From contig NZ_LR734817.1 in the NCBI RefSeq assembly GCF_902506655.1, positions 1 through 64,000 on the forward strand: 64,000 nt of DNA, given 5' to 3'. The position numbers and the translations under genes are program-made. Below the pieces are notes generated by a model, which searched no databases, had not been told where the DNA came from, and saw only the letters and a program-made list of their open reading frames with translations. Below, one piece after another: positions 1-64,000 of this stretch. Each line of letters starts with the position of its first letter. Positions within the stretch are counted from its first letter, which is position 1. The stretch is from Marinoscillum sp. 108 (GTDB taxonomy: Bacteria; Bacteroidota; Bacteroidia; Cytophagales; Cyclobacteriaceae).

Positions 1-1172
1 GATCAGTCTCTACCCTGGCCAACCCGGATACGGATGGGGACGGTATACCGGACTTCCTCGATCTGGATAGTGACAATGATGGCATCACAGACCTGCTCGA
101 AGCAGGAGGAAATGACTACAATGGAGATGGAAAGCTCGACTCCTTCGGGGATACTGATGGTGACGGGCTGGGCAACTCCGTGGATGTGGACAATGGCGGA
201 ACACCGCTCACTATTCCAAATACTGATGGCACCGGGCGACCCAACTATATCGATACGGACTCGGAAGATGATAACATCCCGGATTTTGAAGAAGGATTCT
301 ATGAAGCCGGACCTACCAACTACCAAACCTCTTACATCAACAGGGTCACTGCTTACAATGCCGCCAACGCTGCCACCTCCAATACCCTCTACCCTACTGG
401 TGACACCAGTCCGGCTGATGGCACACCTGACTACCTCAATGACTCAGATGGAGATGGGATACCCAACCTACTTGATCCACAGAGTGCCTACTTCCTGGAT
501 GATGACGGTGATGGGTTGATCAACCTTTTTGATCCCAATCAGAATGGAGATTTCTATGGTAACGTCAATGGTGTACCCGACCGGGATGATGATGGTACCC
601 CCAACATCCTGGATGGCTCAGATGTGCCGCTCCCGCTTGATTTTATTGCATTCTCAGGTACCGTTCAAAACGAAAATGTAAACCTCAAATGGACTACTGC
701 CAATGAAGTCAATGTCAGCCACTTCGACGTGCTACACAGCACCGGAGGCAGCAAAGACTTCAAAGTAATAGGCTCCGTACAGGCTGTCAATATCAAGGAG
801 CTGGTCAATAATTATCAGTTTACCCACCAGAATGCACCTGATGGGTACAACTTCTACCGAATCAGAGAAGTAGATCTGGATGGATATGAAGGGTTCACAG
901 AAATCATCAATGTGGTAATGGAAGCCTCCAATATCAGCTGGACCATCTACCCTAACCCTACCCAGGATCACCTGTCCATCAGGTCTACGGTGATCATCCC
1001 AGATAGCAGGGTGATGATCCTCGATGTGACCGGCAGAACCATCTATGACCAACATGTGAGTTTTGAGTCCAAAGAAGCCGTACTCGACCTCTCGAAACTT
1101 GGCGCAGGCGTATATCACGTCATCATCGAACTACCTGACTCCAAAAAGTCCTTTAGGGTGATGAAGAAGTAA
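1..1172 (+). CDS. T9SS cargo protein with TSP3-like repeats, 5'-truncated by window edge
   Basis: The open frame runs in from the window edge (first full codon at base 3), so the N-terminus is missing and about 390 residues are visible. The first ~200 residues are a chain of DxDxDG calcium-binding repeats of the thrombospondin type 3 class (for example DTDGDGIPD, DSDNDGITD, DDDGDGLIN), typically rigid stalks in large secreted or surface proteins. The last ~80 residues form a type A T9SS sorting domain: the YPNP motif, a hydrophobic strand, GxxV and the final short basic tail. The protein is therefore inferred to be exported across the outer membrane by the Por system. What the missing N-terminal part does cannot be seen. 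It converges on the amidohydrolase gene over a shared terminator. Confidence 0.85.
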   Translation, partial: SVSTLANPDTDGDGIPDFLDLDSDNDGITDLLEAGGNDYNGDGKLDSFGDTDGDGLGNSVDVDNGGTPLTIPNTDGTGRPNYIDTDSEDDNIPDFEEGFYEAGPTNYQTSYINRVTAYNAANAATSNTLYPTGDTSPADGTPDYLNDSDGDGIPNLLDPQSAYFLDDDGDGLINLFDPNQNGDFYGNVNGVPDRDDDGTPNILDGSDVPLPLDFIAFSGTVQNENVNLKWTTANEVNVSHFDVLHSTGGSKDFKVIGSVQAVNIKELVNNYQFTHQNAPDGYNFYRIREVDLDGYEGFTEIINVVMEASNISWTIYPNPTQDHLSIRSTVIIPDSRVMILDVTGRTIYDQHVSFESKEAVLDLSKLGAGVYHVIIELPDSKKSFRVMKK

Positions 1173-1216
1173 AAAAGAGTGGGGCGGCCGATGAATCGGC
1201 CGCCCCACTCTTTTTT
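1171..1216. terminator. Bidirectional rho-independent terminator
   Basis: A perfect 22-bp inverted repeat (1171-1192 and 1195-1216) with an A-run on the left and T-run on the right. The stem core is GTGGGGCGGCCGAT. It starts inside the stop codon of the T9SS cargo gene and serves both that gene and the convergent amidohydrolase gene. Confidence 0.9.
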
Positions 1217-1233
1217 ACTATTTGATCTGCTTT

Positions 1234-2292
1234 TTAATTTTCTTTTTTGAATGAACTGAGCACTTTTTGATCCTCTTCTTTTGATCCGAGTCCCAACCAG
1301 TCCAGCGTAGATCGATACATGATATTTTCCAGATCTTCTTCAGGTAAATTCATTTCCTCAATGAACTTACCTATCTCCAAATCTCCCAAAGGAAAAGGAT
1401 AATCAGAACCCAGACATACTTTATCAGAACCTACCAGCTTGATAACATAGTCGAGCAACATCGGGTCATGGGTAATGCTATCCACCCAAAATTTACCCAG
1501 GTATTCTCGAGGATTTACGTTGTTGTGCACCGCCACCAAATCCGGGCGACATTCAAACCCCCGCTCCAGTCTCCCAATAGTGGTCAAAAAAGACCCTCCG
1601 GCGTGAGCAAAACATACACGCAGTTTGGGGTATCGTGCAAACACACCCCCAAAGATCATAGAAGCTACTGCCCGGGCAGTTTCGGCAGGCATTCCCACCA
1701 GCCAGGGCAACCAGTACTTTTCCATATCCGCTTTCCCCATCATATCCCATGGATGAACCAATACGGCCATGTCTAATTTTTCGCAAGCTTCGAAAAACTC
1801 AAAAAACCGGGGTTTGCTGAGGTTGTGCTGATTGATATTGGACCCAATCTGTACTCCGGGTAATCCCAATTCTTTCATTCGCTCCAGCTCCCCAATGGCC
1901 AGGTCCACGTCCTGCATGGGTACGGTACCGAGCCCTATATAATGCTTAGGGTGTTTTGCCACCACCTCAGCGATGTGATCATTCAAAAACATAGAAAGAT
2001 TCAGGCAATCCTTTGGCTCAGCCCAGTAGCTAAACATCACCGGAATGGTGCAAACTACCTGTATTTTCGTATTGAATTTTTCATACTCCCTGATCCGCAC
2101 CTTAGGGTCCCAGCAGTTCTCTTCTATTTCTCTGAAAAACTTATCCCCCTTCATCATCAGGGCGGCTCCCTGCCTGTGATGGAGCAAGCTGATAAACTCA
2201 CCATATCCAAATTTCTCCGCAAAATTGGGAAGCTTCTCCGGCAGGATATGCGTGTGCATGTCTATTTTAAGTGGGGTCTTGGGTGCTGTCAT
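1234..2292 (-). CDS. ACMSD-family amidohydrolase (decarboxylase)
   Basis: A 352-residue metal-dependent TIM-barrel amidohydrolase of the amidohydrolase 2 / ACMSD family. Seen: the N-terminal metal motif DMHTHILP (residues ~11-18), HPWDMMG in the middle, FAHAGGSF and the late metal-binding LGSDYPFPLG. This set and the length fit 2-amino-3-carboxymuconate-6-semialdehyde decarboxylase, which acts in kynurenine (tryptophan) or 2-nitrobenzoate breakdown. No other kynurenine gene is in the window, so substrate assignment is by family only. It lies 19 nt downstream of the TPR gene and is probably cotranscribed with it. Confidence 0.85.
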   Translation of the reverse strand: MTAPKTPLKIDMHTHILPEKLPNFAEKFGYGEFISLLHHRQGAALMMKGDKFFREIEENCWDPKVRIREYEKFNTKIQVVCTIPVMFSYWAEPKDCLNLSMFLNDHIAEVVAKHPKHYIGLGTVPMQDVDLAIGELERMKELGLPGVQIGSNINQHNLSKPRFFEFFEACEKLDMAVLVHPWDMMGKADMEKYWLPWLVGMPAETARAVASMIFGGVFARYPKLRVCFAHAGGSFLTTIGRLERGFECRPDLVAVHNNVNPREYLGKFWVDSITHDPMLLDYVIKLVGSDKVCLGSDYPFPLGDLEIGKFIEEMNLPEEDLENIMYRSTLDWLGLGSKEEDQKVLSSFKKEN

Positions 2293-2311
2293 ACCTCAAA
2301 AATAATAAATC

Positions 2312-3490
2312 CTATCGGCAATACTTCTTTAGTACCTTCTCTGCCTGCAGCATTCCCAGAGTATTTGCCCTTTGCAGGTAATGGCAAGCCTCCTCTTTAT
2401 TGTCCAGTTCCAGATAAGACATGGCCCCATTGTACCACACCATGCCATTGGTCGGATCAGCCGTCAGGTATTGATTGTAGTACGCTGCTGCACGCTCAAA
2501 TTGCTTTTCATAAAAAAAGGAATTGCCAATGAGGTAGTAGATTTCAATCCTCTCGGGTTCTAATGCCTTTGCATGATTAAAATCTGCCCGTGCCAGCACA
2601 AACTGATTCATTTTCAGTAAAATCCGTCCCCGATTAATATAAGACAGTGCATCGGCATCATCATTTTGAATGCTTTTGTCAAAGTACTTTTTAGCTAAAA
2701 TATAATTACCCTCTGACATGGCCCTGGATGCCAGGAGACTCAGCGTGGGTCCGAAACTTTCATCTTCCAAAAGGTCATCAGGTAGTACCACGGATGGATC
2801 TAGCAGCGCCAGATTATACCAGGCCAGCTGATTTCCACGGTCCAGGGTGATGGCCAGCTTCAAATCTGCCAATGCCCCCGCCTGGTTATCCATTTTCTCA
2901 TGTAGTAGTGCCCTGCTAATTAAATAAGTCGCCAGGGTATCCACCATGAGTGCCTCATTGTAATCTGCCAGTGCCTCATCATACTCGCCCATTTTTTCGC
3001 TGGCCTGCCCACGGTAATGAAAAAGTTTTGACCTCAGATTATTCACAGAAAGAATCTGATTCTGCTCCTGACCACTTGGATCCAGCTGGAAATAAACGCC
3101 CCTGGTTTGAGTAATACCCTCTGTATTGATCAAAACACTCAGATCAGCATGTGCCTGAGCGGGATCTCCGTAATTCAAATAAATAATAGCTTTTTGAAAA
3201 ATGGCCTCATCATATCTGGGGTCCAACTTGAGGGTGGCTTCATAGGAGGAAACGGCTCGCAAGTCCCGCCCCATGGCTTCATGCACTAGCCCACTCAGAT
3301 AAGCAGCATCTGCTGTGGGTGCCAGCTGCATGGACTGATTCACCAGGTCTAGTGCTTCATGATAATTTCGGGTTCTGTACTCCTGTTGGGCTTTCTCGTA
3401 TAGCTCCTCCGCCCGCTGATATTTGGACTGAGCTTCAACTGAGAGGACCATCCAAAACAGGCCCAACCATACGATGTAATTTCTCATCAT
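2312..3490 (-). CDS. Exported tetratricopeptide-repeat protein
   Basis: 392 residues with a signal peptide (hydrophobic stretch IVWLGLFWMVLS, cleavage after VEAQ) followed by at least seven TPR-like helical pairs through the length, recognisable by W/LG/Y/A/F/A/P spacing (for example the block around AEELYEKAQQEYRTRNYHEA). TPR proteins of this kind are periplasmic scaffolds; no catalytic motif is visible. The start could be either of two adjacent ATGs (3490 or 3487). It is followed 19 nt later by the ACMSD-like gene, but a functional link is not evident. Confidence 0.75.
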   Translation of the reverse strand: MMRNYIVWLGLFWMVLSVEAQSKYQRAEELYEKAQQEYRTRNYHEALDLVNQSMQLAPTADAAYLSGLVHEAMGRDLRAVSSYEATLKLDPRYDEAIFQKAIIYLNYGDPAQAHADLSVLINTEGITQTRGVYFQLDPSGQEQNQILSVNNLRSKLFHYRGQASEKMGEYDEALADYNEALMVDTLATYLISRALLHEKMDNQAGALADLKLAITLDRGNQLAWYNLALLDPSVVLPDDLLEDESFGPTLSLLASRAMSEGNYILAKKYFDKSIQNDDADALSYINRGRILLKMNQFVLARADFNHAKALEPERIEIYYLIGNSFFYEKQFERAAAYYNQYLTADPTNGMVWYNGAMSYLELDNKEEACHYLQRANTLGMLQAEKVLKKYCR

Positions 3491-3661
3491 ATTTACTCAA
3501 ACGAAATATTGAGCGCTGGTTTATACTTTCCCCTTGTTTAATTTCGACAGCACTCCGTGAGTAAGAAAAGAAGGACTCATCGACAGCATACTTGTGCCAA
3601 CAATAGGCTTATTCTATCCTACCCGACTCGAATACACATTATAAGTAAATAGGCGAAGTGA

Positions 3662-4462
3662 TTAATAAACTTGCTTGATGGTCATGCCACTTTCCTTGGA
3701 CAAATGCTGAAATTTACCATTTTCATACCGGTAAAAACTCACCGCCATCACCAGAAAAAGCGCCATTTCATCAGGCAATTCCTTCAGGTCCAATGAAACC
3801 TGTGCAGTCATTGGTTCAATGGGTATTTTCAGCAAAGGAAGCATGGGGCTCTCATAAGAACCGTATTTACCATGAAACTCCTTATTTACCGCACGGTATA
3901 CCTTCTGGCCCATGTCATATTGGTAATCGGACAAAGCTACCAGGCGCGCATTGATCTTGAAATTTGTCGCCTCCTTAGGCTTCTTGAAAGTGGTCTCAGG
4001 AATGAAAGCGGGAAAGTGCAGGATCACCTGACCCTTTCTACTCCCTGACTTCACAAAGTATTTCGCACCAAAGATATCTTCGTAAGGTGCCGTGGTGTTG
4101 AACTCAAAACCGTTCAGCTTGTGACCGTGCTTGCTGAGATACAAGGGCCGTGTACCTGATTTTCCTTCTTCGAATGTAGCAATGTTTCTAAACTGAGCAG
4201 TAAGCCTACCGGATACGTACGTTTCACAGATTTCTGACATCCCTTCAGACAGGGAATTTCTCAGAACCTTAGACATCATGGACGCTACACCAAATTCCTT
4301 TTGGTTGTTTCTGAGTTCTTCGTAAGTGGCTTTGTTTTTAATGTCTTCCGCTGAAGGTCCTCCTTTTCTGGCCAGGATACTTCCATCCACGCCCTTGATT
4401 TGGTAAACACGATAACCTTTGGGAATCTTCTGGTCGAGAGTAGATTCAGTACTAATTTTCAT
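3662..4462 (-). CDS. Conserved hypothetical protein
   Basis: About 266 residues if translated from the ATG at 4462; the frame stays open to 4522 with an upstream ATG, but the added 20 residues look like leader sequence. No signal peptide or membrane segment is visible. The protein alternates short beta-strand-like stretches, contains a basic central part (KFHGKYGSYESPM region) and reads like a cytoplasmic Bacteroidota-specific protein. I do not recognise the family. It stands alone: 170 nt upstream of the TPR gene start and divergent from the SulP transporter. Confidence 0.6.
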   Translation of the reverse strand: MKISTESTLDQKIPKGYRVYQIKGVDGSILARKGGPSAEDIKNKATYEELRNNQKEFGVASMMSKVLRNSLSEGMSEICETYVSGRLTAQFRNIATFEEGKSGTRPLYLSKHGHKLNGFEFNTTAPYEDIFGAKYFVKSGSRKGQVILHFPAFIPETTFKKPKEATNFKINARLVALSDYQYDMGQKVYRAVNKEFHGKYGSYESPMLPLLKIPIEPMTAQVSLDLKELPDEMALFLVMAVSFYRYENGKFQHLSKESGMTIKQVY

Positions 4463-4737
4463 TCGCTGATTAGGGTTGTTGATTGGTTGATCAAATTCTA
4501 GTGTGGGAATATAAATAAACAATCAATTAAAAGAAAGAATATACTTCTAAAATCCTTTAACTATATGATTTTTTATCACTGATAAACAATTAGTTATCCC
4601 TTGCTCATCTCGGGAAATATGAAATCATCAGAAAAGAATTTTTCTCGGAGTGCGCGTTACATATCTTCCAAAATATGATTCATATCGAAACAAATTTTTC
4701 ATTTTTGCCTTTAGTTAGAATAAAACTATAAAAAGGG

Positions 4738-6294
4738 ATGAAAAAATACTTTGGCGAAAATTTGAAGAATGATCTTCCTGCGGGAATGGTAGTGGCACTT
4801 GTGGCCTTACCCTTATGTCTGGGAATCGCTCTGGCCTCAGGAGCACCTCTTTTTTCAGGTATCATTGCGGGAATAGTGGGCGGTATAGTCGTGGGTGCCC
4901 TCAGTGGCTCACAGCTGAGTGTAAGTGGACCTGCTGCAGGACTTACGGTAATCGTGCTCAATGCGATAGAATCACTTGGGGCCTTTGAATCCTTTCTTCT
5001 GGCCGTCTTTCTTGCCGGGCTTATTCAGTTCATTCTTGGTATGCTCAAGGCAGGTATAATTGGTCACTTCTTCCCTTCGTCGGTAATCAAGGGTATGTTG
5101 TCAGCCATCGGCCTAATATTGATATTAAAGCAAATACCTCACGCACTGGGTGACGATCGTGACTATGAAGGTGACGAGAGTTTCTATCAGCCCGATGGTG
5201 AAAATACGTTCACTGAGATCATCATGGCCCTTCAGAACATTGATAAAGGAGCACTGCTTATCAGCATGATTGCCATTGCCATCCTGATCTTGTGGGAGAG
5301 GCCATTTATGAGGAAACAGAAATGGACCAACGTAATCCCCGGCCCACTGGTAGCTGTAGCATGGGGCATTTTTGCCAATGCGGTGTTATTCCGTCAATTT
5401 CTCCCTGATTTTGTACTTTCAAGTAAACATCTGGTCACCTTACCGATCAGTAGTTCCGTCTCAGAGTTTTTGGGATTCCTTACTGCTCCTGACTTTTCGC
5501 AGCTCCTGAATGTAAATGTTTACATCACGGCTTTCACCATTGCTATAGTCGCTAGCTTGGAAACCCTGTTGAGTCTGGACGCTGTAGACAAACTGGATCC
5601 TTACAAAAGAATCGCGAGTACTAACCAGGAACTCAAAGCACAGGGTACTGGCAATATGGTTTCAGGTCTTCTGGGCGGACTACCCGTTACAGCGGTAATT
5701 GTAAGAAGTACAGCCAACATCAGCTCAGGAGGTCAAACGAAGGTTTCAGCAGTGTTTCATGGTTTACTTCTAGCCATGTCAGTTATTTTCTTTCCCGGCT
5801 TCCTCAATATGATCCCTTTGTCGGCGCTGGCAGCGGTACTCTTGCTGGTGGGCTACAAACTTAGTAAACCGTCCATTTTCAAAGGCTTATATGCTAAAGG
5901 GACCTCACAGTTTTTACCGTTTCTGATCACCATACTGGCGATTCTTTTCACAGACCTCCTCATCGGTATCACCATTGGTATAGTGGTCGGTCTTTACTAT
6001 GTGGTGAAGGCTAACCTACATCAGGCCATCACCCTGAAAGAATTGGGCCCTGACAATTTTGTCATCACCCTGGAAAAAGACGTAAGTTTTCTGAACAAGG
6101 CCTTTTTGAGAAAAACCTTAAGAGGGATTCCGCCTAACTCACATGTCGTTTTTGACGAAACAGAGTCGATTTTCATTGATGAGGATATTTTAGAAACCAT
6201 TGAGGATTTCAAAAAAACCGCGATCAATGATGGGATTTCCATCAAAGTGAAGCCAGCACCCAATACAAAGAACCCGAAATTGACAGAGGCATAA
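4738..6294 (+). CDS. SulP family inorganic anion transporter
   Basis: 518 residues, the usual length for bacterial SulP. The N-terminal half shows the hallmark DLPAGMVVALVALPLCLGIA and the SGPAAGLT motif of the first transmembrane repeat; about 10-12 hydrophobic segments follow to residue ~430, then a short cytoplasmic STAS-like tail with alternating strands (HVVFDETESIFID). SulP proteins move sulfate, bicarbonate or other anions with Na+ or H+. No carbonic anhydrase or sulfur gene is adjacent, so the substrate is open. An AAGGG Shine-Dalgarno-like stretch precedes the ATG. A small lipoprotein gene follows closely. Confidence 0.9.
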   Translation: MKKYFGENLKNDLPAGMVVALVALPLCLGIALASGAPLFSGIIAGIVGGIVVGALSGSQLSVSGPAAGLTVIVLNAIESLGAFESFLLAVFLAGLIQFILGMLKAGIIGHFFPSSVIKGMLSAIGLILILKQIPHALGDDRDYEGDESFYQPDGENTFTEIIMALQNIDKGALLISMIAIAILILWERPFMRKQKWTNVIPGPLVAVAWGIFANAVLFRQFLPDFVLSSKHLVTLPISSSVSEFLGFLTAPDFSQLLNVNVYITAFTIAIVASLETLLSLDAVDKLDPYKRIASTNQELKAQGTGNMVSGLLGGLPVTAVIVRSTANISSGGQTKVSAVFHGLLLAMSVIFFPGFLNMIPLSALAAVLLLVGYKLSKPSIFKGLYAKGTSQFLPFLITILAILFTDLLIGITIGIVVGLYYVVKANLHQAITLKELGPDNFVITLEKDVSFLNKAFLRKTLRGIPPNSHVVFDETESIFIDEDILETIEDFKKTAINDGISIKVKPAPNTKNPKLTEA

Positions 6295-6328
6295 TTTCGT
6301 CTGCGGAATATTGACTAGCTTTTCGGTG

Positions 6329-6550
6329 ATGATTTGGATCAAAAACCTGCGTACAGGAGTGTTGGTGCTCGTCCTGCTGGTAAGCGGATTGGCTTTTTCC
6401 GGATGCCATGCTTCCTACTATAAGATTCCGATTACCAAATCAAGGAAGCACTTTCGGCCATATGACGATAAAAAGGATCGTGGCAAAAAGCGTGTCCACA
6501 TCAAGAAGTACAAATCCCTAAACCGTACCAAGAAAATTAATGACCAGTAG
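6329..6550 (+). CDS. Small predicted lipoprotein
   Basis: 73 residues from the ATG at 6329 (an in-frame TTG at 6311 is less likely). The N-terminus has a positively charged n-region, a hydrophobic core and a lipobox FSGC with the lipid-accepting Cys near residue 26. The mature part is short and extremely basic (runs of KKDRGKKR, HIKKYKSLNR). No family recognised. Its end overlaps the start of the gamma-glutamyltransferase gene by 11 nt, which implies cotranslation. The basic mature peptide suggests binding to something anionic such as LPS or peptidoglycan; that is inference. Confidence 0.6.
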   Translation: MIWIKNLRTGVLVLVLLVSGLAFSGCHASYYKIPITKSRKHFRPYDDKKDRGKKRVHIKKYKSLNRTKKINDQ

Positions 6551-8225
6551 GATTTACATACTGTTATTACTTGCGCTCACTTTTTCGTCCTGCAATCTCA
6601 CCACTTCCCCCAAGGTGGGAGCACTGGGTGATCATGCCATGGTCGTTTCGGCACATCCTTTATCCACAGCGGTCGGTCTCAATGTCCTCAAACAGGGAGG
6701 AAATGCCATAGATGCGGCAGTGGCCACTCAATTTGCGCTAGCCGTGGTATACCCACGAGCGGGAAATATAGGAGGTGGTGGTTTTTCGGTCATCAGACTG
6801 ACAGACGGGAGCATTGCCGCACTTGATTTCAGAGAAAAAGCACCTGCTCAGGCGGAGCGAAAGATGTTTCAGGATTCACTGGGCAATGTAGTCGGTGAAT
6901 TAAGTACCATCGGACACCTGGCAGCCGGTGTACCGGGGAGCGTGGCTGGTATGTGGGAGTTACACCAAAAATATGGCAGCCTTCCGTGGGCAGACCTTGT
7001 GCAACCCGCTATCGACCTGGCTTTCGAAGGATTCCTCATCACAGCCAATGAGGCTGAGGCCTTGAATGAGAAACAAGAGGATTTCAGGCAAGCCAACCAC
7101 TATCGCCCCTGGGTAGTGAGAGAAAACGGCTGGCAAGCCAATGATTATGTGAATCAACCACAGCTGGCTGCCACGCTTTCATTCATCAGAGACTCTGGTA
7201 GGGATGGCTTCTATAAAGGGATTGTCGCCCAACAAATTGTGAAGGAAATGCAACGTGGAAACGGGCTGGTTACCCACGAGGACCTGCAAAACTATGAAGC
7301 CATCTGGAGAACTCCACTGGTAGGCACCTACAGAGGGCACAGAGTCATTAGTATGCCTCCTCCGTCCAGTGGTGGGGTAGCAGTATTGCAGATGCTCCAG
7401 GGTGCCGAATTACTGAATGTTGGTCGATACGAACACAACTCTACCAATGCCGTACACCTCATGGCCGAAATAGAACGGCGGGTATTTGCTGACCGATCCA
7501 AACACCTCGGAGATCCCGATTATTTTCAGGTTCCCGTACAGCAGCTCCTTAGCCCGGATTATAACGCATCCAGGTTTGCAGACATTTCCATTGATCAAAC
7601 GACCCCTTCGACCGATATGCAAGGGGGTGAAGTTCCTTACGAATCTCCTGAGACCACTCACTTTTCCATTGTAGATGCTGATGGGAACGCCATCTCTACC
7701 ACCACCACCCTCAACCTCAACTACGGATGCAAAGTATGGGTAAAAGGTGCCGGCTTTGTACTCAACAATGAGATGGATGACTTCAGTTCCAAGCCGGGAG
7801 TGCCCAATTTCTTTGGACTGATCGGGGCGGAAGCCAACGCCATTGCTCCTGGAAAAAGAATGCTGAGCTCTATGACACCCACCATTGTGGAAAAAGACGG
7901 GGCACTCAAAATGGTACTCGGATCGCCGGGAGGAGCCACAATACTCACATCCGTCTTCCAGACCGTGCTCAACGTGATCGACTATGAGATGACCATGCAG
8001 GAGGCGGTATCAGCCAAAAAAGTTCATCACCAGTGGCTCCCAGACCAGATCAAAGCCGAGACAGATGCCATCAGCCTGAAAACCATTGAAGAGCTGGAAC
8101 AACTTGGCCATTCCTTTGAGTTTGTGGACAAAATTGGTCGTAACGACTGCATTCTTGTGCGCGAAGATGGCCGACTGGAAGGAGGAGCTGACCCCCGTGG
8201 GGACGATAAGGCCGCAGGCTTCTAG
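6540..8225 (+). CDS. ggt: Gamma-glutamyltransferase (lipoprotein form)
   Basis: 561 residues, normal for the Ntn-hydrolase gamma-glutamyltranspeptidase family, which cleaves glutathione and transfers gamma-glutamyl groups in the periplasm. Seen: a lipobox FSSC with Cys18, substrate-binding region GGGGFSVIRL, the autoprocessing site TTHFSIVDADG where Thr373 would become the small-subunit N-terminal nucleophile, and the GSPGG oxyanion loop near residue 464. The lipoprotein signal suggests anchoring to a membrane rather than free periplasmic localisation. The stop codon interlocks with that of the convergent OmpA gene in the palindrome CTAG. Confidence 0.93.
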   Translation: MTSRIYILLLLALTFSSCNLTTSPKVGALGDHAMVVSAHPLSTAVGLNVLKQGGNAIDAAVATQFALAVVYPRAGNIGGGGFSVIRLTDGSIAALDFREKAPAQAERKMFQDSLGNVVGELSTIGHLAAGVPGSVAGMWELHQKYGSLPWADLVQPAIDLAFEGFLITANEAEALNEKQEDFRQANHYRPWVVRENGWQANDYVNQPQLAATLSFIRDSGRDGFYKGIVAQQIVKEMQRGNGLVTHEDLQNYEAIWRTPLVGTYRGHRVISMPPPSSGGVAVLQMLQGAELLNVGRYEHNSTNAVHLMAEIERRVFADRSKHLGDPDYFQVPVQQLLSPDYNASRFADISIDQTTPSTDMQGGEVPYESPETTHFSIVDADGNAISTTTTLNLNYGCKVWVKGAGFVLNNEMDDFSSKPGVPNFFGLIGAEANAIAPGKRMLSSMTPTIVEKDGALKMVLGSPGGATILTSVFQTVLNVIDYEMTMQEAVSAKKVHHQWLPDQIKAETDAISLKTIEELEQLGHSFEFVDKIGRNDCILVREDGRLEGGADPRGDDKAAGF

Positions 8226-9748
8226 TCTCTCACCACCTCAAACTCCACGCGCCGGTTCAGCTTTCTGGAAGCCTCGTCCGCGTTGCTGGCAACTGGCTGA
8301 GAGCCTCCATAGCCCTCACCACTTATCCGCCCGGCCGCAATTCCCCTGGATACCAGATACTCCGTGACCGCAATCACCCGCTCTTTAGACAGGTACACAT
8401 TGAGCTGTTCGTTGCCCACATTATCGGTGTGACCTTTAAGGAAAATCTTAACCTCAGGGTTTTCGTTCATCATTTCCACGACCAGGTCCAGTTCTTCTTC
8501 AGACCCTTCCACAAAGTTGGCCGTGCCCCTGTAGAAAAGTACGTGCTCCAGGGTGATGGTATTGCCCGTAGACAAGGGATCCAACAACACCTTCGCCGAT
8601 ACCCCCGAGGCAAAATCATCCCGGGATAGAATTCTCTTGGAGGACAAATAGCCATCCGCTTTAAATTCAAAATTCAAAGGTTGACCCAGGTCAGGAATCT
8701 GTATCTCGCCCTTCCCATTTGTGGAATAGAGGCTGGTATCTCCCTCCAACACCACCTGTCCGGTACCTTGAATGGGCGCTTCCGAAATCTTATCGAGCAG
8801 GTACACCGTCAGAAAAACTTCGACCTCTGCGGTGGCCACCATGCTCACCACGGTATCATTCCTCACTTCTGCCACTATATCCGATGTAATCCTGATCCGC
8901 TTGATATCTCCATAGCCATCACTATTCTGGGTAGAGACAAAATAAGCGTAATCTGAATCGGAGGAGAAAGCAAAGGAAGTTTCAGCTCCCGGGGTATTCA
9001 CGGCACTGCCCAGGTTCACAGGTGAGGACCAATTCTGCCAGGTATCATCCAGTCTCCGGGACTGGAAAATATCAAAACTACCCTGGCCTCCCAGTCCATT
9101 CGATGCAAAGTAAAGTGTCTTATTATCCTCAGCGAGGAATGGCGTCAGCTCCTGCAACGCAGTATTCACCACGTTTCCGAGATTTTTGGGTGCGGACCAT
9201 GAACCATCTGGCTGAAGCCTGCACATAAACAAGTCATCCACCCCATAGCCCAGATTGTTTTCCAGGCTTAGCAGCAGATACCTGCCATCGGCAGAAATGG
9301 TACCGGTCTGAATAGGTGAACGATTTTTGAAAAATGGTATGTCTACCTGAAAAACTTCTCCCCCATCCAGTGGCTTGGCAAATACTCCGCCGTAATGCAT
9401 TCCAACAGAGAACCACACCTTGTGAAAGAGAAAATAACGTCCATCAGGTGTCAATCCCGCCGGAGCTGTGAATTGATCGTCGTTCAAAGACATATTGGAT
9501 GCCGTCGCCCAGGCACTGTCGTAGGCACTCACCCATATGTCGCCTTTATCCTTTGATCCACCTTTGTTCCCTGCGAAATGGGCCCGTGAGAAGTATAATT
9601 GGCTATTGTCAAAATCCAAGAAAATGTAATTCTCACTACTCGGGGTATTCAAAGGCTTTAAGGATTCAGGGCTCCCAAAAAATTGCACCTGAGCACCACA
9701 TAAAAAAGAAACAACAAGCAAAAAGGTGAAAACAATGTTTCTGATCAT
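8222..9748 (-). CDS. OmpA family protein with PD40 propeller repeats
   Basis: 508 residues using the ATG at 9748, which begins a clear signal peptide (MIRNIVFTFLLVVSFLCG, then AQ). Residues ~60-310 carry WD40-like PD40 beta-propeller repeats (for example DGRYLLLS, NKTLYFASNGLGGQGSFDIF). A short carboxypeptidase-regulatory-like strand domain follows, and the last ~110 residues are an OmpA C-terminal peptidoglycan-binding domain with LKGHTDNVGN and the terminal RRVEFEV. In Bacteroidota such PD40-OmpA proteins (PorE-like) tether envelope complexes to peptidoglycan, so a link to the T9SS is possible but not shown here. Confidence 0.88.
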   Translation of the reverse strand: MIRNIVFTFLLVVSFLCGAQVQFFGSPESLKPLNTPSSENYIFLDFDNSQLYFSRAHFAGNKGGSKDKGDIWVSAYDSAWATASNMSLNDDQFTAPAGLTPDGRYFLFHKVWFSVGMHYGGVFAKPLDGGEVFQVDIPFFKNRSPIQTGTISADGRYLLLSLENNLGYGVDDLFMCRLQPDGSWSAPKNLGNVVNTALQELTPFLAEDNKTLYFASNGLGGQGSFDIFQSRRLDDTWQNWSSPVNLGSAVNTPGAETSFAFSSDSDYAYFVSTQNSDGYGDIKRIRITSDIVAEVRNDTVVSMVATAEVEVFLTVYLLDKISEAPIQGTGQVVLEGDTSLYSTNGKGEIQIPDLGQPLNFEFKADGYLSSKRILSRDDFASGVSAKVLLDPLSTGNTITLEHVLFYRGTANFVEGSEEELDLVVEMMNENPEVKIFLKGHTDNVGNEQLNVYLSKERVIAVTEYLVSRGIAAGRISGEGYGGSQPVASNADEASRKLNRRVEFEVVRD

Positions 9749-9888
9749 TATATAAATATTCAATGATTTATTGTGAAGATTTTTATTTGGTACAAATCTT
9801 ATATATTTTTGAACAATACAAAGAGGCTCCAATCTCAGCTGTAAAGTTAAACAAGTGTATGAAAGCATCCGGAATCCCTGCCCTTAGG

Positions 9889-10488
9889 TCAGGGATTTCT
9901 TTTTTTTACACTTACAAAAGGATGGTCCCTGATATAAAACCGCCACGGAAGTAGCGCATCCTCGCCTGCATAGCCCACCCCCACCCTCGTGGTTGCTTCT
10001 ATTTCCAACTCCTCTGGAGTATCTCCACATAAATCCAACGCATTGTGCTTTTTCTGAATACCAAGAGCTTTACTTAACGTACCTGGTCCGGCCGTAAGTT
10101 TGCTAAACGGCACCTTACTCCCACGCCGAATGTGCATGGTTTCCATACCCAACACTGGCTCCACCGCACGTATCAACACCGCATCGGCCAATCCTTCCTC
10201 ATTTGATACCACATTAAACAAATGATGAATTCCATAGCACAAATAAACATAGGCTACCCCGCCCTTTTCGAACATCACCCTAGTGCGCTCAGTTCTGCCT
10301 GCATGAGCATGACATGCCCGATCATTTCTACCACAATAAGCCTCTGTTTCGACGATTTTGCCTGCTGTGATAATTCCATCTATGTTTGTGAAAACATACT
10401 TACCTAATAACTCTTTAGCTACATGTACTACATCTGAATGATTATAGAACGATTGCGGCAGTTTTTCGTAAGATGAAAGATCAAACAT
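9889..10488 (-). CDS. DNA-3-methyladenine glycosylase (AAG/MPG family)
   Basis: 199 residues, matching bacterial members of the alkyladenine glycosylase family that flip and excise alkylated purines such as 3-methyladenine in base excision repair. Seen: VETEAYCGRNDRACHAHAGRT containing the catalytic Glu region, RVMFEKGGVAYVYLCYGIHH with the intercalating Tyr, and LTAGPGTLSKALGI. Not related to the AlkA helix-hairpin-helix fold. It diverges from the DUF2911 gene with only 24 nt between start codons, so the two share one promoter region. Confidence 0.93.
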   Translation of the reverse strand: MFDLSSYEKLPQSFYNHSDVVHVAKELLGKYVFTNIDGIITAGKIVETEAYCGRNDRACHAHAGRTERTRVMFEKGGVAYVYLCYGIHHLFNVVSNEEGLADAVLIRAVEPVLGMETMHIRRGSKVPFSKLTAGPGTLSKALGIQKKHNALDLCGDTPEELEIEATTRVGVGYAGEDALLPWRFYIRDHPFVSVKKRNP

Positions 10489-10512
10489 ATCTTAAACACA
10501 AATTTCTTGAAT

Positions 10513-11385
10513 ATGATGAGTAAAATCACAAAACTAACCTTATTAGCTTTTTTATGCGCGTATGGTACTGCCATGGCACAAATCAACACTCCGCAGGCAA
10601 GTCCGGCAGGCTCTGTTTCCAGCGTGGTAGGCCTCACAGAGGTGAGCATCGACTACTTCCGTCCAAAAGTAAAGGACAGAAAAATATTTGGAGAAGGTAG
10701 CGAGTTTCTGCAGCCTTACGGACAACTCTGGAGAACTGGTGCCAACTCAGGATCCAAACTCACTCTGAGCACTGAAGCCACAATAGCCGGAACAAAAGTA
10801 CCAGCAGGTGAGTACCTCATCTTCACCATCCCAGGCAAAGACGAATGGTCTTTCATGCTTTACAGCGACCTGAGCCTCGGGGGAAACGTGAATGGATACG
10901 ATGCTAAGAACGAAGTGGTAAAAGCCACTGTGAAGGCAGAGAAACTATCTTCACCAGTGGAAGCGTTGACCTTCAACATCTCAGACATCAGTGAGGACAA
11001 TACCAAAGCTAACATTGAACTTACCTGGAGTGATGTATCTGTAAAAGTACCTCTGGAGGTATCTTTTGTAGAGCAGGTAATGGCTGACATTGAAGCTAAG
11101 ACCAAGGTAAATCCTTCTAACTATGTGCAGGCAGCAGGTTTTTACCTGTCGCAAAACAAAAACTTGCCACAAGCTTTGGAGTGGATGAATACCTACCTGG
11201 CGATTGGAGACAATGGTCAGCAGTTTTGGCATGTACACACCAAGGCACGTATTCAGGCAGCTATGGGCAACAAAAAAGAAGCCATTGCCACTGCTCAGAA
11301 GTCACTTGATATTGCCAAAGCCAGCCCTAATGGTGATTTTGGATATGTAAAAAGAAACCAGGATTTTATTGCTTCTTTGAAGTAA
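10513..11385 (+). CDS. DUF2911 exported protein with C-terminal helical repeat
   Basis: 290 residues from the ATG at 10513 (10516 is possible; an upstream in-frame TTG is ignored). A signal peptide (LTLLAFLCAYGTAMAQ) precedes a DUF2911 domain of about 130 residues with the family motifs IDYFRPKVKDRKIFG, LWRTGANSGSKL and VPAGEYLIFTIP. The C-terminal ~100 residues look like a TPR-like helical hairpin (AAGFYLSQNKNLPQALEWMNTYL). DUF2911 is common in Bacteroidota and of unknown function; the domain is predicted periplasmic. Confidence 0.85.
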   Translation: MMSKITKLTLLAFLCAYGTAMAQINTPQASPAGSVSSVVGLTEVSIDYFRPKVKDRKIFGEGSEFLQPYGQLWRTGANSGSKLTLSTEATIAGTKVPAGEYLIFTIPGKDEWSFMLYSDLSLGGNVNGYDAKNEVVKATVKAEKLSSPVEALTFNISDISEDNTKANIELTWSDVSVKVPLEVSFVEQVMADIEAKTKVNPSNYVQAAGFYLSQNKNLPQALEWMNTYLAIGDNGQQFWHVHTKARIQAAMGNKKEAIATAQKSLDIAKASPNGDFGYVKRNQDFIASLK

Positions 11386-11407
11386 TAACAATCTCACTTA
11401 CTACGAA

Positions 11408-11449
11408 CGAGGCCCCGTGGATGAAATCCACGGGGTCTCGTTTTTTTTT
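11408..11449 (+). terminator. Rho-independent terminator after DUF2911 gene
   Basis: Stem CGAGGCCCCGTGGAT, loop GAA, complementary arm ending TCTCG, then nine T residues. It lies 22 nt after the stop codon and just before the convergent symporter gene ends. Confidence 0.9.
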
Positions 11450-11464
11450 ATCCCTTGAGTGAGT

Positions 11465-13147
11465 CTATCCCTTCCTTTGAATGGTCTGAAAGAGCACACC
11501 CAACCCAATCGTAAGAAAACATCCGATGGCATTGTACCAGAGATAACCCAACGTGAAAACCCCGTAGATGGTCAGGAAATGAAACACAATCACGCTGGTT
11601 TGTGCAATGATGGCCGCCCAAAAAACGGCGTTTCCTTTCACATACTTTAAGAAAAAGGCCGTCAGGAAAATACCCAGAATGGTTCCATAAAATATGGATC
11701 CGACTATGTTGACCGCCTCAAGTAAATTCTCTGAATTCTTAGCCAGTACTGCAAAGGAAATAGCCACAATTCCCCATACCAAAGTCAGGGCTTTGGATAT
11801 AAACAAATGATACTTATCATCCTTATTGATCAGACGTTTGTAAAAATCAATGGTAGTGGTGGATGAGAGCGCATTCAGCTCAGACGATGTAGACGACATG
11901 GCCGCTGAAAAAATCACAGCAATCAACAAACCAATCAGACCGTGAGGCAGAAAAGTGAGAATGAAGGTGAGAAAAACGTAATCAGAATCTTTGGTTTCAA
12001 TTTCAGGATCCATCTTCACCAGCAGATCTTTCACCTGCTGCCTCACGGCTACAGACTCATTGTCTACCTTCTGCAGCTCCTGTGCAATGGTCTCAGACTC
12101 GGCATGCGGTGCCTTTGAAAAATCCAAAGCCAGGGCTTTCCGCTCATTCATCAGACCCTCATAGGTACGCTCCAGGTCCTGGTATTCCGTTTTATAGGCT
12201 GAATCATTCAGGCGCTGCACCGAGACCTCCTTAAAATGGACGGGCGGAGCATAAAACAGATAAAACACATAGACCATCACACCCAGGAACAAAATGAAGA
12301 ACTGCATCGGGATTTTCAGAACAGCATTAAACATCAGGCCCATGCGGCTTTCAGTCACATTGCGCCCTCCCAGGTAGCGCTGTACCTGCGACTGATCCGT
12401 GCCAAAATAGGACAAGGCCAAAAACAGCCCCCCGGCCAATCCCGACCAAATGGTATAGCGCTTTTCAAAGTTAAAATCCAGGTCCACGGCATTCAGCTTC
12501 TCCAGCTTACCAGCAATACTCACCGCGTCCCCAAACGACACATAGTCGGTAATGTAAGAGATGAGAATAAAGAAAGCCACAAACATCCCACCCATGATCA
12601 CCGCCATCTGATGCTTCTGGGTAATGCTCACAGCCCTCGTTCCGCCGGAGACGGTATAGATGATCACGAGCGTGCCAGTCACCAGTATGGTGGCTGTAAG
12701 GTCCCAATCCAGAATACTGGACAGAATGATTGCCGGAGCATAGATGGTAATCCCAGCAGCCAAACCCCGCTGCACCAGAAAAAGTAACGCCCCTAACATT
12801 CTGGTCTTCAGGTCAAACCGGGACTCCAGGTATTCATAGGCCGTGTAAACTTTCAGTCTGTAAAAAATCGGAATAAACACGGCGGAAACTATAATGAGGG
12901 CGATAGGTAACCCCAGGTAATTCTGTATAAATCCCATCCCACTCTCATAGCCCTGCCCGGGTGTGGAAATAAAGGTCACGGCACTGGCCTGAGTGGCCAT
13001 CACGGACAGGCCTATGGTACCCCAGCGCATCGACTTATCCCCCAGAAAATAGCCATCAATATTCAGCTGCCCTCTGGTACGCCACACTCCGTAGGCCACG
13101 ATAAAAATCAACGTACCAAACAGTACAATCAGGTCAAAATAATTCAT
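11465..13147 (-). CDS. Sodium:solute symporter (SSS family)
   Basis: 560 residues from the ATG at 13147. The first hydrophobic segment begins at once (MNYFDLIVLFGTLIFIVAYG) and about 13-14 membrane segments follow, with the SSS signatures SGGTRAVSITQKHQ and FGTDQSQVQRYL. A soluble loop of about 100 residues (residues ~340-430) contains a charged coiled-coil-like stretch, unusual in length for the family. The frame is open further upstream, but that part belongs to the overlapping 45-aa gene, whose TGA overlaps this ATG as ATGA, so translation is probably coupled. The substrate is unknown; sugars, amino acids or vitamins are usual. Confidence 0.9.
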   Translation of the reverse strand: MNYFDLIVLFGTLIFIVAYGVWRTRGQLNIDGYFLGDKSMRWGTIGLSVMATQASAVTFISTPGQGYESGMGFIQNYLGLPIALIIVSAVFIPIFYRLKVYTAYEYLESRFDLKTRMLGALLFLVQRGLAAGITIYAPAIILSSILDWDLTATILVTGTLVIIYTVSGGTRAVSITQKHQMAVIMGGMFVAFFILISYITDYVSFGDAVSIAGKLEKLNAVDLDFNFEKRYTIWSGLAGGLFLALSYFGTDQSQVQRYLGGRNVTESRMGLMFNAVLKIPMQFFILFLGVMVYVFYLFYAPPVHFKEVSVQRLNDSAYKTEYQDLERTYEGLMNERKALALDFSKAPHAESETIAQELQKVDNESVAVRQQVKDLLVKMDPEIETKDSDYVFLTFILTFLPHGLIGLLIAVIFSAAMSSTSSELNALSSTTTIDFYKRLINKDDKYHLFISKALTLVWGIVAISFAVLAKNSENLLEAVNIVGSIFYGTILGIFLTAFFLKYVKGNAVFWAAIIAQTSVIVFHFLTIYGVFTLGYLWYNAIGCFLTIGLGVLFQTIQRKG

Positions 13148-13281
13148 CGGAAAGAAATGCTGAACAGGTATAACAAAAAGATGATCAACACGAGATTGCC
13201 TATGACCAGCCAATAAATGGTACTCCAGCTCTTGAAGTACGGCGGGGTAGCCAGGTCACGGTCATTCTTTGGTTCTTCCAT
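13144..13281 (-). CDS. 45-aa single-pass membrane peptide coupled to the symporter
   Basis: A short frame not normally called: 45 residues, beginning with a hydrophilic head (MEEPKNDRDLATPPYF) and then one transmembrane segment (VIGNLVLIIFLLYLF). Its ATG lies 3 nt after the PIG-L deacetylase stop codon and its TGA overlaps the symporter ATG, so it sits exactly in frame with operon logic on both sides. By analogy small subunits accompany some sodium:solute symporters (DUF485/DUF4212 types), but this peptide is shorter and I do not assign it to either family. Its position is the main argument that it is real. Confidence 0.65.
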   Translation of the reverse strand: MEEPKNDRDLATPPYFKSWSTIYWLVIGNLVLIIFLLYLFSISFR

Positions 13282-13284
13282 ATT

Positions 13285-15783
13285 TTATTTGGGTTTGTCT
13301 GCTTTGCCTAGTGACACCATATTGATGAGCAGCCTGTAAGCCCCTGGTACACCAGCCGGGAGTTCTCTGAAAAATGAAATGCCCGTATAGCAGTAAAACC
13401 CCTTTCCGTAAGGAGCGACTAACAAACTGCCTTGCTTCTCTTCTTCACCAGGATCATTCATGCCCAAAAGCGGCACAAATTCTTTCGACCACTCCCCGGG
13501 GAAATAAAGCCCCCGCTCCTGTACCCATCCATCGAAATCAGATGGACTCAATTTGATCGGAGTATTCAGTACCGGGTGTTTGGGCTTCAGAAACTTCACC
13601 GGAGCCTCCTCCACTGTGACACGATTACGGGAGAGCTTCAACGGAAAGGGTGCAATCTCCTCAGTCACCAGCTGATGGCTGGTATTGTACTGAACAATCA
13701 CATTCCCACCCTTTTTCACATAGTCAAAAAGCTCCTGATTCTTAAAACTCAACCATTGAACGGTGTTAAAAGCCCTTATGCCCAGGATCACGGCATCATA
13801 TCGCGCCAGATTCCCGGCACTCACGTCGTCCTTATCTAAAATGTCCACCTGATATCCGATCTGCTCCAAACTAAATGGCAGCTCGTCGCCGGCACCCATG
13901 ATATACCCGATGCGCCCGGTCAGCTCACCCACATCCAACTTCACCACCTTCACTTGTGCTTTTGGATAAAGCGTTTGCACGGGAATATGATCATAAGCAA
14001 TCACCTCTTTACCCAGGTCGTACTTCTTTCCATCCGAAAGCTCCACCACAGCGGATATCTGAGCATTTGATGGTCCTTCAGGTGGGGTGAGTGAGAAATC
14101 AAATGACTGTTCACCTCCGGCTTCCTGAATGGCCACCTCGTAAAAATCTGGTGACGACTTCCAGCCTTCAGGCAAATTCAAAGTGACTCGACCCGATATA
14201 TCATCTCGCCCGGCAATCACCTTGACCGGCATCTTTTTTGACTTGTTTCCTGCAAAGATTAAGGCTCTGGAATCCAGATTCACCATCACCGGAGGCCTGA
14301 TTTCCAGTGGGCTCCGCACCTCTCCTTTCACAGGGTCTGTGGTTTTGAAAATCACCGGTACTTCGTAATCCAGAAACTGACCCTCTGAGCTCAGTGACAC
14401 GCGTGCCTTCAATGCGGGAGGATTTTGAGGTAAGCCAATCAATCGCTGATCGCTCACCGAATACATACCTTCTGTGGCATCTGTATTCAGCCAGTATGGG
14501 TGGGTATAAGGAGTGCTTTTTGAAAGGGGAAACTGATAGGAAAACTGATTTTTCTGATTGTTTTCCAAAGCAAGGTTATAGATGAAGCGTTCATCATTCT
14601 GATCCAGGGTCACCGAGGAAAGGGTCAGGTCGGCATGGCTCCTGTTGATCACCTCCAGGGTGATCCTAATCGAATCTCCCGGCACGTAGAAAGGCTTTTC
14701 ACTCGTCAGCTCCAGGTAAGTACCAGTAATGGCCAAAATGGTCTCCCTCAGCTCAGCCAGTTTCACCTCTTTCCAAAACTGATCAGGCATCTTCAATAGG
14801 GCCTTCCTCGCATTAAGCAATTCACCCAAAATATTCGCTGGCTGGGCAGTATCAAAGTTACGCCTGGCCTCCGCCAGATAGTATGCCACTTCCTCAGAGT
14901 CTGCCACCCGTGACCAGCTGGTATTGATGCCTTCAAAAAGTGCCTGGTCAGTTTCAGCCCCACCCCATTGTTCAAAATATTCAAAATCAGCCCCCCGGCT
15001 CCCGGAAGACCCAAAGCCCTGACTCTTGTGCATGCTTCGGCTCAGTGCACTGATCTCTGTATAGGACTTGCCCAAATGGGTGTTGTATTGCCCCACATCC
15101 AGCTTCAGATACCCTTCATCATTAAACACCCGCCCGCTTCTTCGGTAAGCCCAGAGACCGATGTTATAAAAAATCTTTGCTGGTGCCCAGGGAGATACAT
15201 ATTGGAGCTGTTCGGGATACACTGTGGTGTCACCACTCTTCTCAAATGCCTCCATGGCCAATATGGCTGAAGCCGTATGATGACCGTGAGTGACACCTGG
15301 CTCCCGACTAAACCTTGTGATGATTACATCTGGCCTGAATTGACGAATGGCCCATACAAAATCAGCCAGTACTTTATCCCGATCCCATACCCTGAAGGTC
15401 TCATCCGGATCTTTGGAGTATCCAAAATCATTCGCCCGGGAGAAAAACTGCTCCCCGCCATCCACAGACCGGGCGGCCAGCAGCTCCTGGGTGCGGATCA
15501 CCCCCAAACTTTCCCTGATTTCGGGACCAATCAGATTCTGACCTCCATCGCCTCTCGTAGCGGCTACATACCCCGTGCGAAAGTGTGCTCCGTTGGCGAA
15601 GTATGCTATTAACTGAGTGTTTTCATCGTCTGGATGTGCGGCCATGTAAAGTACAGACCCCAGTGTGTTCAGCTTTTCCAGCCGCTGAATAATAGCGCCG
15701 GAAGAGTAATCTGCCTGACCCTGACCGAACAAGACGGTGGTGAAAAATAGAATGAGAAAGGTTGACGAAATTCTAATGATCAT
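13285..15783 (-). CDS. PIG-L/LmbE family deacetylase with C-terminal ThuA/GATase-like domain
   Basis: 832 residues from the ATG at 15783, which starts a signal peptide (MIIRISSTFLILFFTTVLFGQ). Residues ~30-250 form a PIG-L zinc-dependent N-acetylglucosamine deacetylase domain with AAHPDDEN and THGHHTAS metal motifs. A beta-sandwich middle part (~370-590) follows, and the last ~200 residues resemble a ThuA/glutamine-amidotransferase-like fold (GYQVDILDKDDV, YDAVILGIRAFN, GGNVIVQYNTSH). Inferred role: periplasmic deacetylation of glycans, with the product perhaps taken up by the downstream symporter. It is the first gene of a three-gene operon. Confidence 0.85.
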   Translation of the reverse strand: MIIRISSTFLILFFTTVLFGQGQADYSSGAIIQRLEKLNTLGSVLYMAAHPDDENTQLIAYFANGAHFRTGYVAATRGDGGQNLIGPEIRESLGVIRTQELLAARSVDGGEQFFSRANDFGYSKDPDETFRVWDRDKVLADFVWAIRQFRPDVIITRFSREPGVTHGHHTASAILAMEAFEKSGDTTVYPEQLQYVSPWAPAKIFYNIGLWAYRRSGRVFNDEGYLKLDVGQYNTHLGKSYTEISALSRSMHKSQGFGSSGSRGADFEYFEQWGGAETDQALFEGINTSWSRVADSEEVAYYLAEARRNFDTAQPANILGELLNARKALLKMPDQFWKEVKLAELRETILAITGTYLELTSEKPFYVPGDSIRITLEVINRSHADLTLSSVTLDQNDERFIYNLALENNQKNQFSYQFPLSKSTPYTHPYWLNTDATEGMYSVSDQRLIGLPQNPPALKARVSLSSEGQFLDYEVPVIFKTTDPVKGEVRSPLEIRPPVMVNLDSRALIFAGNKSKKMPVKVIAGRDDISGRVTLNLPEGWKSSPDFYEVAIQEAGGEQSFDFSLTPPEGPSNAQISAVVELSDGKKYDLGKEVIAYDHIPVQTLYPKAQVKVVKLDVGELTGRIGYIMGAGDELPFSLEQIGYQVDILDKDDVSAGNLARYDAVILGIRAFNTVQWLSFKNQELFDYVKKGGNVIVQYNTSHQLVTEEIAPFPLKLSRNRVTVEEAPVKFLKPKHPVLNTPIKLSPSDFDGWVQERGLYFPGEWSKEFVPLLGMNDPGEEEKQGSLLVAPYGKGFYCYTGISFFRELPAGVPGAYRLLINMVSLGKADKPK

Positions 15784-15888
15784 ATAATGATAATTGTTTG
15801 AGTAGTACGTGTAGTAAAAATCAAAGTTGGATAAACGTGTCTGGCGGCATTCCAAACGGATAACTGGTGGCTTACCAGATCAATTCCG

Positions 15889-16959
15889 CTAAAATACATT
15901 CATCCAAGTTCTCTCCTGATTGTATCCCAGAAAAGCACCTGCAATTTCCAGTGGTGAATCAATATTATTGTGATAGAGCTGCCCGGTACCCAGCCCCTGA
16001 TAGCCCACCGAAGGAAACCTACCCGCGAACTGCGCGATGGCATTCAAAGAGATATTGCTCTCCAATGCCGAGGTGAGCCACCAACCAATCCCTTGCTGCT
16101 CTGCCAGGGATATCCACTCAAGGGTAGCTCCAAATCCGCCCAACAAAGTGGGCTTCAGTATGATGTATTGAGGCCTGATGAACTTCAAAAGCTCCTGTTT
16201 TTGAGAATATTCATTCACGCCGATCAGTTCTTCGTCCAGGGCAATGGGTACGGGTGAGCGCTTACACAATAGCTGCATGGCCTCATGCTGACCAGCCATA
16301 ATGGGCTGCTCAATAGAATGAATACCCAACTCCTCCAACTGGCTGAGCCTTGAGAAAACCTCATCCGTAGCAAAGGCTCCATTGGCATCCACCCTGATGA
16401 TCAAATCCGGATCGTGGGCCCTCAGAAATCTCAGCAGCGAAAGCTCCTGCTCAAAGTCTATCGCCCCAATTTTCATTTTGATGCATTTGAACCCTGCAGA
16501 TAATTTACCAGCTATCTGCTCGCGCATGGCATCCTCTGCACCCATCCAGATGAGTCCATTGATGGGAATGGCGCTGATCCCTCTATAGAAATCATTATTG
16601 AAAATCAATCGCCTGCCCCCGTTGATCAAATCCAGAAAAGCGGTCTCCAAAGCCATCCTCAGGCTGGGAAGCGTGGGCAGCACCAGGCGAGAAACCAAAC
16701 CAAAAACTTCCTCCTCAGAGTCCGGCATTGGTATGGATTTTAGTTTAGGACTGAGCGCAGCCAGCGCTTCTTTCACATCCTCTACCTTTTCAGGACTCAG
16801 ATTGTGCAGCGGTGCGGCTTCCCCCAAACCATATACTTCCGAATGCTCCGAATCATAAATTTTGAGGAGCACGATCGGGTGATCTTTCAAAATCCCCCTA
16901 CTTGTGCCAGCTTCAAATTTAAAATCCAACGTGTAGTCCCTATATTCGAGCTTCAACAT
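15889..16959 (-). CDS. menC: o-Succinylbenzoate synthase (enolase superfamily)
   Basis: 356 residues, enolase-superfamily fold. Seen: the catalytic lysine motif KMKIG (residues ~171-175), metal ligands in RVDANGAF and EQP, DEEL, and the second lysine LKPTLLGG. The SALESNISLNAIAQF and QGLGTGQLY blocks match Bacteroidota MenC, which dehydrates SHCHC in menaquinone synthesis. A dipeptide epimerase is the main alternative within the superfamily. No other men gene is in the window. It diverges from queA with 15 nt between start codons. Confidence 0.82.
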   Translation of the reverse strand: MLKLEYRDYTLDFKFEAGTSRGILKDHPIVLLKIYDSEHSEVYGLGEAAPLHNLSPEKVEDVKEALAALSPKLKSIPMPDSEEEVFGLVSRLVLPTLPSLRMALETAFLDLINGGRRLIFNNDFYRGISAIPINGLIWMGAEDAMREQIAGKLSAGFKCIKMKIGAIDFEQELSLLRFLRAHDPDLIIRVDANGAFATDEVFSRLSQLEELGIHSIEQPIMAGQHEAMQLLCKRSPVPIALDEELIGVNEYSQKQELLKFIRPQYIILKPTLLGGFGATLEWISLAEQQGIGWWLTSALESNISLNAIAQFAGRFPSVGYQGLGTGQLYHNNIDSPLEIAGAFLGYNQERTWMNVF

Positions 16960-16974
16960 ACGATTAGAATCAAA

Positions 16975-18156
16975 ATGCCTTCAGAAAGTTTAGACCTGAA
17001 CAGCTTCCTTTACGAACTTCCGGAAAAGCACATTGCAAAATTTCCGCTGGAAAACCGGTCAGACGCTAAACTCCTGGTTTATCAAAAAGGGGAAATTACA
17101 CACCAAATTTTTAATAAGACCCCACAACTTCTGCCAAAAGGTAGTTTTTTGGTCTTTAATGATACCAAAGTGATCCCCGCAAGGCTCATTCTCCACAAAG
17201 AGACTGGTGCCAGAATAGAAATTTTCCTGTTGGATCCCGTGAGCCCGTCCAATGTCTACGAAGCAGCCATGACCAGCAAAACCTCCTGCACGTGGCATGT
17301 GATGATCGGCAATGCCAAAAAATGGAAGAGCGATCAAAAACTGACGCTATCCATCGATCATCATGTACTCACAGCCGAGCGCCTCAGCGAAGATCAGGTG
17401 GCTTTTCACTGGACCAGTGGAGATACGTTTTCGGATATCCTCACCAAAATAGGGGAAATACCACTCCCGCCCTACCTGGGCCGATCGGCCACCAAGGAGG
17501 ACGTACCCCGGTACCAAACGGTCTACTCGAAAGCAGAGGGTGCAGTGGCCGCTCCCACTGCGGGGCTCCATTTCACAGACGAAATCCTTTCGGAGCTCAA
17601 AGCCAGAGGCATTCAGACTGATTACCTCACCCTCCATGTATCGGCAGGTACTTTTCAGCCCATCAAAGCTAAAAGCGTGGAAGAGCACCCCATGCACCGC
17701 GAACAGGTGCTGATCACGAAGCAAAATGTTCAAAATCTGCTGGATAATGATCTGATCATATCCGTGGGTACCACCAGCATGCGCACGTTGGAGAGTCTAT
17801 TTTGGTACGGGCAAATACTCTCAGTAGATTCGGAAGCAGCATTTCACATCACCAAAGAAACAGCCTATTCCTTTGACCATGTCATCTCCAGGAAAGAAAG
17901 CCTGGAGCATGTGCTGGCGATGATGGATGCTGCCAACACCGAGGTACTGGTGGGACATACCGAGATATTTATCTACCCGGGTTACGAATTCAGAATTTGC
18001 AAAGGGCTCATCACCAATTTTCACCTTCCGGGGTCTACCCTGATACTGCTGGTGGCAGCTTTTGTGGGGGAAGATTGGAAAACAATCTATCAGGAGGCCC
18101 TCTCCAACGAATATCGTTTTTTAAGTTATGGAGACAGTTCCTTACTTCTGCCTTAA
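16975..18156 (+). CDS. queA: S-adenosylmethionine:tRNA ribosyltransferase-isomerase
   Basis: 393 residues from the ATG at 16975; the frame is open upstream but that stretch is the antisense of menC. Seen: FLYELPEKHIAKFPLENR, LVFNDTKVIPARL, the AAPTAGLHFT motif, VSAGTFQPIK and the C-terminal ITNFHLPGSTLILLVAAF. The enzyme transfers ribose from SAM to preQ1 at the tRNA wobble position during queuosine synthesis. It is longer than the ~350-residue E. coli enzyme, in line with the longer paralogue seen in Bacteroidota. MscS follows after 17 nt. Confidence 0.92.
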   Translation: MPSESLDLNSFLYELPEKHIAKFPLENRSDAKLLVYQKGEITHQIFNKTPQLLPKGSFLVFNDTKVIPARLILHKETGARIEIFLLDPVSPSNVYEAAMTSKTSCTWHVMIGNAKKWKSDQKLTLSIDHHVLTAERLSEDQVAFHWTSGDTFSDILTKIGEIPLPPYLGRSATKEDVPRYQTVYSKAEGAVAAPTAGLHFTDEILSELKARGIQTDYLTLHVSAGTFQPIKAKSVEEHPMHREQVLITKQNVQNLLDNDLIISVGTTSMRTLESLFWYGQILSVDSEAAFHITKETAYSFDHVISRKESLEHVLAMMDAANTEVLVGHTEIFIYPGYEFRICKGLITNFHLPGSTLILLVAAFVGEDWKTIYQEALSNEYRFLSYGDSSLLLP

Positions 18157-18173
18157 AAGATTACTTTTAAATC

Positions 18174-19088
18174 ATGGAAAAGACTTTCAATGAAATATGG
18201 GCCGACCTGGTAATCGCCATCAAAAGGCTCGTTGACATTTTCGGAACTTCACTTTTCAAACTGGGTGAAAACGACATCAGTCTGGCCACTATTCTGTACA
18301 TCATCTTCTCCTTTATCGTGCTTACTTTCTTCGCTCGATACATTAAAAAGATATTGATTGAAAAGATCCTTACCCGTACCCAGTTGGACACTGGTGTGCA
18401 GGCTTCTGTGGGCACAGTCACCAAATTCGCCATCATTCTGGTTGGCACAGTGGTCATTATCCAATCTGCGGGCATCGACCTTACAGTGCTTACACTTATC
18501 GCCGGAGCACTCGGTGTTGGCATTGGATTTGGACTTCAAAACATCACTGACAACTTTATCTCTGGCATCATCATTTTGTTTGAAAAGCCGATCAAAGTGG
18601 GAGATCGCATAGACGTGGGAGATGTACAAGGCAATGTTATCAGTATTTCGTTCAGAGCCACACAGGTGCTCACCAATGATAACATCTCCGTGATCGTACC
18701 TAACTCGGAGTTTATCTCCAGCCGGGTGATCAACTGGAGTCACAACGATCGCAACATTCGTTTCAAAATACCCGTGGGGGTGAGCTACAATGAAGATCCT
18801 GAAAAGATTAAGAAAATCCTGCTTGAAGTGGCTGATGCAAATCCTCATGTGCTCAAAATGCCGGAAACCACAGTACTTTTTGATGCCTACGGAGACAGCT
18901 CCCTCAACTTCTATCTGGCTGTTTGGACAGCTACGCACACGGATCGCCCCAGTGTGTTAAAAAGTGAATTGTACTTCGAGATTTTCAGGAGATTCAAGGA
19001 GGAAAACATAGAAATCCCTTTCCCTCAGCGCGACATCCACATCAAAACACAACCGATGGTGATCGAGACTTCTAAAATTTCTGATTAA
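18174..19088 (+). CDS. MscS family mechanosensitive channel
   Basis: 304 residues, the size of E. coli MscS. Two transmembrane helices at residues ~35-110, then the pore-lining TM3 with glycine/alanine packing (LIAGALGVGIGFGLQNITDNFISGIIILFEKP), then the beta domain with VGDRIDVGDVQGNV and the C-terminal alpha/beta cage (FPQRDIHIKT). It opens on membrane tension to release osmolytes. Its 3' end overlaps the convergent DUF2490 gene by 17 nt. Confidence 0.93.
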   Translation: MEKTFNEIWADLVIAIKRLVDIFGTSLFKLGENDISLATILYIIFSFIVLTFFARYIKKILIEKILTRTQLDTGVQASVGTVTKFAIILVGTVVIIQSAGIDLTVLTLIAGALGVGIGFGLQNITDNFISGIIILFEKPIKVGDRIDVGDVQGNVISISFRATQVLTNDNISVIVPNSEFISSRVINWSHNDRNIRFKIPVGVSYNEDPEKIKKILLEVADANPHVLKMPETTVLFDAYGDSSLNFYLAVWTATHTDRPSVLKSELYFEIFRRFKEENIEIPFPQRDIHIKTQPMVIETSKISD

Positions 19089-19821
19089 CCAACAGTGTGA
19101 GAATATTCCGCTGTACATAAGCCGAGCCTGACGGAGCCTGCTGGTACCAGTTGATGTAGCCGAGCGACACATCGGTCTGCTTGCCCACACCTACCTTCAG
19201 CAATCCTGAAATTCGGTTTTGATCAAAAATATTGTCAATCTTATCGGTACCAAACTGCACGAGTAGCTCATCATACACAGCCAGGTGTACAGGTATGCTG
19301 GCATCTGCTGGGGTCAATCGGTATTCTATCTGAGCTTTCATTCGAAACCTGAAATGAAAAAAGTAACCATCCTGTATCACCGGCGCACCAGATACCGGAT
19401 CCACACCCACGTTCTTGCGAATGCGCTCTTCCATTAAATACCGGGAGCTAAGTGTGAACCGCTCAGACAGCCTGGAGGAATGGGTAAGGTACTCATATGG
19501 TCGCCACTCACCCTGAGTGACCTCAAACTCCGAGTCAGGATCAGACGGCAGCAGAATGGTCCATCGGGTGAAGCCCACACCTGCCATCCAGCCATTTTTC
19601 AGTTTCCGGTCGGCATCCAACGTGAACAACCACATATGCTGCCTGTTGCCATCAAAGTATCTGCGATCCTCGATACTTGGTTTTAGACGCCATTGCTCCG
19701 AAAGCGGGATAACAGCCTGGTATTTTACCCAATATAAATTTTGATGATCTACGGTGCGTTGGGCGGATACTTGAAGTACACTCACCAGGATAAAAACTGT
19801 AAAGAACAGGCAATTTTTCAT
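19072..19821 (-). CDS. DUF2490 outer-membrane beta-barrel protein
   Basis: 249 residues from the ATG at 19821 (15 nt inside the longest frame), which starts a normal signal peptide (MKNCLFFTVFILVSVLQVSAQ). The mature part is alternating amphipathic strands with aromatic residues at their ends, includes QWRLKPSIEDRRYFD and ends in ILTLLVNQKF, consistent with the DUF2490 family of small outer-membrane barrels common in Bacteroidota. Function unknown. Convergent overlap with mscS on 17 nt. Confidence 0.78.
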   Translation of the reverse strand: MKNCLFFTVFILVSVLQVSAQRTVDHQNLYWVKYQAVIPLSEQWRLKPSIEDRRYFDGNRQHMWLFTLDADRKLKNGWMAGVGFTRWTILLPSDPDSEFEVTQGEWRPYEYLTHSSRLSERFTLSSRYLMEERIRKNVGVDPVSGAPVIQDGYFFHFRFRMKAQIEYRLTPADASIPVHLAVYDELLVQFGTDKIDNIFDQNRISGLLKVGVGKQTDVSLGYINWYQQAPSGSAYVQRNILTLLVNQKF

Positions 19822-19880
19822 ATTCGGATTATGCAATTAATTTGGGTCAGCAAATGTAGATGATTGCAGGGCAATAACTA

Positions 19881-19915
19881 AAAAAAGACCCGCCATCTAA
19901 ATAAGCGGGTCCTCC
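19881..19915 (-). terminator. Rho-independent terminator for DUF3078 gene
   Basis: On the minus strand: stem GGACCCGC, loop of about 11 nt, arm GCGGGTC, then seven T residues. It lies about 50 nt after the DUF3078 stop codon. Confidence 0.75.
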
Positions 19916-19963
19916 TCTTCATACTACATCGCTTAACCGATGTTTTGAAATTTTAAATCTTTA

Positions 19964-20866
19964 TTATTTGGCTCTCTGAGCTCCGAAATTGTAAGCCAGA
20001 CCCACACCAAATACACTTTTGAACTGTACCCGGGCTTCTTCACCCTCATCTGTCTGGGTTTTGATGTCTTTATCGTATATCAGGTGAGTGAACAGGTTGG
20101 CCGAAAGCACTTTGTTCACTTTCATCACCACGGTGGTCTGCCAGTTCACATCGATCGTTCCGAAATCTTTTATGTAGTTTGAAAACAGCTCCAATCTCGT
20201 CTCAACATTCACATTTTTCAACACCTCATCCTTATACTTGATCCTCAAAAAAGATCCAAGCTCAGCCCTCGACTTGCTACCCGGATCCACACCATAGGCA
20301 CCTTTGTCTGCCAGTGTCTGGTCGTTCACAAAGGTGAACTTCCCGGTGAGGGGAATGTAATTGAAAGACAACTTAGGATTAGGCTTATAGTCGATTCCAA
20401 GACCCATGGTCAGGTAGCCAGGCGCCATAAACTTAGAAATCAAACTGTCCCTTCCATCTTCTGTTTGGGTAAACCCTTCATCAAACTGAGTTCTGAAATC
20501 CAGCAAGCCACTAAAAAACCAATTGGCATTGCCTTCCTTGATTCGGTATCCGTATTTGGTCACAAAGTTGATTTTGTCATCAGACTTCTGAAAGCCCTGA
20601 TTGTTCTGGTTGATCATGCCGTAGCCCAGGTCCAATGAATTCTCCCAGGTACTTCTGGCTTTCTTATAATCAGCAAAGAGTCCTGTGGCTCCATTGATGG
20701 CAACGTTTTCGGTACCACCAGCTGACCAGCTGTCGCTCAGTGAAACCTGTGAAAAGGTGGCTGCTACAAAGCCACCTGAGACCCAATAGGTAGTGTCTTT
20801 TACCTGTCCAAAAAGCAGCGAAGAGCATAATATCATGCCCGCAGAAAGTAAAATTTTAAAATTCAT
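19964..20866 (-). CDS. DUF3078 outer-membrane-type protein
   Basis: 300 residues with a signal peptide (MNFKILLSAGMILCSSLLFGQ). The start of the mature part, WVSGGFVAATFSQVSLSDSWSAGGTENVAINGATG in outline, is typical of DUF3078, a Bacteroidota family predicted to form a porin-like beta-barrel. Repeated strand motifs ending in aromatic residues run to the C-terminus (GVGLAYNFGAQRAK). No substrate can be inferred. Single-gene unit with its own terminator. Confidence 0.82.
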   Translation of the reverse strand: MNFKILLSAGMILCSSLLFGQVKDTTYWVSGGFVAATFSQVSLSDSWSAGGTENVAINGATGLFADYKKARSTWENSLDLGYGMINQNNQGFQKSDDKINFVTKYGYRIKEGNANWFFSGLLDFRTQFDEGFTQTEDGRDSLISKFMAPGYLTMGLGIDYKPNPKLSFNYIPLTGKFTFVNDQTLADKGAYGVDPGSKSRAELGSFLRIKYKDEVLKNVNVETRLELFSNYIKDFGTIDVNWQTTVVMKVNKVLSANLFTHLIYDKDIKTQTDEGEEARVQFKSVFGVGLAYNFGAQRAK

Positions 20867-20956
20867 ACGTTTAAAAGAAATTGTAAGACGATTATTACAT
20901 GTGGAAACTATTCACAAAATTTAAGCGGTGATATAGCTTGTATATTCTGTTACTTA

Positions 20957-21823
20957 ATGGTTACAAAACAAATGAAAATTTACTTCCTGCCCGAATTTTA
21001 TAGTTCAATCCTCCCAAAAACACGTTCAATTTCCCTATTTGCACTTTTACTGGGGAGTATCGTTGCTTGTGATACCACCAAAAAACAAACCGAAACCCCT
21101 GCTGAAGTGACGGAATATAAGCCAGTCAGCTACGACTTTGAAATACAGACTGTGCAGAAGAAAAGTGCAAACTGTGCGCCTGAAGCTTGTTCTGAGGTGA
21201 GCATCAGTTACCCGGTGTTTGCAGCCGGGCATGACACGCATGCCTCTATCAACTCGCTGCTGACTGAGGAAATCAACCGCACACTGAGTGACTACATCAT
21301 GGAAGCAGAGGGTACAGAAGACACCGACGAGTTGTGCAAAATGTTCATCGCCAGCTATCAGGACTTCAAGGAGAATTTCCCGGAGAGCATCACGCCCTGG
21401 TACATCCGTCTGGAAGTGGCCGTGGGTAAAACAGATCGCAATTTCATTTCGCTGGTGATCAATCATGCCAGCTACACTGGTGGTGTTCACCCCAATTCGT
21501 CCGTTTCCTATCTGAATATTGCCGCCGACGGGGAAAAAATAGAAGAGCTTCGCTACTTTGTCAACAGTACCTCCAAGCTGCAGGATCTGGCCGAAAAGGA
21601 ATTCAGAAAACAATACAACATAGCCCCCGAAGAGCAATTATCTGACAAGGGCTTCCTGTTCGACAATGATCAGTTCAGCCTCAGCGAAGATTTTGGGGTG
21701 AGCAAATCGGGGATCGTGTTTTATTACAATGCGGACGAAATCTCCTCCAATGCGCAAAGTCCCATCATCCTCACCATTCCGTTCAAAGACCTGACCGGGC
21801 TGTACAAACACAAAATGCCTTAA
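20957..21823 (+). CDS. Lipoprotein with DUF4163/DUF3298 (PdaC-like) region
   Basis: 288 residues; the start could be 20957 or the ATG at 20972. A long n-region leads to a hydrophobic core and the lipobox IVAC at about residue 38. The mature part has the two-domain pattern of DUF4163 plus DUF3298 (as in Bacillus PdaC and RsiV): ISYPVFAAGHD, SLVINHASYTGGVHPNSS, and a C-terminal strand GIVFYYNADEIS...ILTIPFKDL. In RsiV this part binds lysozyme; here the role is unknown. The stop interlocks with the convergent acyl-CoA ligase stop in TTAA. Confidence 0.78.
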   Translation: MVTKQMKIYFLPEFYSSILPKTRSISLFALLLGSIVACDTTKKQTETPAEVTEYKPVSYDFEIQTVQKKSANCAPEACSEVSISYPVFAAGHDTHASINSLLTEEINRTLSDYIMEAEGTEDTDELCKMFIASYQDFKENFPESITPWYIRLEVAVGKTDRNFISLVINHASYTGGVHPNSSVSYLNIAADGEKIEELRYFVNSTSKLQDLAEKEFRKQYNIAPEEQLSDKGFLFDNDQFSLSEDFGVSKSGIVFYYNADEISSNAQSPIILTIPFKDLTGLYKHKMP

Positions 21824-23508
21824 TCGTAGGTATTTACCTTGGCATCTTCCTCTTTGATGACCCGGCGCAAAATCTTACCAACGTTGGATTTTGGAAGCTC
21901 TGAGGTGAAAGACACATGCTTGGGACACTTATAGCCCGTGAGGTTTTCCTTACAAAACGCTTTGATTTCTTCTTCGGTAAGACTGCCATCTTTCTTTACG
22001 ATCACGGCCTTTACAGCCTCCGTAGATTTGGCATCCGGCACGCCGATCACCCCTACTTCCAGCACCTTCGGATGTGAAGCGATGGCGTCCTCTACCTCGT
22101 TGGGGAATACATTGAATCCTGATACCAGGATCATTTCCTTCTTTCTGTCTACGATCCGGAAATAACCATCAGGGTCCATGGTGGCAATATCGCCGGTCTT
22201 GAAATAGCCGTTGATGAAGCACTTCTCGGTTTCCTCAGGTTTGTTCCAATACCCCAAAAACACCTGTGGGCCTTTGGTACACAGTTCGCCCTTTTCTCCC
22301 GGTCCTACCTCTTTACCTTCTTCGTCCAGCAGCAGCACGTCCGTTTCTGGCAGCGGCAGTCCGATGGTGCCTACCCGGTTGCCCTCTCCCATTGGGTTGA
22401 TACACAGTCCCGGTGATGTCTCGGTGAGTCCATACGCCTCGGCTATTTTCTTGCCGGTGGTTTGCTCCCACTTGTCAAAAACCGCTCGCTGCAGAGCCAT
22501 GCCTCCGGCCAGGGCTACTTTGATGGTGCTGTGGTCCAGCTCGCTGAATCCCGGAGTATTCAGAAGTCCGTTGAAAAGGGTATTCACGCCTGTGATGAGG
22601 CTAAACGGGTGCTTTTTCAGCTCCTTCACAAATCCCTTCATATCCCGTGGATTCGTGATCAGGATGTTCTTAGCCCCCAGCTTTGCCGGCAGCAGTGCGT
22701 GGGCATTGAGCGCGAAAATATGGTAAAGCGGAAGTGCCGCTATGAAAATTTCTTCACCTTCCACCAGGTTGGTTTCGGCCAGCCACGCCTCGATCTGTTG
22801 CAGGTTGGCAATCAGGTTTCTATGAGTGAGCATGGCACCTTTGGATACTCCGGTGGTACCACCAGTATACTGCAGAAACGCAAGGTCTTCAGGGTTGATT
22901 TTTGGAGCCACAAACGAATGAGCACTCCCTTGTTTGAGGGCCTCATTGAAAGTGACTGCAGTGGGTAGCTGGTAGGCAGGCACCATCTTTTTGATGCGCT
23001 TTACCACAAAGTTGATCAGTGCACCTTTCAGACCACCCAACAAATCGCCGAGCTGCGTGACAATGACATGTTCTATTTGGGTGTCCTTCAAAATAGCTTC
23101 CAGGTTGTAGGCAAAATTGGCCAGGATCACAATGGCCTTGGCTCCCGAGTCTACAAACTGATGCTTCATCTCTGAAGCGGTATAAAGCGGATTGGTATTC
23201 ACCACGGTAAGCCCCGCCTTCAGGGCTCCATACATGGCTATGGGGTTTTGCAGCACATTGGGCAACTGAATGGCGATCTTGTCCCCAGGCTGTAGTTTCA
23301 GTACATTCTGAAGGTAGGAGGCAAACTGGTCACTGAGCACACCCAGCTCCTCAAAAGTGATCTGTTTACCCATATTCTCATAGGCAGGCTTGCTTCCGTA
23401 CTTACTTCTCGATTCGACAAAAAGCTCCGGTAGAGAGCTGTATTTATCCGCATCTATGGTTTGGGGAACTCCTTTGGGGTAACTAGATAACCAGGGTTTG
23501 TCGCTCAT
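21820..23508 (-). CDS. fadD: Long-chain fatty acid-CoA ligase
   Basis: 562 residues of the ANL (AMP-forming) superfamily. Seen: phosphate-binding YTGGTTGVSKGAMLTHRN, AYGLTETSPG, the hinge GYFKTGDIATMDPDGYFRIVDRKKEMI and the C-terminal catalytic lysine in PKSNVGKILRR. These and the length match FadD, which activates long-chain fatty acids with CoA and ATP at the inner membrane for beta-oxidation or lipid synthesis. A 12-bp perfect palindrome sits just upstream of the start and may be its operator. Confidence 0.92.
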   Translation of the reverse strand: MSDKPWLSSYPKGVPQTIDADKYSSLPELFVESRSKYGSKPAYENMGKQITFEELGVLSDQFASYLQNVLKLQPGDKIAIQLPNVLQNPIAMYGALKAGLTVVNTNPLYTASEMKHQFVDSGAKAIVILANFAYNLEAILKDTQIEHVIVTQLGDLLGGLKGALINFVVKRIKKMVPAYQLPTAVTFNEALKQGSAHSFVAPKINPEDLAFLQYTGGTTGVSKGAMLTHRNLIANLQQIEAWLAETNLVEGEEIFIAALPLYHIFALNAHALLPAKLGAKNILITNPRDMKGFVKELKKHPFSLITGVNTLFNGLLNTPGFSELDHSTIKVALAGGMALQRAVFDKWEQTTGKKIAEAYGLTETSPGLCINPMGEGNRVGTIGLPLPETDVLLLDEEGKEVGPGEKGELCTKGPQVFLGYWNKPEETEKCFINGYFKTGDIATMDPDGYFRIVDRKKEMILVSGFNVFPNEVEDAIASHPKVLEVGVIGVPDAKSTEAVKAVIVKKDGSLTEEEIKAFCKENLTGYKCPKHVSFTSELPKSNVGKILRRVIKEEDAKVNTYD

Positions 23509-23525
23509 TTTTTGATAAATTTTGA

Positions 23526-23537
23526 TTGATTAATCAA
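23526..23537. promoter_or_regulatory. Palindrome upstream of fadD
   Basis: Perfect 12-bp palindrome TTGATTAATCAA, 17 nt upstream of the fadD ATG. It could be a repressor site (FadR/TetR-like regulators use AT-rich palindromes), but it is short and AT-rich, so chance is possible. Confidence 0.3.
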
Positions 23538-23716
23538 ATCATTTTGGCTAAAGATAATTAGTGTATCCCAATCCGGAAATAAATTGTAATTATTAAAAAA
23601 CAGAATGCGGGCATTGGTCGCTCCCCGAATCCCGGGATAACCTGATGAAAAGGCGGGAATCTAAAAACGTAATGGGGGGATGCTATCAACAGATCGAACC
23701 CTCATCTAGGCAGTGA

Positions 23717-24319
23717 TTAGCTTTTCCGGCATTTGATCATATAAAACGGATAATTTTCATTCACCTCAGAAATCTCAAACAATCCCGATGCACCAAATTC
23801 CTCCTCTACAGTCTCTTCATTGTAGAAGAACATTTTCACTCCTCCGAACATTTCAAACCGGTCCTTGCCTATGCGGGTCCCTTGGCCATAGGTCTGTGCT
23901 TCTCGCGTGATGACCGTAAACACCATCACACCATGGTCTGAGAGTTGGTCATAGCAATCCCGGATTAGTTTGAGCCTTTCATGCTGATCCAATAGGTGAA
24001 TTAATGCGTAACAAAAAATTCCATCATACAAGTGGTCATCGAAAGGCATATCTGTGACCGAACCATGAAAGATTATCAGGTCATTCCCGAAGTGGCTTTT
24101 AGCCATATCAATCGCGGTTTGGGAAATTTCAATCCCTGTCACAGACATGCCATTCTGCATGAAAATTTTGGCATTTCTTCCGTATCCAATCCCTGGAATG
24201 AGTACACTTTTCACACCCTGTTCCACAAAGAGATCATTGGTCAAAATGCTGGATTTAGCTGGCTCCAAACCCCACATCTCGCGCTTGTCTTTAAAGGACT
24301 CTTCCCAAAACTCAGCCAT
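23717..24319 (-). CDS. Class I SAM-dependent methyltransferase
   Basis: 200 residues with a Rossmann-like methyltransferase fold: SAM-binding motif I VLIPGIGYGRNAKIF, acidic motif VTGIEIS, then GSVTDMPFDDHLYDGIFCYALIHLL. This resembles small thiopurine/tellurite-type methyltransferases; the substrate cannot be read. It starts 11 nt after the small ferredoxin-fold gene, so the two form an operon. Confidence 0.85.
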   Translation of the reverse strand: MAEFWEESFKDKREMWGLEPAKSSILTNDLFVEQGVKSVLIPGIGYGRNAKIFMQNGMSVTGIEISQTAIDMAKSHFGNDLIIFHGSVTDMPFDDHLYDGIFCYALIHLLDQHERLKLIRDCYDQLSDHGVMVFTVITREAQTYGQGTRIGKDRFEMFGGVKMFFYNEETVEEEFGASGLFEISEVNENYPFYMIKCRKS

Positions 24320-24330
24320 TTACCTTCAGA

Positions 24331-24576
24331 TTAAACACAAACTTTGTCCTTTAGGACTTCACAGTTAAATCCTAATTGTGCGAGTGTGGTGGTCACTTCG
24401 ACCGGGTGTAGGAGATCACCTGCTCCCCTCAAAATGGTATGCCCACAAGGGTAAGGCTTAGTTGTTTCATTCAGGTCCACATGAAATCTCCATTGGGGAA
24501 AATGATTATTCAGGTGCCCAATAACCTGCTCCGATTGTTTGCTGGTTTGGATGTCGGTAATAAAGACGTGTATCAT
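24331..24576 (-). CDS. Small HMA-like (ferredoxin-fold) protein
   Basis: 81 residues from the ATG at 24576. The beginning IHVFITDIQTSKQSEQVIGHLNNHFPQW and pattern beta-alpha-beta with a second half VTTTLAQLGFNCEVL resemble heavy-metal-associated domains, but the CxxC metal motif is absent; a single Cys-Gly-His (PCGHT) and a late Cys are present. Function unknown. It precedes the methyltransferase gene by 11 nt. Confidence 0.55.
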   Translation of the reverse strand: MIHVFITDIQTSKQSEQVIGHLNNHFPQWRFHVDLNETTKPYPCGHTILRGAGDLLHPVEVTTTLAQLGFNCEVLKDKVCV

Positions 24577-24666
24577 ATGCTGCCTGGGTAACGATGAGGT
24601 AGCAATTTTGCGTATTTGCAACAATATTGCAAGTGATAACAGCAATTTTAGCGCAAACCCTTCAAC

Positions 24667-25563
24667 TCAGAGGTATTGTTGCAAATGCTCTTTAAAGTAA
24701 TCAGCACTGTCAGCTACACTTTTCATGGGGCTGTGCGCGTAGTTTCCGCCCTGCTCCAGGAAGTAGAACTCCAGTCCGGATTCGACAGGGTCCGGGAGGA
24801 TCTCCACATAGTCGATGGCACCATTGCCGAGCTCAGTGTAATCCCTGGTCACTTTATCCATGTCCTTGATGTGCCACATGACATACCGCCCCGGCTGCTG
24901 ACTCACTAACTCCTTGGGCGTGTAAGGCGAAGAGTGCATGACCCAATACATATCCATCTGCAGTTTCACCAGTGAAGGATCCGTTTCCTTCAAAATGACA
25001 TCAAAGCCATTTTCGCCATTGTGGTCGATGAATTCAAAACCATGATTGTGATAGGCAAAGCCAAGGCCTCCGCTGGTTACCTGCTCCCCTATCACATTGA
25101 GCTTTTCAGACATCAGCTTATAATTATCCATGGTCCGCTGCTCTGGTGCTATCCAGGGCCAGGTGATGTATTTCATATCCAGAGCACGAGCGCCTTCTAA
25201 ACACTGATCAACAAATCGCTTTAAGTCATCTTCGGGCTGATGAAGGTAGGCAGAAAACCCATAATGCCCACTGGAGGCTGTGATCTCCAGGTCATCCAGT
25301 ATTTTTTTGAACTCAGAGGATTGGTATCCATAAAAAGTGCCTTTTTCACTATCAAACCCAAACGTCTCAAAATCCTCATAACCCATGGCCTTTGCCGCTT
25401 TCAAAGTGCCAATGGTATCGCTGGTCATGTCTTTGTGGACGGTGTAGAGCTGGAGTCCCATCTTGTATTGAGGGCCCTTATGGCTGGAAAAAGCCGAGAT
25501 GGGTAAAAATGCTGCCGATCCAAGGAGGGCTGTTTTCTCTATAAAATCTCTTCTATTCATCAT
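24667..25563 (-). CDS. Sugar phosphate isomerase/epimerase-like TIM barrel, exported
   Basis: 298 residues of the xylose-isomerase-like TIM-barrel family (AP endonuclease family 2). The N-terminus MNRRDFIEKTALLGSAAF is a Tat-type signal peptide with an RRDF motif. Metal-binding features seen: GLQLYTVH, SGHYGFSAY, AYHNHGFEF, LQMDMYWV, MWHIKDMD and the C-terminal YFLEQGG. Such proteins act on sugars or inositols in the periplasm of Bacteroidota. Two adjacent ATGs are possible starts (25563 or 25560). It is the last backbone gene before the repeat island. Confidence 0.87.
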   Translation of the reverse strand: MMNRRDFIEKTALLGSAAFLPISAFSSHKGPQYKMGLQLYTVHKDMTSDTIGTLKAAKAMGYEDFETFGFDSEKGTFYGYQSSEFKKILDDLEITASSGHYGFSAYLHQPEDDLKRFVDQCLEGARALDMKYITWPWIAPEQRTMDNYKLMSEKLNVIGEQVTSGGLGFAYHNHGFEFIDHNGENGFDVILKETDPSLVKLQMDMYWVMHSSPYTPKELVSQQPGRYVMWHIKDMDKVTRDYTELGNGAIDYVEILPDPVESGLEFYFLEQGGNYAHSPMKSVADSADYFKEHLQQYL

Positions 25564-25923
25564 TTCAAGGTTTGAAAGTGGTGATCATTCGGTTAATCAT
25601 TCAACAGAACTATTACTTGCCTGTCTTCCAGCTAGTAACAGCCATGCTAAAATTCCTAACTGGGCACGTTTGGTTGGTTTCATAGGGCTGAGATTAATCA
25701 TTGGCTTGACGGATTTGGAATGCTTCCACTAGTATTTCACACCCACCTGCCACTGGCTTAATCGTCGTAAAATAGTGAAATGTGCTGCGCCCGGCAAGGG
25801 AGTGGGCTCAAAGTATCCGAAACGAACCAGGCGGCTGGATGATTTTAACTCTTTGTACAAGCCTATCGATCCTATTTAGATGTAGGAGGGGTTGGGTAAG
25901 AGCTACGTTTGTTGTATGCCGTT
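25564..25923. repeat. Left edge of the repeat island
   Basis: A 360-nt stretch without a gene. It holds a degenerate piece of the R1 repeat (about 25610-25624, CTATTACTTGCCTGT, one mismatch to the intact copies), one copy of the 40-bp direct repeat DR2 (25779-25818), and at its right end the tail of the R2-type element (GGAGGGGTTG then GCTACGTTTGTTGTATGCC, 25867-25920), which is the 3' end site of the CBASS-like cassette. Confidence 0.7.
25779..25818 (+). repeat. Direct repeat DR2, copy 1
   Basis: About 40 nt beginning AATGTGCTGCGCCCGGCAAG and ending AAAGTATCC. The same sequence recurs at 28377-28416. The two copies bracket the CBASS-like pair and the barrel-like gene. Confidence 0.85.
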
Positions 25924-26736
25924 CTAAGCATATGGAAGTACCCTGTGCAGCCAGCTTTTAGCTGAATTTATATCGTATCTAGCTAAACAGTTTTTCACGT
26001 TCTCAATGTTGTACCTTAGGCTATTAATCTTGTCTTGTTTGGTTTGAGGGTCACGCCATGAACTTGGTAGTGAGTTAACGGCATAAAAGAAGCCACTTTC
26101 AATATTGTCACCACTAAAGTTCATGTCAGTTATTGCTAATTCAAGCTCATATGAATCAAAGGGGTAACCTTTTGTTGAGTTCCAAGCCTTCAAGAGTCTT
26201 ATTATTGGTTTTACAATTTGATTGAATCGGGTATTCGCATCTGTAAGTCTAGTTTTAACATCAGACGGATCAGTAGATTGCCAACCATATGATTTATCCG
26301 GAATATAGATATTTGATGATGACCAGCCCCACGTCTCCTCTTTGGCAGGAACCAGATCAAAGTGAATATTTCCTAACCTAATTGTTACAGTAGGAAAAGA
26401 TTTAACCACGTCTGAACCATATCGACTTTTATAATTGTTATCCGCAAATGTCTTTAACCAATTTCTATATGTTTCAGGAGTACGTTCATATTCCGTATGG
26501 TTAAAAATAACCATCACATCAATGTCTGAATTGGAGTCAACAGATCTCGGTAAGATTGTGTCTCGATCGTAAGACCCAAAAACAAATGACCTTTTGATCC
26601 TATATCCCAATGCTGAATTTAAATTATTCAAAAGATTGGTTTTCGACGTGTTAATCTTAGCTATTTCGTCAGAGCTCTTTTTTAGGTAGTATGAGTAAGA
26701 CAGATCCTTTAAATAGGTGGTTATAGAAGCGGACAT
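25924..26736 (-). CDS. SMODS/CD-NTase nucleotidyltransferase (CBASS-like cyclase)
   Basis: 270 residues from the ATG at 26736 (a TTG one codon earlier is disfavoured). Nucleotidyltransferase fold of the SMODS group: the helix-turn GS motif FVFGSYDRDT (Gly54-Ser55), catalytic pair SDIDVMVIF (Asp71, Asp73), third carboxylate IHFDLVPA (Asp127), then the family helix VKPIIRLLKAWN. All catalytic residues are intact. CD-NTases of this type make cyclic di- or trinucleotides on phage infection. It follows the SLATT gene by 3 nt, the standard effector-plus-cyclase arrangement. The stop lies nine nt before the cassette end box. Confidence 0.86.
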   Translation of the reverse strand: MSASITTYLKDLSYSYYLKKSSDEIAKINTSKTNLLNNLNSALGYRIKRSFVFGSYDRDTILPRSVDSNSDIDVMVIFNHTEYERTPETYRNWLKTFADNNYKSRYGSDVVKSFPTVTIRLGNIHFDLVPAKEETWGWSSSNIYIPDKSYGWQSTDPSDVKTRLTDANTRFNQIVKPIIRLLKAWNSTKGYPFDSYELELAITDMNFSGDNIESGFFYAVNSLPSSWRDPQTKQDKINSLRYNIENVKNCLARYDINSAKSWLHRVLPYA

Positions 26737-26739
26737 CAA

Positions 26740-27261
26740 TTATAAGTTTAATTCATTTTCAGTATATGATTCTTCACCAGCTTCAATTCCTGCTTTTGCA
26801 AGTTTATAGTCCTTGTCACTAGTTGGTAAAGACTCTGCTTCCTTATTTATTTCTTCGATTTCATGAGCAATTTTTTCCAACCTGTCGATCAATTCGCTCT
26901 CAGAAACTGCATTATCTGCAAAGTAACCCAAGAGGCGATCACATTTTTTCATTATAGCGAGATATCTATTGCCAATTCGTCTATGACCTTCAACTTTCTT
27001 TTGGAAATTAAAATATGTCTGGAATCCAACTAATAGGGCAGAAACAAATGAGAGGACTAATGGGAAATACTTTATCCAACCAGCAATTCCATCTGTCAAA
27101 GCATAGAATAGTATTGAACCGGTTATTACATTAATTACTATAAGTGGTACACCAATTCTATAATGAATTGATTGATTGCGGTCTGCCGCATTAAAATGTT
27201 TTTTCTTCCCATACAGGGCATCAACCTTTATTCTCCTTACTTTTTCAGTGGTGTTCTGCAT
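26740..27261 (-). CDS. SLATT-domain two-TM effector
   Basis: 173 residues from the ATG at 27261; the frame extends upstream only through repeat R1, so that part is rejected. Two transmembrane segments (VPLIVINVITGSILFYAL at ~35-55 and FPLVLSFVSALLVGFQTYF at ~65-85) are followed by a long charged helix, with the pattern HYRIGVPLI and GHRRIGNRYLAIMKKC typical of SLATT domains (SMODS and SLOG-associating 2TM effector). Known families of this kind are thought to disrupt the inner membrane when bound by a cyclic nucleotide. It is the first gene of a two-gene operon with the CD-NTase. Confidence 0.8.
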   Translation of the reverse strand: MQNTTEKVRRIKVDALYGKKKHFNAADRNQSIHYRIGVPLIVINVITGSILFYALTDGIAGWIKYFPLVLSFVSALLVGFQTYFNFQKKVEGHRRIGNRYLAIMKKCDRLLGYFADNAVSESELIDRLEKIAHEIEEINKEAESLPTSDKDYKLAKAGIEAGEESYTENELNL

Positions 27262-27270
27262 AACAGTTAT

Positions 27271-27370
27271 GGCATACAACAACCGACTAACAACCACCAA
27301 TGGCTATTACTCGCCTGTAACGCTACCAAATGTAGTAGATTTCCAATCTCAAACAAACCATTGTTAGCCA
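27271..27370 (-). repeat. R1 repeat copy a, attC-like site
   Basis: About 90 nt almost identical to copy b near 31 kb (about five differences). Ends are near-palindromic: on the + strand GACTAACAACC at the left and CCATTGTTAGCC at the right, resembling integron attC boxes (RYYYAAC and GTTRRRY) with one off-consensus base each. The left end is joined to the cassette-specific sequence GGCATACAAC, which is the reverse complement of the sequence after the CD-NTase gene at 25911-25923. Confidence 0.65.
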
Positions 27371-27407
27371 TGTGGGGTTCGGAAAGATCAAAACCCCACC
27401 CACTCCG

Positions 27408-28301
27408 CTAAAAGACGAACAGAAAGCCATAGTTAAATTGTAATTCCATATCATCATATTTAATCAGCGGGTTGTCGAGGTATTTCTTTATTGGCTGATT
27501 GATCTGGGTATAGACGGCCATATGCTCGAAGTTAATCCTTGTCCCTATTTGCAAATAGGCGGTTTGATATTGCGTGATATTTGTCAGATAAAAGCCTTCC
27601 AATTCAATATCTACATCCTGTATGTTAAATCGCTCCACACTCAATTTTAAATCGAAGTACGTTCTTGCCCCAATGCCGGAGAAATGAAACTTGCCGGCTA
27701 CCCTGCTTTCCAAATTATTGACCGTAAACAAGCTCGAATGAGCGGTTTTGAAAAGCAACTGGTTATGACCGTACTTTAATTCAACATAAGGCACGAAAAT
27801 GTCCCTGACAGGTGAACGATCATAGATCCAATACCTCTTAGGATAGAGTTTACTTATTACCCATTTGTGCATGTAATATTTTTGACCTGCAGCACCTATC
27901 GTGAGTTTATTGCCCTGGATGTAGTACAGCCCCCCGGCACCGGAAAAGAAAAATGACTGGTCTCCGAATTTATTGTTGTCAATGGCTATTTGTAGACTGT
28001 TTAATTCGGTGAACAGTATATCTCTGGGCTCGGCCGTCTCTATATTTAAGGCAGAGTACTCTGTGCTTTCAAGGATAATCCTGAAATTATATAGGGTGTG
28101 TTTTTTTAGCAGGTGGGCTGACAGGTGCAATGAGTGTGTTTCGCCAAGATCATCTCCGGTGTGAAGCCAATTCGAAATTTCTCCGGCATTGTCATTCTTA
28201 ACTCTTACTTCGAAGTGATTGTCTGTGATCTGTCCGAGTGCCTCTGAAATAATCAATAAGCACAGCATGAGTGAAATACCAAATGGTCTGATTTTTTGCA
28301 T
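27408..28301 (-). CDS. Predicted outer-membrane beta-barrel protein of unknown family
   Basis: 297 residues from the ATG at 28301, which begins a signal peptide (IRPFGISLMLCLLIISEALGQ). The mature part is a run of amphipathic strands with a final aromatic residue (MELQFNYGFLFVF), typical of outer-membrane barrels. It contains GAGGLYYIQGNKL and YVELKYGHNQLLFK stretches that remind of Bacteroidota DUF3187/lipid A deacylase-like barrels, but I do not recognise a family. It is a lone gene between R1 copy a and DR2 copy 2, so probably an acquired cassette. Confidence 0.6.
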   Translation of the reverse strand: MQKIRPFGISLMLCLLIISEALGQITDNHFEVRVKNDNAGEISNWLHTGDDLGETHSLHLSAHLLKKHTLYNFRIILESTEYSALNIETAEPRDILFTELNSLQIAIDNNKFGDQSFFFSGAGGLYYIQGNKLTIGAAGQKYYMHKWVISKLYPKRYWIYDRSPVRDIFVPYVELKYGHNQLLFKTAHSSLFTVNNLESRVAGKFHFSGIGARTYFDLKLSVERFNIQDVDIELEGFYLTNITQYQTAYLQIGTRINFEHMAVYTQINQPIKKYLDNPLIKYDDMELQFNYGFLFVF

Positions 28302-28489
28302 TCTGTACCCTAATATTATGTCACAATCAGCCAAAATGTGTTTTTCCGAGTTTGACAAGATTCGATAAAACTAATGAATGTGCTGCGCCCGGCAAGGGAG
28401 TGGGCTCAAAGTATCCAAGGTGGCAGTGTGTTCAGAAGATAAAAGCTACGAATTGAGCCTGGTAGAAAGCAGAGAGATTTCTCAGTGGC
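28302..28489. other. Intergenic spacer with DR2 copy
   Basis: No coding frame. It holds the probable promoter area of the barrel gene, then DR2 copy 2 (28377-28416) and about 75 nt of unique sequence before the degenerate R1 copy c. Confidence 0.5.
28377..28416 (+). repeat. Direct repeat DR2, copy 2
   Basis: Same 40-nt sequence as 25779-25818, same orientation, about 2.6 kb away. Confidence 0.85.
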
Positions 28490-28494
28490 AGATT

Positions 28495-28768
28495 CACCTG
28501 TAATGCTACCAAATCCAGCCAATTTGAAATCCTAAACAAAGCATTCTTGGCTATCGGGGTGCCCTCAAGCCGGGCAGGCTGTCACTTTTCCTTGATGAAA
28601 AGTAACCAAAAATCATGACAGAATGATCACTTCCGACCCTATCCGATCATGATCGGGGCCCTCGCACGCCCGGAATTCTGTCGGGCCGTCCCGCCTGGCA
28701 GTTGAGGTTTGGGTTGAAATGACCGATCATGTTTAGATTTTGGAGGGGTTGTGCTGCAGCTACGTCTG
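28495..28768 (-). repeat. Composite repeat R1c+R2, copy 1
   Basis: About 275 nt: a diverged R1 (28495-28555, CACCTGTAATGCTACCAAAT) joined to R2 (28556-28768). R2 carries nested inverted repeats: TCACTTTTC/GAAAAGTAA at 28581-28606, ACAGAAT/ATTCTGT at 28618-28681 and the palindrome CCGATCATGATCGG. Its right end is GCTACGTCTGTTAGGC, overlapping the higA stop codon. A near-identical unit lies at 29131-29403. Confidence 0.8.
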
Positions 28769-29062
28769 TTAGGCTGTCGTCACTTTCTCTATTGTTTCGA
28801 ATTCTTCCGTTTTAGTTCCAATTGCCTCTTCTATGTCATAGTCGTCTTGAAGACCTAACCAGAATTTAGGAGTTGTTCCAAAATACTTGCTTAACCGTAG
28901 AGCTGTATCTGCCGTTACTCTTCGATTCTTTTTAAGAATTTCGCTCACTCGCGTTTGTGGAATATGTAAATCTTTAGATAATCGATAGGCAGAAATCGCC
29001 ATCGGCTTTAAAAATTCTTCTAATAAAACCTCTCCAGGATGTACGTTCGGTAGCTTCTCCAT
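28769..29062 (-). CDS. higA: HigA-type antitoxin, orphaned
   Basis: 97 residues, a lambda-repressor-like XRE helix-turn-helix of the HigA/VapI group: HPGEVLLEEFLKPMAISAYRLSKDLHIPQTRVSEIL, then RRVTADTALRLSKYFGTTPKFWLGLQ. HigA neutralises the RelE-like mRNA interferase HigB and represses the operon. Here the toxin gene, normally just upstream, is reduced to its last codons. The stop codon TAA lies inside the repeat box GCCTAAC. Without its partner it could be a stand-alone regulator or a trans-acting antitoxin. Confidence 0.88.
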   Translation of the reverse strand: MEKLPNVHPGEVLLEEFLKPMAISAYRLSKDLHIPQTRVSEILKKNRRVTADTALRLSKYFGTTPKFWLGLQDDYDIEEAIGTKTEEFETIEKVTTA

Positions 29063-29077
29063 ACGCTTTAAAATTTT

Positions 29078-29110
29078 TCAGTGATAATCAATAATTTCAA
29101 CTTCGTTAAC
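29078..29110 (-). pseudogene. higB: Remnant of higB (last ~10 codons)
   Basis: Immediately upstream of higA (15 nt) the minus strand encodes VNEVEIIDYH followed by TGA. This matches the usual C-terminus of HigB-type toxins (EVEI/VDYH), at the spacing expected for a higBA operon. An in-frame stop lies 12 nt further upstream and then the diverged R1 repeat begins, so the rest of the toxin gene is gone. Confidence 0.65.
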
Positions 29111-29130
29111 CCCTGGCTGTCAACCGTTCA

Positions 29131-29403
29131 CTACCAAATCTTAGCAGATTTTCTATCCTGATCAAACCATTGCCGGCTATAGGGGTGCCCTCAAGCCGGG
29201 CAGGCTGTTACTTTTCCTTGATGAAAAGTAACCAAAAATCATGACAGAATGATCACTTCCTACCCTATCCGATCATGATCGGGGCCATCGCACACCCGGA
29301 ATTCTGTCGGGCCGTCCCGCCTGGGAGTTGAGGTTTGGGTTGAAATGACCGATCATGTTTTAGGTTTTGGAAGGGTTGTTCAATTGCTACGTTTGTTGTA
29401 AGC
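29131..29403 (-). repeat. Composite repeat R1d+R2, copy 2
   Basis: About 273 nt: diverged R1 (29131-29180, CTACCAAATCTTAGCAGATT) joined to R2 (29181-29403). Includes a perfect hairpin GTTACTTTTC/GAAAAGTAAC at 29207-29232 with loop CTTGAT. It ends GCTACGTTTGTTGTAAGC, the end site of the RDD cassette. With copy 1 it brackets higA. Confidence 0.82.
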
Positions 29404-29405
29404 TT

Positions 29406-30125
29406 TTAACTCGTTCGAACTACCACAGTTCTGGCGATTAAGTCATGCACTGCTCTTGACTTGTCGTTGAAAAGCATCGAAAAGATCTCCAAAATTGTCC
29501 ATAGAAGATTTAGTAAGCCTATGAAAAACATTGGGGCAAGAGTTACAAAGTCGGCTTGTAGTTCATAACCTTCATTCCCATAGAATATGATAAACGAGTA
29601 AGCATAAAGTAATATCATTAGAGCAACAGGCACACTATCTCTTATGAATGCTTGGTTGAGGTCGATTTCGTCCTCGTTATCAAAATCCACCACTTTCACA
29701 CCCATTGCCATTTTTCCGAGAGTGTGTCCATAATGGCCATGAAGAAATATTGAATAGATATATGGTGCAAAGCTGTTTAGCAAGTTACCAATGATAACAA
29801 TTACTCCAATGTTAGAACCGGTTATATAGCTCAGTAGAAATCCAATCGGCCACATCACAAAACCGTCAATGATAGCAGCAAAAAATCTAAGCCAAAAGGT
29901 TTGATATCGTTGACCCGATAATTTACTGGCCTTTTTGCGTTCTTGTTCCTCAGCTAGTTGGTTAGCATGGTTTCTTTGTTCATCCGTTGCTTCGTTTCGT
30001 CGTTCTAGTTCCCAAATTGCCGCGAGTTTGGCTTCCTTTTCATAACCTCCTTCGTTAATGACTTTGAGTAGTTCGTCAGTTGATTTCTTCTCAAACTTGT
30101 CGGAGAAGATGTTCCGTTTGTCCAT
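29406..30125 (-). CDS. RDD family membrane protein
   Basis: 239 residues. The N-terminal ~75 residues are soluble, charged and helical (ELLKVINEGGYEKEAKLAAIWELERRNEATDE). An RDD domain follows: RYQTFWLRFFAAIIDGFVMW with the Arg-Asp signature, three or four membrane helices, HTLGKMAMGVKVVD, and the C-terminal NDKSRAVHDLIARTVVV. RDD proteins have been linked to ion exchange or to transport accessory roles; no specific task can be read. Cassette gene of the island, its stop seven nt before the end box CTTACAAC. Confidence 0.85.
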   Translation of the reverse strand: MDKRNIFSDKFEKKSTDELLKVINEGGYEKEAKLAAIWELERRNEATDEQRNHANQLAEEQERKKASKLSGQRYQTFWLRFFAAIIDGFVMWPIGFLLSYITGSNIGVIVIIGNLLNSFAPYIYSIFLHGHYGHTLGKMAMGVKVVDFDNEDEIDLNQAFIRDSVPVALMILLYAYSFIIFYGNEGYELQADFVTLAPMFFIGLLNLLWTILEIFSMLFNDKSRAVHDLIARTVVVRTS

Positions 30126-30366
30126 TGGCTGTAATTGATTCTTACCCAGATATGGCGCTGTGGCCTCTGAGCTTAATTAATTGCGATAAAAGTAGCTTAT
30201 CTGTCGGTGTTCACAAAGTATCAGATATGCACTGCGCCATGCAGGTAAAAAACTCCCACGAGCAGAAGAGGGTAGAAAGCACATCAGATTCTTGGCGGCA
30301 TATAAGCGGGATGTTTGGCAATCTCATAGCGGATGACTAAGTAAGGCCATGCGCCATGATCGTTTG
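30126..30366. other. Spacer between two cassettes
   Basis: 240 nt with no gene. It should hold the RDD promoter and the end site of the next cassette (CGTTTGTTAGAGTGC at 30359-30373). Unlike the other spacers it contains no recognisable R1 or R2 copy. Confidence 0.4.
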
Positions 30367-30960
30367 TTAGAGTGCTTTTAGCAAACTGTTGAATTCCTTC
30401 AATCTCACAGACTTCCTCTCTACAGTAATTCGGAGCTGCTTTTCATATCTTGGAAAGTCGAAGAGCATAGTTGAAACAGGCCTCCTACTATTCGATGTAA
30501 GAATTAATATTCCATATTGACCCCACGGTGTTCTAGGGTTATTGAAATGGAAATACATTGCATGTGTTTCTGTTGAATTAGGAAAAATTTCGGATTCCTT
30601 GTCGTTAATCAGCTCGAATTGACTCCAATTATCATTAAAGTTAATAGAGCTGTGTTTATTAATTTCAAGCAGTCTCAATCGCATCCGCAACCCAATCCAA
30701 GCAGGCAACAAACATATTAATCCCGTAAAGAGTAATAGTGTCATAGAAACCATGTTTCCAGTTCCCATTAAAAACATTGATATAATCATGGCTCCCGGTA
30801 AGCCAAGAATTAACAGGTATAACAGTTGGTCAATTTGATTGAGAAAGTAGGTGTTGAACGTCTTTTGATTTTTTGTTCGAATAAGCCCAAGCACGGAAAT
30901 GAAATAAGCTATCAAAGCTAATATCCAACAAATGAACAGAAATAATGGAATGGTTTTCAT
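30367..30960 (-). CDS. Unknown integral membrane protein
   Basis: 197 residues from the ATG at 30960; the longer frame upstream reads through repeat R1 and is rejected. Three or four transmembrane segments lie in the first ~105 residues (IPLFLFICWILALIAYFISV, LLYLLILGLPGAMIISMFLM, MVSMTLLLFTGLICLLPAWI). A soluble C-terminal half of ~90 residues follows (THAMYFHFNNPRTPWGQYGILIL). No family recognised. Its stop codon TAA is part of the end box CTCTAAC, as in integron cassettes. Confidence 0.6.
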   Translation of the reverse strand: MKTIPLFLFICWILALIAYFISVLGLIRTKNQKTFNTYFLNQIDQLLYLLILGLPGAMIISMFLMGTGNMVSMTLLLFTGLICLLPAWIGLRMRLRLLEINKHSSINFNDNWSQFELINDKESEIFPNSTETHAMYFHFNNPRTPWGQYGILILTSNSRRPVSTMLFDFPRYEKQLRITVERKSVRLKEFNSLLKAL

Positions 30961-30972
30961 GGTGTATCCAAT

Positions 30973-31073
30973 GCACTCTAACAACCGACTAACAACCACC
31001 AATGGCCATTACTCGCCTGTAGCGCTACCAAATGTAGCAGATTTCAAATCTCAAACAAACCATTGTTAGCTAT
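30973..31073 (-). repeat. R1 repeat copy b, attC-like site
   Basis: About 90 nt nearly identical to copy a (27281-27370), preceded by the cassette-specific GCACTCTAAC, which is the reverse complement of the sequence at the 3' end of the neighbouring gene (30363-30373). Confidence 0.65.
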
Positions 31074-31131
31074 ACAGGTAGGCACCTATCGGGGATCAAG
31101 CAGACAGACCGGGTGCAATAAATAAGGGATC

Positions 31132-31216
31132 CAACCCGGAATCCCATGACTCACGCCTGGTGATAAATGAAAATCCGAAAAAAGAGAAATAATTGGAGGG
31201 GTAAAAGAAGAAAAAG
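31132..31216 (-). repeat. R3 repeat, copy 1
   Basis: About 85 nt with the shared core ATGACTCACGCC...AATTGGAGGGGTAAAAGAAG. The minus strand begins with a T-arm-like piece, GGGATTCCGGGTTGGATCCC. The second copy is at 31614-31700. Confidence 0.75.
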
Positions 31217-31218
31217 GG

Positions 31219-31606
31219 GGTCAAGCAATATTTAGTGTGGGGAACTCTATATAGTTATATTTTTTAAAGCCGATTAATGGACTGTGAATTTAGAAAAGTA
31301 GGAACGTTCAGGCGGGCGGGGCATCCAAGCCTTGCCCGGCCGGGACAAGTGTGAATCATTTTGACTACAATAAAATTCCCAAAAAAAGGCTCAAATAGGA
31401 TTAGTCAAAATGATTTTTTGTGTGCGACCGGCCAGGTTGGTGCCTTTCTGTAGGACAACCAATTGTTTTCTTTGCCTTCGCGGCCCGGGGCAAGCAAAGA
31501 AAATGAAGGGTAAGTAGCCAATCAGTTGGATTGAGTCATATGAGATATCAGATTACGGATCACTATCCACCTTTCACACAATCTCCCCACAAGTTTATTG
31601 CTTGAT
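31219..31606 (-). repeat. R4 repeat, copy 1
   Basis: About 390 nt related to 32478-32815. Contains two large inverted repeats: AATCATTTTGACT/AGTCAAAATGATT (31354-31415) and TTTTCTTTGC/GCAAAGAAAA (about 31467-31503). No open frame of interest. The hairpins resemble REP-like elements frequent in Bacteroidota genomes. Confidence 0.75.
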
Positions 31607-31613
31607 CCGGAAT

Positions 31614-31700
31614 CAAACCCGGAACCCTATGACTCACGCCTAGTGATAAAAGAAAATCCGAAAAAAGAGAAATAATTGGAGGGGTAAAAGAAGAAAAAGG
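31614..31700 (-). repeat. R3 repeat, copy 2
   Basis: Second copy of the R3 element; the T-arm-like part on the minus strand reads TTCCGGGTTTGATTCCGG. It separates R4 copy 1 from the tRNA-like unit, whereas in the second block R4 and the tRNA-like unit are adjacent. Confidence 0.75.
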
Positions 31701-31709
31701 TTGCGCGAC

Positions 31710-31765
31710 GCGTAGCCCGGGGCGCGTAGCCCGGGGCACGTAGTCCGGGGCGCGCAGCCTGGCAT
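31710..31765. repeat. Short GC-rich tandem repeat
   Basis: Four 14-nt units with consensus GCGTAGCCCGGGGC; the last two diverge. GC content contrasts sharply with the AT-rich surroundings. Confidence 0.7.
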
Positions 31766-31794
31766 CCTGCCACGACCGCATACAGGTGGGTATA

Positions 31795-31828
31795 AAAAGA
31801 AAAAGGTCGTGGCACCCCTACCACGACC
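31795..31828 (-). terminator. Terminator of tRNA-like unit 1
   Basis: On the minus strand: stem GGTCGTGG, loop TAGGGGTG, arm CCACGACC, then TTTTTCTTTTT. It lies 30 nt after the CCA end of the tRNA-like RNA. Confidence 0.8.
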
Positions 31829-31857
31829 AGATTCAAATAAACAACATTAACCCAAAA

Positions 31858-32013
31858 ATGGCTGTAGGAGAAGGATTCGAACCTCCACAGAGCGGTTAGC
31901 CCCGACTATTCACGATAACTTACCTAAATAGGTTATCGTGAAAGAAACCGGAATTTATCCCTTATCTCCACCCCCGAGACAGGAGGGCATGTCTGCCAAT
32001 TTCATCACCCTAC
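31858..32013 (-). ncRNA. tRNA-like RNA, copy 1, with oversized variable region
   Basis: Minus strand. A 7-bp acceptor stem (TGTAGGG with TCCTACA), discriminator G and encoded CCA, D-arm ATG/CAT with an 11-nt loop containing TTGG, anticodon arm CCCTC-CTGTCTC-GGGGG (formal anticodon GUC but pyrimidine at position 37), and T-arm GGAGG-TTCGAAT-CCTTC. Between anticodon and T-arm lie 84 nt instead of at most ~25, with an 11-bp perfect hairpin (TTCACGATAAC) enclosed by CGGTT/AACCG. The D-loop is Leu/Ser-like while the anticodon would be Asp, so ordinary decoding is doubtful. Coordinates could be off by one. A promoter-like element and a terminator flank it. Confidence 0.6.
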
Positions 32014-32020
32014 AGTGAGT

Positions 32021-32039
32021 TGCATCGGCGTCTCCGATG
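32021..32039 (-). other. Leader hairpin of tRNA-like unit 1
   Basis: Perfect 7-bp hairpin GCATCGG-AGACG-CCGATGC about 8 nt before the acceptor stem on the minus strand. The second unit has a corresponding TTTGG-AAATG-CCAAA hairpin at the same place. On the + strand this hairpin is followed by a T-rich stretch, so a + strand terminator is an alternative. Confidence 0.45.
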
Positions 32040-32052
32040 CGTTTTGATTTTT

Positions 32053-32083
32053 CAAAATTAGTACATCCATTGATTTATTAAAA
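32053..32083 (-). promoter_or_regulatory. Promoter-like element of tRNA-like unit 1
   Basis: Minus strand: TTTTAATA at the -33 position, 19-nt spacer, and TAATTTTG matching the Bacteroidota -7 consensus TANNTTTG, 39 nt before the acceptor stem. The second unit has the same elements with the same 19-nt spacing. Confidence 0.5.
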
Positions 32084-32477
32084 TAATTTCAACTCTTTTA
32101 GTTAAAATTTACACATCAAATCAAATGAGTGTCTATTTATTAACAAAATGATAATTGAAGTGCGTTTGAAGCACCAAAATTAGATTTCATCTAATCAAAT
32201 TTAGATTTTTTCAATTCATTATTTGGCAAAACATCAATGATATTCTATAAAATTTTAATGAACGAGCCTAAAACCAAATTCAATGAGCACATAATTGGAC
32301 GTAAACAGAGGTTTTAGCCTACATACTGATTCACTTAAAGACAGAAAAAGGAATGGCGATAGCGGGGCATGAACCTGCCTGACCTGGATCTGGCCGATGA
32401 TGGATGTGCCACTCTCCTCGATTTGGCTTTGGTGATCTGACCATTTCAGGTTCCTTCACGGATTTCTGGATTGATCC
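32084..32477. other. AT-rich gene-free segment
   Basis: About 390 nt, strongly AT-rich up to ~32340, with no credible frame on either strand. At 32354-32385 the minus strand has a weak tRNA 3'-end-like fragment (GGCAGGTTCATGCC followed by CGCTATC, G, CCA), perhaps a decayed third copy. Confidence 0.4.
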
Positions 32478-32815
32478 GGATCAAGCAATATTTGTGCGGG
32501 CTATCACTAAATGGTTATATTTTACGAAACCGAATTAATTCACTGTGAATTCAGAAAAGTTAGGACGCAAAGGAGGGTGGGGGCATCCAAGGCAAGTGTG
32601 AATCATTTTGACTCTAATAAAATTCCTAAAAAATGCTCAAATATGATGAGTCAAAATGATTTTTTGCGTTGGTGCCTTTTCTTTTGCTTCGTTTTCTTTG
32701 GGCATGCAAAGAAAATGAAGGGTAAATGGCCAATCAACTAGATTGAGGTATATAAGGTATCAGATTACTACTTCATCATCCACCTTTAATGCAATCTCCC
32801 TACAGGAATTCCGCT
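32478..32815 (-). repeat. R4 repeat, copy 2
   Basis: Diverged second copy of 31219-31606. Both inverted repeats are kept: AATCATTTTGACT/AGTCAAAATGATT (32601-32661) and TTTTCTTTG/GCAAAGAAAA (about 32693-32716). Confidence 0.75.
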
Positions 32816-32860
32816 TGATCCCAGAACTGGCATCCTGCCACGACCGGAAGGCCTTAAAAA

Positions 32861-32892
32861 AGAAAATGGCCGCGGCACCCCTACCACGACCA
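32861..32892 (-). terminator. Terminator of tRNA-like unit 2
   Basis: On the minus strand: stem GGTCGTGG, loop TAGGGGTG, arm CCGCGGCC, then a T-rich tail. Compared with copy 1 the changes in the arm keep pairing through G-U, so the structure is conserved. Confidence 0.7.
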
Positions 32893-32923
32893 AATTCAAT
32901 AAACAACATTAACCCAAAAATGA

Positions 32924-33028
32924 TGGCTATAGGAGAAGGATTCGAACCTCCACAAGGCCTATTTTAGAATAATCGTTTGACTATTTCTAAAAACACAAGG
33001 CTTTGTTCCTTAATAATTATTTCCTACA
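32924..33028 (-). ncRNA. tRNA-like RNA, copy 2, lacking a D-arm
   Basis: Minus strand, 105 nt. Acceptor stem TGTAGGA with TCCTATA (one G-U), discriminator G, encoded CCA and the same T-arm as copy 1. No D-arm can be drawn. A 5-bp stem with a 7-nt loop (TAAGG-AACAAAG-CCTTG) sits where an anticodon arm would be, but the loop has no U33. A second long hairpin (TTTTTAGAAATAG pairing with TTATTCTAAAA) follows. It has its own promoter-like element, leader hairpin and terminator. It may be a decayed tRNA or an RNA that mimics a tRNA end; too short for tmRNA. Confidence 0.5.
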
Positions 33029-33066
33029 GTATGAGCTTTGGCATTTCCAAAACCAGTTTGATAGTT

Positions 33067-33097
33067 CAAAAGTAATAGAACAGATATAATATTAAAA
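33067..33097 (-). promoter_or_regulatory. Promoter-like element of tRNA-like unit 2
   Basis: Minus strand: TTTTAATA, 19-nt spacer, TACTTTTG, 38 nt before the acceptor stem. Same layout as unit 1. Confidence 0.5.
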
Positions 33098-33182
33098 ATA
33101 TTTTAATAAATTTGCTCTATATTTAGATACTGTTTAAAATTGCATATCTATTATTGAATAATTAGAAACGAGCACAGTTACG

Positions 33183-33644
33183 ATGAGCAAGAATTACGAA
33201 ATTGACAATGTGGACCTCAAAATCCTCAATCTATTGATGGAGGACGCGAAAATACCCTATACTGAGGTAGCTAAAAAGGTCTTTGTTTCAGGAGGTACCG
33301 TGCATGTCCGCATGAAGAAACTGGAAGAGATGGGAGTCGTAAAAGGAACCACTCTTCAGATGGATTACTCAAAGCTTGGATATGACGTCACCTGCTTCAT
33401 GGGTATCTACCTGCAAAAATCATCTTTATATGATAGCGTAGTAGAGCAACTCAAAGACATCCCTGAAATTGTGAAAGTTCACTACACCACGGGTAATTAC
33501 AACATCTTTATTAAGATTCACTGCCGGGACACTAAACACCTCAAGGATGTTCTTCACGACAAAATCCAGAAGGTAGATGGTATAGAGCGTACTGAAACGT
33601 TCATTTCTCTGGAAGAAAGTCTGAACAGACACCTACTGTTCTAA
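33183..33644 (+). CDS. Lrp/AsnC family transcriptional regulator
   Basis: 153 residues: N-terminal winged helix-turn-helix (DLKILNLLMEDAKIPYTEVAKKVFVSGGTVHVRMKKLEEMGVV) and C-terminal RAM ligand-binding domain (FMGIYLQKSS, VHYTTGNYNIFIKIHCRD). Members sense amino acids or other small molecules as octamers. It stands directly upstream of the SUF operon with 139 nt between, a neighbourhood repeatedly seen in Bacteroidota, so control of iron-sulfur assembly is possible but not shown. Confidence 0.9.
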   Translation: MSKNYEIDNVDLKILNLLMEDAKIPYTEVAKKVFVSGGTVHVRMKKLEEMGVVKGTTLQMDYSKLGYDVTCFMGIYLQKSSLYDSVVEQLKDIPEIVKVHYTTGNYNIFIKIHCRDTKHLKDVLHDKIQKVDGIERTETFISLEESLNRHLLF

Positions 33645-33783
33645 ATAAAGAACAACATTCCCAAGTGCTGTAGGTCTTTAAGTTCGATTCTTATTTAGAA
33701 TAAATATAAATAAGTGTTTACTTTGTAAAACTTCCGAGGCTTTTGGGAGTTAAGCAAGTAATACAAGGAATCGAATAATCTTT

Positions 33784-35229
33784 ATGAGTAAAGACGACCA
33801 AATCTTAGAAGAATTTACCTCAAGAGAATATGAGCATGGATGGCATGTGGACTTTGAGGCAGACGAGGCGCCTCTGGGTATCAATGAGGATATTGTAAGA
33901 TTTATTTCAGCCAAGAAATCGGAGCCCCAGTGGCTACTAGACTGGAGACTGAAGGCCTACAAGCGGTGGACAGAAATGGAAGAACCACGATGGCCCAATG
34001 TCAAATACCCCGCTATTGGCTACCAGGACATCAAATACTACTCCGCTCCCAAGCAGGACAAGAAAGCCAAAAGTCTGGACGAGATAGACCCTGAGTTGCT
34101 CAAAACTTTTGAGCGATTGGGAATCTCCCTCAATGAGCAAAAAAGGCTCACCGGGGTAGCTGTAGATGCCGTGATCGATTCTGTATCGGTGGCCACCACC
34201 TTCAAAGAGACCCTTTCCGAACGTGGCATTATCTTTTGCTCCTTCAGTGAAGCAGTGCAGGAGCACCCTGAGCTCATCAAAAAATATTTGGGATCAGTAG
34301 TTCCAGCCGCCGATAATTACTTCGCTGCCCTGAACTCTGCGGTCTTTTCAGACGGATCCTTTTGCTATATCCCACAGGGTGTCAGATGCCCTATGGAACT
34401 TTCCACCTACTTCCGCATCAATGCTGCCAATACTGGCCAGTTTGAACGAACACTCATCGTTGCTGAAGAAGGCTCCTATGTATCCTATCTGGAAGGCTGT
34501 ACGGCCCCTCAGCGTGATGAAAATCAGCTGCATGCCGCGGTAGTGGAGATATACGCTGCCAAAGATGCTGAAGTAAAGTACTCCACGGTACAAAACTGGT
34601 ATCCGGGAGATAAAAATGGAAAAGGCGGGATTTACAACTTTGTAACCAAACGTGGCATTTGTGCCGGCGACAACTCCAAAATCAGCTGGACACAGGTAGA
34701 AACAGGCTCTGCGGTCACCTGGAAGTACCCTTCATGTATTCTAAAGGGCGACAACTCTCAGGGCGAATTCTATTCTGTGGCAGTCACCAATAATCACCAG
34801 CAGGCAGATACAGGCACCAAAATGATCCACATTGGTAAAAACACCAAGTCGAGGATCGTGTCCAAAGGTATCTCTGCCGGAAAATCGCAGAATAGCTACC
34901 GCGGACAGGTACACATCATGAAGCGCGCTGAAGGTGCACGAAACTTCTCTCAGTGCGATTCGCTACTTATGGGAGACAAGTGTGGTGCACATACCTTCCC
35001 ATACATAGATGTGGAAAACAGCTCTGCTCAAGTGGAGCATGAGGCTACCACCTCCAAGATCGGTGAAGACCAGATCTTCTACTGCCAGCAGCGTGGCATT
35101 GATGAAGAAAGCGCCGTGGCCCTGATCGTCAATGGATTTGCCAAAGAAGTCATGAATAAGCTTCCCATGGAATTTGCCGTGGAAGCTCAAAAATTGTTGG
35201 CCCTCACACTTGAGGGAAGTGTCGGATAA
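33784..35229 (+). CDS. sufB: Fe-S cluster assembly scaffold protein SufB
   Basis: 481 residues, normal for SufB. Seen: the N-terminal [63 protein letters not shown], and the C-terminal [18 protein letters not shown] with the conserved Cys used for cluster assembly. It forms the SufBC2D scaffold that builds [4Fe-4S] clusters. First gene of an operon, 17 nt from sufC. Confidence 0.97.
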
Positions 35230-35246
35230 GAAAATACCATTTATAA

Positions 35247-36002
35247 ATGCTTAAAATTAATAACCTACAGGCCTCCATAGAAGGCAAGCAGATTCTCAAA
35301 GGAATCAACCTGGAAGTAAAAGCCGGAGAAATACATGCCATCATGGGTCCAAACGGATCGGGCAAAAGTACCCTCGCTTCAGTGCTGGCAGGAAGAGAAG
35401 AATATGAAGTAGATGGTGGCACCGTGGAATATCTGGGCAAAGACCTGCTGGACCTGGCCCCTGAAGAGCGTGCCAGAGCGGGCATCTTTTTGGCCTTTCA
35501 GTACCCGGTAGAAATACCCGGTGTATCTACCACCAACTTCCTCAAGACTGCCGTCAATCAGGTGCGTGAAGCGCGTGGGCTCAAGGCCATGGATGCCGTT
35601 TCGTTTCTGAAAGAGATGAAGGAAAAAATGAAACTGGTAGATATCGACCAGGCATTATTGAGCAGATCACTGAATGAAGGTTTCTCAGGAGGTGAGAAAA
35701 AAAGAAACGAAATTTTCCAAATGGCCATGCTGGAGCCTAAGCTTTCCATTTTGGACGAAACAGACTCCGGTCTGGACATTGACGCACTTAAAATAGTAGC
35801 AGATGGAGTAAATAAACTCAGATCTGCCGATACGGCAAGCATCGTAGTAACTCACTACCAGCGTCTTCTGGACTACATCGTGCCTGATTTTGTACACGTA
35901 CTCTACCAGGGGCGCATCGTGAAATCGGGAGACAAAACCCTGGCCTACGAATTGGAAGAAAAGGGATACGATTGGATCAAAGAAGAAGTAGCTGCAGTAT
36001 AA
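35247..36002 (+). CDS. sufC: Fe-S cluster assembly ATPase SufC
   Basis: 251-residue ABC ATPase. Walker A GPNGSGKST (residues ~36-44), signature FSGGEKKRNEIFQM, and Walker B LSILDETDSGLDID with the catalytic Glu. The SufC-specific LDETDSGLDIDALK distinguishes it from transport ATPases. It drives conformational change in SufBD. The next gene, sufD, begins 14 nt later. Confidence 0.97.
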   Translation: MLKINNLQASIEGKQILKGINLEVKAGEIHAIMGPNGSGKSTLASVLAGREEYEVDGGTVEYLGKDLLDLAPEERARAGIFLAFQYPVEIPGVSTTNFLKTAVNQVREARGLKAMDAVSFLKEMKEKMKLVDIDQALLSRSLNEGFSGGEKKRNEIFQMAMLEPKLSILDETDSGLDIDALKIVADGVNKLRSADTASIVVTHYQRLLDYIVPDFVHVLYQGRIVKSGDKTLAYELEEKGYDWIKEEVAAV

Positions 36003-36016
36003 AAGCGCATTAAATC

Positions 36017-37330
36017 ATGAGTGAAGTTTTGAGTATAGAGCAGACCATTTCAGAGCAGTTTCAGCAATGGGCCGGACAGCATTTTGCAGACGAGAGCCCA
36101 CTAAAAGCACTTAAGACAAGTGCTTTGGAGCAGTTTTCTACTTTGGGCCTGCCAGCACCAAAAAGCGAAGCATATAAGTACACCCCTATCAGCAGGATAC
36201 TGGGCAAGCAATTCGACTTTGCGGCGGAGACTACTCCTGCCAGCTTCTCAAAGGCCGATTGTCAATCTCAATTCTACCAGATAGCGGATGCCAATCACCT
36301 GGTCTTTGTCAATGGCCTGTTCAATGAAGAATATTCGACCATCGTGAGTCCGTCGAGCGACCTCACCATTCGGGTATTGGATGATCAGGCACTGAAGGAG
36401 CATAGCGATATCCCACAGTTGCTGGGAAAAATATCACACATCGAAACGGATGCATTTGCCTTGCTCAATCTTGCTTTTTTCAACCAGGGGATCTACCTGA
36501 AAGCTGCCAAAAACAAGGACAACAAAGACACCTTCATCTACCACTTCATAGATGGTACAGCCAAGGACGCCATTGTCTACCCAAGAATTCTGGTAAGCAG
36601 TGAAACCGGTTCGCGACTCAATATCTTTGAAAAGACCTTTATCCGGGGAGAGCAAAACACGCTCAATGTATCCATTTTTGAAGCAGATGTGCAGGCCAAT
36701 GCGGAACTGAGGTATACCAAAATTCAGAATTACCTTACAGGTACCTATGCGGTAGAGGGCATTTACGCCACTCAAAAGAAAGACTCCAGGTTTTATACCA
36801 ATACCTTCAGCTTCAAAGCTGCGCTGATTAGAAATAACATCTACATCAACGTGGATGCAGAAAACTGCGAAGCTCACATGAATGGTCTTTATCAGCTCGG
36901 AGGGAAAACCCATGTGGACAATAACACTTCCGTGGATCACCTGAAGCCCAATTGTTTCAGCAATGAGCTCTACAAGGGTATATTGGATGAAAACTCCCGT
37001 GGCGTCTTCAATGGTAAAATCTACGTAAGGCCGGAGGCTCAAAAGACCAATGCCTTTCAGTCCAATAATAACATCCTCCTGTCTGATACAGCCACGGTGA
37101 ACACTAAGCCACAGCTGGAAATATGGGCAGACGATGTAAAATGCTCACACGGATGCACCACCGGGCAGCTGGATGAAGAAGCCATCTTTTACCTAAGGTC
37201 CAGAGGGATCAACAAGAAGCGGGCAAAAGCGCTGATGCTCAATGCCTTTGCCAATGAGACCCTCCAGGAAGTGAAAAACGACCTGGTTACCGCCGAAATA
37301 GAAGACATTATCACCAACAAGCTTGGATAA
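36017..37330 (+). CDS. sufD: Fe-S cluster assembly protein SufD
   Basis: 437 residues, homologous to the C-terminal half of SufB. Seen: PKSEAYKYTPISRI near the N-terminus, the beta-helix core, HVDNNTSVDHLKPNCFSNELYKGILDENSRGVFNGKIYVRPEAQKTNAFQSNNNILL in outline and VKCSHGCTTGQLDEEAIFYLRSRGI. It completes the scaffold with SufB and SufC. One nt separates its stop from the sufS ATG. Confidence 0.96.
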   Translation: MSEVLSIEQTISEQFQQWAGQHFADESPLKALKTSALEQFSTLGLPAPKSEAYKYTPISRILGKQFDFAAETTPASFSKADCQSQFYQIADANHLVFVNGLFNEEYSTIVSPSSDLTIRVLDDQALKEHSDIPQLLGKISHIETDAFALLNLAFFNQGIYLKAAKNKDNKDTFIYHFIDGTAKDAIVYPRILVSSETGSRLNIFEKTFIRGEQNTLNVSIFEADVQANAELRYTKIQNYLTGTYAVEGIYATQKKDSRFYTNTFSFKAALIRNNIYINVDAENCEAHMNGLYQLGGKTHVDNNTSVDHLKPNCFSNELYKGILDENSRGVFNGKIYVRPEAQKTNAFQSNNNILLSDTATVNTKPQLEIWADDVKCSHGCTTGQLDEEAIFYLRSRGINKKRAKALMLNAFANETLQEVKNDLVTAEIEDIITNKLG

Positions 37331-37331
37331 A

Positions 37332-38567
37332 ATGAGCGTTGATACCAGCATATCCGTCGATGAAATCAGAAAAGAGTTTCCCGTTCTCCACCAACAGGTC
37401 AATGGTAAACCCCTGATCTATTTTGACAATGCGGCTACTTCTCAGACACCCGAGTGCGTCACCAATGCATTGATTCATTATTATCAGAATGACAATGCCA
37501 ACATACACCGGGGGATCCATACACTAGCAGAAAGAGCAACTACCGCTTTTGAAGAAACCCGAAAAGCTGCGCAACGATTTATCAATGCCGGAGAAGCAGA
37601 AGAAATCATCTTCACCAAAGGTACCACCGAAGGAATCAACCTGGTGGCACAGGCCTACGGCAGGAAATTTTTGAAAGCCGGAGACGAAATCATCATCTCA
37701 GGCATGGAGCATCACTCCAACATTGTGCCCTGGCAGCTCCTTTGTGAGCAAACAGGCGCCAAGCTGAAAGTGATACCCGTACAGCCCAGTGGTGAAATCC
37801 TGCTGGAGGACTTTGATCGGTTGCTGACAGACAAAACAAAGCTTGTCTCAGTGGTCTACATCAGCAACTCGCTGGGTACCGTGAATCCGGTGGCCGAAAT
37901 CATCGCCAAAGCCCATGCTGCAGGAGCAGTAACTATGATAGATGGCGCACAAGCCGCACCACATCATCAAATTGATGTGCAGGCACTGGACTGTGATTTT
38001 CTGGCCTTTTCCGGGCACAAAATGTACGGCCCTACTGGTGTAGGAGTGCTGTATGGCAAACGTGTACTTTTGGAGCGCATGGACCCTTATCAGGGTGGTG
38101 GCGAGATGATCCGGGAGGTGACTTTCGAAAAGACCACCTACAACGATATTCCCTATAAGTTTGAAGCAGGGACTCCCAATATCGCCGATGTGGTGGCCTT
38201 CAAAGCTGCCATAGAATTCATTGAAGGTATTGGGTTCGAATTTCTACATCAGCAGGAAATGGCCCTCCTGCAAAGAGGAAAGGAGCGGCTGTATAGCATC
38301 GATGGTTTCACACCCATAGGCACTGCCGCCCACAAAACCAGTGTAATCTCCTTTCTGATTGATGGAGTGCACCCATTTGACCTGGGAATGCTCCTGGATG
38401 CTCGTGGAATCGCCGTGAGAACGGGACATCACTGCACCCAGCCTCTCATGGATCATTTTCAGATAGAAGGAACCGTACGCGCTTCCTTTGCTGTTTACAA
38501 CACCGTAGAAGAGATTGACACCTTTGCTGAGGCCCTCAGCGAGATTGTAAAGAAATTCAGGTCATGA
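37332..38567 (+). CDS. sufS: Cysteine desulfurase SufS
   Basis: 411 residues from the ATG at 37332 (the frame also has a TTG three codons earlier, disfavoured as it overlaps the sufD stop). PLP enzyme of the class V aminotransferase fold: GMEHHSNIVPW, PLP lysine in FSGHKMYGPTGVG, and active-site cysteine in RTGHHCTQPL. It removes sulfur from cysteine for the SUF scaffold. The gene overlaps sufE by 4 nt (ATGA). Confidence 0.97.
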   Translation: MSVDTSISVDEIRKEFPVLHQQVNGKPLIYFDNAATSQTPECVTNALIHYYQNDNANIHRGIHTLAERATTAFEETRKAAQRFINAGEAEEIIFTKGTTEGINLVAQAYGRKFLKAGDEIIISGMEHHSNIVPWQLLCEQTGAKLKVIPVQPSGEILLEDFDRLLTDKTKLVSVVYISNSLGTVNPVAEIIAKAHAAGAVTMIDGAQAAPHHQIDVQALDCDFLAFSGHKMYGPTGVGVLYGKRVLLERMDPYQGGGEMIREVTFEKTTYNDIPYKFEAGTPNIADVVAFKAAIEFIEGIGFEFLHQQEMALLQRGKERLYSIDGFTPIGTAAHKTSVISFLIDGVHPFDLGMLLDARGIAVRTGHHCTQPLMDHFQIEGTVRASFAVYNTVEEIDTFAEALSEIVKKFRS

Positions 38568-39001
38568 GTATAGCAGAGAAAGAACAGGAAATAGTGGAGG
38601 AATTTTCCATGCTCGATGGAGACATGGAAATGACCATCAACTACATCATGGAACTCGGCGAGCGACTACCCGAAATGCCTGCGGACAAGAAAAATGATGA
38701 CCACATCGTCAAAGGCTGCCAAAGCAAGGTGTGGTTGGCGGCCACGGCCAATGAAGCAGGCCAGGTCATCTTTCAGGCAGATAGCAATACTGCGGTCACC
38801 AAAGGGTTGGTGAGCCTGCTGGTAAGGGTTCTCTCTGAAGAGGCTCCCGAAGCTATCCTGAATACCGAAATCACTTTTCCCCAGCAAATTGGGATGAACA
38901 GATTTATAGGAACACAACGATCTAATGGCTTTGGGGCTATGATCAAACAAATGAAACTTTATGCCCTTGCTTTAAGTTCTAAAACTCAAACCGACGCATA
39001 G
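38564..39001 (+). CDS. sufE: Cysteine desulfuration protein SufE
   Basis: 145 residues; motif HIVKGCQSKVWL contains the cysteine that accepts persulfide from SufS. N-terminal helix EQEIVEEFSMLDGDMEMTINYIMELGERLP fits the SufE fold. Translationally coupled to sufS through ATGA, 2 nt before the next gene. Confidence 0.95.
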   Translation: MSIAEKEQEIVEEFSMLDGDMEMTINYIMELGERLPEMPADKKNDDHIVKGCQSKVWLAATANEAGQVIFQADSNTAVTKGLVSLLVRVLSEEAPEAILNTEITFPQQIGMNRFIGTQRSNGFGAMIKQMKLYALALSSKTQTDA

Positions 39002-39003
39002 CG

Positions 39004-39339
39004 ATGGAAGACAACAAAACACAAATAGCCGACGATCTGAGCCTGAAGGAATCAGTGGTGAGAGCCATCAAAGAGGTATATGATCCGGAAATACCGGTGG
39101 ACGTATATGAGTTGGGGTTGATTTATGAAATCAATATTTTCCCGATCAATAACATCCATGTACTCATGACCCTGACCTCTCCGGCGTGTCCCTCTGCCGA
39201 GGAGATTCCGGGTGAAATAGAAAGACAAATCAAGGCGCTGCCGGAAGTGAACGATGTGACTGTGGAGGTCACTTTTGATCCTCCCTACACTACCGAAATG
39301 ATGTCTGAGACCGCCAAATTGGAGCTCGGCTTCATGTAA
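39004..39339 (+). CDS. SUF-associated DUF59/MIP18 family protein (SufT-like)
   Basis: 111 residues, MIP18/DUF59 domain: AIKEVYDPEIPVDVYELGLIYEI, LTSPACPSAEEIP with the single conserved Cys, and VEVTFDPPYTTEMMSETAKLELGF. Such proteins help target or mature Fe-S proteins (SufT/PaaD families). Operon position after sufE supports a SUF role. Confidence 0.9.
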   Translation: MEDNKTQIADDLSLKESVVRAIKEVYDPEIPVDVYELGLIYEINIFPINNIHVLMTLTSPACPSAEEIPGEIERQIKALPEVNDVTVEVTFDPPYTTEMMSETAKLELGFM

Positions 39340-39384
39340 TACCTGACTGAAAATTTTAAAAACTGATTATAAAACAAAAACGAT

Positions 39385-39801
39385 ATGTATCCTGAACAAC
39401 TTGTAGCTCCAATGCGTACCGAACTCACACATGTAGGGTTCGAGGAGTTGAAAACTGCAGAGGCAGTAGACAGCCTCATGAAAGATCACAAAGGAACTTC
39501 CCTGATCGTGATCAACTCTGTATGTGGATGTGCTGCTGGCACAGCCAGACCAGGTGTGACCACCGCCCTCAATCTGAGTGCAAAGAAGCCTGATCATCTG
39601 GCTACTGTATTTGCCGGTGTGGACATGGAAGCCACTGCCAAAGTAAGAGAATATACCATGCCTTTCCCTCCATCTTCACCGGCAGTAGCCCTTTTCAAAG
39701 ATGGTGAGCTTGTGCACTTTGTAGAAAGACATCACATAGAAGGAAGGTCTGCAGAAATGATCGCCAACCACCTGGTGGAGGTTTTCAAGGAGTTCTGTTA
39801 A
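39385..39801 (+). CDS. Bacilliredoxin (BrxA/BrxB, YphP family)
   Basis: 138 residues; thioredoxin-like fold with the unusual CGC active site in NSVCGCAAGTARPG (residues ~49-51), plus GVDMEATAKVREYTMPFPPSSPAVALFK. These act as thiol-disulfide isomerases that remove bacillithiol from proteins. Bacteroidota of this type often carry it next to suf genes. Separated from sufT-like by 45 nt, same strand, before the operon terminator. Confidence 0.92.
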   Translation: MYPEQLVAPMRTELTHVGFEELKTAEAVDSLMKDHKGTSLIVINSVCGCAAGTARPGVTTALNLSAKKPDHLATVFAGVDMEATAKVREYTMPFPPSSPAVALFKDGELVHFVERHHIEGRSAEMIANHLVEVFKEFC

Positions 39802-39823
39802 TCACCTCTTTTAAAAAAAATCG

Positions 39824-39862
39824 AAAAGGCCTGCTCAGAAAATTCTGAGCAGGCCTTTTTTT
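39824..39862 (+). terminator. Terminator of the SUF operon
   Basis: Stem AAAAGGCCTGCTCAGAA with complement TTCTGAGCAGGCCTTTT followed by T residues, about 22 nt after the bacilliredoxin stop codon. Confidence 0.92.
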
Positions 39863-40091
39863 TAGGACCCTTCCCACCAAACCGGAAGATCTGGTGTCGA
39901 TGGAAATGAAGATAAGGGTTTGCCCTTCTTCAACCGTTTTAGAGTTACCTAACAAAACGCACCGTTGACAAATCGTACAAAAACCTTACTGATCCTGATC
40001 GGCATTTTACTGGCCATTACACTCCTATTGACCATCAGTAGTGACCAATTTTCCTTTCCTCTGAATTCTGATAATCACTCGATAAATAAAA

Positions 40092-40123
40092 AAAGCCACT
40101 CCGGTAGCTACTGGAGTGGCTTT
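40092..40123 (-). terminator. Terminator of the barrel-protein gene
   Basis: On the minus strand: AAAGCCACTCC, loop of about 10 nt with its own short pairing (GTAGCTAC), GGAGTGGCTTT and a T-run, 20 nt after the stop of the gene at 40143. The inverted repeat is perfect. Confidence 0.85.
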
Positions 40124-40142
40124 CCTTTCAAGAAGTCTGAGA

Positions 40143-40748
40143 TCAGCTCCCTACTTTGAATAACCTGAATCCCAGCGAAAGCTGGAAGGTTCTGTTTTTA
40201 GCTTCTTCGCTCCCACTGTCTATATCAGTCAGACCCAAAATGTACCTTGCCGTGAAATTCACTCCAAATGGTGCATCCCATCCAGCACCAAATGCGGCAC
40301 TGATGTCAGCGTTTTTATAACTGTCCTTGCTGATGGATGTAGTACCCCCGTTGCCATCAGAGATCTTACCATCAGTAGACAGCAGCACTCCAAACTGAGG
40401 ACCCACCTGTATGTTCAGTCCGGCAACGGCATACAGTTTCAACATCACCGGGATATCCAGATAAGTATACTCCTGCTTGAAGTCACCTGATATGTCATCA
40501 AAAGAAACCTGAGTACCTCGGGTAGAATAAAGCAGCTCTGGCTGAATACCAATATTCGCCACCTTGACTAAGGCGTAAGCCCCTCCATGATACCCGGTAG
40601 CACTTTCGTAGGTAGCCTGGGCATCTTCCCTGTTAATGTTCGCAAGATTCAGGCCTCCCTTAAGTCCCAATTCTACTTTGGCTTGTCCATAACTCACTAT
40701 GGTGGCCAGTACGAGGATAGCTGATAAAAAAATCTTTCTCATGGTCAA
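40143..40748 (-). CDS. Outer-membrane beta-barrel protein (PorT/OmpW-like)
   Basis: 201 residues; the start may be the second ATG (40742). Signal peptide MRKIFLSAILVLATIVSYGQ, then KVELGLKGGLNLANINRED, a strand pattern typical of small outer-membrane barrels (PorT family, outer membrane protein beta-barrel domain), ending in FQLSLGFRLFKVGS. No ligand can be inferred. Single gene, divergent from the PadR gene. Confidence 0.8.
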   Translation of the reverse strand: MTMRKIFLSAILVLATIVSYGQAKVELGLKGGLNLANINREDAQATYESATGYHGGAYALVKVANIGIQPELLYSTRGTQVSFDDISGDFKQEYTYLDIPVMLKLYAVAGLNIQVGPQFGVLLSTDGKISDGNGGTTSISKDSYKNADISAAFGAGWDAPFGVNFTARYILGLTDIDSGSEEAKNRTFQLSLGFRLFKVGS

Positions 40749-40832
40749 AATGTGTTTGTTGTTTGTATAAAGTAAAGCTTTTCCGAGCGTACCCCCAAGA
40801 AAGTATAAAATACTCTTTGGGGTTTAACCTTT

Positions 40833-40851
40833 CTATATAAACTACGTATAG
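40833..40851. promoter_or_regulatory. Candidate PadR operator
   Basis: Interrupted palindrome CTATATAAACTACGTATAG 38 nt upstream of the PadR gene, with a related half-site (TATATACAGATAG) closer to the start. PadR regulators usually autoregulate through such AT-rich inverted repeats. Confidence 0.3.
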
Positions 40852-40888
40852 GAATTTAATATTTTATATACAGATAGGAATAAAAAGA

Positions 40889-41221
40889 ATGAAAGACCTT
40901 CAACTCGGTGAATTTGAGGAAATTGTACTACTCACGGTGGCCATTCTCTTCGGGGATGCATACGGCGTGACTCTGAAAGCCGAAATAGAATCCAGGCTAA
41001 ATAGAAAAGTGAGCATAGGCGCCTTACAGAGCGCCTTGCGCAGAATGGAAGAGAAAGGCTATTTGAATTCGGAATTTGGGGAAGCCACCGCCATGAGAGG
41101 CGGTAAACGTAAGCGTTTCTTTACCGTCACTGATCTGGGGAAAAAAGCACTGGCTGTTAGCCGGGATACACGCAATCAGCTCTGGGATGCCATCCCCGAT
41201 GTGGCCTTTAAAATAGTTTAA
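40889..41221 (+). CDS. PadR family transcriptional regulator
   Basis: 110 residues, winged helix with the PadR motifs QLGEFEEIVLLTVAILFGDAYGVTLKAEIESR, SIGALQSALRRMEEKGYL and FFTVTDLGKKAL. The last base of its TAA is the first base of the permease ATG, so the regulator and the permease are cotranslated. Such PadR-permease pairs are a standard Bacteroidota arrangement in which the regulator controls the transporter. Confidence 0.92.
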   Translation: MKDLQLGEFEEIVLLTVAILFGDAYGVTLKAEIESRLNRKVSIGALQSALRRMEEKGYLNSEFGEATAMRGGKRKRFFTVTDLGKKALAVSRDTRNQLWDAIPDVAFKIV

Positions 41222-43908
41222 TGGAAGACCTCAATATCCAACCACCCAGAGGTGCCAACCGGCTGCTGGCCTTTTTCTGTAAGACAGAATACCTGGAGGA
41301 TATTCAGGGTGATCTGGAAGAAGAATACATCCTAAAACATCAAAAAGGCCCCTTAAAAGCACTCCTCTGGTACTACTGGCAGGTCATCAGGCTTTTTCGT
41401 CCGGGCCTCACCAAGTCATCAAAAATCAATCACCTCATACCAACCAACGGATCCATGTTTAGAAATCACCTCATTGTCGCCATTCGAAACCTTTGGAAAT
41501 ACAAGTCAGGCACCGCCATTAATATCATTGGGCTTTCCACAGGTATTTGCGCTTTCATCCTGATCGCCCTGTTTATCCAAGATGAACTCAGCTATGATCA
41601 ACATCATGTGCATGCTGATAATACCTATCGACTGACAGTCAAAAACATTGACAAAAACGGGGAGCTGAGCAGGCATTGGGCCTTTGCATCCGCCGGGCAC
41701 GCCCAGCGGCTCAAAGCAGACTACCCCGAAATCACCCACGCTACCCGATTCTATGCCTGGGCATTCCCGGACATTCAAATCGGAGATAAGGTCTTTCCTT
41801 CCGAGCAGGTCGTCTTCGCAGATAAGGACGTCTTTGAGGTGTTCACCTTCCCGTTCATCCTGGGCAATGCAGAATCAGCCTTTCGGGAGATCAAATCCAT
41901 CGTACTGACCGAACAAAGCGCCATCAGGCTCTTTGGTAATGACTGGCGCAATGATGACATCCTGGGAAAGACCATTCAGATCACCCGGGACGCGACCAAA
42001 GCTTCCTTTGTGGTATCCGGAGTGATGGAAGATATGCCCGAAAACCAACATTTTCACTTTGAGTACCTCGCTCCCATAGAGTTTCTGGAGCCTGTTTTTG
42101 GAGAAGGGATGAACAACGTGACTGGCAACTACAACTGGCTCACTTACCTCAGGCTACAAGAGGGTACCGATCCACGCCGCATCGAACAATACAAAGACGA
42201 CTTTTTTGATAAGTATGTGGGCCTGTTTGAAAATGGAATTCCAGCCAAAAAAGCCTACGATTTTGAGCTCCAGCCCCTGCTCAGCATCCATCTCAACTCT
42301 CATCTGGAGGGTGAAATTGAAAGCAATGGCAGCTTGCAACAAGTGTACATCTTTGGTACTGTAGGCATCCTGCTGCTGGTAGTTGCCTGCATCAATTATA
42401 TGAACCTGGCGACCTCACATTTTTCCAGAAGGACCAAAGAAGTAGGTGTACGAAAAGCCATCGGAGCACATAAATCATCCCTCATTCAGCAATTTCTCAC
42501 TGAGTCGCTCATGGTCAATCTCCTGTCCTTTCCGGTGGCCATAATGCTCACCTGGCTGGCGTTGCCATATCTCAATGATTTCATGGAAAAACAGCTGACA
42601 TTCAACATGCTGGAAAATAGAGAACTTCTCCTGGGACTTATCCTGCTCCTCGTAATGGTTGCCATCATTTCCGGATCCTATCCAGCCCTTTTTCTTTCCA
42701 GAATAAATCTGATACAGGCCCTGAAAGGCGAGGCAGCCATCAACAGCAACAAATGGAATTTCAGAAGTTGGCTCATCACCTTTCAGTATGCCGTCACCAT
42801 AGGCTTGCTCTTCACACTGGCAGTGATCGAGGGTCAGATGAAGTTCATTCAAAACTCAGACCCTGGCTACCGCAAAGACCAGATCCTACACTTGTCCATG
42901 AGCAGAAACATCCGCAACCTGGATGTTTTCAAAAATGAGCTCCTGAGTCATCCAGCCATTCACAAAGCCACCTACGCCTCGCGAGTACCCACGGGCCGCT
43001 TGGCCGATAATTGGAATTCTGCCTTTTTCAATGACCAGACCGCCGTGGAAACCACCTTCAGGCTGCCCTTTATTCTGGCAGACGAGGATTTCCTGGAAAC
43101 CTTTGAGATCGAACTGGTGGCGGGCAAAAACTTTACCGCTGCCATGGAGATGAGTACGGACTCAGTGGGCTATTACCTTGTGAACAGGGCAGCAGCCAAA
43201 GCACTGGGATTTGATGATCCGGAAGATATCGTAGGTCGTAAGCTCTCCTATGGCAATTATGATGATCATACCTACAAAGCCGGCAGAATCCTGGGAGTCA
43301 CCGAAGATTTTCATTTCGAATCGTTACACAGTGAAATCACCCCCATGGTGATCCTCAAAGGTGATTGGAATATGCGTACGATCTGCATGCAAATCTCTCC
43401 GGGAGATGTGCAAAGTGCATTGGCCCATGTAGAAGAAACCTGGACCAAATTTGATCCGATCAATAGTCCCGAGTATCAGTTTATGGATGATCTTTTTGAC
43501 CAGCAGTACCAGGCCGAAGAGCGGCTGAGCACCATGATCAAAGTATTCACGGTCATTGCAGTGCTAATAGGATGTCTCGGACTTATCGGGATGGTAGGCT
43601 TTATTATTGACACCCGCTATAAGGAAATCGGAATCAGAAAAGTACTCGGAGCTTCTGTATTCAGCATCATCTCCATGATTGGGCAGCGGTTTCTTATCCT
43701 TATCGGAATAGGTTGTTTGGTGGCCCTTCCCACCTCTTACTTCTTTATTTCGGGGTGGCTGGATGGATTTGTGTATCACATTAACATTGGGCTGCTGCTG
43801 GTCATCTTACCCGCTGTAGCCACACTGGTACTCACTCTGGCTACCATTAGTTATCAGACACTCAAAGCATCACTCATCAATCCGGTGGAATGTCTCAAGG
43901 ATGAATAA
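41221..43908 (+). CDS. FtsX/MacB-type ABC permease with N-terminal prefix domain
   Basis: 895 residues. The first ~85 residues are a soluble permease-prefix domain (FFCKTEYLEDIQGDLEEEY), followed by TM1 at ~100 (SGTAINIIGLSTGICAFILIALFI), a periplasmic MacB-type core, an FtsX block of three TMs (~380-500), a second periplasmic part and a final FtsX block (~785-880). It thus fuses two MacB-like permease halves, the usual Bacteroidota form. No ATPase gene is adjacent. Function in the family: export of, or resistance to, envelope-active compounds. Confidence 0.92.
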   Translation: MEDLNIQPPRGANRLLAFFCKTEYLEDIQGDLEEEYILKHQKGPLKALLWYYWQVIRLFRPGLTKSSKINHLIPTNGSMFRNHLIVAIRNLWKYKSGTAINIIGLSTGICAFILIALFIQDELSYDQHHVHADNTYRLTVKNIDKNGELSRHWAFASAGHAQRLKADYPEITHATRFYAWAFPDIQIGDKVFPSEQVVFADKDVFEVFTFPFILGNAESAFREIKSIVLTEQSAIRLFGNDWRNDDILGKTIQITRDATKASFVVSGVMEDMPENQHFHFEYLAPIEFLEPVFGEGMNNVTGNYNWLTYLRLQEGTDPRRIEQYKDDFFDKYVGLFENGIPAKKAYDFELQPLLSIHLNSHLEGEIESNGSLQQVYIFGTVGILLLVVACINYMNLATSHFSRRTKEVGVRKAIGAHKSSLIQQFLTESLMVNLLSFPVAIMLTWLALPYLNDFMEKQLTFNMLENRELLLGLILLLVMVAIISGSYPALFLSRINLIQALKGEAAINSNKWNFRSWLITFQYAVTIGLLFTLAVIEGQMKFIQNSDPGYRKDQILHLSMSRNIRNLDVFKNELLSHPAIHKATYASRVPTGRLADNWNSAFFNDQTAVETTFRLPFILADEDFLETFEIELVAGKNFTAAMEMSTDSVGYYLVNRAAAKALGFDDPEDIVGRKLSYGNYDDHTYKAGRILGVTEDFHFESLHSEITPMVILKGDWNMRTICMQISPGDVQSALAHVEETWTKFDPINSPEYQFMDDLFDQQYQAEERLSTMIKVFTVIAVLIGCLGLIGMVGFIIDTRYKEIGIRKVLGASVFSIISMIGQRFLILIGIGCLVALPTSYFFISGWLDGFVYHINIGLLLVILPAVATLVLTLATISYQTLKASLINPVECLKDE

Positions 43909-43915
43909 ATAAAAA

Positions 43916-43937
43916 AACGCCCCTCCTCAGGGGCGTT
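43916..43937 (+). terminator. Rho-independent terminator after permease
   Basis: Stem AACGCCCCT, loop CCTC, arm AGGGGCGTT then CTTT, just after the stop codon, preceded by an A-run so it may act in both directions. Confidence 0.8.
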
Positions 43938-44130
43938 CTTTGGAAATCTTCTATAAACTCAGTTACTATCTAACCCAGGGTATAAACGATATCCAACCTA
44001 AATTCAAAACGTAAGTAAATATCACCCGATTCGAATTTGGTTCAAACTATTACTCGGTGACTAACCTGAATAACTCGATGAACAAGACTGAAGAGCGGTT
44101 AAAGTCGTTCTGACCTTTTGGGGTACTCCT
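43938..44130. other. Spacer between convergent genes
   Basis: Nearly 200 nt without a credible frame or structure beyond the terminator to its left. Confidence 0.4.
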
Positions 44131-45459
44131 CTACTCCTTCACCAACCGCTTCTGTAGTTCCTCCAGCGAAACACCCTTGGTCTCCGGCATCAGGAATATC
44201 ACAAATAGTAACTGCAACACCATAAACCCTGCAAAGAAGATAAAGACCATCCAGGGCTCAAATGTATTGATGAGCACCGCGCCAAAGAGGGTGATCAACG
44301 CCGCAAATACCCAATGGGTACCACAACCCCACGCCTGACCAAAAGCTCTGACCCTATTCGGGAAAATCTCTGAGATAAACACCCAGATCACTGCTCCCTG
44401 GCCTATCGCATGGGAGGCAATAAACATCAGTATGAAGCCCAACTTAAAATTGGCACTGGCCCCCGCATAGAAGCCATATGCCACCATGAGCAAGCTCATA
44501 ATATAACCCACAGAACCTATGTACATCAGCTGCTTTCGGCCTGCTCTGTCGATCAGGTACATCCCCAGAATGGTAAACACCAGATTGACCCCACCTATAG
44601 AAATAGAGCTGAGCAGAGAGTCTGAGGAAGCAAAGCCTGCCTTCTCCAGGATTTCAGGAGCATAATAAAGGATAAAATTGATCCCGGAGAGTTGATTGAA
44701 AAATGCAATCAGAAAAGCCAGCATCAATGGGATGCTGTAGCGTTTGGAAAACACTCCGCCCTGAATAGATTCCGAGGCCTTTCCATCTTTCTCAATTTCC
44801 GCGATCAGCGCCAATGCCTCCTCCTCAGTATTGGTTTTTCTAAGCACCTCCAGGGCCGCATCGTGATCTTTCTGATGGAGAATTAGCCACCTAGGGCTTT
44901 TGGGAACACCCATGATCAGCAAGATATAGGCCAGCGCCGGGATGGCTTCTACGCCCATCATCCATCGCCAGTCATTGATACCATCGAAGCCCTTCAGCAG
45001 ATAATTAGAGATAAAGGCAATGAGTATCCCAAATACTATGTTGAACTGATACAAAGCCACCATCTGCCCTCTGCTCTTGGCCGGAGCTATCTCTGAAGTA
45101 TAAGTGGGTGCGGTGACTGATGAAGCACCTACCCCTAGTCCACCAATAAACCTGAAAAATGAAAATAAATAAGGGTCTGTAGCCAGCGCCGAACCCAAGG
45201 CTGAAATAAAATAGAGGATCCCTATCCAAAACAGTGTGGTCTTCCGTCCATATTTATCAGTAGGGATACCACCTGCGAGGGCTCCTATCACTGTTCCCCA
45301 CAGGGCCATCGACATGATAAAAGTACCATGAAACCAATCTGAGGTATTCCATAGTTGTTTGATGGGCAGGTTGGCACCGGAAATCACGACCGTGTCAAAG
45401 CCGAACAGAAACCCGGCCATGGCCACCACTATTGAATAATAAAGAATTCGTCTATTCAT
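44131..45459 (-). CDS. Sugar porter family MFS transporter
   Basis: 442 residues with 12 predicted transmembrane segments. Sugar-porter signatures: GFLFGFDTVVISGANLPI, GGIPTDKYGRKTTL, RFIGGLGVGASSVTAPTYTSEIAPAKSRGQMVAL, DRAGRKQLM and the C-terminal PETKGVSLEEL. It imports a hexose or pentose with H+ symport. It diverges from a ROK sugar kinase gene, which suggests that the imported sugar is phosphorylated by that kinase. Confidence 0.93.
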   Translation of the reverse strand: MNRRILYYSIVVAMAGFLFGFDTVVISGANLPIKQLWNTSDWFHGTFIMSMALWGTVIGALAGGIPTDKYGRKTTLFWIGILYFISALGSALATDPYLFSFFRFIGGLGVGASSVTAPTYTSEIAPAKSRGQMVALYQFNIVFGILIAFISNYLLKGFDGINDWRWMMGVEAIPALAYILLIMGVPKSPRWLILHQKDHDAALEVLRKTNTEEEALALIAEIEKDGKASESIQGGVFSKRYSIPLMLAFLIAFFNQLSGINFILYYAPEILEKAGFASSDSLLSSISIGGVNLVFTILGMYLIDRAGRKQLMYIGSVGYIMSLLMVAYGFYAGASANFKLGFILMFIASHAIGQGAVIWVFISEIFPNRVRAFGQAWGCGTHWVFAALITLFGAVLINTFEPWMVFIFFAGFMVLQLLFVIFLMPETKGVSLEELQKRLVKE

Positions 45460-45521
45460 GAATGATATTTTTCGGTTAATTTAGGCACATTTAGATACTA
45501 TCATTAAAAAATTCGTAATAT

Positions 45522-46412
45522 ATGCTTTGGGGAATTGACCTGGGAGGCACCAAAATAGAGGGTGTTGTGTTGAATGAATCACATGAAGTACTGGCAAGAG
45601 AGCGTGTGCCCACTGAGGCCGTAAAGGGATTAGAGCACATCATCGGTCAGATTACCAAACTTTTAGACATTTTGGCTGAGCAGGTTGGGGAGCGCCCCAC
45701 TAAACTAGGGATAGGCACACCTGGTTCGGTAGATCCGCAAACCGGTCTTTTAAAGAACAGTAATACCCAGGCGATCAATAATCAGCCGTTTCTTCAATTG
45801 CTTCAGGAAGCATTGAACATTCCCATCAACATTGCCAATGATGCCAACTGCTTTGCTTTGGCAGAAACCGAAATGGGTGCAGTGCATGAGCAATACCCTG
45901 AAGCTAAAGTCATCTTTGGTGTAATCATGGGTACCGGAACAGGTGGCGGCATTGTCATCAATGGAAAAGTACTCAACGGCCGGCAGGGAATTGGTGGTGA
46001 ATGGGGTCACACCTTTCTGGATCTGAGTGGTGGCGATTGCTACTGTGGGGATAAAGGCTGTGCAGAACGGATTCTGGCAGGCCCCTCACTGGAACGCTAT
46101 TATTTCGAGCAGTCCGGCAACAAAAGACCTCTGAAGGATATCTATGCCGACTATAAAGCAGGCATCGACCCGATCGCTCAAAAAACCATCGATCGCCTCA
46201 TACACTTTTTTGGATTGGGGCTTTCCAATGTGGTGAATGTGCTGGATCCGGATGTCATTGTGATCGGCGGTGGAGTTTCAAACCTTGATGTACTATTCAA
46301 TGAAGCGGTGGACTCCCTCAAAAAGCACGTTTTTAACCCATCGTTCAATACTCCCATTATCAAACCGAAACTAGGAGATAGTGCCGGAGTATTTGGTGCA
46401 GCTCTGCTGTAG
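45522..46412 (+). CDS. ROK family sugar kinase (glucokinase/fructokinase type)
   Basis: 296 residues, ROK family: ATP motif IDLGGTKIEGVVL, NIANDANCFALAE with the catalytic Asp, VIMGTGTGGGIVING, and the zinc-binding cluster GGDCYCGDKGCAERILAGP (His and three Cys, with GEWGHTFLD just before). The Zn motif is typical of ROK kinases rather than repressors. No DNA-binding domain. Divergent from the sugar transporter. Confidence 0.92.
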   Translation: MLWGIDLGGTKIEGVVLNESHEVLARERVPTEAVKGLEHIIGQITKLLDILAEQVGERPTKLGIGTPGSVDPQTGLLKNSNTQAINNQPFLQLLQEALNIPINIANDANCFALAETEMGAVHEQYPEAKVIFGVIMGTGTGGGIVINGKVLNGRQGIGGEWGHTFLDLSGGDCYCGDKGCAERILAGPSLERYYFEQSGNKRPLKDIYADYKAGIDPIAQKTIDRLIHFFGLGLSNVVNVLDPDVIVIGGGVSNLDVLFNEAVDSLKKHVFNPSFNTPIIKPKLGDSAGVFGAALL

Positions 46413-46442
46413 GGCCAGGATAGAACGCAACCAAAACCTGAT

Positions 46443-47027
46443 ATGAAAAAGTACTTTGCTGATGGTCTGCTTATCGTATTCAGTGTGCTATTCGCACTCC
46501 TCATCAATAAACTATACACTGATTATCAGACGAATCAGAAGAAAGAGTTTGCGCTCAGGAGTATCAAACAAGAGCTAGAACAAAACCTGGCCATTGTACA
46601 AACCTGGAAAGAAAGGCACTCGGCCATCAGGGACAAGCTCAGTGAAGTGAACGAGGGTAAAAACGACACTTTGAAGCAGCAGTTGCGACAGTATCCGTTT
46701 TTCAACTTTGGAGTACTCACCAATGGCCAAAGCCTGATCAACGAAATCATGATCAATACCGCCTGGGAGACCTCAAAGACCACTGGCATTATCTCTGAGT
46801 TTGATTTCAAAACGACCGAAAAGCTCACATACGTTTACCTCATGCAGGAGGTAATCACAGACAGAACCATCACCAACATCCTGGATTTATACTTTGATAT
46901 GGAAACTCACAAAATCGAAAATCTGGACCCTGTTCTGATCCAGTTTGAACTACGTTTTGGGGAATTGGCAGGCCAGGAGTATTTGCTGGAACACCTCTAT
47001 GAGGACGCCATTTCACAACTAAACTGA
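46443..47027 (+). CDS. Hypothetical protein with one TM and a coiled coil
   Basis: 194 residues. One transmembrane segment (DGLLIVFSVLFALLINKLY, ~residues 6-24) and then a charged helix with heptad-like spacing (KKEFALRSIKQELEQNLAIVQTWKERHSAIRDKLSEV). The rest is mostly helical. It resembles Bacteroidota proteins of the DUF6090 type but the family is not certain. 30 nt downstream of the ROK gene, 6 nt before the SnoaL-like gene. Confidence 0.65.
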   Translation: MKKYFADGLLIVFSVLFALLINKLYTDYQTNQKKEFALRSIKQELEQNLAIVQTWKERHSAIRDKLSEVNEGKNDTLKQQLRQYPFFNFGVLTNGQSLINEIMINTAWETSKTTGIISEFDFKTTEKLTYVYLMQEVITDRTITNILDLYFDMETHKIENLDPVLIQFELRFGELAGQEYLLEHLYEDAISQLN

Positions 47028-47033
47028 CCTCCG

Positions 47034-47405
47034 ATGATCAAACCCAAAGCACTTGTACAAAAATGGGTGGATTTATTCAATACCGCGGATGCCCAGGGCC
47101 TTGCCAACCTGTATCATGACGATGCCATCAACCATCAGGTAGCCAATGAGCCCATTTCCGGTAAGCCTGCCATTTACGAAATGTTTAAGTCAGAGTTTGC
47201 ACAGGCAGAAATGACCTGTGTGGTGGAGCAAATACTCGAGGATGGTGAGTGGGCCATCCTGGAATGGAAAGACCCTCTTGGCCTGAGAGGCTGTGGATTT
47301 TTCCAGGTGATTGAGGGAAAAATCCAGCTTCAGCGCGGATACTGGGACAAACTCTCCTTTCTCAGACAACATGACCTGCCTATACCACCCATGTCGGAAA
47401 CTTAA
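47034..47405 (+). CDS. SnoaL-like/NTF2 family protein
   Basis: 123 residues with the cone-shaped NTF2 fold: FNTADAQGLANLYHDDAINHQVANEPISGKPAIYEMF at the start and CGFFQVIEGKIQLQRGYWDK at the end. Small-molecule-binding or isomerase fold; no substrate can be read. The last base of its TAA is the first of the next ATG. Confidence 0.85.
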   Translation: MIKPKALVQKWVDLFNTADAQGLANLYHDDAINHQVANEPISGKPAIYEMFKSEFAQAEMTCVVEQILEDGEWAILEWKDPLGLRGCGFFQVIEGKIQLQRGYWDKLSFLRQHDLPIPPMSET

Positions 47406-48541
47406 TGATTTCGCCACAAGCATCCGGAGCATTCAAGGCTTTCGCAGAAAGTAAAGCATCAAGTCTGCTGCTTATACTCCTCTGGTTGCTGGCACAACTA
47501 ATTGCTTACCTGCTCTTTGGTATACAAACCCCCGTAGATACCAAAGAGTATATGACCGATGCATTATCCATCAGCTCGGGTGCATGGCCCTCAGATCACA
47601 CCTTTTGGTATAGTGGATACTCCTCGCTGCTGGCCTTGATCCATTGGTTTGGAGCACCATATGAAGTGATCATTTGGATACAGCTAATGGCGTCTGCTCT
47701 GGCTGCTGCAACACTGTATCGCCTGGCTCAGCTCTGGGGAGGAGAGTCGTCTGCATTTATCGCCACATTACTTTACATCGGGTGGCTGGAGATTCACCAG
47801 TGGACCATGATCCTTTATACAGATTCCCTGTTTACAAGTTTGATCATCTTGTCTGTATATGCCATCTATTTTTCACACCATCACTTACAATATTTGGGTG
47901 CATTCATACTCATCCTCCTCACAGCGTTTATCAGGCCTGTTGGGGCACTCTTTCTGGTGTCCCTTTTGAGTGCTATGCTTTTTCACTCCAGCGTAAAAAC
48001 CACTCCCGTTCCCTATCGCATCGGCATTGGCCTGATCGTTCTTGCAGGGTTCCTCATTTTACTCAACTTTATTTTGAGGGATTATGTGTCTTCGTTTATC
48101 AATAGCTACTCACAGGCCGAAATCATTTATCCAGGCCGTAGCATCCTTACACCTCCAAAATCGCTGGAGATCCCCGACACAGATTTGCAACCATTGGTTC
48201 GCCTTGTTTCTTTCATGGTTTACAATCCCCTCTACTTCCTTCAGCTGTCTCTTATCAAAGGCTTACTCTATCTGGGTCATGTAAAACCTTACTTTTCCAT
48301 CATACACAATCTGATCATTGTGCTATCACTCTACCCGATCTATTATTTCAGTATCAGAGGATGGAAATCAGTCAAAATGAACCCACTCAAGGCATTCATC
48401 ACCGTATTCATCAGTAGCCAGATATTAATGATCAGCTTCACCTCCGAGAATTGGGATGGGCGATTTCTCCTGCCGGTACTTCCCTGGATTTTCCTGATGG
48501 CATCTATTGGACTGAGTCGTTCGTTTTTCGAATCTGAATGA
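47405..48541 (+). CDS. GT-C type membrane glycosyltransferase-like protein
   Basis: 378 residues with about nine transmembrane segments. The first periplasmic loop has DTKEYMTDALSI, the acidic pair expected in GT-C/PMT-like (family 39/83) glycosyltransferases, then YSGYSSLLALIHW. These enzymes use polyprenyl-phosphate sugars. No polysaccharide gene cluster is near, so the acceptor is unknown. Overlaps the SnoaL-like stop by 1 nt. Confidence 0.7.
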   Translation: MISPQASGAFKAFAESKASSLLLILLWLLAQLIAYLLFGIQTPVDTKEYMTDALSISSGAWPSDHTFWYSGYSSLLALIHWFGAPYEVIIWIQLMASALAAATLYRLAQLWGGESSAFIATLLYIGWLEIHQWTMILYTDSLFTSLIILSVYAIYFSHHHLQYLGAFILILLTAFIRPVGALFLVSLLSAMLFHSSVKTTPVPYRIGIGLIVLAGFLILLNFILRDYVSSFINSYSQAEIIYPGRSILTPPKSLEIPDTDLQPLVRLVSFMVYNPLYFLQLSLIKGLLYLGHVKPYFSIIHNLIIVLSLYPIYYFSIRGWKSVKMNPLKAFITVFISSQILMISFTSENWDGRFLLPVLPWIFLMASIGLSRSFFESE

Positions 48542-48605
48542 AAGCGTCTTCACGCAGGACGGGAGCATTCGTCAGGACCCGTCTTACAATCCTAATTTCA
48601 GCGAT

Positions 48606-48642
48606 AAAAAGCGGCATCAGATGTAATCTGGTGCCGCTTTTT
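48606..48642. terminator. Bidirectional terminator
   Basis: Stem AAAAAGCGGCA(TCAGAT) with complement (ATCTGG)TGCCGCTTTTT, loop GTA. Lies between the GT-C gene and the HxlR gene, which converge. Confidence 0.88.
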
Positions 48643-48681
48643 CACTTTCGCATCCCGTCTCATCGGGGCAAATCTGTGGGA

Positions 48682-49041
48682 TCATTTCCCAAAAATACGC
48701 TTGCGGTGCTGCACTCCCCACTCCACCATCGGCTCCAGTACTTGCTTGAGTGACCGACCGGAGGCGGTCAGTTCATACTCCACCGTAACAGGGGTCGTTG
48801 GATGCACCGTTCTACTCACAATTCCATTCACCTCCAACTCTTTTAGCTCCTTGGAAAGCATTCTGGGGGTGATTTTAGCAATATCGCGCTCCAATTCCTT
48901 AAAGCGCTTCTTGCCATACATCAGCGACCCAATGATGGGTAGCTTCCACTTACCACTGATCACATTGAGCGTGTCATTGATCGCCAGTACGAAATGCGAG
49001 GAACAACTCTTTACTTCCTCCAACTCTGAAACTATACTCAT
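48682..49041 (-). CDS. HxlR family transcriptional regulator
   Basis: 119 residues from the ATG at 49041; the longer frame starting at 49068 would run through an operator-like palindrome. Winged helix with the HxlR signature VISGKWKLPIIGSLMYGKKRFKELERDIAKITPRMLSKELKELEVNGIVSRTV, preceded by a cysteine (SCSSHF) as in redox- or quinone-sensing members. Divergent from the DoxX gene, its probable target. Confidence 0.92.
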   Translation of the reverse strand: MSIVSELEEVKSCSSHFVLAINDTLNVISGKWKLPIIGSLMYGKKRFKELERDIAKITPRMLSKELKELEVNGIVSRTVHPTTPVTVEYELTASGRSLKQVLEPMVEWGVQHRKRIFGK

Positions 49042-49059
49042 ATACTTGATTTTCAGGTT

Positions 49060-49077
49060 ACTATACAAAAGTATAGT
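49060..49077. promoter_or_regulatory. Candidate HxlR operator
   Basis: Perfect inverted repeat ACTATAC-AAAA-GTATAGT, 18 nt upstream of the chosen HxlR start and in the intergenic region before the divergent DoxX gene. Further TATAC half-sites lie beside it. Confidence 0.5.
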
Positions 49078-49220
49078 GATATACTACAGTAAATAGGTTA
49101 CTAATATATAGCAGCATTCTTAGTTTTGCCGTATTAAACAGATACAAACGAGAAAAATGAGACTCAGGTACAGACTCAGCTCCCTTTTCTCTTCATAACT
49201 CATTCAAATTCAACAAAAAG

Positions 49221-49598
49221 ATGAAAAAAGACAAAATTATCTACTGGGCCACCACCGGAATCATTTCGTTGATGATGCTCTTTGCAGCGTTTTCCTATTT
49301 CACAGACGAAAACGTGAAAAACGCCATGAGCACGCACCTTGGTTTCCCGGATTATTTCAGAGTGGAGCTAGGCATTGCGAAAGTACTGGGTGCCCTGGCC
49401 CTGATTCTGCCTATGGTCCCCACCAGGCTTAAGGAGTTTGCTTACTTTGGGTTTGCCCTCACTTTTGTGTCGGCATTCTATGCGCATCTCTCCAGCGGTG
49501 ATCCCCTGGCAGCCTCTATAGGTCCTATAGTGTTTTTGGGCGTTCTGGCAGTGTCTTATGTGTATTTCCAAAAGCGAACATCATTGGCACAATCCTAA
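49221..49598 (+). CDS. DoxX family membrane protein
   Basis: 125 residues with four transmembrane helices and the DoxX-like pattern STHLGFPDYFRVELGIAKVLGALALILPMVP and FAYFGFALTFVSAFYAHLSSGD. Members often take part in redox or thiol stress responses. Its divergent arrangement with HxlR and the shared palindrome suggest control by that regulator. Confidence 0.88.
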   Translation: MKKDKIIYWATTGIISLMMLFAAFSYFTDENVKNAMSTHLGFPDYFRVELGIAKVLGALALILPMVPTRLKEFAYFGFALTFVSAFYAHLSSGDPLAASIGPIVFLGVLAVSYVYFQKRTSLAQS

Positions 49599-49600
49599 GC

Positions 49601-49637
49601 GCAACCAGAGACAAAAAACAACCAGAGACAAAAAAAG
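49601..49637. repeat. Short tandem duplication
   Basis: The 16-nt unit CAACCAGAGACAAAAA occurs twice in tandem between the DoxX stop codon and the terminator. Probably a recent slippage product. Confidence 0.6.
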
Positions 49638-49667
49638 GGCCCATTCCTACCGGAATGGGCCCTTTTT
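49632..49667. terminator. Bidirectional terminator
   Basis: Stem AAAAAGGGCCCATTCC, loop TACC, arm GGAATGGGCCCTTTTT. It ends both the DoxX gene and the convergent ABC-F gene. Confidence 0.92.
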
Positions 49668-49680
49668 CATAACCAATGAT

Positions 49681-51564
49681 TTAAACCCCGGCCTTGTCAG
49701 ACAACTCCAGCCAGCGCATTTCTTTCTCCTCAATGGAATCCCTGATGGCCTCCAGCTCTTCAGCAAGCTTCTGCAATTCCTCAAAATCCGTCTTTTGATT
49801 CATCAGCGCTGTTTTGGCATCCCTTTCCTTTTCTAGTTTGGCTATTTCTCCTTCCAGCTTATCGTATTCGCGCTGCTCATTGTAGGATAGTTTCTTTTTC
49901 TCGGTTTTCACTGGCTCCGCAGGTGCAGGACTCTTATCCGTTGACTTTTTAGGTGCTTCTTCCTTTTTGGCCAGTTTTCCCCCTTGCTCCCTGAAGTCGG
50001 TATAGTTACCCGGGAAGTCTCGCACTTGTCCCTCCCCTTCAAATATGAACAGGTGATCAGTCAGTTTATCCATGAAGTAACGATCGTGAGAAACAATCAT
50101 CAGACAACCCTCAAAATTGTCCAGATAATCCTCCAGAACATTCAGGGTCATCAGGTCCAGATCGTTGGTAGGCTCATCGAGAATCAGGAAGTTGGGATTG
50201 TTCATCAGCACGCGGAGCAGCTGCAGTCTGCGGCGCTCCCCTCCACTCAGCTTACCCACCATGTTAAACTGCATTTTTGGAGGAAATAAGAATTGATTCA
50301 GGAGCTGAGAAGCAGTGATCACCGAACCATCAGCCATCTTGATCACCTCTGCCACTTCCTTGATCACATCTATCACCCGACTGTTGGGGTTGAATATCTG
50401 CTCCTCCTGGGTGTAGTAGCCAAACTTGGTGGTCTGCCCCAATTCCATATTGCCACTATCCGGCAATATATTGCCAATCAGGAGGTTTAGAAAGGTGGAT
50501 TTACCCACGCCATTAGGGCCCACTATACCCACTCGTTCTTTCCGCTGAAAGGTGTGCTCAAAATTCTCGAGGATTTTGATCTTGTCGAACCGCTTGGAAA
50601 CGTGCTCCATCACAAGAATCTTTTTACCCTGACGCTCACCTTTCAGATTAACCTCCATCTCTGCGCGCTGTATTCCCTTCGAGGCTTTTTCTTTGGTTTC
50701 ATAAAAAGCATCTACCCGATACTTGGCCTTGGTGCCCCTGGCTTTCGGCTGCCTGCGCATCCACTCCAGTTCTTTTCTCAGCAGGTTCTTGGCTTTATCT
50801 ACCGTAGCAGCATCCTGTGCTTCGCGCTCGGCCTTTTTCTCCAAAAAGTTTTGATAGTTGCCTTTGTATCTAAAAAGCTCGCCCTGATCAATCTCCATGA
50901 TCTCATTGGTCACTCTATCCAGAAAGTACCGGTCGTGGGTCACCATCAGAAGGGTAAGATTGGCTGTAGCCAGGTAGCTTTCCAGCCACTCTATCACGTC
51001 CAGGTCCAGATGGTTAGTGGGCTCATCCAAAATCAAAAAATCCGGCTTCACTACTAGCGCACGGGCCAAAGCCACCCGCTTTCGTTGCCCACCAGATAGC
51101 TCACCCATCTTTTGCTCCAGATCATGCAGCCCCAATTCGCCTAACAATTGCTTTACCTGACTTTCATAATCCCAGGCATTCAGCTGATCCATTCGCTCCA
51201 GAACATCTGTGAGGTCAGGCGCATTTTCAGGATCCACGGTAGCCTTGTGTATGGCTATCTCATAGTCCCGGATCACATTAAGTTCTTCAATATCTTCAGC
51301 AAAAACCGCTTGTACAATGTTGTCATTGTCGTCAAACTCCGGACTCTGTGGCACCATGGCCACCCGCACGCCTTTTCTAAAAGACACCTCCCCACGATCC
51401 GGAGGCTCTATCCCCGCAATAATCTTCAGTAGGGTGGACTTCCCACAACCGTTCACTCCCACCAAAGCGGCCTTTTGGCCTTGCTCCAGTCCAAAAGTTA
51501 GATTCTCAAATAGCTGGCGTTCATCATAATTTTTGGCCAGATTTTCCACGGATAGATTATTCAT
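49681..51564 (-). CDS. ABC-F family ATPase (Uup-like)
   Basis: 627 residues with two ABC domains joined by a linker and no membrane part. Walker A GVNGCGKST and GPNGVGKST, signatures LSGGQRKRVALARALV and LSGGERRRLQLLRVLM, Walker B LILDEPTNHLDL and LILDEPTNDLDL. A C-terminal charged coiled coil (residues ~550-625) is typical of the Uup group. ABC-F proteins act on stalled ribosomes or translation quality control. Confidence 0.93.
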   Translation of the reverse strand: MNNLSVENLAKNYDERQLFENLTFGLEQGQKAALVGVNGCGKSTLLKIIAGIEPPDRGEVSFRKGVRVAMVPQSPEFDDNDNIVQAVFAEDIEELNVIRDYEIAIHKATVDPENAPDLTDVLERMDQLNAWDYESQVKQLLGELGLHDLEQKMGELSGGQRKRVALARALVVKPDFLILDEPTNHLDLDVIEWLESYLATANLTLLMVTHDRYFLDRVTNEIMEIDQGELFRYKGNYQNFLEKKAEREAQDAATVDKAKNLLRKELEWMRRQPKARGTKAKYRVDAFYETKEKASKGIQRAEMEVNLKGERQGKKILVMEHVSKRFDKIKILENFEHTFQRKERVGIVGPNGVGKSTFLNLLIGNILPDSGNMELGQTTKFGYYTQEEQIFNPNSRVIDVIKEVAEVIKMADGSVITASQLLNQFLFPPKMQFNMVGKLSGGERRRLQLLRVLMNNPNFLILDEPTNDLDLMTLNVLEDYLDNFEGCLMIVSHDRYFMDKLTDHLFIFEGEGQVRDFPGNYTDFREQGGKLAKKEEAPKKSTDKSPAPAEPVKTEKKKLSYNEQREYDKLEGEIAKLEKERDAKTALMNQKTDFEELQKLAEELEAIRDSIEEKEMRWLELSDKAGV

Positions 51565-51718
51565 GGCGCAAAGGTATTTGAGTTTACCTTCTCCATGACG
51601 ATAAGTATCTAAAGAGATTATGATTTACTCTGGCCCACGGATCAAATACCCTTATCGTTTGGGTGACCTACTTTTGTCATTTTAGTATATTCGAACCTTC
51701 AAAAACTCCAATGACCAT

Positions 51719-53506
51719 ATGCTCAGAATACTCTTTGCGCTGTTGATACTTACTGGCTTCAGTCAAATAAAAGCTCAAACTCCCGTCCGCTACAGCCTTG
51801 GGCTGGACAACATACATCATCATGAACTTCGCATCACCGCAACCTTCTCTGATCTCACAGGAGAAACCCTGGAAATCAGGATGCCAAATGCTTCACCCGG
51901 CAGGTATGCCGCACACAACTTTGTGAAAAATGTTTATGAAGAAATGGCTTTTGATGCCGCAGGTAATCAACTGCCCTTAAAACGAATTACTCCCTTTTCC
52001 TGGGAAATTCCTGTAACTGAAGGCATCGTGAACTTTGCATACACCCTCTACGGAAACCACGCTGATGGCACCTACATGGGCATAGATGCCAAAAAGATCC
52101 ACATGAACATGCCTCCTACATTTGTCTATGCTCCGGAACTTCAGGATCGGGAAATAGAGCTCATTATTCCTGCCAGTAACCCCGAATGGGAGGTGGCCAC
52201 TCAGCTCATCAAAAAAAATGATTCTACTTTCAGCGCGCCTGATTACTACTACTTTTATGATAGCCCTACCCTGGTGGGTGAAATCTCATGGAGGCGTTGG
52301 GATGTAGAAGGGCAAACAATAGAGATAGCCATGATGCATGAAGGCACGGAAGCCGAGTTGGACAGTTATACCGAATGGGTAAAAAAGGTGGTAAAGAAAC
52401 AGCAAGAGATTTATGGCTCCCTACCAAAATTTGATTTTGGCAAATACACCTTTCTGGTAGCCTACAACCCATGGGTAGATGGAGATGCGATGGAACACCG
52501 AAACTCTACTGTCTGCACTGGCACGGGTAGTCTCAGGGCCAACGCTCATCAATATATTAGTACCATTGCTCATGAGTTTTTCCATGCATGGAATATCGAA
52601 CGAATTAGACCTGCCTCATTAGAACCCTTTGATTTCGATGTACCCAATCTATCGGAGGCACTGTGGTTTGGTGAGGGCTTCACCTCCTATTTCGAGAAGT
52701 TGGTACTGACCCGGGCCAAAATACTGGAGCCAGAGCAATACATCAAAGGGCTTGTAGGTGGGCTGAATTATGTACTCAACAGCCCGGGGCGTTCCTTTAG
52801 AGGACCGATAGAGATGAGTCACAATGCACCGTTTACGGACGCCGGTACAGCCAATGATGAGACCAACTACGCCAACAACTTCATTAGCTACTACAGCTAT
52901 GGTGCAGTGCTGGGGCTGGGACTTGACCTCACCCTGCGTACGAAGTATGATAAAACGCTGGATGAGTACATGCGGGCAGTATGGCTGGAGTTTGGGCAGA
53001 CGGAGATTCCATACACTATGGCCGACCTGCAAAAAGTACTGGGCGAGCTGACCAGGGACCCTGGATTTGCGGCAGCTTTCTTCGAGCGTCAAATTTATGA
53101 CAGCAACCTTCCCGACTTTGAAGCACTATTCGCAGAGTTTGGCATCAAAATGTCCCTCCAAAACCCAGGTTCAGCCTACTTTGGCAATCCTAAACTGGAC
53201 GATGATGGTTATGTACAAAGCACCATCTTGCGTGGTACCGCTTTCTATGAGGCTGGTATAGAAAAAGGTGATCAGATCCTAACTATGAATGGAAGAGAGA
53301 TCAGTACAACCAGCGACCTCAACAGAGTCATTAATTCATTGGAAATAGGAAAAGAATATACGGTGACTTATAAGCAGTTTGGTAAGGAAAAAACGGGAAC
53401 ATTCACAACAGTGCAGGATCCGAGAATAACACTCTCCTATCTCTCCAATGACAAACTCAAGAAAGCAGTGATCAAAAGGAGAAACCGCTGGCTGCACCTT
53501 GAGTGA
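51719..53506 (+). CDS. M61 family metallopeptidase with PDZ domain
   Basis: 595 residues. Signal peptide LRILFALLILTGFSQIKAQ, then the M61 N-terminal domain (RISMPNASPGRY-like segment LEIRMPNASPGRYAAHNFV), the catalytic gluzincin motif TIAHEFFHAWNIERIRP with the third ligand WFGEGFTSY, and a C-terminal PDZ domain (GIEKGDQILTMNGREIST). Glycyl aminopeptidase-like periplasmic enzyme. Typical size for the family. Confidence 0.93.
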   Translation: MLRILFALLILTGFSQIKAQTPVRYSLGLDNIHHHELRITATFSDLTGETLEIRMPNASPGRYAAHNFVKNVYEEMAFDAAGNQLPLKRITPFSWEIPVTEGIVNFAYTLYGNHADGTYMGIDAKKIHMNMPPTFVYAPELQDREIELIIPASNPEWEVATQLIKKNDSTFSAPDYYYFYDSPTLVGEISWRRWDVEGQTIEIAMMHEGTEAELDSYTEWVKKVVKKQQEIYGSLPKFDFGKYTFLVAYNPWVDGDAMEHRNSTVCTGTGSLRANAHQYISTIAHEFFHAWNIERIRPASLEPFDFDVPNLSEALWFGEGFTSYFEKLVLTRAKILEPEQYIKGLVGGLNYVLNSPGRSFRGPIEMSHNAPFTDAGTANDETNYANNFISYYSYGAVLGLGLDLTLRTKYDKTLDEYMRAVWLEFGQTEIPYTMADLQKVLGELTRDPGFAAAFFERQIYDSNLPDFEALFAEFGIKMSLQNPGSAYFGNPKLDDDGYVQSTILRGTAFYEAGIEKGDQILTMNGREISTTSDLNRVINSLEIGKEYTVTYKQFGKEKTGTFTTVQDPRITLSYLSNDKLKKAVIKRRNRWLHLE

Positions 53507-53645
53507 GTGAAAAAGAAAAGCGCGACCCCCTCTCGGGAGCCGCGCCATCTATCACCGCCTAACCTAACCTTAATGTTTTTGATCGAATTCTATACCTAAA
53601 CTCTGGATGTTGGCTTTTGGTTCACAACGTTTCAACTTTTTTTTC

Positions 53646-53667
53646 AAATGTAGCTGCGGCTACATTT
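53646..53667. promoter_or_regulatory. Inverted repeat upstream of msrA
   Basis: Perfect hairpin AAATGTAGC-TGCG-GCTACATTT about 78 nt before the msrA start, preceded by a T-run. Could be an operator or part of a leader; the T-run lies on the wrong side for a + strand terminator. Confidence 0.35.
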
Positions 53668-53744
53668 ACCTTCCAATTTCCAGGTCGGTTTCATCGATAT
53701 AAACTGTTTTTGCGTAGCAATGTTGTATCATAAACAGTATTAAT

Positions 53745-54389
53745 ATGAAAAATTTATTCTTAATCTTCGTGTTGTCCTTCACCATGAGCTGCAATGGCAA
53801 CAGCAGTGCTTCACAGGCCGATCAGCAAGTGAGTGACCGGAACTATTCCACATTGGATACTGCTACTTTTGCCGGGGGCTGTTTCTGGTGCATTGAAGCA
53901 TCCTTTGAGCAGATCATGGGGGTGAAGGAAGCTGTGTCTGGTTACGCCGGAGGGGATCCTTCCACTGCAAAATATGAACTGGTGAGTTCAGGGCGGACCG
54001 AACATACTGAGACGGTTCAAATCTACTTCGACCCGGAAGTCATTGATTACAGTACCCTTCTGGACATCTTCTTCACGGCACACGACCCCACCCAACTCAA
54101 CAGACAAGGGCCTGATGTGGGCACTCAATACAGGAGCGCCATTTTTTATCACAATGAAGAGCAAAAAGAACACGCAGAAAAAAAGATGGCTCAGCTTCAG
54201 TCGCGGTATTCAGGTAAGATTGTCACCCAGCTAAACCCTTACATAGCATTTTATGAAGCAGAGGCCTACCATCAAAATTATGAGAAAAACCACCCCTTCA
54301 ATCCATACATTATGAATGTCTCCAGGCCAAAGATCGAAAAGGTGAAGAAGCAATTTTCAGATCGCCTGAAAAAGGAAGCCCGAGACTGA
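53745..54389 (+). CDS. msrA: Peptide-methionine (S)-S-oxide reductase, lipoprotein
   Basis: 214 residues. A lipoprotein signal (FLIFVLSFTMSC, lipobox TMSC) precedes the MsrA fold with the catalytic GGCFWCIEASFEQ motif, GVSGYAGG-type region (VSGYAGGDPSTAKYE), HDPTQLNRQGPDVGTQYRSAIFY and a C-terminal YHQNYEKN. Predicted to repair oxidised methionine in envelope proteins rather than the cytoplasm. Confidence 0.95.
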   Translation: MKNLFLIFVLSFTMSCNGNSSASQADQQVSDRNYSTLDTATFAGGCFWCIEASFEQIMGVKEAVSGYAGGDPSTAKYELVSSGRTEHTETVQIYFDPEVIDYSTLLDIFFTAHDPTQLNRQGPDVGTQYRSAIFYHNEEQKEHAEKKMAQLQSRYSGKIVTQLNPYIAFYEAEAYHQNYEKNHPFNPYIMNVSRPKIEKVKKQFSDRLKKEARD

Positions 54390-54426
54390 TCAAAAATTTT
54401 TAAATTGTTTTCAAAAACCCAACCCT

Positions 54427-54837
54427 ATGAACAAGAGAAGATCGTTTTTTAATAAATCCTTATTATCCCTAGCGGGTTTGAGCCTTATGCCCACCATTCT
54501 AAAAGCCACACAAAAAGACAAAGTAATCAATGGCCGTTTTATCCATATGGTCTTCTTTTGGCTCAAGCCAGAGACGGATATCGCTGATTTTCAGCGGGCT
54601 ACCGAAAACTTTCTAATGCAGGTACCTGAGATCGTCAACTACCATCTGGGAGAACCTGCCGGTACTCCCCGCGAAGTGGTAAACAACACCTATTCGGTCA
54701 GCCTGGTGGTCACCTTTGCCAGTAAGGAGGATCAGGATATATACCAAAAACATCAGGCCCATCTGAAGTATATCGAGGAAAATAAGGACAAGTGGACCGA
54801 TGTAAAAATCTTTGATTCCTGGGGCAAGGAAGACTAG
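54427..54837 (+). CDS. Dabb family (stress-responsive A/B barrel) protein
   Basis: 136 residues. The N-terminus MNKRRSFFNKSLLSLAGLSLMPTI looks like a Tat signal (RRSFF). The rest is a Dabb ferredoxin-like barrel: HMVFFWLKPETDIADFQRATENFL, NYHLGEPAGTPREVV, VTFASKEDQDIYQKHQAHLKYIEENKDKW. Function unknown. 37 nt after msrA, so perhaps cotranscribed. Confidence 0.85.
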   Translation: MNKRRSFFNKSLLSLAGLSLMPTILKATQKDKVINGRFIHMVFFWLKPETDIADFQRATENFLMQVPEIVNYHLGEPAGTPREVVNNTYSVSLVVTFASKEDQDIYQKHQAHLKYIEENKDKWTDVKIFDSWGKED

Positions 54838-54847
54838 TTCCATAGCA

Positions 54848-54869
54848 CGGCAGGTTATTGCCGGGTTTT
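54848..54869 (+). terminator. Possible short terminator after Dabb gene
   Basis: Stem CGGCA, loop GGTTAT, arm TGCCG followed by GGTTTTT. Overlaps the stop codon of the convergent GAF gene. Short stem, so only probable. Confidence 0.4.
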
Positions 54870-56054
54870 TACCACTGAGAAAAGTAGCATAACCCGGCCA
54901 TCTTCCATTCTTACAGATACGGTTGGGTCCTCATCAGTATGAGTTTTCAGCTCTTTGACTATCTCCAACAGTTCCGCCTCGGGCATGCCCCTGGCCTCCA
55001 GCACCAAAGCAGCATTGGAATCACCAGATTCCATGGTGATACGGATCTTTTCATGGAGGCTTAAATTGACCATTCTGGAGGCAAACATGGAGAGTGTCAT
55101 CGCCAACAGCGAAACTCCGAATGGTCTGGGAGTGGAGACAAAAATATCCTCCTCTATTTCAGGTAAGAGCACCCCACCACTTTGTACGGTGCTGTGTCTC
55201 GCGAGCTCACGACCAGAGATGGCAATTTCTGATAATAAAGTAGTGGTAGATGAATGAAACACGTGCTCCAGGGCATCGATGGAATCCTCTGCATCATCCA
55301 CACTTACTGTGATATCATACAGCCCGTTCTGATATTTATCCAGTGCCTCCTTGGCTCGGGACAATGTCTTCAACATCTCCTCCTTGGAGAAGGTGCGTCC
55401 GTATAGCGAACGCTCTGCTATTCGCAAAAAAGTGCTCAATTCTAAAATGGTGGCATGTCCAACGTCAATTCCGGATCTGATCGGTTTGAGAAGACCCCGC
55501 AGTTCTACCAGGGCCGGAAAAGCAGCATGCTCCAAAAGCATGGCATTGGATTGATTCCTACGACTGGCCAGCGCTGAAAGCCTGCCATTCACCAGCATCG
55601 ATAGTTTTCTTAAATCATTGCGCTCGGTCTCTGTGAATTTACGGGGCTTGGTATCGAGTACACAGAGTGAACCTACCACCGTATCATTGATGGTGACCGG
55701 CATCCCCATGTACGCACGAATATCATATTGCTCCACCAGTTCCTTTGGAACTCTGTCATCCGTAAGAGCATTTTCCACTTCGAAAGATTCACCTGTAGCC
55801 ACCACAAACTGGCAAAAAGAAATGTCCCTATCAGTCCCTCGCATAGCCGCCAGGTCCTGTGGTAAACCATAGTGGGCTTTGAAGAACTGAACATGCTCCA
55901 TCACAAGCGTCACAAGGGCTATCGGGGTGTTGAGGTCACGAGCGGCCTCCTCTACGATCATCTTGAGCTTCTCATCATCGGCCTCCGCCAGAAGTTCACG
56001 ACTAAACACCGTATTGCGGTCTGATCGGGATCCTAAATCATTGATTTTATTCAT
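54855..56054 (-). CDS. GAF domain sensor protein
   Basis: 399 residues. Residues ~25-165 form a GAF domain (DLNTPIALVTLVMEHVQFFKAHYGLP, CQFVVATGESFEVENAL, VVGSLCVLDTKPRKFTETERNDL). A middle region of helices (residues ~175-290) resembles the dimerisation part of a histidine kinase, and the C-terminal ~130 residues resemble a degenerate ATPase-like region, but no H-box or G-boxes are seen. Probably a signalling protein of unknown output. Confidence 0.8.
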   Translation of the reverse strand: MNKINDLGSRSDRNTVFSRELLAEADDEKLKMIVEEAARDLNTPIALVTLVMEHVQFFKAHYGLPQDLAAMRGTDRDISFCQFVVATGESFEVENALTDDRVPKELVEQYDIRAYMGMPVTINDTVVGSLCVLDTKPRKFTETERNDLRKLSMLVNGRLSALASRRNQSNAMLLEHAAFPALVELRGLLKPIRSGIDVGHATILELSTFLRIAERSLYGRTFSKEEMLKTLSRAKEALDKYQNGLYDITVSVDDAEDSIDALEHVFHSSTTTLLSEIAISGRELARHSTVQSGGVLLPEIEEDIFVSTPRPFGVSLLAMTLSMFASRMVNLSLHEKIRITMESGDSNAALVLEARGMPEAELLEIVKELKTHTDEDPTVSVRMEDGRVMLLFSVVKTRQ

Positions 56055-56156
56055 TCAATCTTCATTCAATCCTCCCAGGGAATAAAAAATGTGCAATTAT
56101 GGTTAAGTTAAACGTAAATCCGAACGTACACAACCGCTTTAATCAATCGGGTTTCA

Positions 56157-59063
56157 TTACCTCCCGCAAATTTCCCTGTACGGGCAGAATCCGCATTTCT
56201 TGTGATCTGTGGTCTGATCAAAAGGTTGCTCCGCACTATACATCTCCGTGAGCACTTCACTCAATACCTGCTCAAACTCGGACTCATATTGATCAAAGTT
56301 AGAAACCCCTGTCTTCTGCTGGTTATCAAAAACTTTCCATTCAAAATCTTTGCTGAAAAGGTCGCGACTATTGAAAATACCCGGCTCTATCAGCTCATAG
56401 TCCCCGGTATATTTCTGCTTAAATAGGTAGCTGTAAAAAAACACCTGGAAAACGGCTTTCTTGCGGTTTTTGTCCTCACGATCTACCAGAGATTGCACTG
56501 TGGTGAAGACCTTTTCGTCCCGGCCAGTCTTATAATCTATCACTCGCACCTTGCCTTCTTTGATGTCCAGCCTATCGATGATCCCTTTGAGTTTTATATG
56601 CCTGGTCTTACCTCCGGTCTCCACCGGAAAATCAATGGAGTAGCCATCCCGACTATCGGCCTCCAGCCCCAGAATGCGATATGGAGCGTACTGCTTGTCG
56701 TATTCAAGTATTTTATGAATGAATTTGGTGAGAATATCTGCCGCTATGACTGACCGGCCTTCCAGCTGAAATTTCTTTTCATTCTTAATGCCATAGTGTT
56801 TGATAAACGCCTTATTGATGGCTCCCCGCACCCCTTCTCGAATCCAAAAAAGATCCTCCGGATATACGACATCACGCTTTTCACGCTTGATAAACTCCTT
56901 GTAAAGTAGTTCCATACTGTCGTGCAGAATGTTCCCAAACACCATGGGGTCCATCTCCTCCTGCACCACATCAGGTTCGTAGAGGCGTTCCACATATTTG
57001 AAGTAAAACTTCAGCCTGCAATCCAAGTAGGTATTGATGGCACTGGGTGTGAATGCCGATGGTCTGGTTTCACGATCGCCTTCAAAACCCTCGAGATAAC
57101 GTTCCATTTTACCCAGAATGACCTCATTTTTTTGAATCAAAATGGGTTTAGGCGCTTCGGTTTTTATGGGGCTAGCCAGTATGCGCTTGTGGATCGTAAA
57201 TTTCGATTCTACTTCAAGCTGCTGCACCAACCGGCTCAGCTCTCCATTCACGTTGAATTCTGCCACCGTATTGTAAAAGAAGTGGACATGACTAGCTCGC
57301 TGCAACAGTCGGTAAAAAAGATAAGCGTAAATAGCATCCTGATGATCAAAAACCGGGAGATTGAAGGCCTTTCGGATATTGTAGGGAATAAAAGATCCAC
57401 GCCGGGGAGCCGCAGGCCAGCTGTCTTCATTCATATTGAGAATAAAGACATGGTCGAAATCGAGATTTCGGGTCTCCAGGATACCCATCACCTGTAGGCC
57501 GTTCAAAGGTTCGCCGGTAAAAGGAATTTTCAATGTTCGTGCCAGCCTTCGGAATAACTTGATGAGAAAATCATAGCTCAGGCCCTCTGACCGTTCGCCC
57601 ATCATCTCATGTAGCTGACTTACATGCAGATAAAATCTGCTGATAAACTCAAGCTCCAGGTCATGACTCTTGTCTTTCCACGTGGCATAAAGCTCCTTCA
57701 AAATAGAAAGGAGGTATTCAAAGGCATTCTCTGGTTTTTGGAAAATCAGGGTGAAAATGGGGTGCTCTAAGACAATCTCTTCCTGATACAGGGTGATCCT
57801 GTTACGGCTCCTGATTTCACGCACCAGTTTTTTGATGGGCTCCTCTTCCAGCACATAAAGGAGCGGGTGCTCCAGCAGCTCAATCAATGGTTTGTAGTAA
57901 AAAGACGTACCATTGATCAGGTTATCCTTTCGCATGTTTTGAAGCAACAGCACACTCTCCAGCAGGCTGTAAACCGGCGTATCTTTCAAAGGATAACCCA
58001 TGGTAATGTTCACCTTATCAATCTCATCCGGGATGGCATGCAAGGTGGGGAAGAGCATGTGCTCCTTTGGGAGCACCACCACCGCGCGTTGCGGATCAAA
58101 AGATGGAGAAGCAGCCAGTTCTTTCAAAGTCTCCGCCAAAACTTTGGTTTGACCCACCTCGAGAGACACCCCTGTGGCATCCATATACTTTTCGGTTTCG
58201 AATCGCTTCGGCAAATCCTTCGGAAAGGTCTTTCCCAGCACACTGTCACTGCTATAATCCCGCAAGAAAAAACCGGCTTCCTGCCGAGGGTTGCTGAAGT
58301 AATAGTCATCCAGATCCCAAATCACCTGTGCATTCTCTTCCTGCACAAAGTGCTTGATGATCTTCTCTTCTGTATGGGTGAGGGCATTAAATCCTGCGAA
58401 ATACACCTTTCGGCCTGTACGCAATTGGGTTTCAGACAGGTGCTCCGTGATCTCTCTGTAGATCATTCCTCCATAGGCCTCCCCTCGCTTGCGCAAAGTG
58501 GCTTTGAACTCCGTGTAGATGGGCAGCAGGATTTTCCAGGTCTCCAGAAAGGCTTCCTGACTCTTGGTGGTCTTGGGTAAAAAGCTGGACCAAAAACTTT
58601 GAATGATACGTTTGTCCTCCTCATCCAAAAAATAAAACTCCTCATCCAGCTCCTTCTGAGACTTGATGCTCGTAAAAAGTTGCTCCGGATTGACCAGATA
58701 CTGATCGATCTCTTCAAAATCCCGAAGGATCATCTCGCCCCAAAAGAAGAACTGATCAAAGGTCTCCTCATTTTTCTGATGGGTTTTGTACACCTCAAAC
58801 AGCACAAAAATAGCCTCCAGGGTCTCTATGGATCTGGCGGTGCTAAACCGCCCCACAAAATCCTGCATGCTAGCCACCTCCGGCATCCAAATAGGCTTGG
58901 TGATGAATGCAGACAGCGACTGACGAAAAAACAATCCTGCCCGCCTGTTTGGGAATACTACGGTCACCTGATCAAGTTTCCCATCATTCTCCTTGAGAAT
59001 CCGGTCGGCCAGCTCTGAGATAAAAGTGGGTGACGCACGCTTCTTTTCCTGATCCATTTTCAT
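56157..59063 (-). CDS. AddB-like helicase-nuclease subunit (PD-(D/E)XK)
   Basis: 968 residues. Inactive-helicase-like N-terminal half (VVFPNRRAGLFFRQSL), then a C-terminal PD-(D/E)XK nuclease: GIIDRLDIKEGKVRVIDYKTG. A four-cysteine iron-sulfur clamp is seen: TYLDCRLKF plus CGFCPYREIC at the C-terminus (C-x2-C-x5-C), as in AddB. With the next gene it would process double-strand breaks for recombination and degrade phage DNA. Its ATG overlaps the stop of the UvrD-like gene (ATGA). Confidence 0.85.
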   Translation of the reverse strand: MKMDQEKKRASPTFISELADRILKENDGKLDQVTVVFPNRRAGLFFRQSLSAFITKPIWMPEVASMQDFVGRFSTARSIETLEAIFVLFEVYKTHQKNEETFDQFFFWGEMILRDFEEIDQYLVNPEQLFTSIKSQKELDEEFYFLDEEDKRIIQSFWSSFLPKTTKSQEAFLETWKILLPIYTEFKATLRKRGEAYGGMIYREITEHLSETQLRTGRKVYFAGFNALTHTEEKIIKHFVQEENAQVIWDLDDYYFSNPRQEAGFFLRDYSSDSVLGKTFPKDLPKRFETEKYMDATGVSLEVGQTKVLAETLKELAASPSFDPQRAVVVLPKEHMLFPTLHAIPDEIDKVNITMGYPLKDTPVYSLLESVLLLQNMRKDNLINGTSFYYKPLIELLEHPLLYVLEEEPIKKLVREIRSRNRITLYQEEIVLEHPIFTLIFQKPENAFEYLLSILKELYATWKDKSHDLELEFISRFYLHVSQLHEMMGERSEGLSYDFLIKLFRRLARTLKIPFTGEPLNGLQVMGILETRNLDFDHVFILNMNEDSWPAAPRRGSFIPYNIRKAFNLPVFDHQDAIYAYLFYRLLQRASHVHFFYNTVAEFNVNGELSRLVQQLEVESKFTIHKRILASPIKTEAPKPILIQKNEVILGKMERYLEGFEGDRETRPSAFTPSAINTYLDCRLKFYFKYVERLYEPDVVQEEMDPMVFGNILHDSMELLYKEFIKREKRDVVYPEDLFWIREGVRGAINKAFIKHYGIKNEKKFQLEGRSVIAADILTKFIHKILEYDKQYAPYRILGLEADSRDGYSIDFPVETGGKTRHIKLKGIIDRLDIKEGKVRVIDYKTGRDEKVFTTVQSLVDREDKNRKKAVFQVFFYSYLFKQKYTGDYELIEPGIFNSRDLFSKDFEWKVFDNQQKTGVSNFDQYESEFEQVLSEVLTEMYSAEQPFDQTTDHKKCGFCPYREICGR

Positions 59064-62000
59064 ACCGGTTCCACACTTAAATCACTCAAATAAACCAAAT
59101 AACCCCGCACACCAGGGTACTCCATTTCCTTCAAAATACGAATGTACTCTGCCACCTGACTTTTGTCCTTGCTCCGCTTGGTCCCGGTTTTGAAATCTAT
59201 CACAATGGTTTCTTTCTCTGATCTATTGATCCGGTCTATTCGCTTAAAATCCCCTCCGGGGAGCAATATGGGCACCTCATTGGCCACCATCCATTGAGGG
59301 TCAAACCAGTCTGCGAGCTCAGGGTGCGAAATAATGGTTTTCAGCTGCTCGTAATCCGAATGGTCAACATACTGGTCCAAATCACTGGTACAATGAATCT
59401 TGCTGAGCACCTCGTGCATTCTGATTCCCTGCAAAGTGGCATCCACAAAAACCGCCTCGCTAAGCTCGGCGGATCCTTTGATTTGTACGCTCACCTTGCT
59501 CCGCCACGGGGTGGAGAGGTATTCGGTCAGACCAAACTCCAGGGTGGACTGACGCACATTTTCCTTACCTGGGATTTCTCCTATGCGGTAGGCAGTTGCA
59601 GACTCATCCCAACCTTCAGTGTCACTCAGCAATGGGTGCATCAAATCATAGGTGCTTCCAAACTTCGCCTTGGGTTTCGGTAATTTAGCAAAGCCAATGA
59701 GCACCTCTATCGGTCTGGTAAAAGCTACGTAGAGAAGGTTCAAATTATCCAGATAGGCCTTTAACTTTTCTTGATAGTACGCCTCGGCCCAGTAGGTATT
59801 GGCGAGCTTGGAGCTATACTTCAGGGGTATCACCGGCAGCCTGTTAAAAGGGGCATCAGCCAGAGCACCCTCGCACCATAAAATGTTGTCTTTGGTGCCA
59901 TCATGGTCAAACCCCCATCCCAAAAACGGCAAAATCACCACAGGAAACTCCAGGCCTTTGGCTTTATGAATCGTCAGGATCTTTATGGCGTTGTTGTCAT
60001 TTGAGATTTGGATGGCCCGTTCTTTTCGCACCTCTTCCCACCATTCTAGAAATGAAGGGATATCCCCGCGTTCATTTTTGGAATAATCCAGAACCGCATC
60101 TTGAAAACCCTGCAAATAAGTGAACTCCTGCTTGAATGTATTCAATTCGAAAATCCGCACGATACCCTCCACCAGCTCATAGAGCGGGAGTGTTTTCATA
60201 TATTCTTTGTGCTTGATAAACTCATTGGGTACAACCTCTTTCCATTCCCGATAAGAGGCAAATATCCCACTCTCAGTAATCTCTTCCTGTGAAATGTACC
60301 TTCGGTACTCATAGAGCCACTCATTCAAAACAATGGTGTTTTTCTCGTCGTTCAGCCACTTGATGAGTGAAACAATAAACCTGACCAGATGGCTGGATGT
60401 GAGGTACAGGGCCTCACTACTCACCACATCATATTTCAAGTCAGGATCTGCCTCTTCTGAATTCCTGAATGCCAAAAATGCGTCAGCCACCTTTCTGCCC
60501 TCGCTACTATATCTCGTCAGAATGGCCATATCCCTCAGTTCGTAGCCCTTTCTCTGCAGATCTTCTGCATAGCGAATAGTCCGGGTGATGGCTTCATCTG
60601 CCCATTTCTCATCATCCCCAGTATCATCGTCAGAGATAAACTCAAGGCTCACACTGCCCTGGGGCACAGCTTCTTCTTTTGAGCCCTTTTGAGCCACATC
60701 AGAGAAGGTATCAAATACCTCACTCACACGGTCAGCAACCCTTTGCTTCAATACCGGATCCAGTACGTTATCTGTCTGATTAAAAAAATGGTCTTTGGAA
60801 AAATCTCTGGCTGACTCAAAAAAGAAATTATTGAAGTCAATTATCCGCTGATCACTCCGCCAGTTGGTATCCAGATTATGCGCTTCTACATGATAGTCGC
60901 CAATATCGTCTTTTAGCCTGTTTTGAAGCAACTCCCATTCACCTCCTCTGAAGCGGTAAATGGATTGCTTTACATCCCCGACCACCATGCTGAAATTACC
61001 CTCATCGGTGGTATTCTTCACCAGTGGCATAAAGTTTTCCCATTGAAAAGCAGAGGTATCCTGAAACTCATCGATGAGGTAATGACTATAGTTGGAGCCC
61101 ACCTTTTCATAGATATAGGGGGTATCACTATCGCTAATAATCTGATGGAGAAAATCCGGCAAATCTGCGATCAACATCACGTCATTCTCATCCCGATAGT
61201 TCTGAATGTACTTATTGACCTGCGCCAGAATACCAAAGGTGAAGAGGTAACGCTGCACTTCCAGGCTGGAGGCATAGCGAACAAAATGCTGATCTATATA
61301 ATTGATCGTTTGGCTGTACTTCGGCAGAATGAAGGACTCCAAATAATGATTCAGGTGTCCCTTCTTCAAATTTGGCTTTGTCAGCCATGCCTCCAGGTTA
61401 TCCATAGCCGCCCGCCTGGGTTCGCTTATCTCAAAATCAAGCGCTTCCAATTTTTGGAATAGTCCGGCAGGACCTCCTTTTCCACGGGAGAAATCACCCA
61501 CAGTCAACCCCTCCTGCTCCAGGTATTCGGAGAATTCCCTGCTAAACCTTTTGACCTGGTTTTCGAAACCAAATCTGATCTCATTGAGCTCCTTTTTCAG
61601 CTTGTCAAAATACCCCGGAGTTTCACTGAGCTTCAAAACCGCCGCTGAATGTTTTTTGAATTCATCTTTCAGTATCTCTCCGGAAAGCGCCGTAATGTCT
61701 CTTCTAAAATCCCAGGATTTTCCATCTTCCACCTTGAACTCCGCAAACTCAGTCAACCAGCTCCGTAGCTGCTTCTTGTCCGCCTCGCCTATTTCCTGAA
61801 GCATCTTGTCGATCACTCTCTCCAGGACTGTTTTCTGATCCAGATCTATGGTGAACGTTCCCTGAAGACCCATCTCCCTGGCAAAGGATCGGATTACCTG
61901 ATTGAAGAAACTGTCAATGGTGACAATACTAAACCGGCCATACTGGTGCAGGATATCGCTCAACGTTGCAGAAGCACGCTTTTGGAGTTCGCCTTTGCCA

Positions 62001-62239
62001 ATTCCAAGATCGGCACAGAGATCTGCTTCCATGGGGTGAGCCTCTCCTGCTGCCAGGGTCTTGAGGATGGCCACGATCCGATTCTTCATCTCCTCGGTGG
62101 CTTTGTTGGTAAAGGTCACACCGAGAATATGTCGGAAAGCGGCTGGGCGCCCCAACGCAATGGTCAGATAAGATCTGGCCAGGGTGAAAGTTTTACCTGA
62201 TCCGGCTCCTGACCGGTAAATATGGAATGGTTTTGACAT
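59060..62239 (-). CDS. AddA-like UvrD helicase with C-terminal nuclease
   Basis: 1059 residues. Superfamily 1 helicase motifs: Walker A RSGAGSGKTFTLARSYL (~residues 10-17), Walker B LIDEFQDTSAFQWENF, motif III VGDVKQSIYRFRGGE, motif V KILTIHKAKGLEFPVV and motif VI LLYVAFTRP. The C-terminus carries a RecB-type nuclease motif (VIDFKTGTKRSKDKSQVAEYI). Together with the AddB-like gene it forms an AddAB-type enzyme. Translation coupled through ATGA. Divergent from the TonB-domain gene. Confidence 0.9.
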   Translation of the reverse strand: MSKPFHIYRSGAGSGKTFTLARSYLTIALGRPAAFRHILGVTFTNKATEEMKNRIVAILKTLAAGEAHPMEADLCADLGIGKGELQKRASATLSDILHQYGRFSIVTIDSFFNQVIRSFAREMGLQGTFTIDLDQKTVLERVIDKMLQEIGEADKKQLRSWLTEFAEFKVEDGKSWDFRRDITALSGEILKDEFKKHSAAVLKLSETPGYFDKLKKELNEIRFGFENQVKRFSREFSEYLEQEGLTVGDFSRGKGGPAGLFQKLEALDFEISEPRRAAMDNLEAWLTKPNLKKGHLNHYLESFILPKYSQTINYIDQHFVRYASSLEVQRYLFTFGILAQVNKYIQNYRDENDVMLIADLPDFLHQIISDSDTPYIYEKVGSNYSHYLIDEFQDTSAFQWENFMPLVKNTTDEGNFSMVVGDVKQSIYRFRGGEWELLQNRLKDDIGDYHVEAHNLDTNWRSDQRIIDFNNFFFESARDFSKDHFFNQTDNVLDPVLKQRVADRVSEVFDTFSDVAQKGSKEEAVPQGSVSLEFISDDDTGDDEKWADEAITRTIRYAEDLQRKGYELRDMAILTRYSSEGRKVADAFLAFRNSEEADPDLKYDVVSSEALYLTSSHLVRFIVSLIKWLNDEKNTIVLNEWLYEYRRYISQEEITESGIFASYREWKEVVPNEFIKHKEYMKTLPLYELVEGIVRIFELNTFKQEFTYLQGFQDAVLDYSKNERGDIPSFLEWWEEVRKERAIQISNDNNAIKILTIHKAKGLEFPVVILPFLGWGFDHDGTKDNILWCEGALADAPFNRLPVIPLKYSSKLANTYWAEAYYQEKLKAYLDNLNLLYVAFTRPIEVLIGFAKLPKPKAKFGSTYDLMHPLLSDTEGWDESATAYRIGEIPGKENVRQSTLEFGLTEYLSTPWRSKVSVQIKGSAELSEAVFVDATLQGIRMHEVLSKIHCTSDLDQYVDHSDYEQLKTIISHPELADWFDPQWMVANEVPILLPGGDFKRIDRINRSEKETIVIDFKTGTKRSKDKSQVAEYIRILKEMEYPGVRGYLVYLSDLSVEPV

Positions 62240-62420
62240 GGACTTTTAAAGATAGCAAAGGGGTGGTCTTGATCGCTCCTGAAGAAGAAAATTAGTCGTC
62301 AAATAGCGAACATGACGCGCACTCCTCTTCCCCAAAAACTTAATGTTACGTAATTGTTAATTAATTAATATTTGATTAACATTACCATATCAATTAAGTA
62401 ATACATCAATTTATAATCAC

Positions 62421-62783
62421 ATGAAAAAATACATATTTTCCCTTGCTCTATTAACAGTTGCAGTACTAGCTTTTGCCACCTCTGATTCTAATCTATCCCT
62501 ACAGGCAAAGGCCATTAATCTGGACGAAGTGGCGGAAAGTATCAAGTACCCTACAATGAGCAACGAAAGTGGCATTGAAGGCACCGTGATTATGTATCTG
62601 GAGATTGACGCTGAAGGTAATATTTCAAATACTACAGCACTTGCATACCCATGTAGCAAACTAAAAGAAACGGTTGAGCTAGCGCTCAATGATCTGAAAT
62701 TCGAACCCGCAAGGAACATTGAAGGCGAGGCAGTAGCCAGCACCTTGCGAATTCCATTCGACTTTCAGCTAAAGATAGACTAA
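62421..62783 (+). CDS. Small TonB C-terminal domain protein
   Basis: 120 residues with a signal peptide (MKKYIFSLALLTVAVLAFATS) and a TonB C-terminal fold (INLDEVAESIKYPTMSNESGIEGTVIMYLEIDAEGNIS...VELALNDLKFEPA). There is no proline-rich spanning region or inner-membrane anchor beyond the signal, so it cannot be a full energy transducer; it may be an isolated periplasmic partner domain. Its stop interlocks with the argH stop (CTAA). Confidence 0.8.
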   Translation: MKKYIFSLALLTVAVLAFATSDSNLSLQAKAINLDEVAESIKYPTMSNESGIEGTVIMYLEIDAEGNISNTTALAYPCSKLKETVELALNDLKFEPARNIEGEAVASTLRIPFDFQLKID

Positions 62784-64000
62784 GCAGTCAGACTGCTAAA
62801 ACACCCACCTATGTGGATGAAAGGGAACTTACTTAGTTCCCTTTTTATTTTTTCGGCCACCTGATCATTCGCCAGATTACCCACGCTACCCAGGTGAGTA
62901 TGTTTTATCTCCCGATCTGGCCGATAGGTACCCTCTTCTACCCGCTTACCTACTTCCTTGTAAGCGTCCCTAAAGGGCATTCCGTCCAGTACCAGCTGAT
63001 TGACCAACTCTACCGTGAACAGGTAATCATACCTGCTGTCATTGATCACGTCTGGGTTTACCTTCACCTGACTGAGCGAAAAATCCACAATATCCAGGCA
63101 CTGCTTCAGGGTCTGGATGCCAGGAAACAAGTGTTCTTTTAGTTGCTGAAGATCGCGGTGATAACCACTCGGAAGATTGCTGAGAATAAGATTCAGCTCA
63201 TTGGGTAAACTTAGCAGCTGATTGCACCGTCCCCTTACCAATTCGAATACGTCCGGATTCTTCTTATGCGGCATAATACTTGAACCAGTAGTCAGCTCAT
63301 CCGGAAAGGATAAAAAACCAAAATTTTGGCCGGCATATAAACAGACATCCATGGCTAATTTACTCAGGGTAGCAGCCACTGAGGCCATCGCAGTAGCCAA
63401 TGCCACTTCGGATTTACCCCTGGTCATTTGTGCATACACCACATTGTAGTTAGGCTCCTCAAAGCCAAGTAACGCTGTGGTTTTCATTCTATCAATTGGA
63501 AACGATGAACCATACCCGGCGGCAGAACCGAGTGGGTTCTTATTGGCAACGTCAAAAGCCGCCCTCAAAGCTATGAGATCATCAGAAAGGCTCTCGGCAT
63601 AAGCCCCCAACCATAATCCGATAGAAGAAGGCATGGCCACCTGCATGTGAGTATACCCCGGAATGAGAACATCTTTATACCGTTCACTTTGACTCAGGAG
63701 TGTATCCGAAAGCGATTTTACCAGCCCTACTATCTCCTCAATTTCACCTCTGAAATACATTTTAAGGTCCACCAGCACCTGATCATTTCTGGATCGGCCA
63801 CTGTGGATTTTTTTACCCACCTCTCCCAGTTTCTTGGTAAGCAAAAACTCCACCTGAGAATGGATATCTTCCATGCCCGGATCAATGGTGAGCTCACCTG
63901 CTCTGGCCAGTTGGTAAAGTTGCTTCAACTCCGCACTCAGTACCTTCAATTCCTCCCCGGTAAGCAGCCCGATGCTCTCCAGCATCTCTATGTGCGCCAA
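62780..64000 (-). CDS. argH: Argininosuccinate lyase, N-terminus beyond the window
   Basis: 406 residues visible; about 40-50 are missing at the N-terminus, as the family is ~450-460. The frame enters from the right edge and the first codon is not a start. Fumarase/aspartase superfamily motif GSSIMPHKKNPD, plus EDIHSQVEFLLT, SGRSRNDQVLVDLK, and TSGLPSGYHRDLQ-like block (NLPSGYHRDLQQLKE). It splits argininosuccinate into arginine and fumarate, the last step of arginine synthesis. Confidence 0.95.
   Translation of the reverse strand: MAHIEMLESIGLLTGEELKVLSAELKQLYQLARAGELTIDPGMEDIHSQVEFLLTKKLGEVGKKIHSGRSRNDQVLVDLKMYFRGEIEEIVGLVKSLSDTLLSQSERYKDVLIPGYTHMQVAMPSSIGLWLGAYAESLSDDLIALRAAFDVANKNPLGSAAGYGSSFPIDRMKTTALLGFEEPNYNVVYAQMTRGKSEVALATAMASVAATLSKLAMDVCLYAGQNFGFLSFPDELTTGSSIMPHKKNPDVFELVRGRCNQLLSLPNELNLILSNLPSGYHRDLQQLKEHLFPGIQTLKQCLDIVDFSLSQVKVNPDVINDSRYDYLFTVELVNQLVLDGMPFRDAYKEVGKRVEEGTYRPDREIKHTHLGSVGNLANDQVAEKIKRELSKFPFIHIGGCFSSLTA
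62821..62852 (+). terminator. Terminator of the TonB-domain gene inside argH
   Basis: Stem AAGGGAAC, loop of 7 nt, arm GTTCCCTT followed by a T-run, 38 nt after the stop codon. It overlaps the 3' end of argH on the opposite strand. Confidence 0.65.

Follow-up and report, generated by a model that had tools for sequence, protein, structure and literature searches.

An apparently undescribed family of large tRNA-like RNAs with aspartate-type identity letters in Bacteroidota and viral contigs

An intact unit and a probable decayed paralogue

The window analysed here, a 64,000-nt stretch of the Marinoscillum sp. 108 genome, carries on its minus strand an RNA unit (copy 1; Table 1) that is an intact member of an apparently undescribed family of large tRNA-like RNAs distributed across many Bacteroidota. 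Sequence comparison shows that the fold resembles that of a tRNA and varies by compensated changes, that the 3′ end is of the tRNA type, and that in viral contigs the RNA stands amid genuine tRNA genes. Our preferred model, which we give about an even chance of being right, is that the RNA is charged by AspRS, acts outside normal decoding as a donor or sensor, is controlled by an Lrp-type regulator and is carried by phages for the infected cell.

A first-pass annotation of this stretch had described two tRNA-like transcription units with unlike bodies. On rechecking the coordinates, both minus-strand units were found to have a 7-bp acceptor stem, a discriminator G, an encoded CCA and the identical 22-nt T-arm block, and copy 1 does contain the D-arm, the GUC loop with pyrimidine 37 and the 84-nt variable region assigned to it. 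Copy 1 scored 119 bits with the family model (R1, see below), and its RNAfold minimum (−54.4) differs from the cloverleaf (−35.0 as drawn). ARAGORN called no tRNA over the whole window, and a search of positions 29000–36000 against Rfam, with E up to 1, returned nothing.

The idea of two RNAs with unlike bodies is better replaced by one intact and one decayed unit. Copy 2 retains the promoter, leader, acceptor, T-arm, trailer and terminator, but as a second working type it is undermined by its lack of D and anticodon arms, its G2:U71 and its score of 37 bits with the family model, versus 119 for copy 1. It is best read as a decayed copy or paralogue because a genome of the same genus (G459) has a canonical unit of 153 nt at the corresponding position, next to a 97%-identical Lrp gene; that unit lies 155 nt from the Lrp gene in divergent orientation, with two more canonical units downstream.

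The flanking signals recur in both units. The spacer between TTTTAATA and TANNTTTG, first given as 19 nt, is 15 nt: a search of the window with a 19-nt spacer found no site, while one with a 15-nt spacer found exactly two, at 32053–32083 and 33067–33097. A 38-nt leader was verified in both units and its 5-nt-loop hairpin in copy 1, and RNAfold forms the terminator hairpins downstream of each. Of 151 related arrays, 127 have TANNTTTG in the 160 nt preceding their first unit, with a peak 40–49 nt upstream, against a chance level of 17.7 of 151 arrays (mean of 100 base shuffles). A TTTGGGTTWAT-like trailer element, noted in the window and in loci L191, L222, L225 and L204, separates the RNA from the terminator in part of the family and is also left beside Lrp in some genomes with no RNA at that site; it may be a small RNA of its own.

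Table 1 Features of the two RNA units and the neighbouring regulator gene, in window coordinates
Feature	Position	Strand	Description	Basis
Copy 1 body	31862–32014	−	U1 at 32014, discriminator G73 at 31862	Sequence, model R1, A1 covariation
Copy 1 encoded CCA	31859–31861	−	Directly after G73	
Copy 1 positions 8–27, including D-arm	31988–32007	−	3-bp stem, loop AAATTGGCAGA, tRNA-Leu-like	Comparison with host tRNA-Leu D-arms
Copy 1 anticodon-like arm	31971–31987	−	CCCTC-CTGTCTC-GGGGG; GUC at 34–36, U37, C38	
Copy 1 variable domain	31886–31970 (approximate bounds)	−	GGAG/CTCT basal stem, GGATAAA/CTAAC internal loop, inner helix, 11-bp hairpin	
Copy 1 T-arm block	31867–31888	−	GTGGAGGTTCGAATCCTTCTCC, 22 nt, same letters in copy 2	
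Copy 1 promoter-like site	32053–32083	−	TTTTAATA-N15-TAATTTTG	TANNTTTG enriched upstream of relatives
Copy 1 leader	32015–32052	−	38 nt	Sequence
Copy 1 leader hairpin	32022–32040	−	5-nt loop	Sequence
Copy 1 trailer element	31834–31858	−	TTTTTGGGTTAATGTTGTTTATTTG	Common to part of the family
Copy 1 terminator hairpin	31805–31828	−	Followed by a T run	Sequence, RNAfold
Copy 2	32927–33028	−	Acceptor and T-arm kept; one long hairpin replaces D and anticodon arms; G2:U71	
Copy 2 T-arm block	32932–32953	−	GTGGAGGTTCGAATCCTTCTCC, identical to copy 1	
Copy 2 promoter-like site	33067–33097	−	TTTTAATA-N15-TACTTTTG	Sequence
Copy 2 leader	33029–33066	−	38 nt	Sequence
Copy 2 trailer element	32897–32921	−		Sequence
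Copy 2 terminator hairpin	32868–32891	−		Sequence, RNAfold
Lrp/AsnC-family regulator gene	33183–33644	+	Pfam PF01037, PF13412, PF13404	Synteny, co-occurrence

Fold, covariation and distribution of the family

A homologue search with the T-arm, as the first-pass annotation had suggested, found the exact 22-nt block in at least 120 genome contig stretches, and the structure around it covaries. Among the 80 titles listed, all but two belong to what we take to be Bacteroidota, the exceptions being metagenome bins titled Rickettsiales and Spirochaetes. Regular expressions identified 185 units in 114 of the 120 loci with a T-arm match. Alignment A1, the training set of R1, comprises 43 dereplicated bodies from 171 candidates; patterns for the T-arm and acceptor had been used to select them, which fixed some letters.

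The drawn structure is paired in 95.9% of A1 cells compared with 55.0–61.3% in slid controls, and the covariation score is 0.260 versus 0.136 after shuffling. All 43 bodies have the 7-bp acceptor stem and 5-bp T-stem, and all 43 pair the variable-arm stem (35 two-sided cells); the T-loop TTCGANT and G18 G19 are present, as a canonical tRNA requires. Two further controls are weak, with pairs showing two-sided changes numbering 9 versus 7.4 shuffled (reached in 46 of 500 shuffles) and pair types 30 versus 26.9 (reached in 9 of 500). Unaided, RNAalifold recovered the acceptor, anticodon, variable and T helices and missed the 3-bp D-stem. The relatives of copy 1 show compensating changes and not random, stem-breaking substitutions, and copy 1 is not a recent fragment of one ordinary tRNA.

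Across 395 genomes of the phylum, the R1 matches form one group at 65 bits or more and a second at 62 bits or less, the latter 82–86 nt long where listed. At 65 bits or more the RNA occurs in 41 of the 395 phylum genomes and in 49 of the 69 genomes of an order sample, where G423 has as many as six copies in tandem; the large families f7 and f18 have no sampled genome at this score. The raw tally at E ≤ 0.001 is 361 of 395 genomes, all but 41 of them under 65 bits, and the listed matches below that score were presumed to be ordinary tRNAs, mainly tRNA-Leu. In viral loci, weaker R1 matches coincide with ARAGORN calls of tRNA-Leu and then tRNA-Asp. We set aside genome matches below 65 bits and viral-locus matches below 63 bits, together with copy 2 and two truncated units, those in L294 and L266.

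Existing tools largely pass over the family. Rfam gave just two weak matches in nine related loci, neither on a unit, and ARAGORN misses 170 of 173 units, the three that it calls being the shortest (as tRNA-Asp); its tmRNA search called none of the 173. A literature search that covered few subscription papers returned no publication naming the tRNA-like RNA. For copy 1, the earlier proposal of a new tRNA-like RNA class therefore gains support from the compensated changes, the occurrence in 41 of 395 and 49 of 69 genomes, the lack of an Rfam match and the viral copies.

Family members range from 76 to 195 nt, and a 69-nt form in L025 looks decayed. The minimal 76-nt form (L190:189-264, genome G072) has no variable arm and is called tRNA-Asp(ATC) by ARAGORN; its anticodon stem is wholly different yet paired (CTAGC/GCTAG), around the loop CTATCTC. 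In four family genomes (G498, G485, G469 and G482) there are four to six dispersed full-length copies each, some with nearly the same score, which suggests that they were duplicated recently or are selected for dosage. Among the 114 loci with a unit, other recurrent neighbours are an RluD-like gene upstream (52), an AsmA-like gene downstream (50) and a FadD-like gene (17); these names are our reading of the sequences, and we saw no common function among them.

Aspartate identity and decoding letters

Letters were counted in 187 distinct sequences (91 bacterial and 96 phage), with the selection bias that 27 of the 96 phage sequences had been found by a pattern containing the loop. U35, C36, G2:C71 and G73 are present in 187 of 187 and C38 in 186, and the loop reads xNUC throughout (187 of 187). 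G34 occurs in 176, that is, in 80 of the 91 bacterial and all 96 phage sequences, while the 11 bacterial sequences without it include Roseivirga spongicola, Reichenbachiella faecimaris and family f2. Pair 1:72 is U:A in 182 and A:U in 5, and G10, a further listed Asp element, is found in just 32. Acceptor pairs 4–7 change with pairing preserved, as does the anticodon stem, which is replaced with compensation (CCGTC/GACGG, CCCGC/GCGGG, CCCAC/GTGGG and CTAGC/GCTAG). In the fairest set, A4, whose 70 distinct sequences were found by D-arm or variable-domain patterns, the loop is xxGUCxx in 70 of 70 amid 17 anticodon-stem types (one with a mismatch). Some members carry an arm, CCTCCTTTCT, that resembles the 16S 3′ end; mimicry of the anti-Shine-Dalgarno sequence was considered and rejected, as the stem is replaced with compensation and the loop is unchanged.

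In the account given by PMC9976931, aspartate identity resides in G73, G34, U35, C36 and C38, and G1-C72 and G2-C71 are strictly conserved in bacterial tRNA-Asp. The family has this whole set except for G1-C72, with G34, the strongest class of determinant in bacteria, failing in the 11 bacterial sequences. The letters associated with decoding are kept far less well, with purine 37 in 5 of 187 sequences and U33 in 158 of 187, versus 35 of 35 host tRNAs for each. The tRNAs of the viral loci have U33 in 420 of 423 and purine 37 in 416 of 423, and some of the exceptions are family members that ARAGORN calls tRNA-Asp. It is this retention of Asp identity letters together with the loss of decoding marks that leads our model to treat the RNA as putatively Asp-chargeable and not an ordinary decoder.

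At the 3′ end, the discriminator G is followed by C in 181 of 185 units; the listed host tRNA genes likewise end in a discriminator and C, with a full CCA in three. Maturation of the RNA would probably follow the tRNA route. One strong AspRS match was found in each of 23 of the 24 order genomes searched. A second AspRS dedicated to the RNA was rejected as a candidate, the weaker matches in the 24 genomes being partial and in other ORFs, which we read as LysRS and AsnRS. A large variable arm may hinder AspRS.

Linkage to an Lrp/AsnC gene

The same Lrp/AsnC gene lies upstream of the RNA in 54 of 153 loci, 9 of the 153 being short stretches with little room for it. It is divergent in every case and kept across families, at a distance of 121–290 nt; the window is the exception, with copy 2 intervening and 1169 nt separating copy 1 from the gene. 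The gene (>170 bits; next match 151) was found in 45 of the 395 genomes, including all 41 that encode the RNA, and the two are adjacent by coordinates in 30 of these 41 and not adjacent in 11, counts that are inflated by shared ancestry and give linkage, not regulation. The two f5 genomes without the RNA had no Lrp match at E ≤ 1e-25. The RNA is present at 18 of the 30 best Lrp loci. Among f4 genomes with the Lrp gene and without the RNA, three (G002, G122 and G359) keep a trailer-like element and a hairpin in the slot, and in the fourth (G182) neither was seen by eye.

In the window, the Lrp/AsnC gene heads a SUF run (33183–38567) encoding SufB-, ABC- and SufD-like proteins and a class-V aminotransferase. 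Because sufB follows the Lrp gene in 29 of 78 related loci with room, as it does in the window, the regulator may act on these iron–sulphur assembly genes.

Copies in viral contigs

Three scans of IMG/VR yielded 35, 63 and at least 120 contigs, partly overlapping. R1 detected a unit in 34 of the 35 contigs of the first scan at 67 bits or more, the remaining one being cut by the contig end; of 100 further loci (from 146), 86 had a unit scoring at least 63 bits. Of these 120 loci, 72 have another tRNA or tmRNA gene, with at least five such genes in 36 and at least 15 in 12, and all 525 of these genes share the strand of the RNA. Another tRNA or tmRNA gene lies within 20 nt in 42 of the 120, often at 4 nt. 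Where the nearest such gene is less than 200 nt away (54 loci), it is a tRNA-Ser on the upstream side in 36; in L271, for example, gaps of 4 and 5 nt separate the RNA from the preceding tRNA-Ser and the following tRNA-Leu, respectively. The RNA is without another tRNA gene in the examined stretch of 48 of the 120 loci. Phage forms carry extra D-loop hairpins, as well as a GGGGTWGACCACC motif in the variable domain that is shared by part of the bacterial set.

The evidence for phages consists of IMG/VR contigs, with phage-type genes checked in two (8 proteins): L254 and L261 matched PHROGs for primase/helicase, annealing protein, exonuclease, RNA ligase and DNA ligase. Copy 1 itself had no match among the named phages of INPHARED or the plasmids of PLSDB. 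The T4-like RNA ligase gene (L261:1572-2828) stands in a locus with 16 tRNAs plus the RNA, hinting at tRNA cleavage and repair in infection. Three phage tRNA arrays (L255, L272 and L347) also include a tmRNA gene, that of L272 flagged as permuted. Other phage tRNA arrays contain more long (~120–150 nt) tRNA-Leu-like RNAs (L245:5130-5276, L270:8188-8334, L245:7683-7830 and L267:5065-5185), which match the family model weakly, receive no ARAGORN call and are possibly tRNAs with insertions.

Comparison with known RNAs

With the tRNA-Asp(GUC)/AspRS set the family shares G34, U35, C36, C38, G73 and G2:C71, and the host tRNA-Asp loop is CTGTCAC versus CTGTCTC in copy 1. Unlike tRNA-Asp, however, it has a Leu-like D-arm, U:A at 1-72, pyrimidine 37 and a very large variable domain, and an ordinary tRNA-Asp(GUC) coexists with it in the host and several phage arrays. 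The D-arm sequence and 3-bp D-stem are those of class II tRNA-Leu, which also gives the best R1 cross-matches in viral loci, but the family has G73 where all five listed host tRNA-Leu have A73, lacks a Leu anticodon and has a far larger variable region. Similarly, tmRNA is a large RNA with a tRNA-like end and adjoins the family RNA in two phage arrays (at 26 nt in L255 and 25 nt in L347), whereas the family has a D-arm and an anticodon-like arm and drew no tmRNA call on 173 units. tRNA-Sec has a UCA anticodon and an 8-bp acceptor stem, in contrast to the xNUC loop (187 of 187) and 7-bp acceptor stem found here.

Non-canonical tRNAs offer further parallels. Allo-tRNAs and selC* tRNA-Cys are described as having long variable arms and unexpected anticodons, but they have 8/4 or 9/3 acceptor/T arms (PMC7609411) and the family 7/5. 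The tRNAOther, or pseudo-tRNA, of Bacillus cereus is a tRNA-like RNA that forms part of a larger transcript and is reported to have a role outside translation, with poor charging and a regulatory function (PMC3399842); it has a Trp anticodon and occurs in some Bacilli, and what that source describes of it shows no anatomy or distribution in common with the family. A human tRNA-Asp-like RNA, cited in PMC8007984 as non-aminoacylated and regulating AspRS, is likewise a tRNA-Asp relative used for regulation, but it is eukaryotic, said not to be aminoacylable and of unrelated context (PMC8007984).

Proposed model and alternatives

Under the preferred model, the RNA would be transcribed from its own promoter, in most lineages seen divergently from one Lrp/AsnC gene, matured like a tRNA and aspartylated by the housekeeping AspRS, which would recognize G34-U35-C36, C38, G73 and G2:C71. 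The missing purine 37 and the poor conservation of U33 would bar it from ordinary decoding, and once charged it would most likely serve as an aspartate donor or as a sensor of its own charging; no consumer of the charged RNA was found. The Lrp-type regulator would control it, and its carriage by phages would reflect a need for it that persists in the infected cell.

As the chief alternative, the RNA may be an uncharged decoy or regulator, a tRNA mimic whose binding target is AspRS, an anticodon nuclease or a tRNA-processing enzyme and which is no useful aminoacyl carrier. We consider this a real possibility, if not a probable one. It would suit the large, fast-changing variable domain, the D-loop hairpins of phage forms, the Lrp linkage, the 48 of 120 phage loci in which the RNA is alone and the T4-like RNA ligase in L261, and tRNAOther of B. 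cereus provides a precedent (PMC3399842). However, the constant G73, the C that follows it and G2:C71 lie far from the loop and suit charging, not a loop decoy.

Alternatively, the RNA could be a genuine aspartate tRNA of an unusual sort, reading GAC/GAU slowly or in special circumstances. GUC in all 96 phage sequences and in 80 of the 91 bacterial ones, the position in tRNA arrays and the ARAGORN tRNA-Asp calls for the three shortest of 173 units all fit this reading. It nevertheless appears unlikely: of 187 sequences 5 have purine 37 and 158 have U33 (each is present in 35 of 35 host tRNAs), and the host and several phage arrays also contain an ordinary tRNA-Asp(GUC). More doubtful still is a charge of some other amino acid, such as serine: the bacterial serine elements listed in PMC9976931 do include G73, G2:C71 and a large variable region, but also C72, where the family has A72 in 182 of 187 and U72 in 5, and the constant U35, C36 and C38 would be left unexplained.

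Finally, the earlier suggestion of decayed tRNA genes kept as integration targets for mobile elements is barely credible, despite the decayed look of copy 2 and short forms (the 69-nt form in L025) and the dispersed copies in some genomes, because compensating changes keep the stems and following up dispersed T-arm matches in G498, G485, G469 and G482 gave full-length units, not 3′ fragments, to which the promoter enrichment and the presence of the RNA in 49 of 69 order genomes may be added.

Implications

A more specific form of the preferred model, which we put forward tentatively and with a modest chance of being correct, is a dedicated aspartyl-carrying RNA for a codon-independent reaction (stalled-peptide tailing, ribosome rescue or another aspartyl transfer), under an Lrp-type regulator and needed in infection. 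The family is a blind spot of both ARAGORN and Rfam, and the Lrp linkage and phage copies make its function directly testable. An often multi-copy, seemingly chargeable non-decoder in most sampled members of one order and in many viral contigs would point to a non-decoding use of aspartyl-tRNA. If this is true, large Bacteroidota phages carry an aspartyl-RNA with, and sometimes without, tRNA arrays, and a further kind of translation-side RNA would stand beside tRNA and tmRNA.
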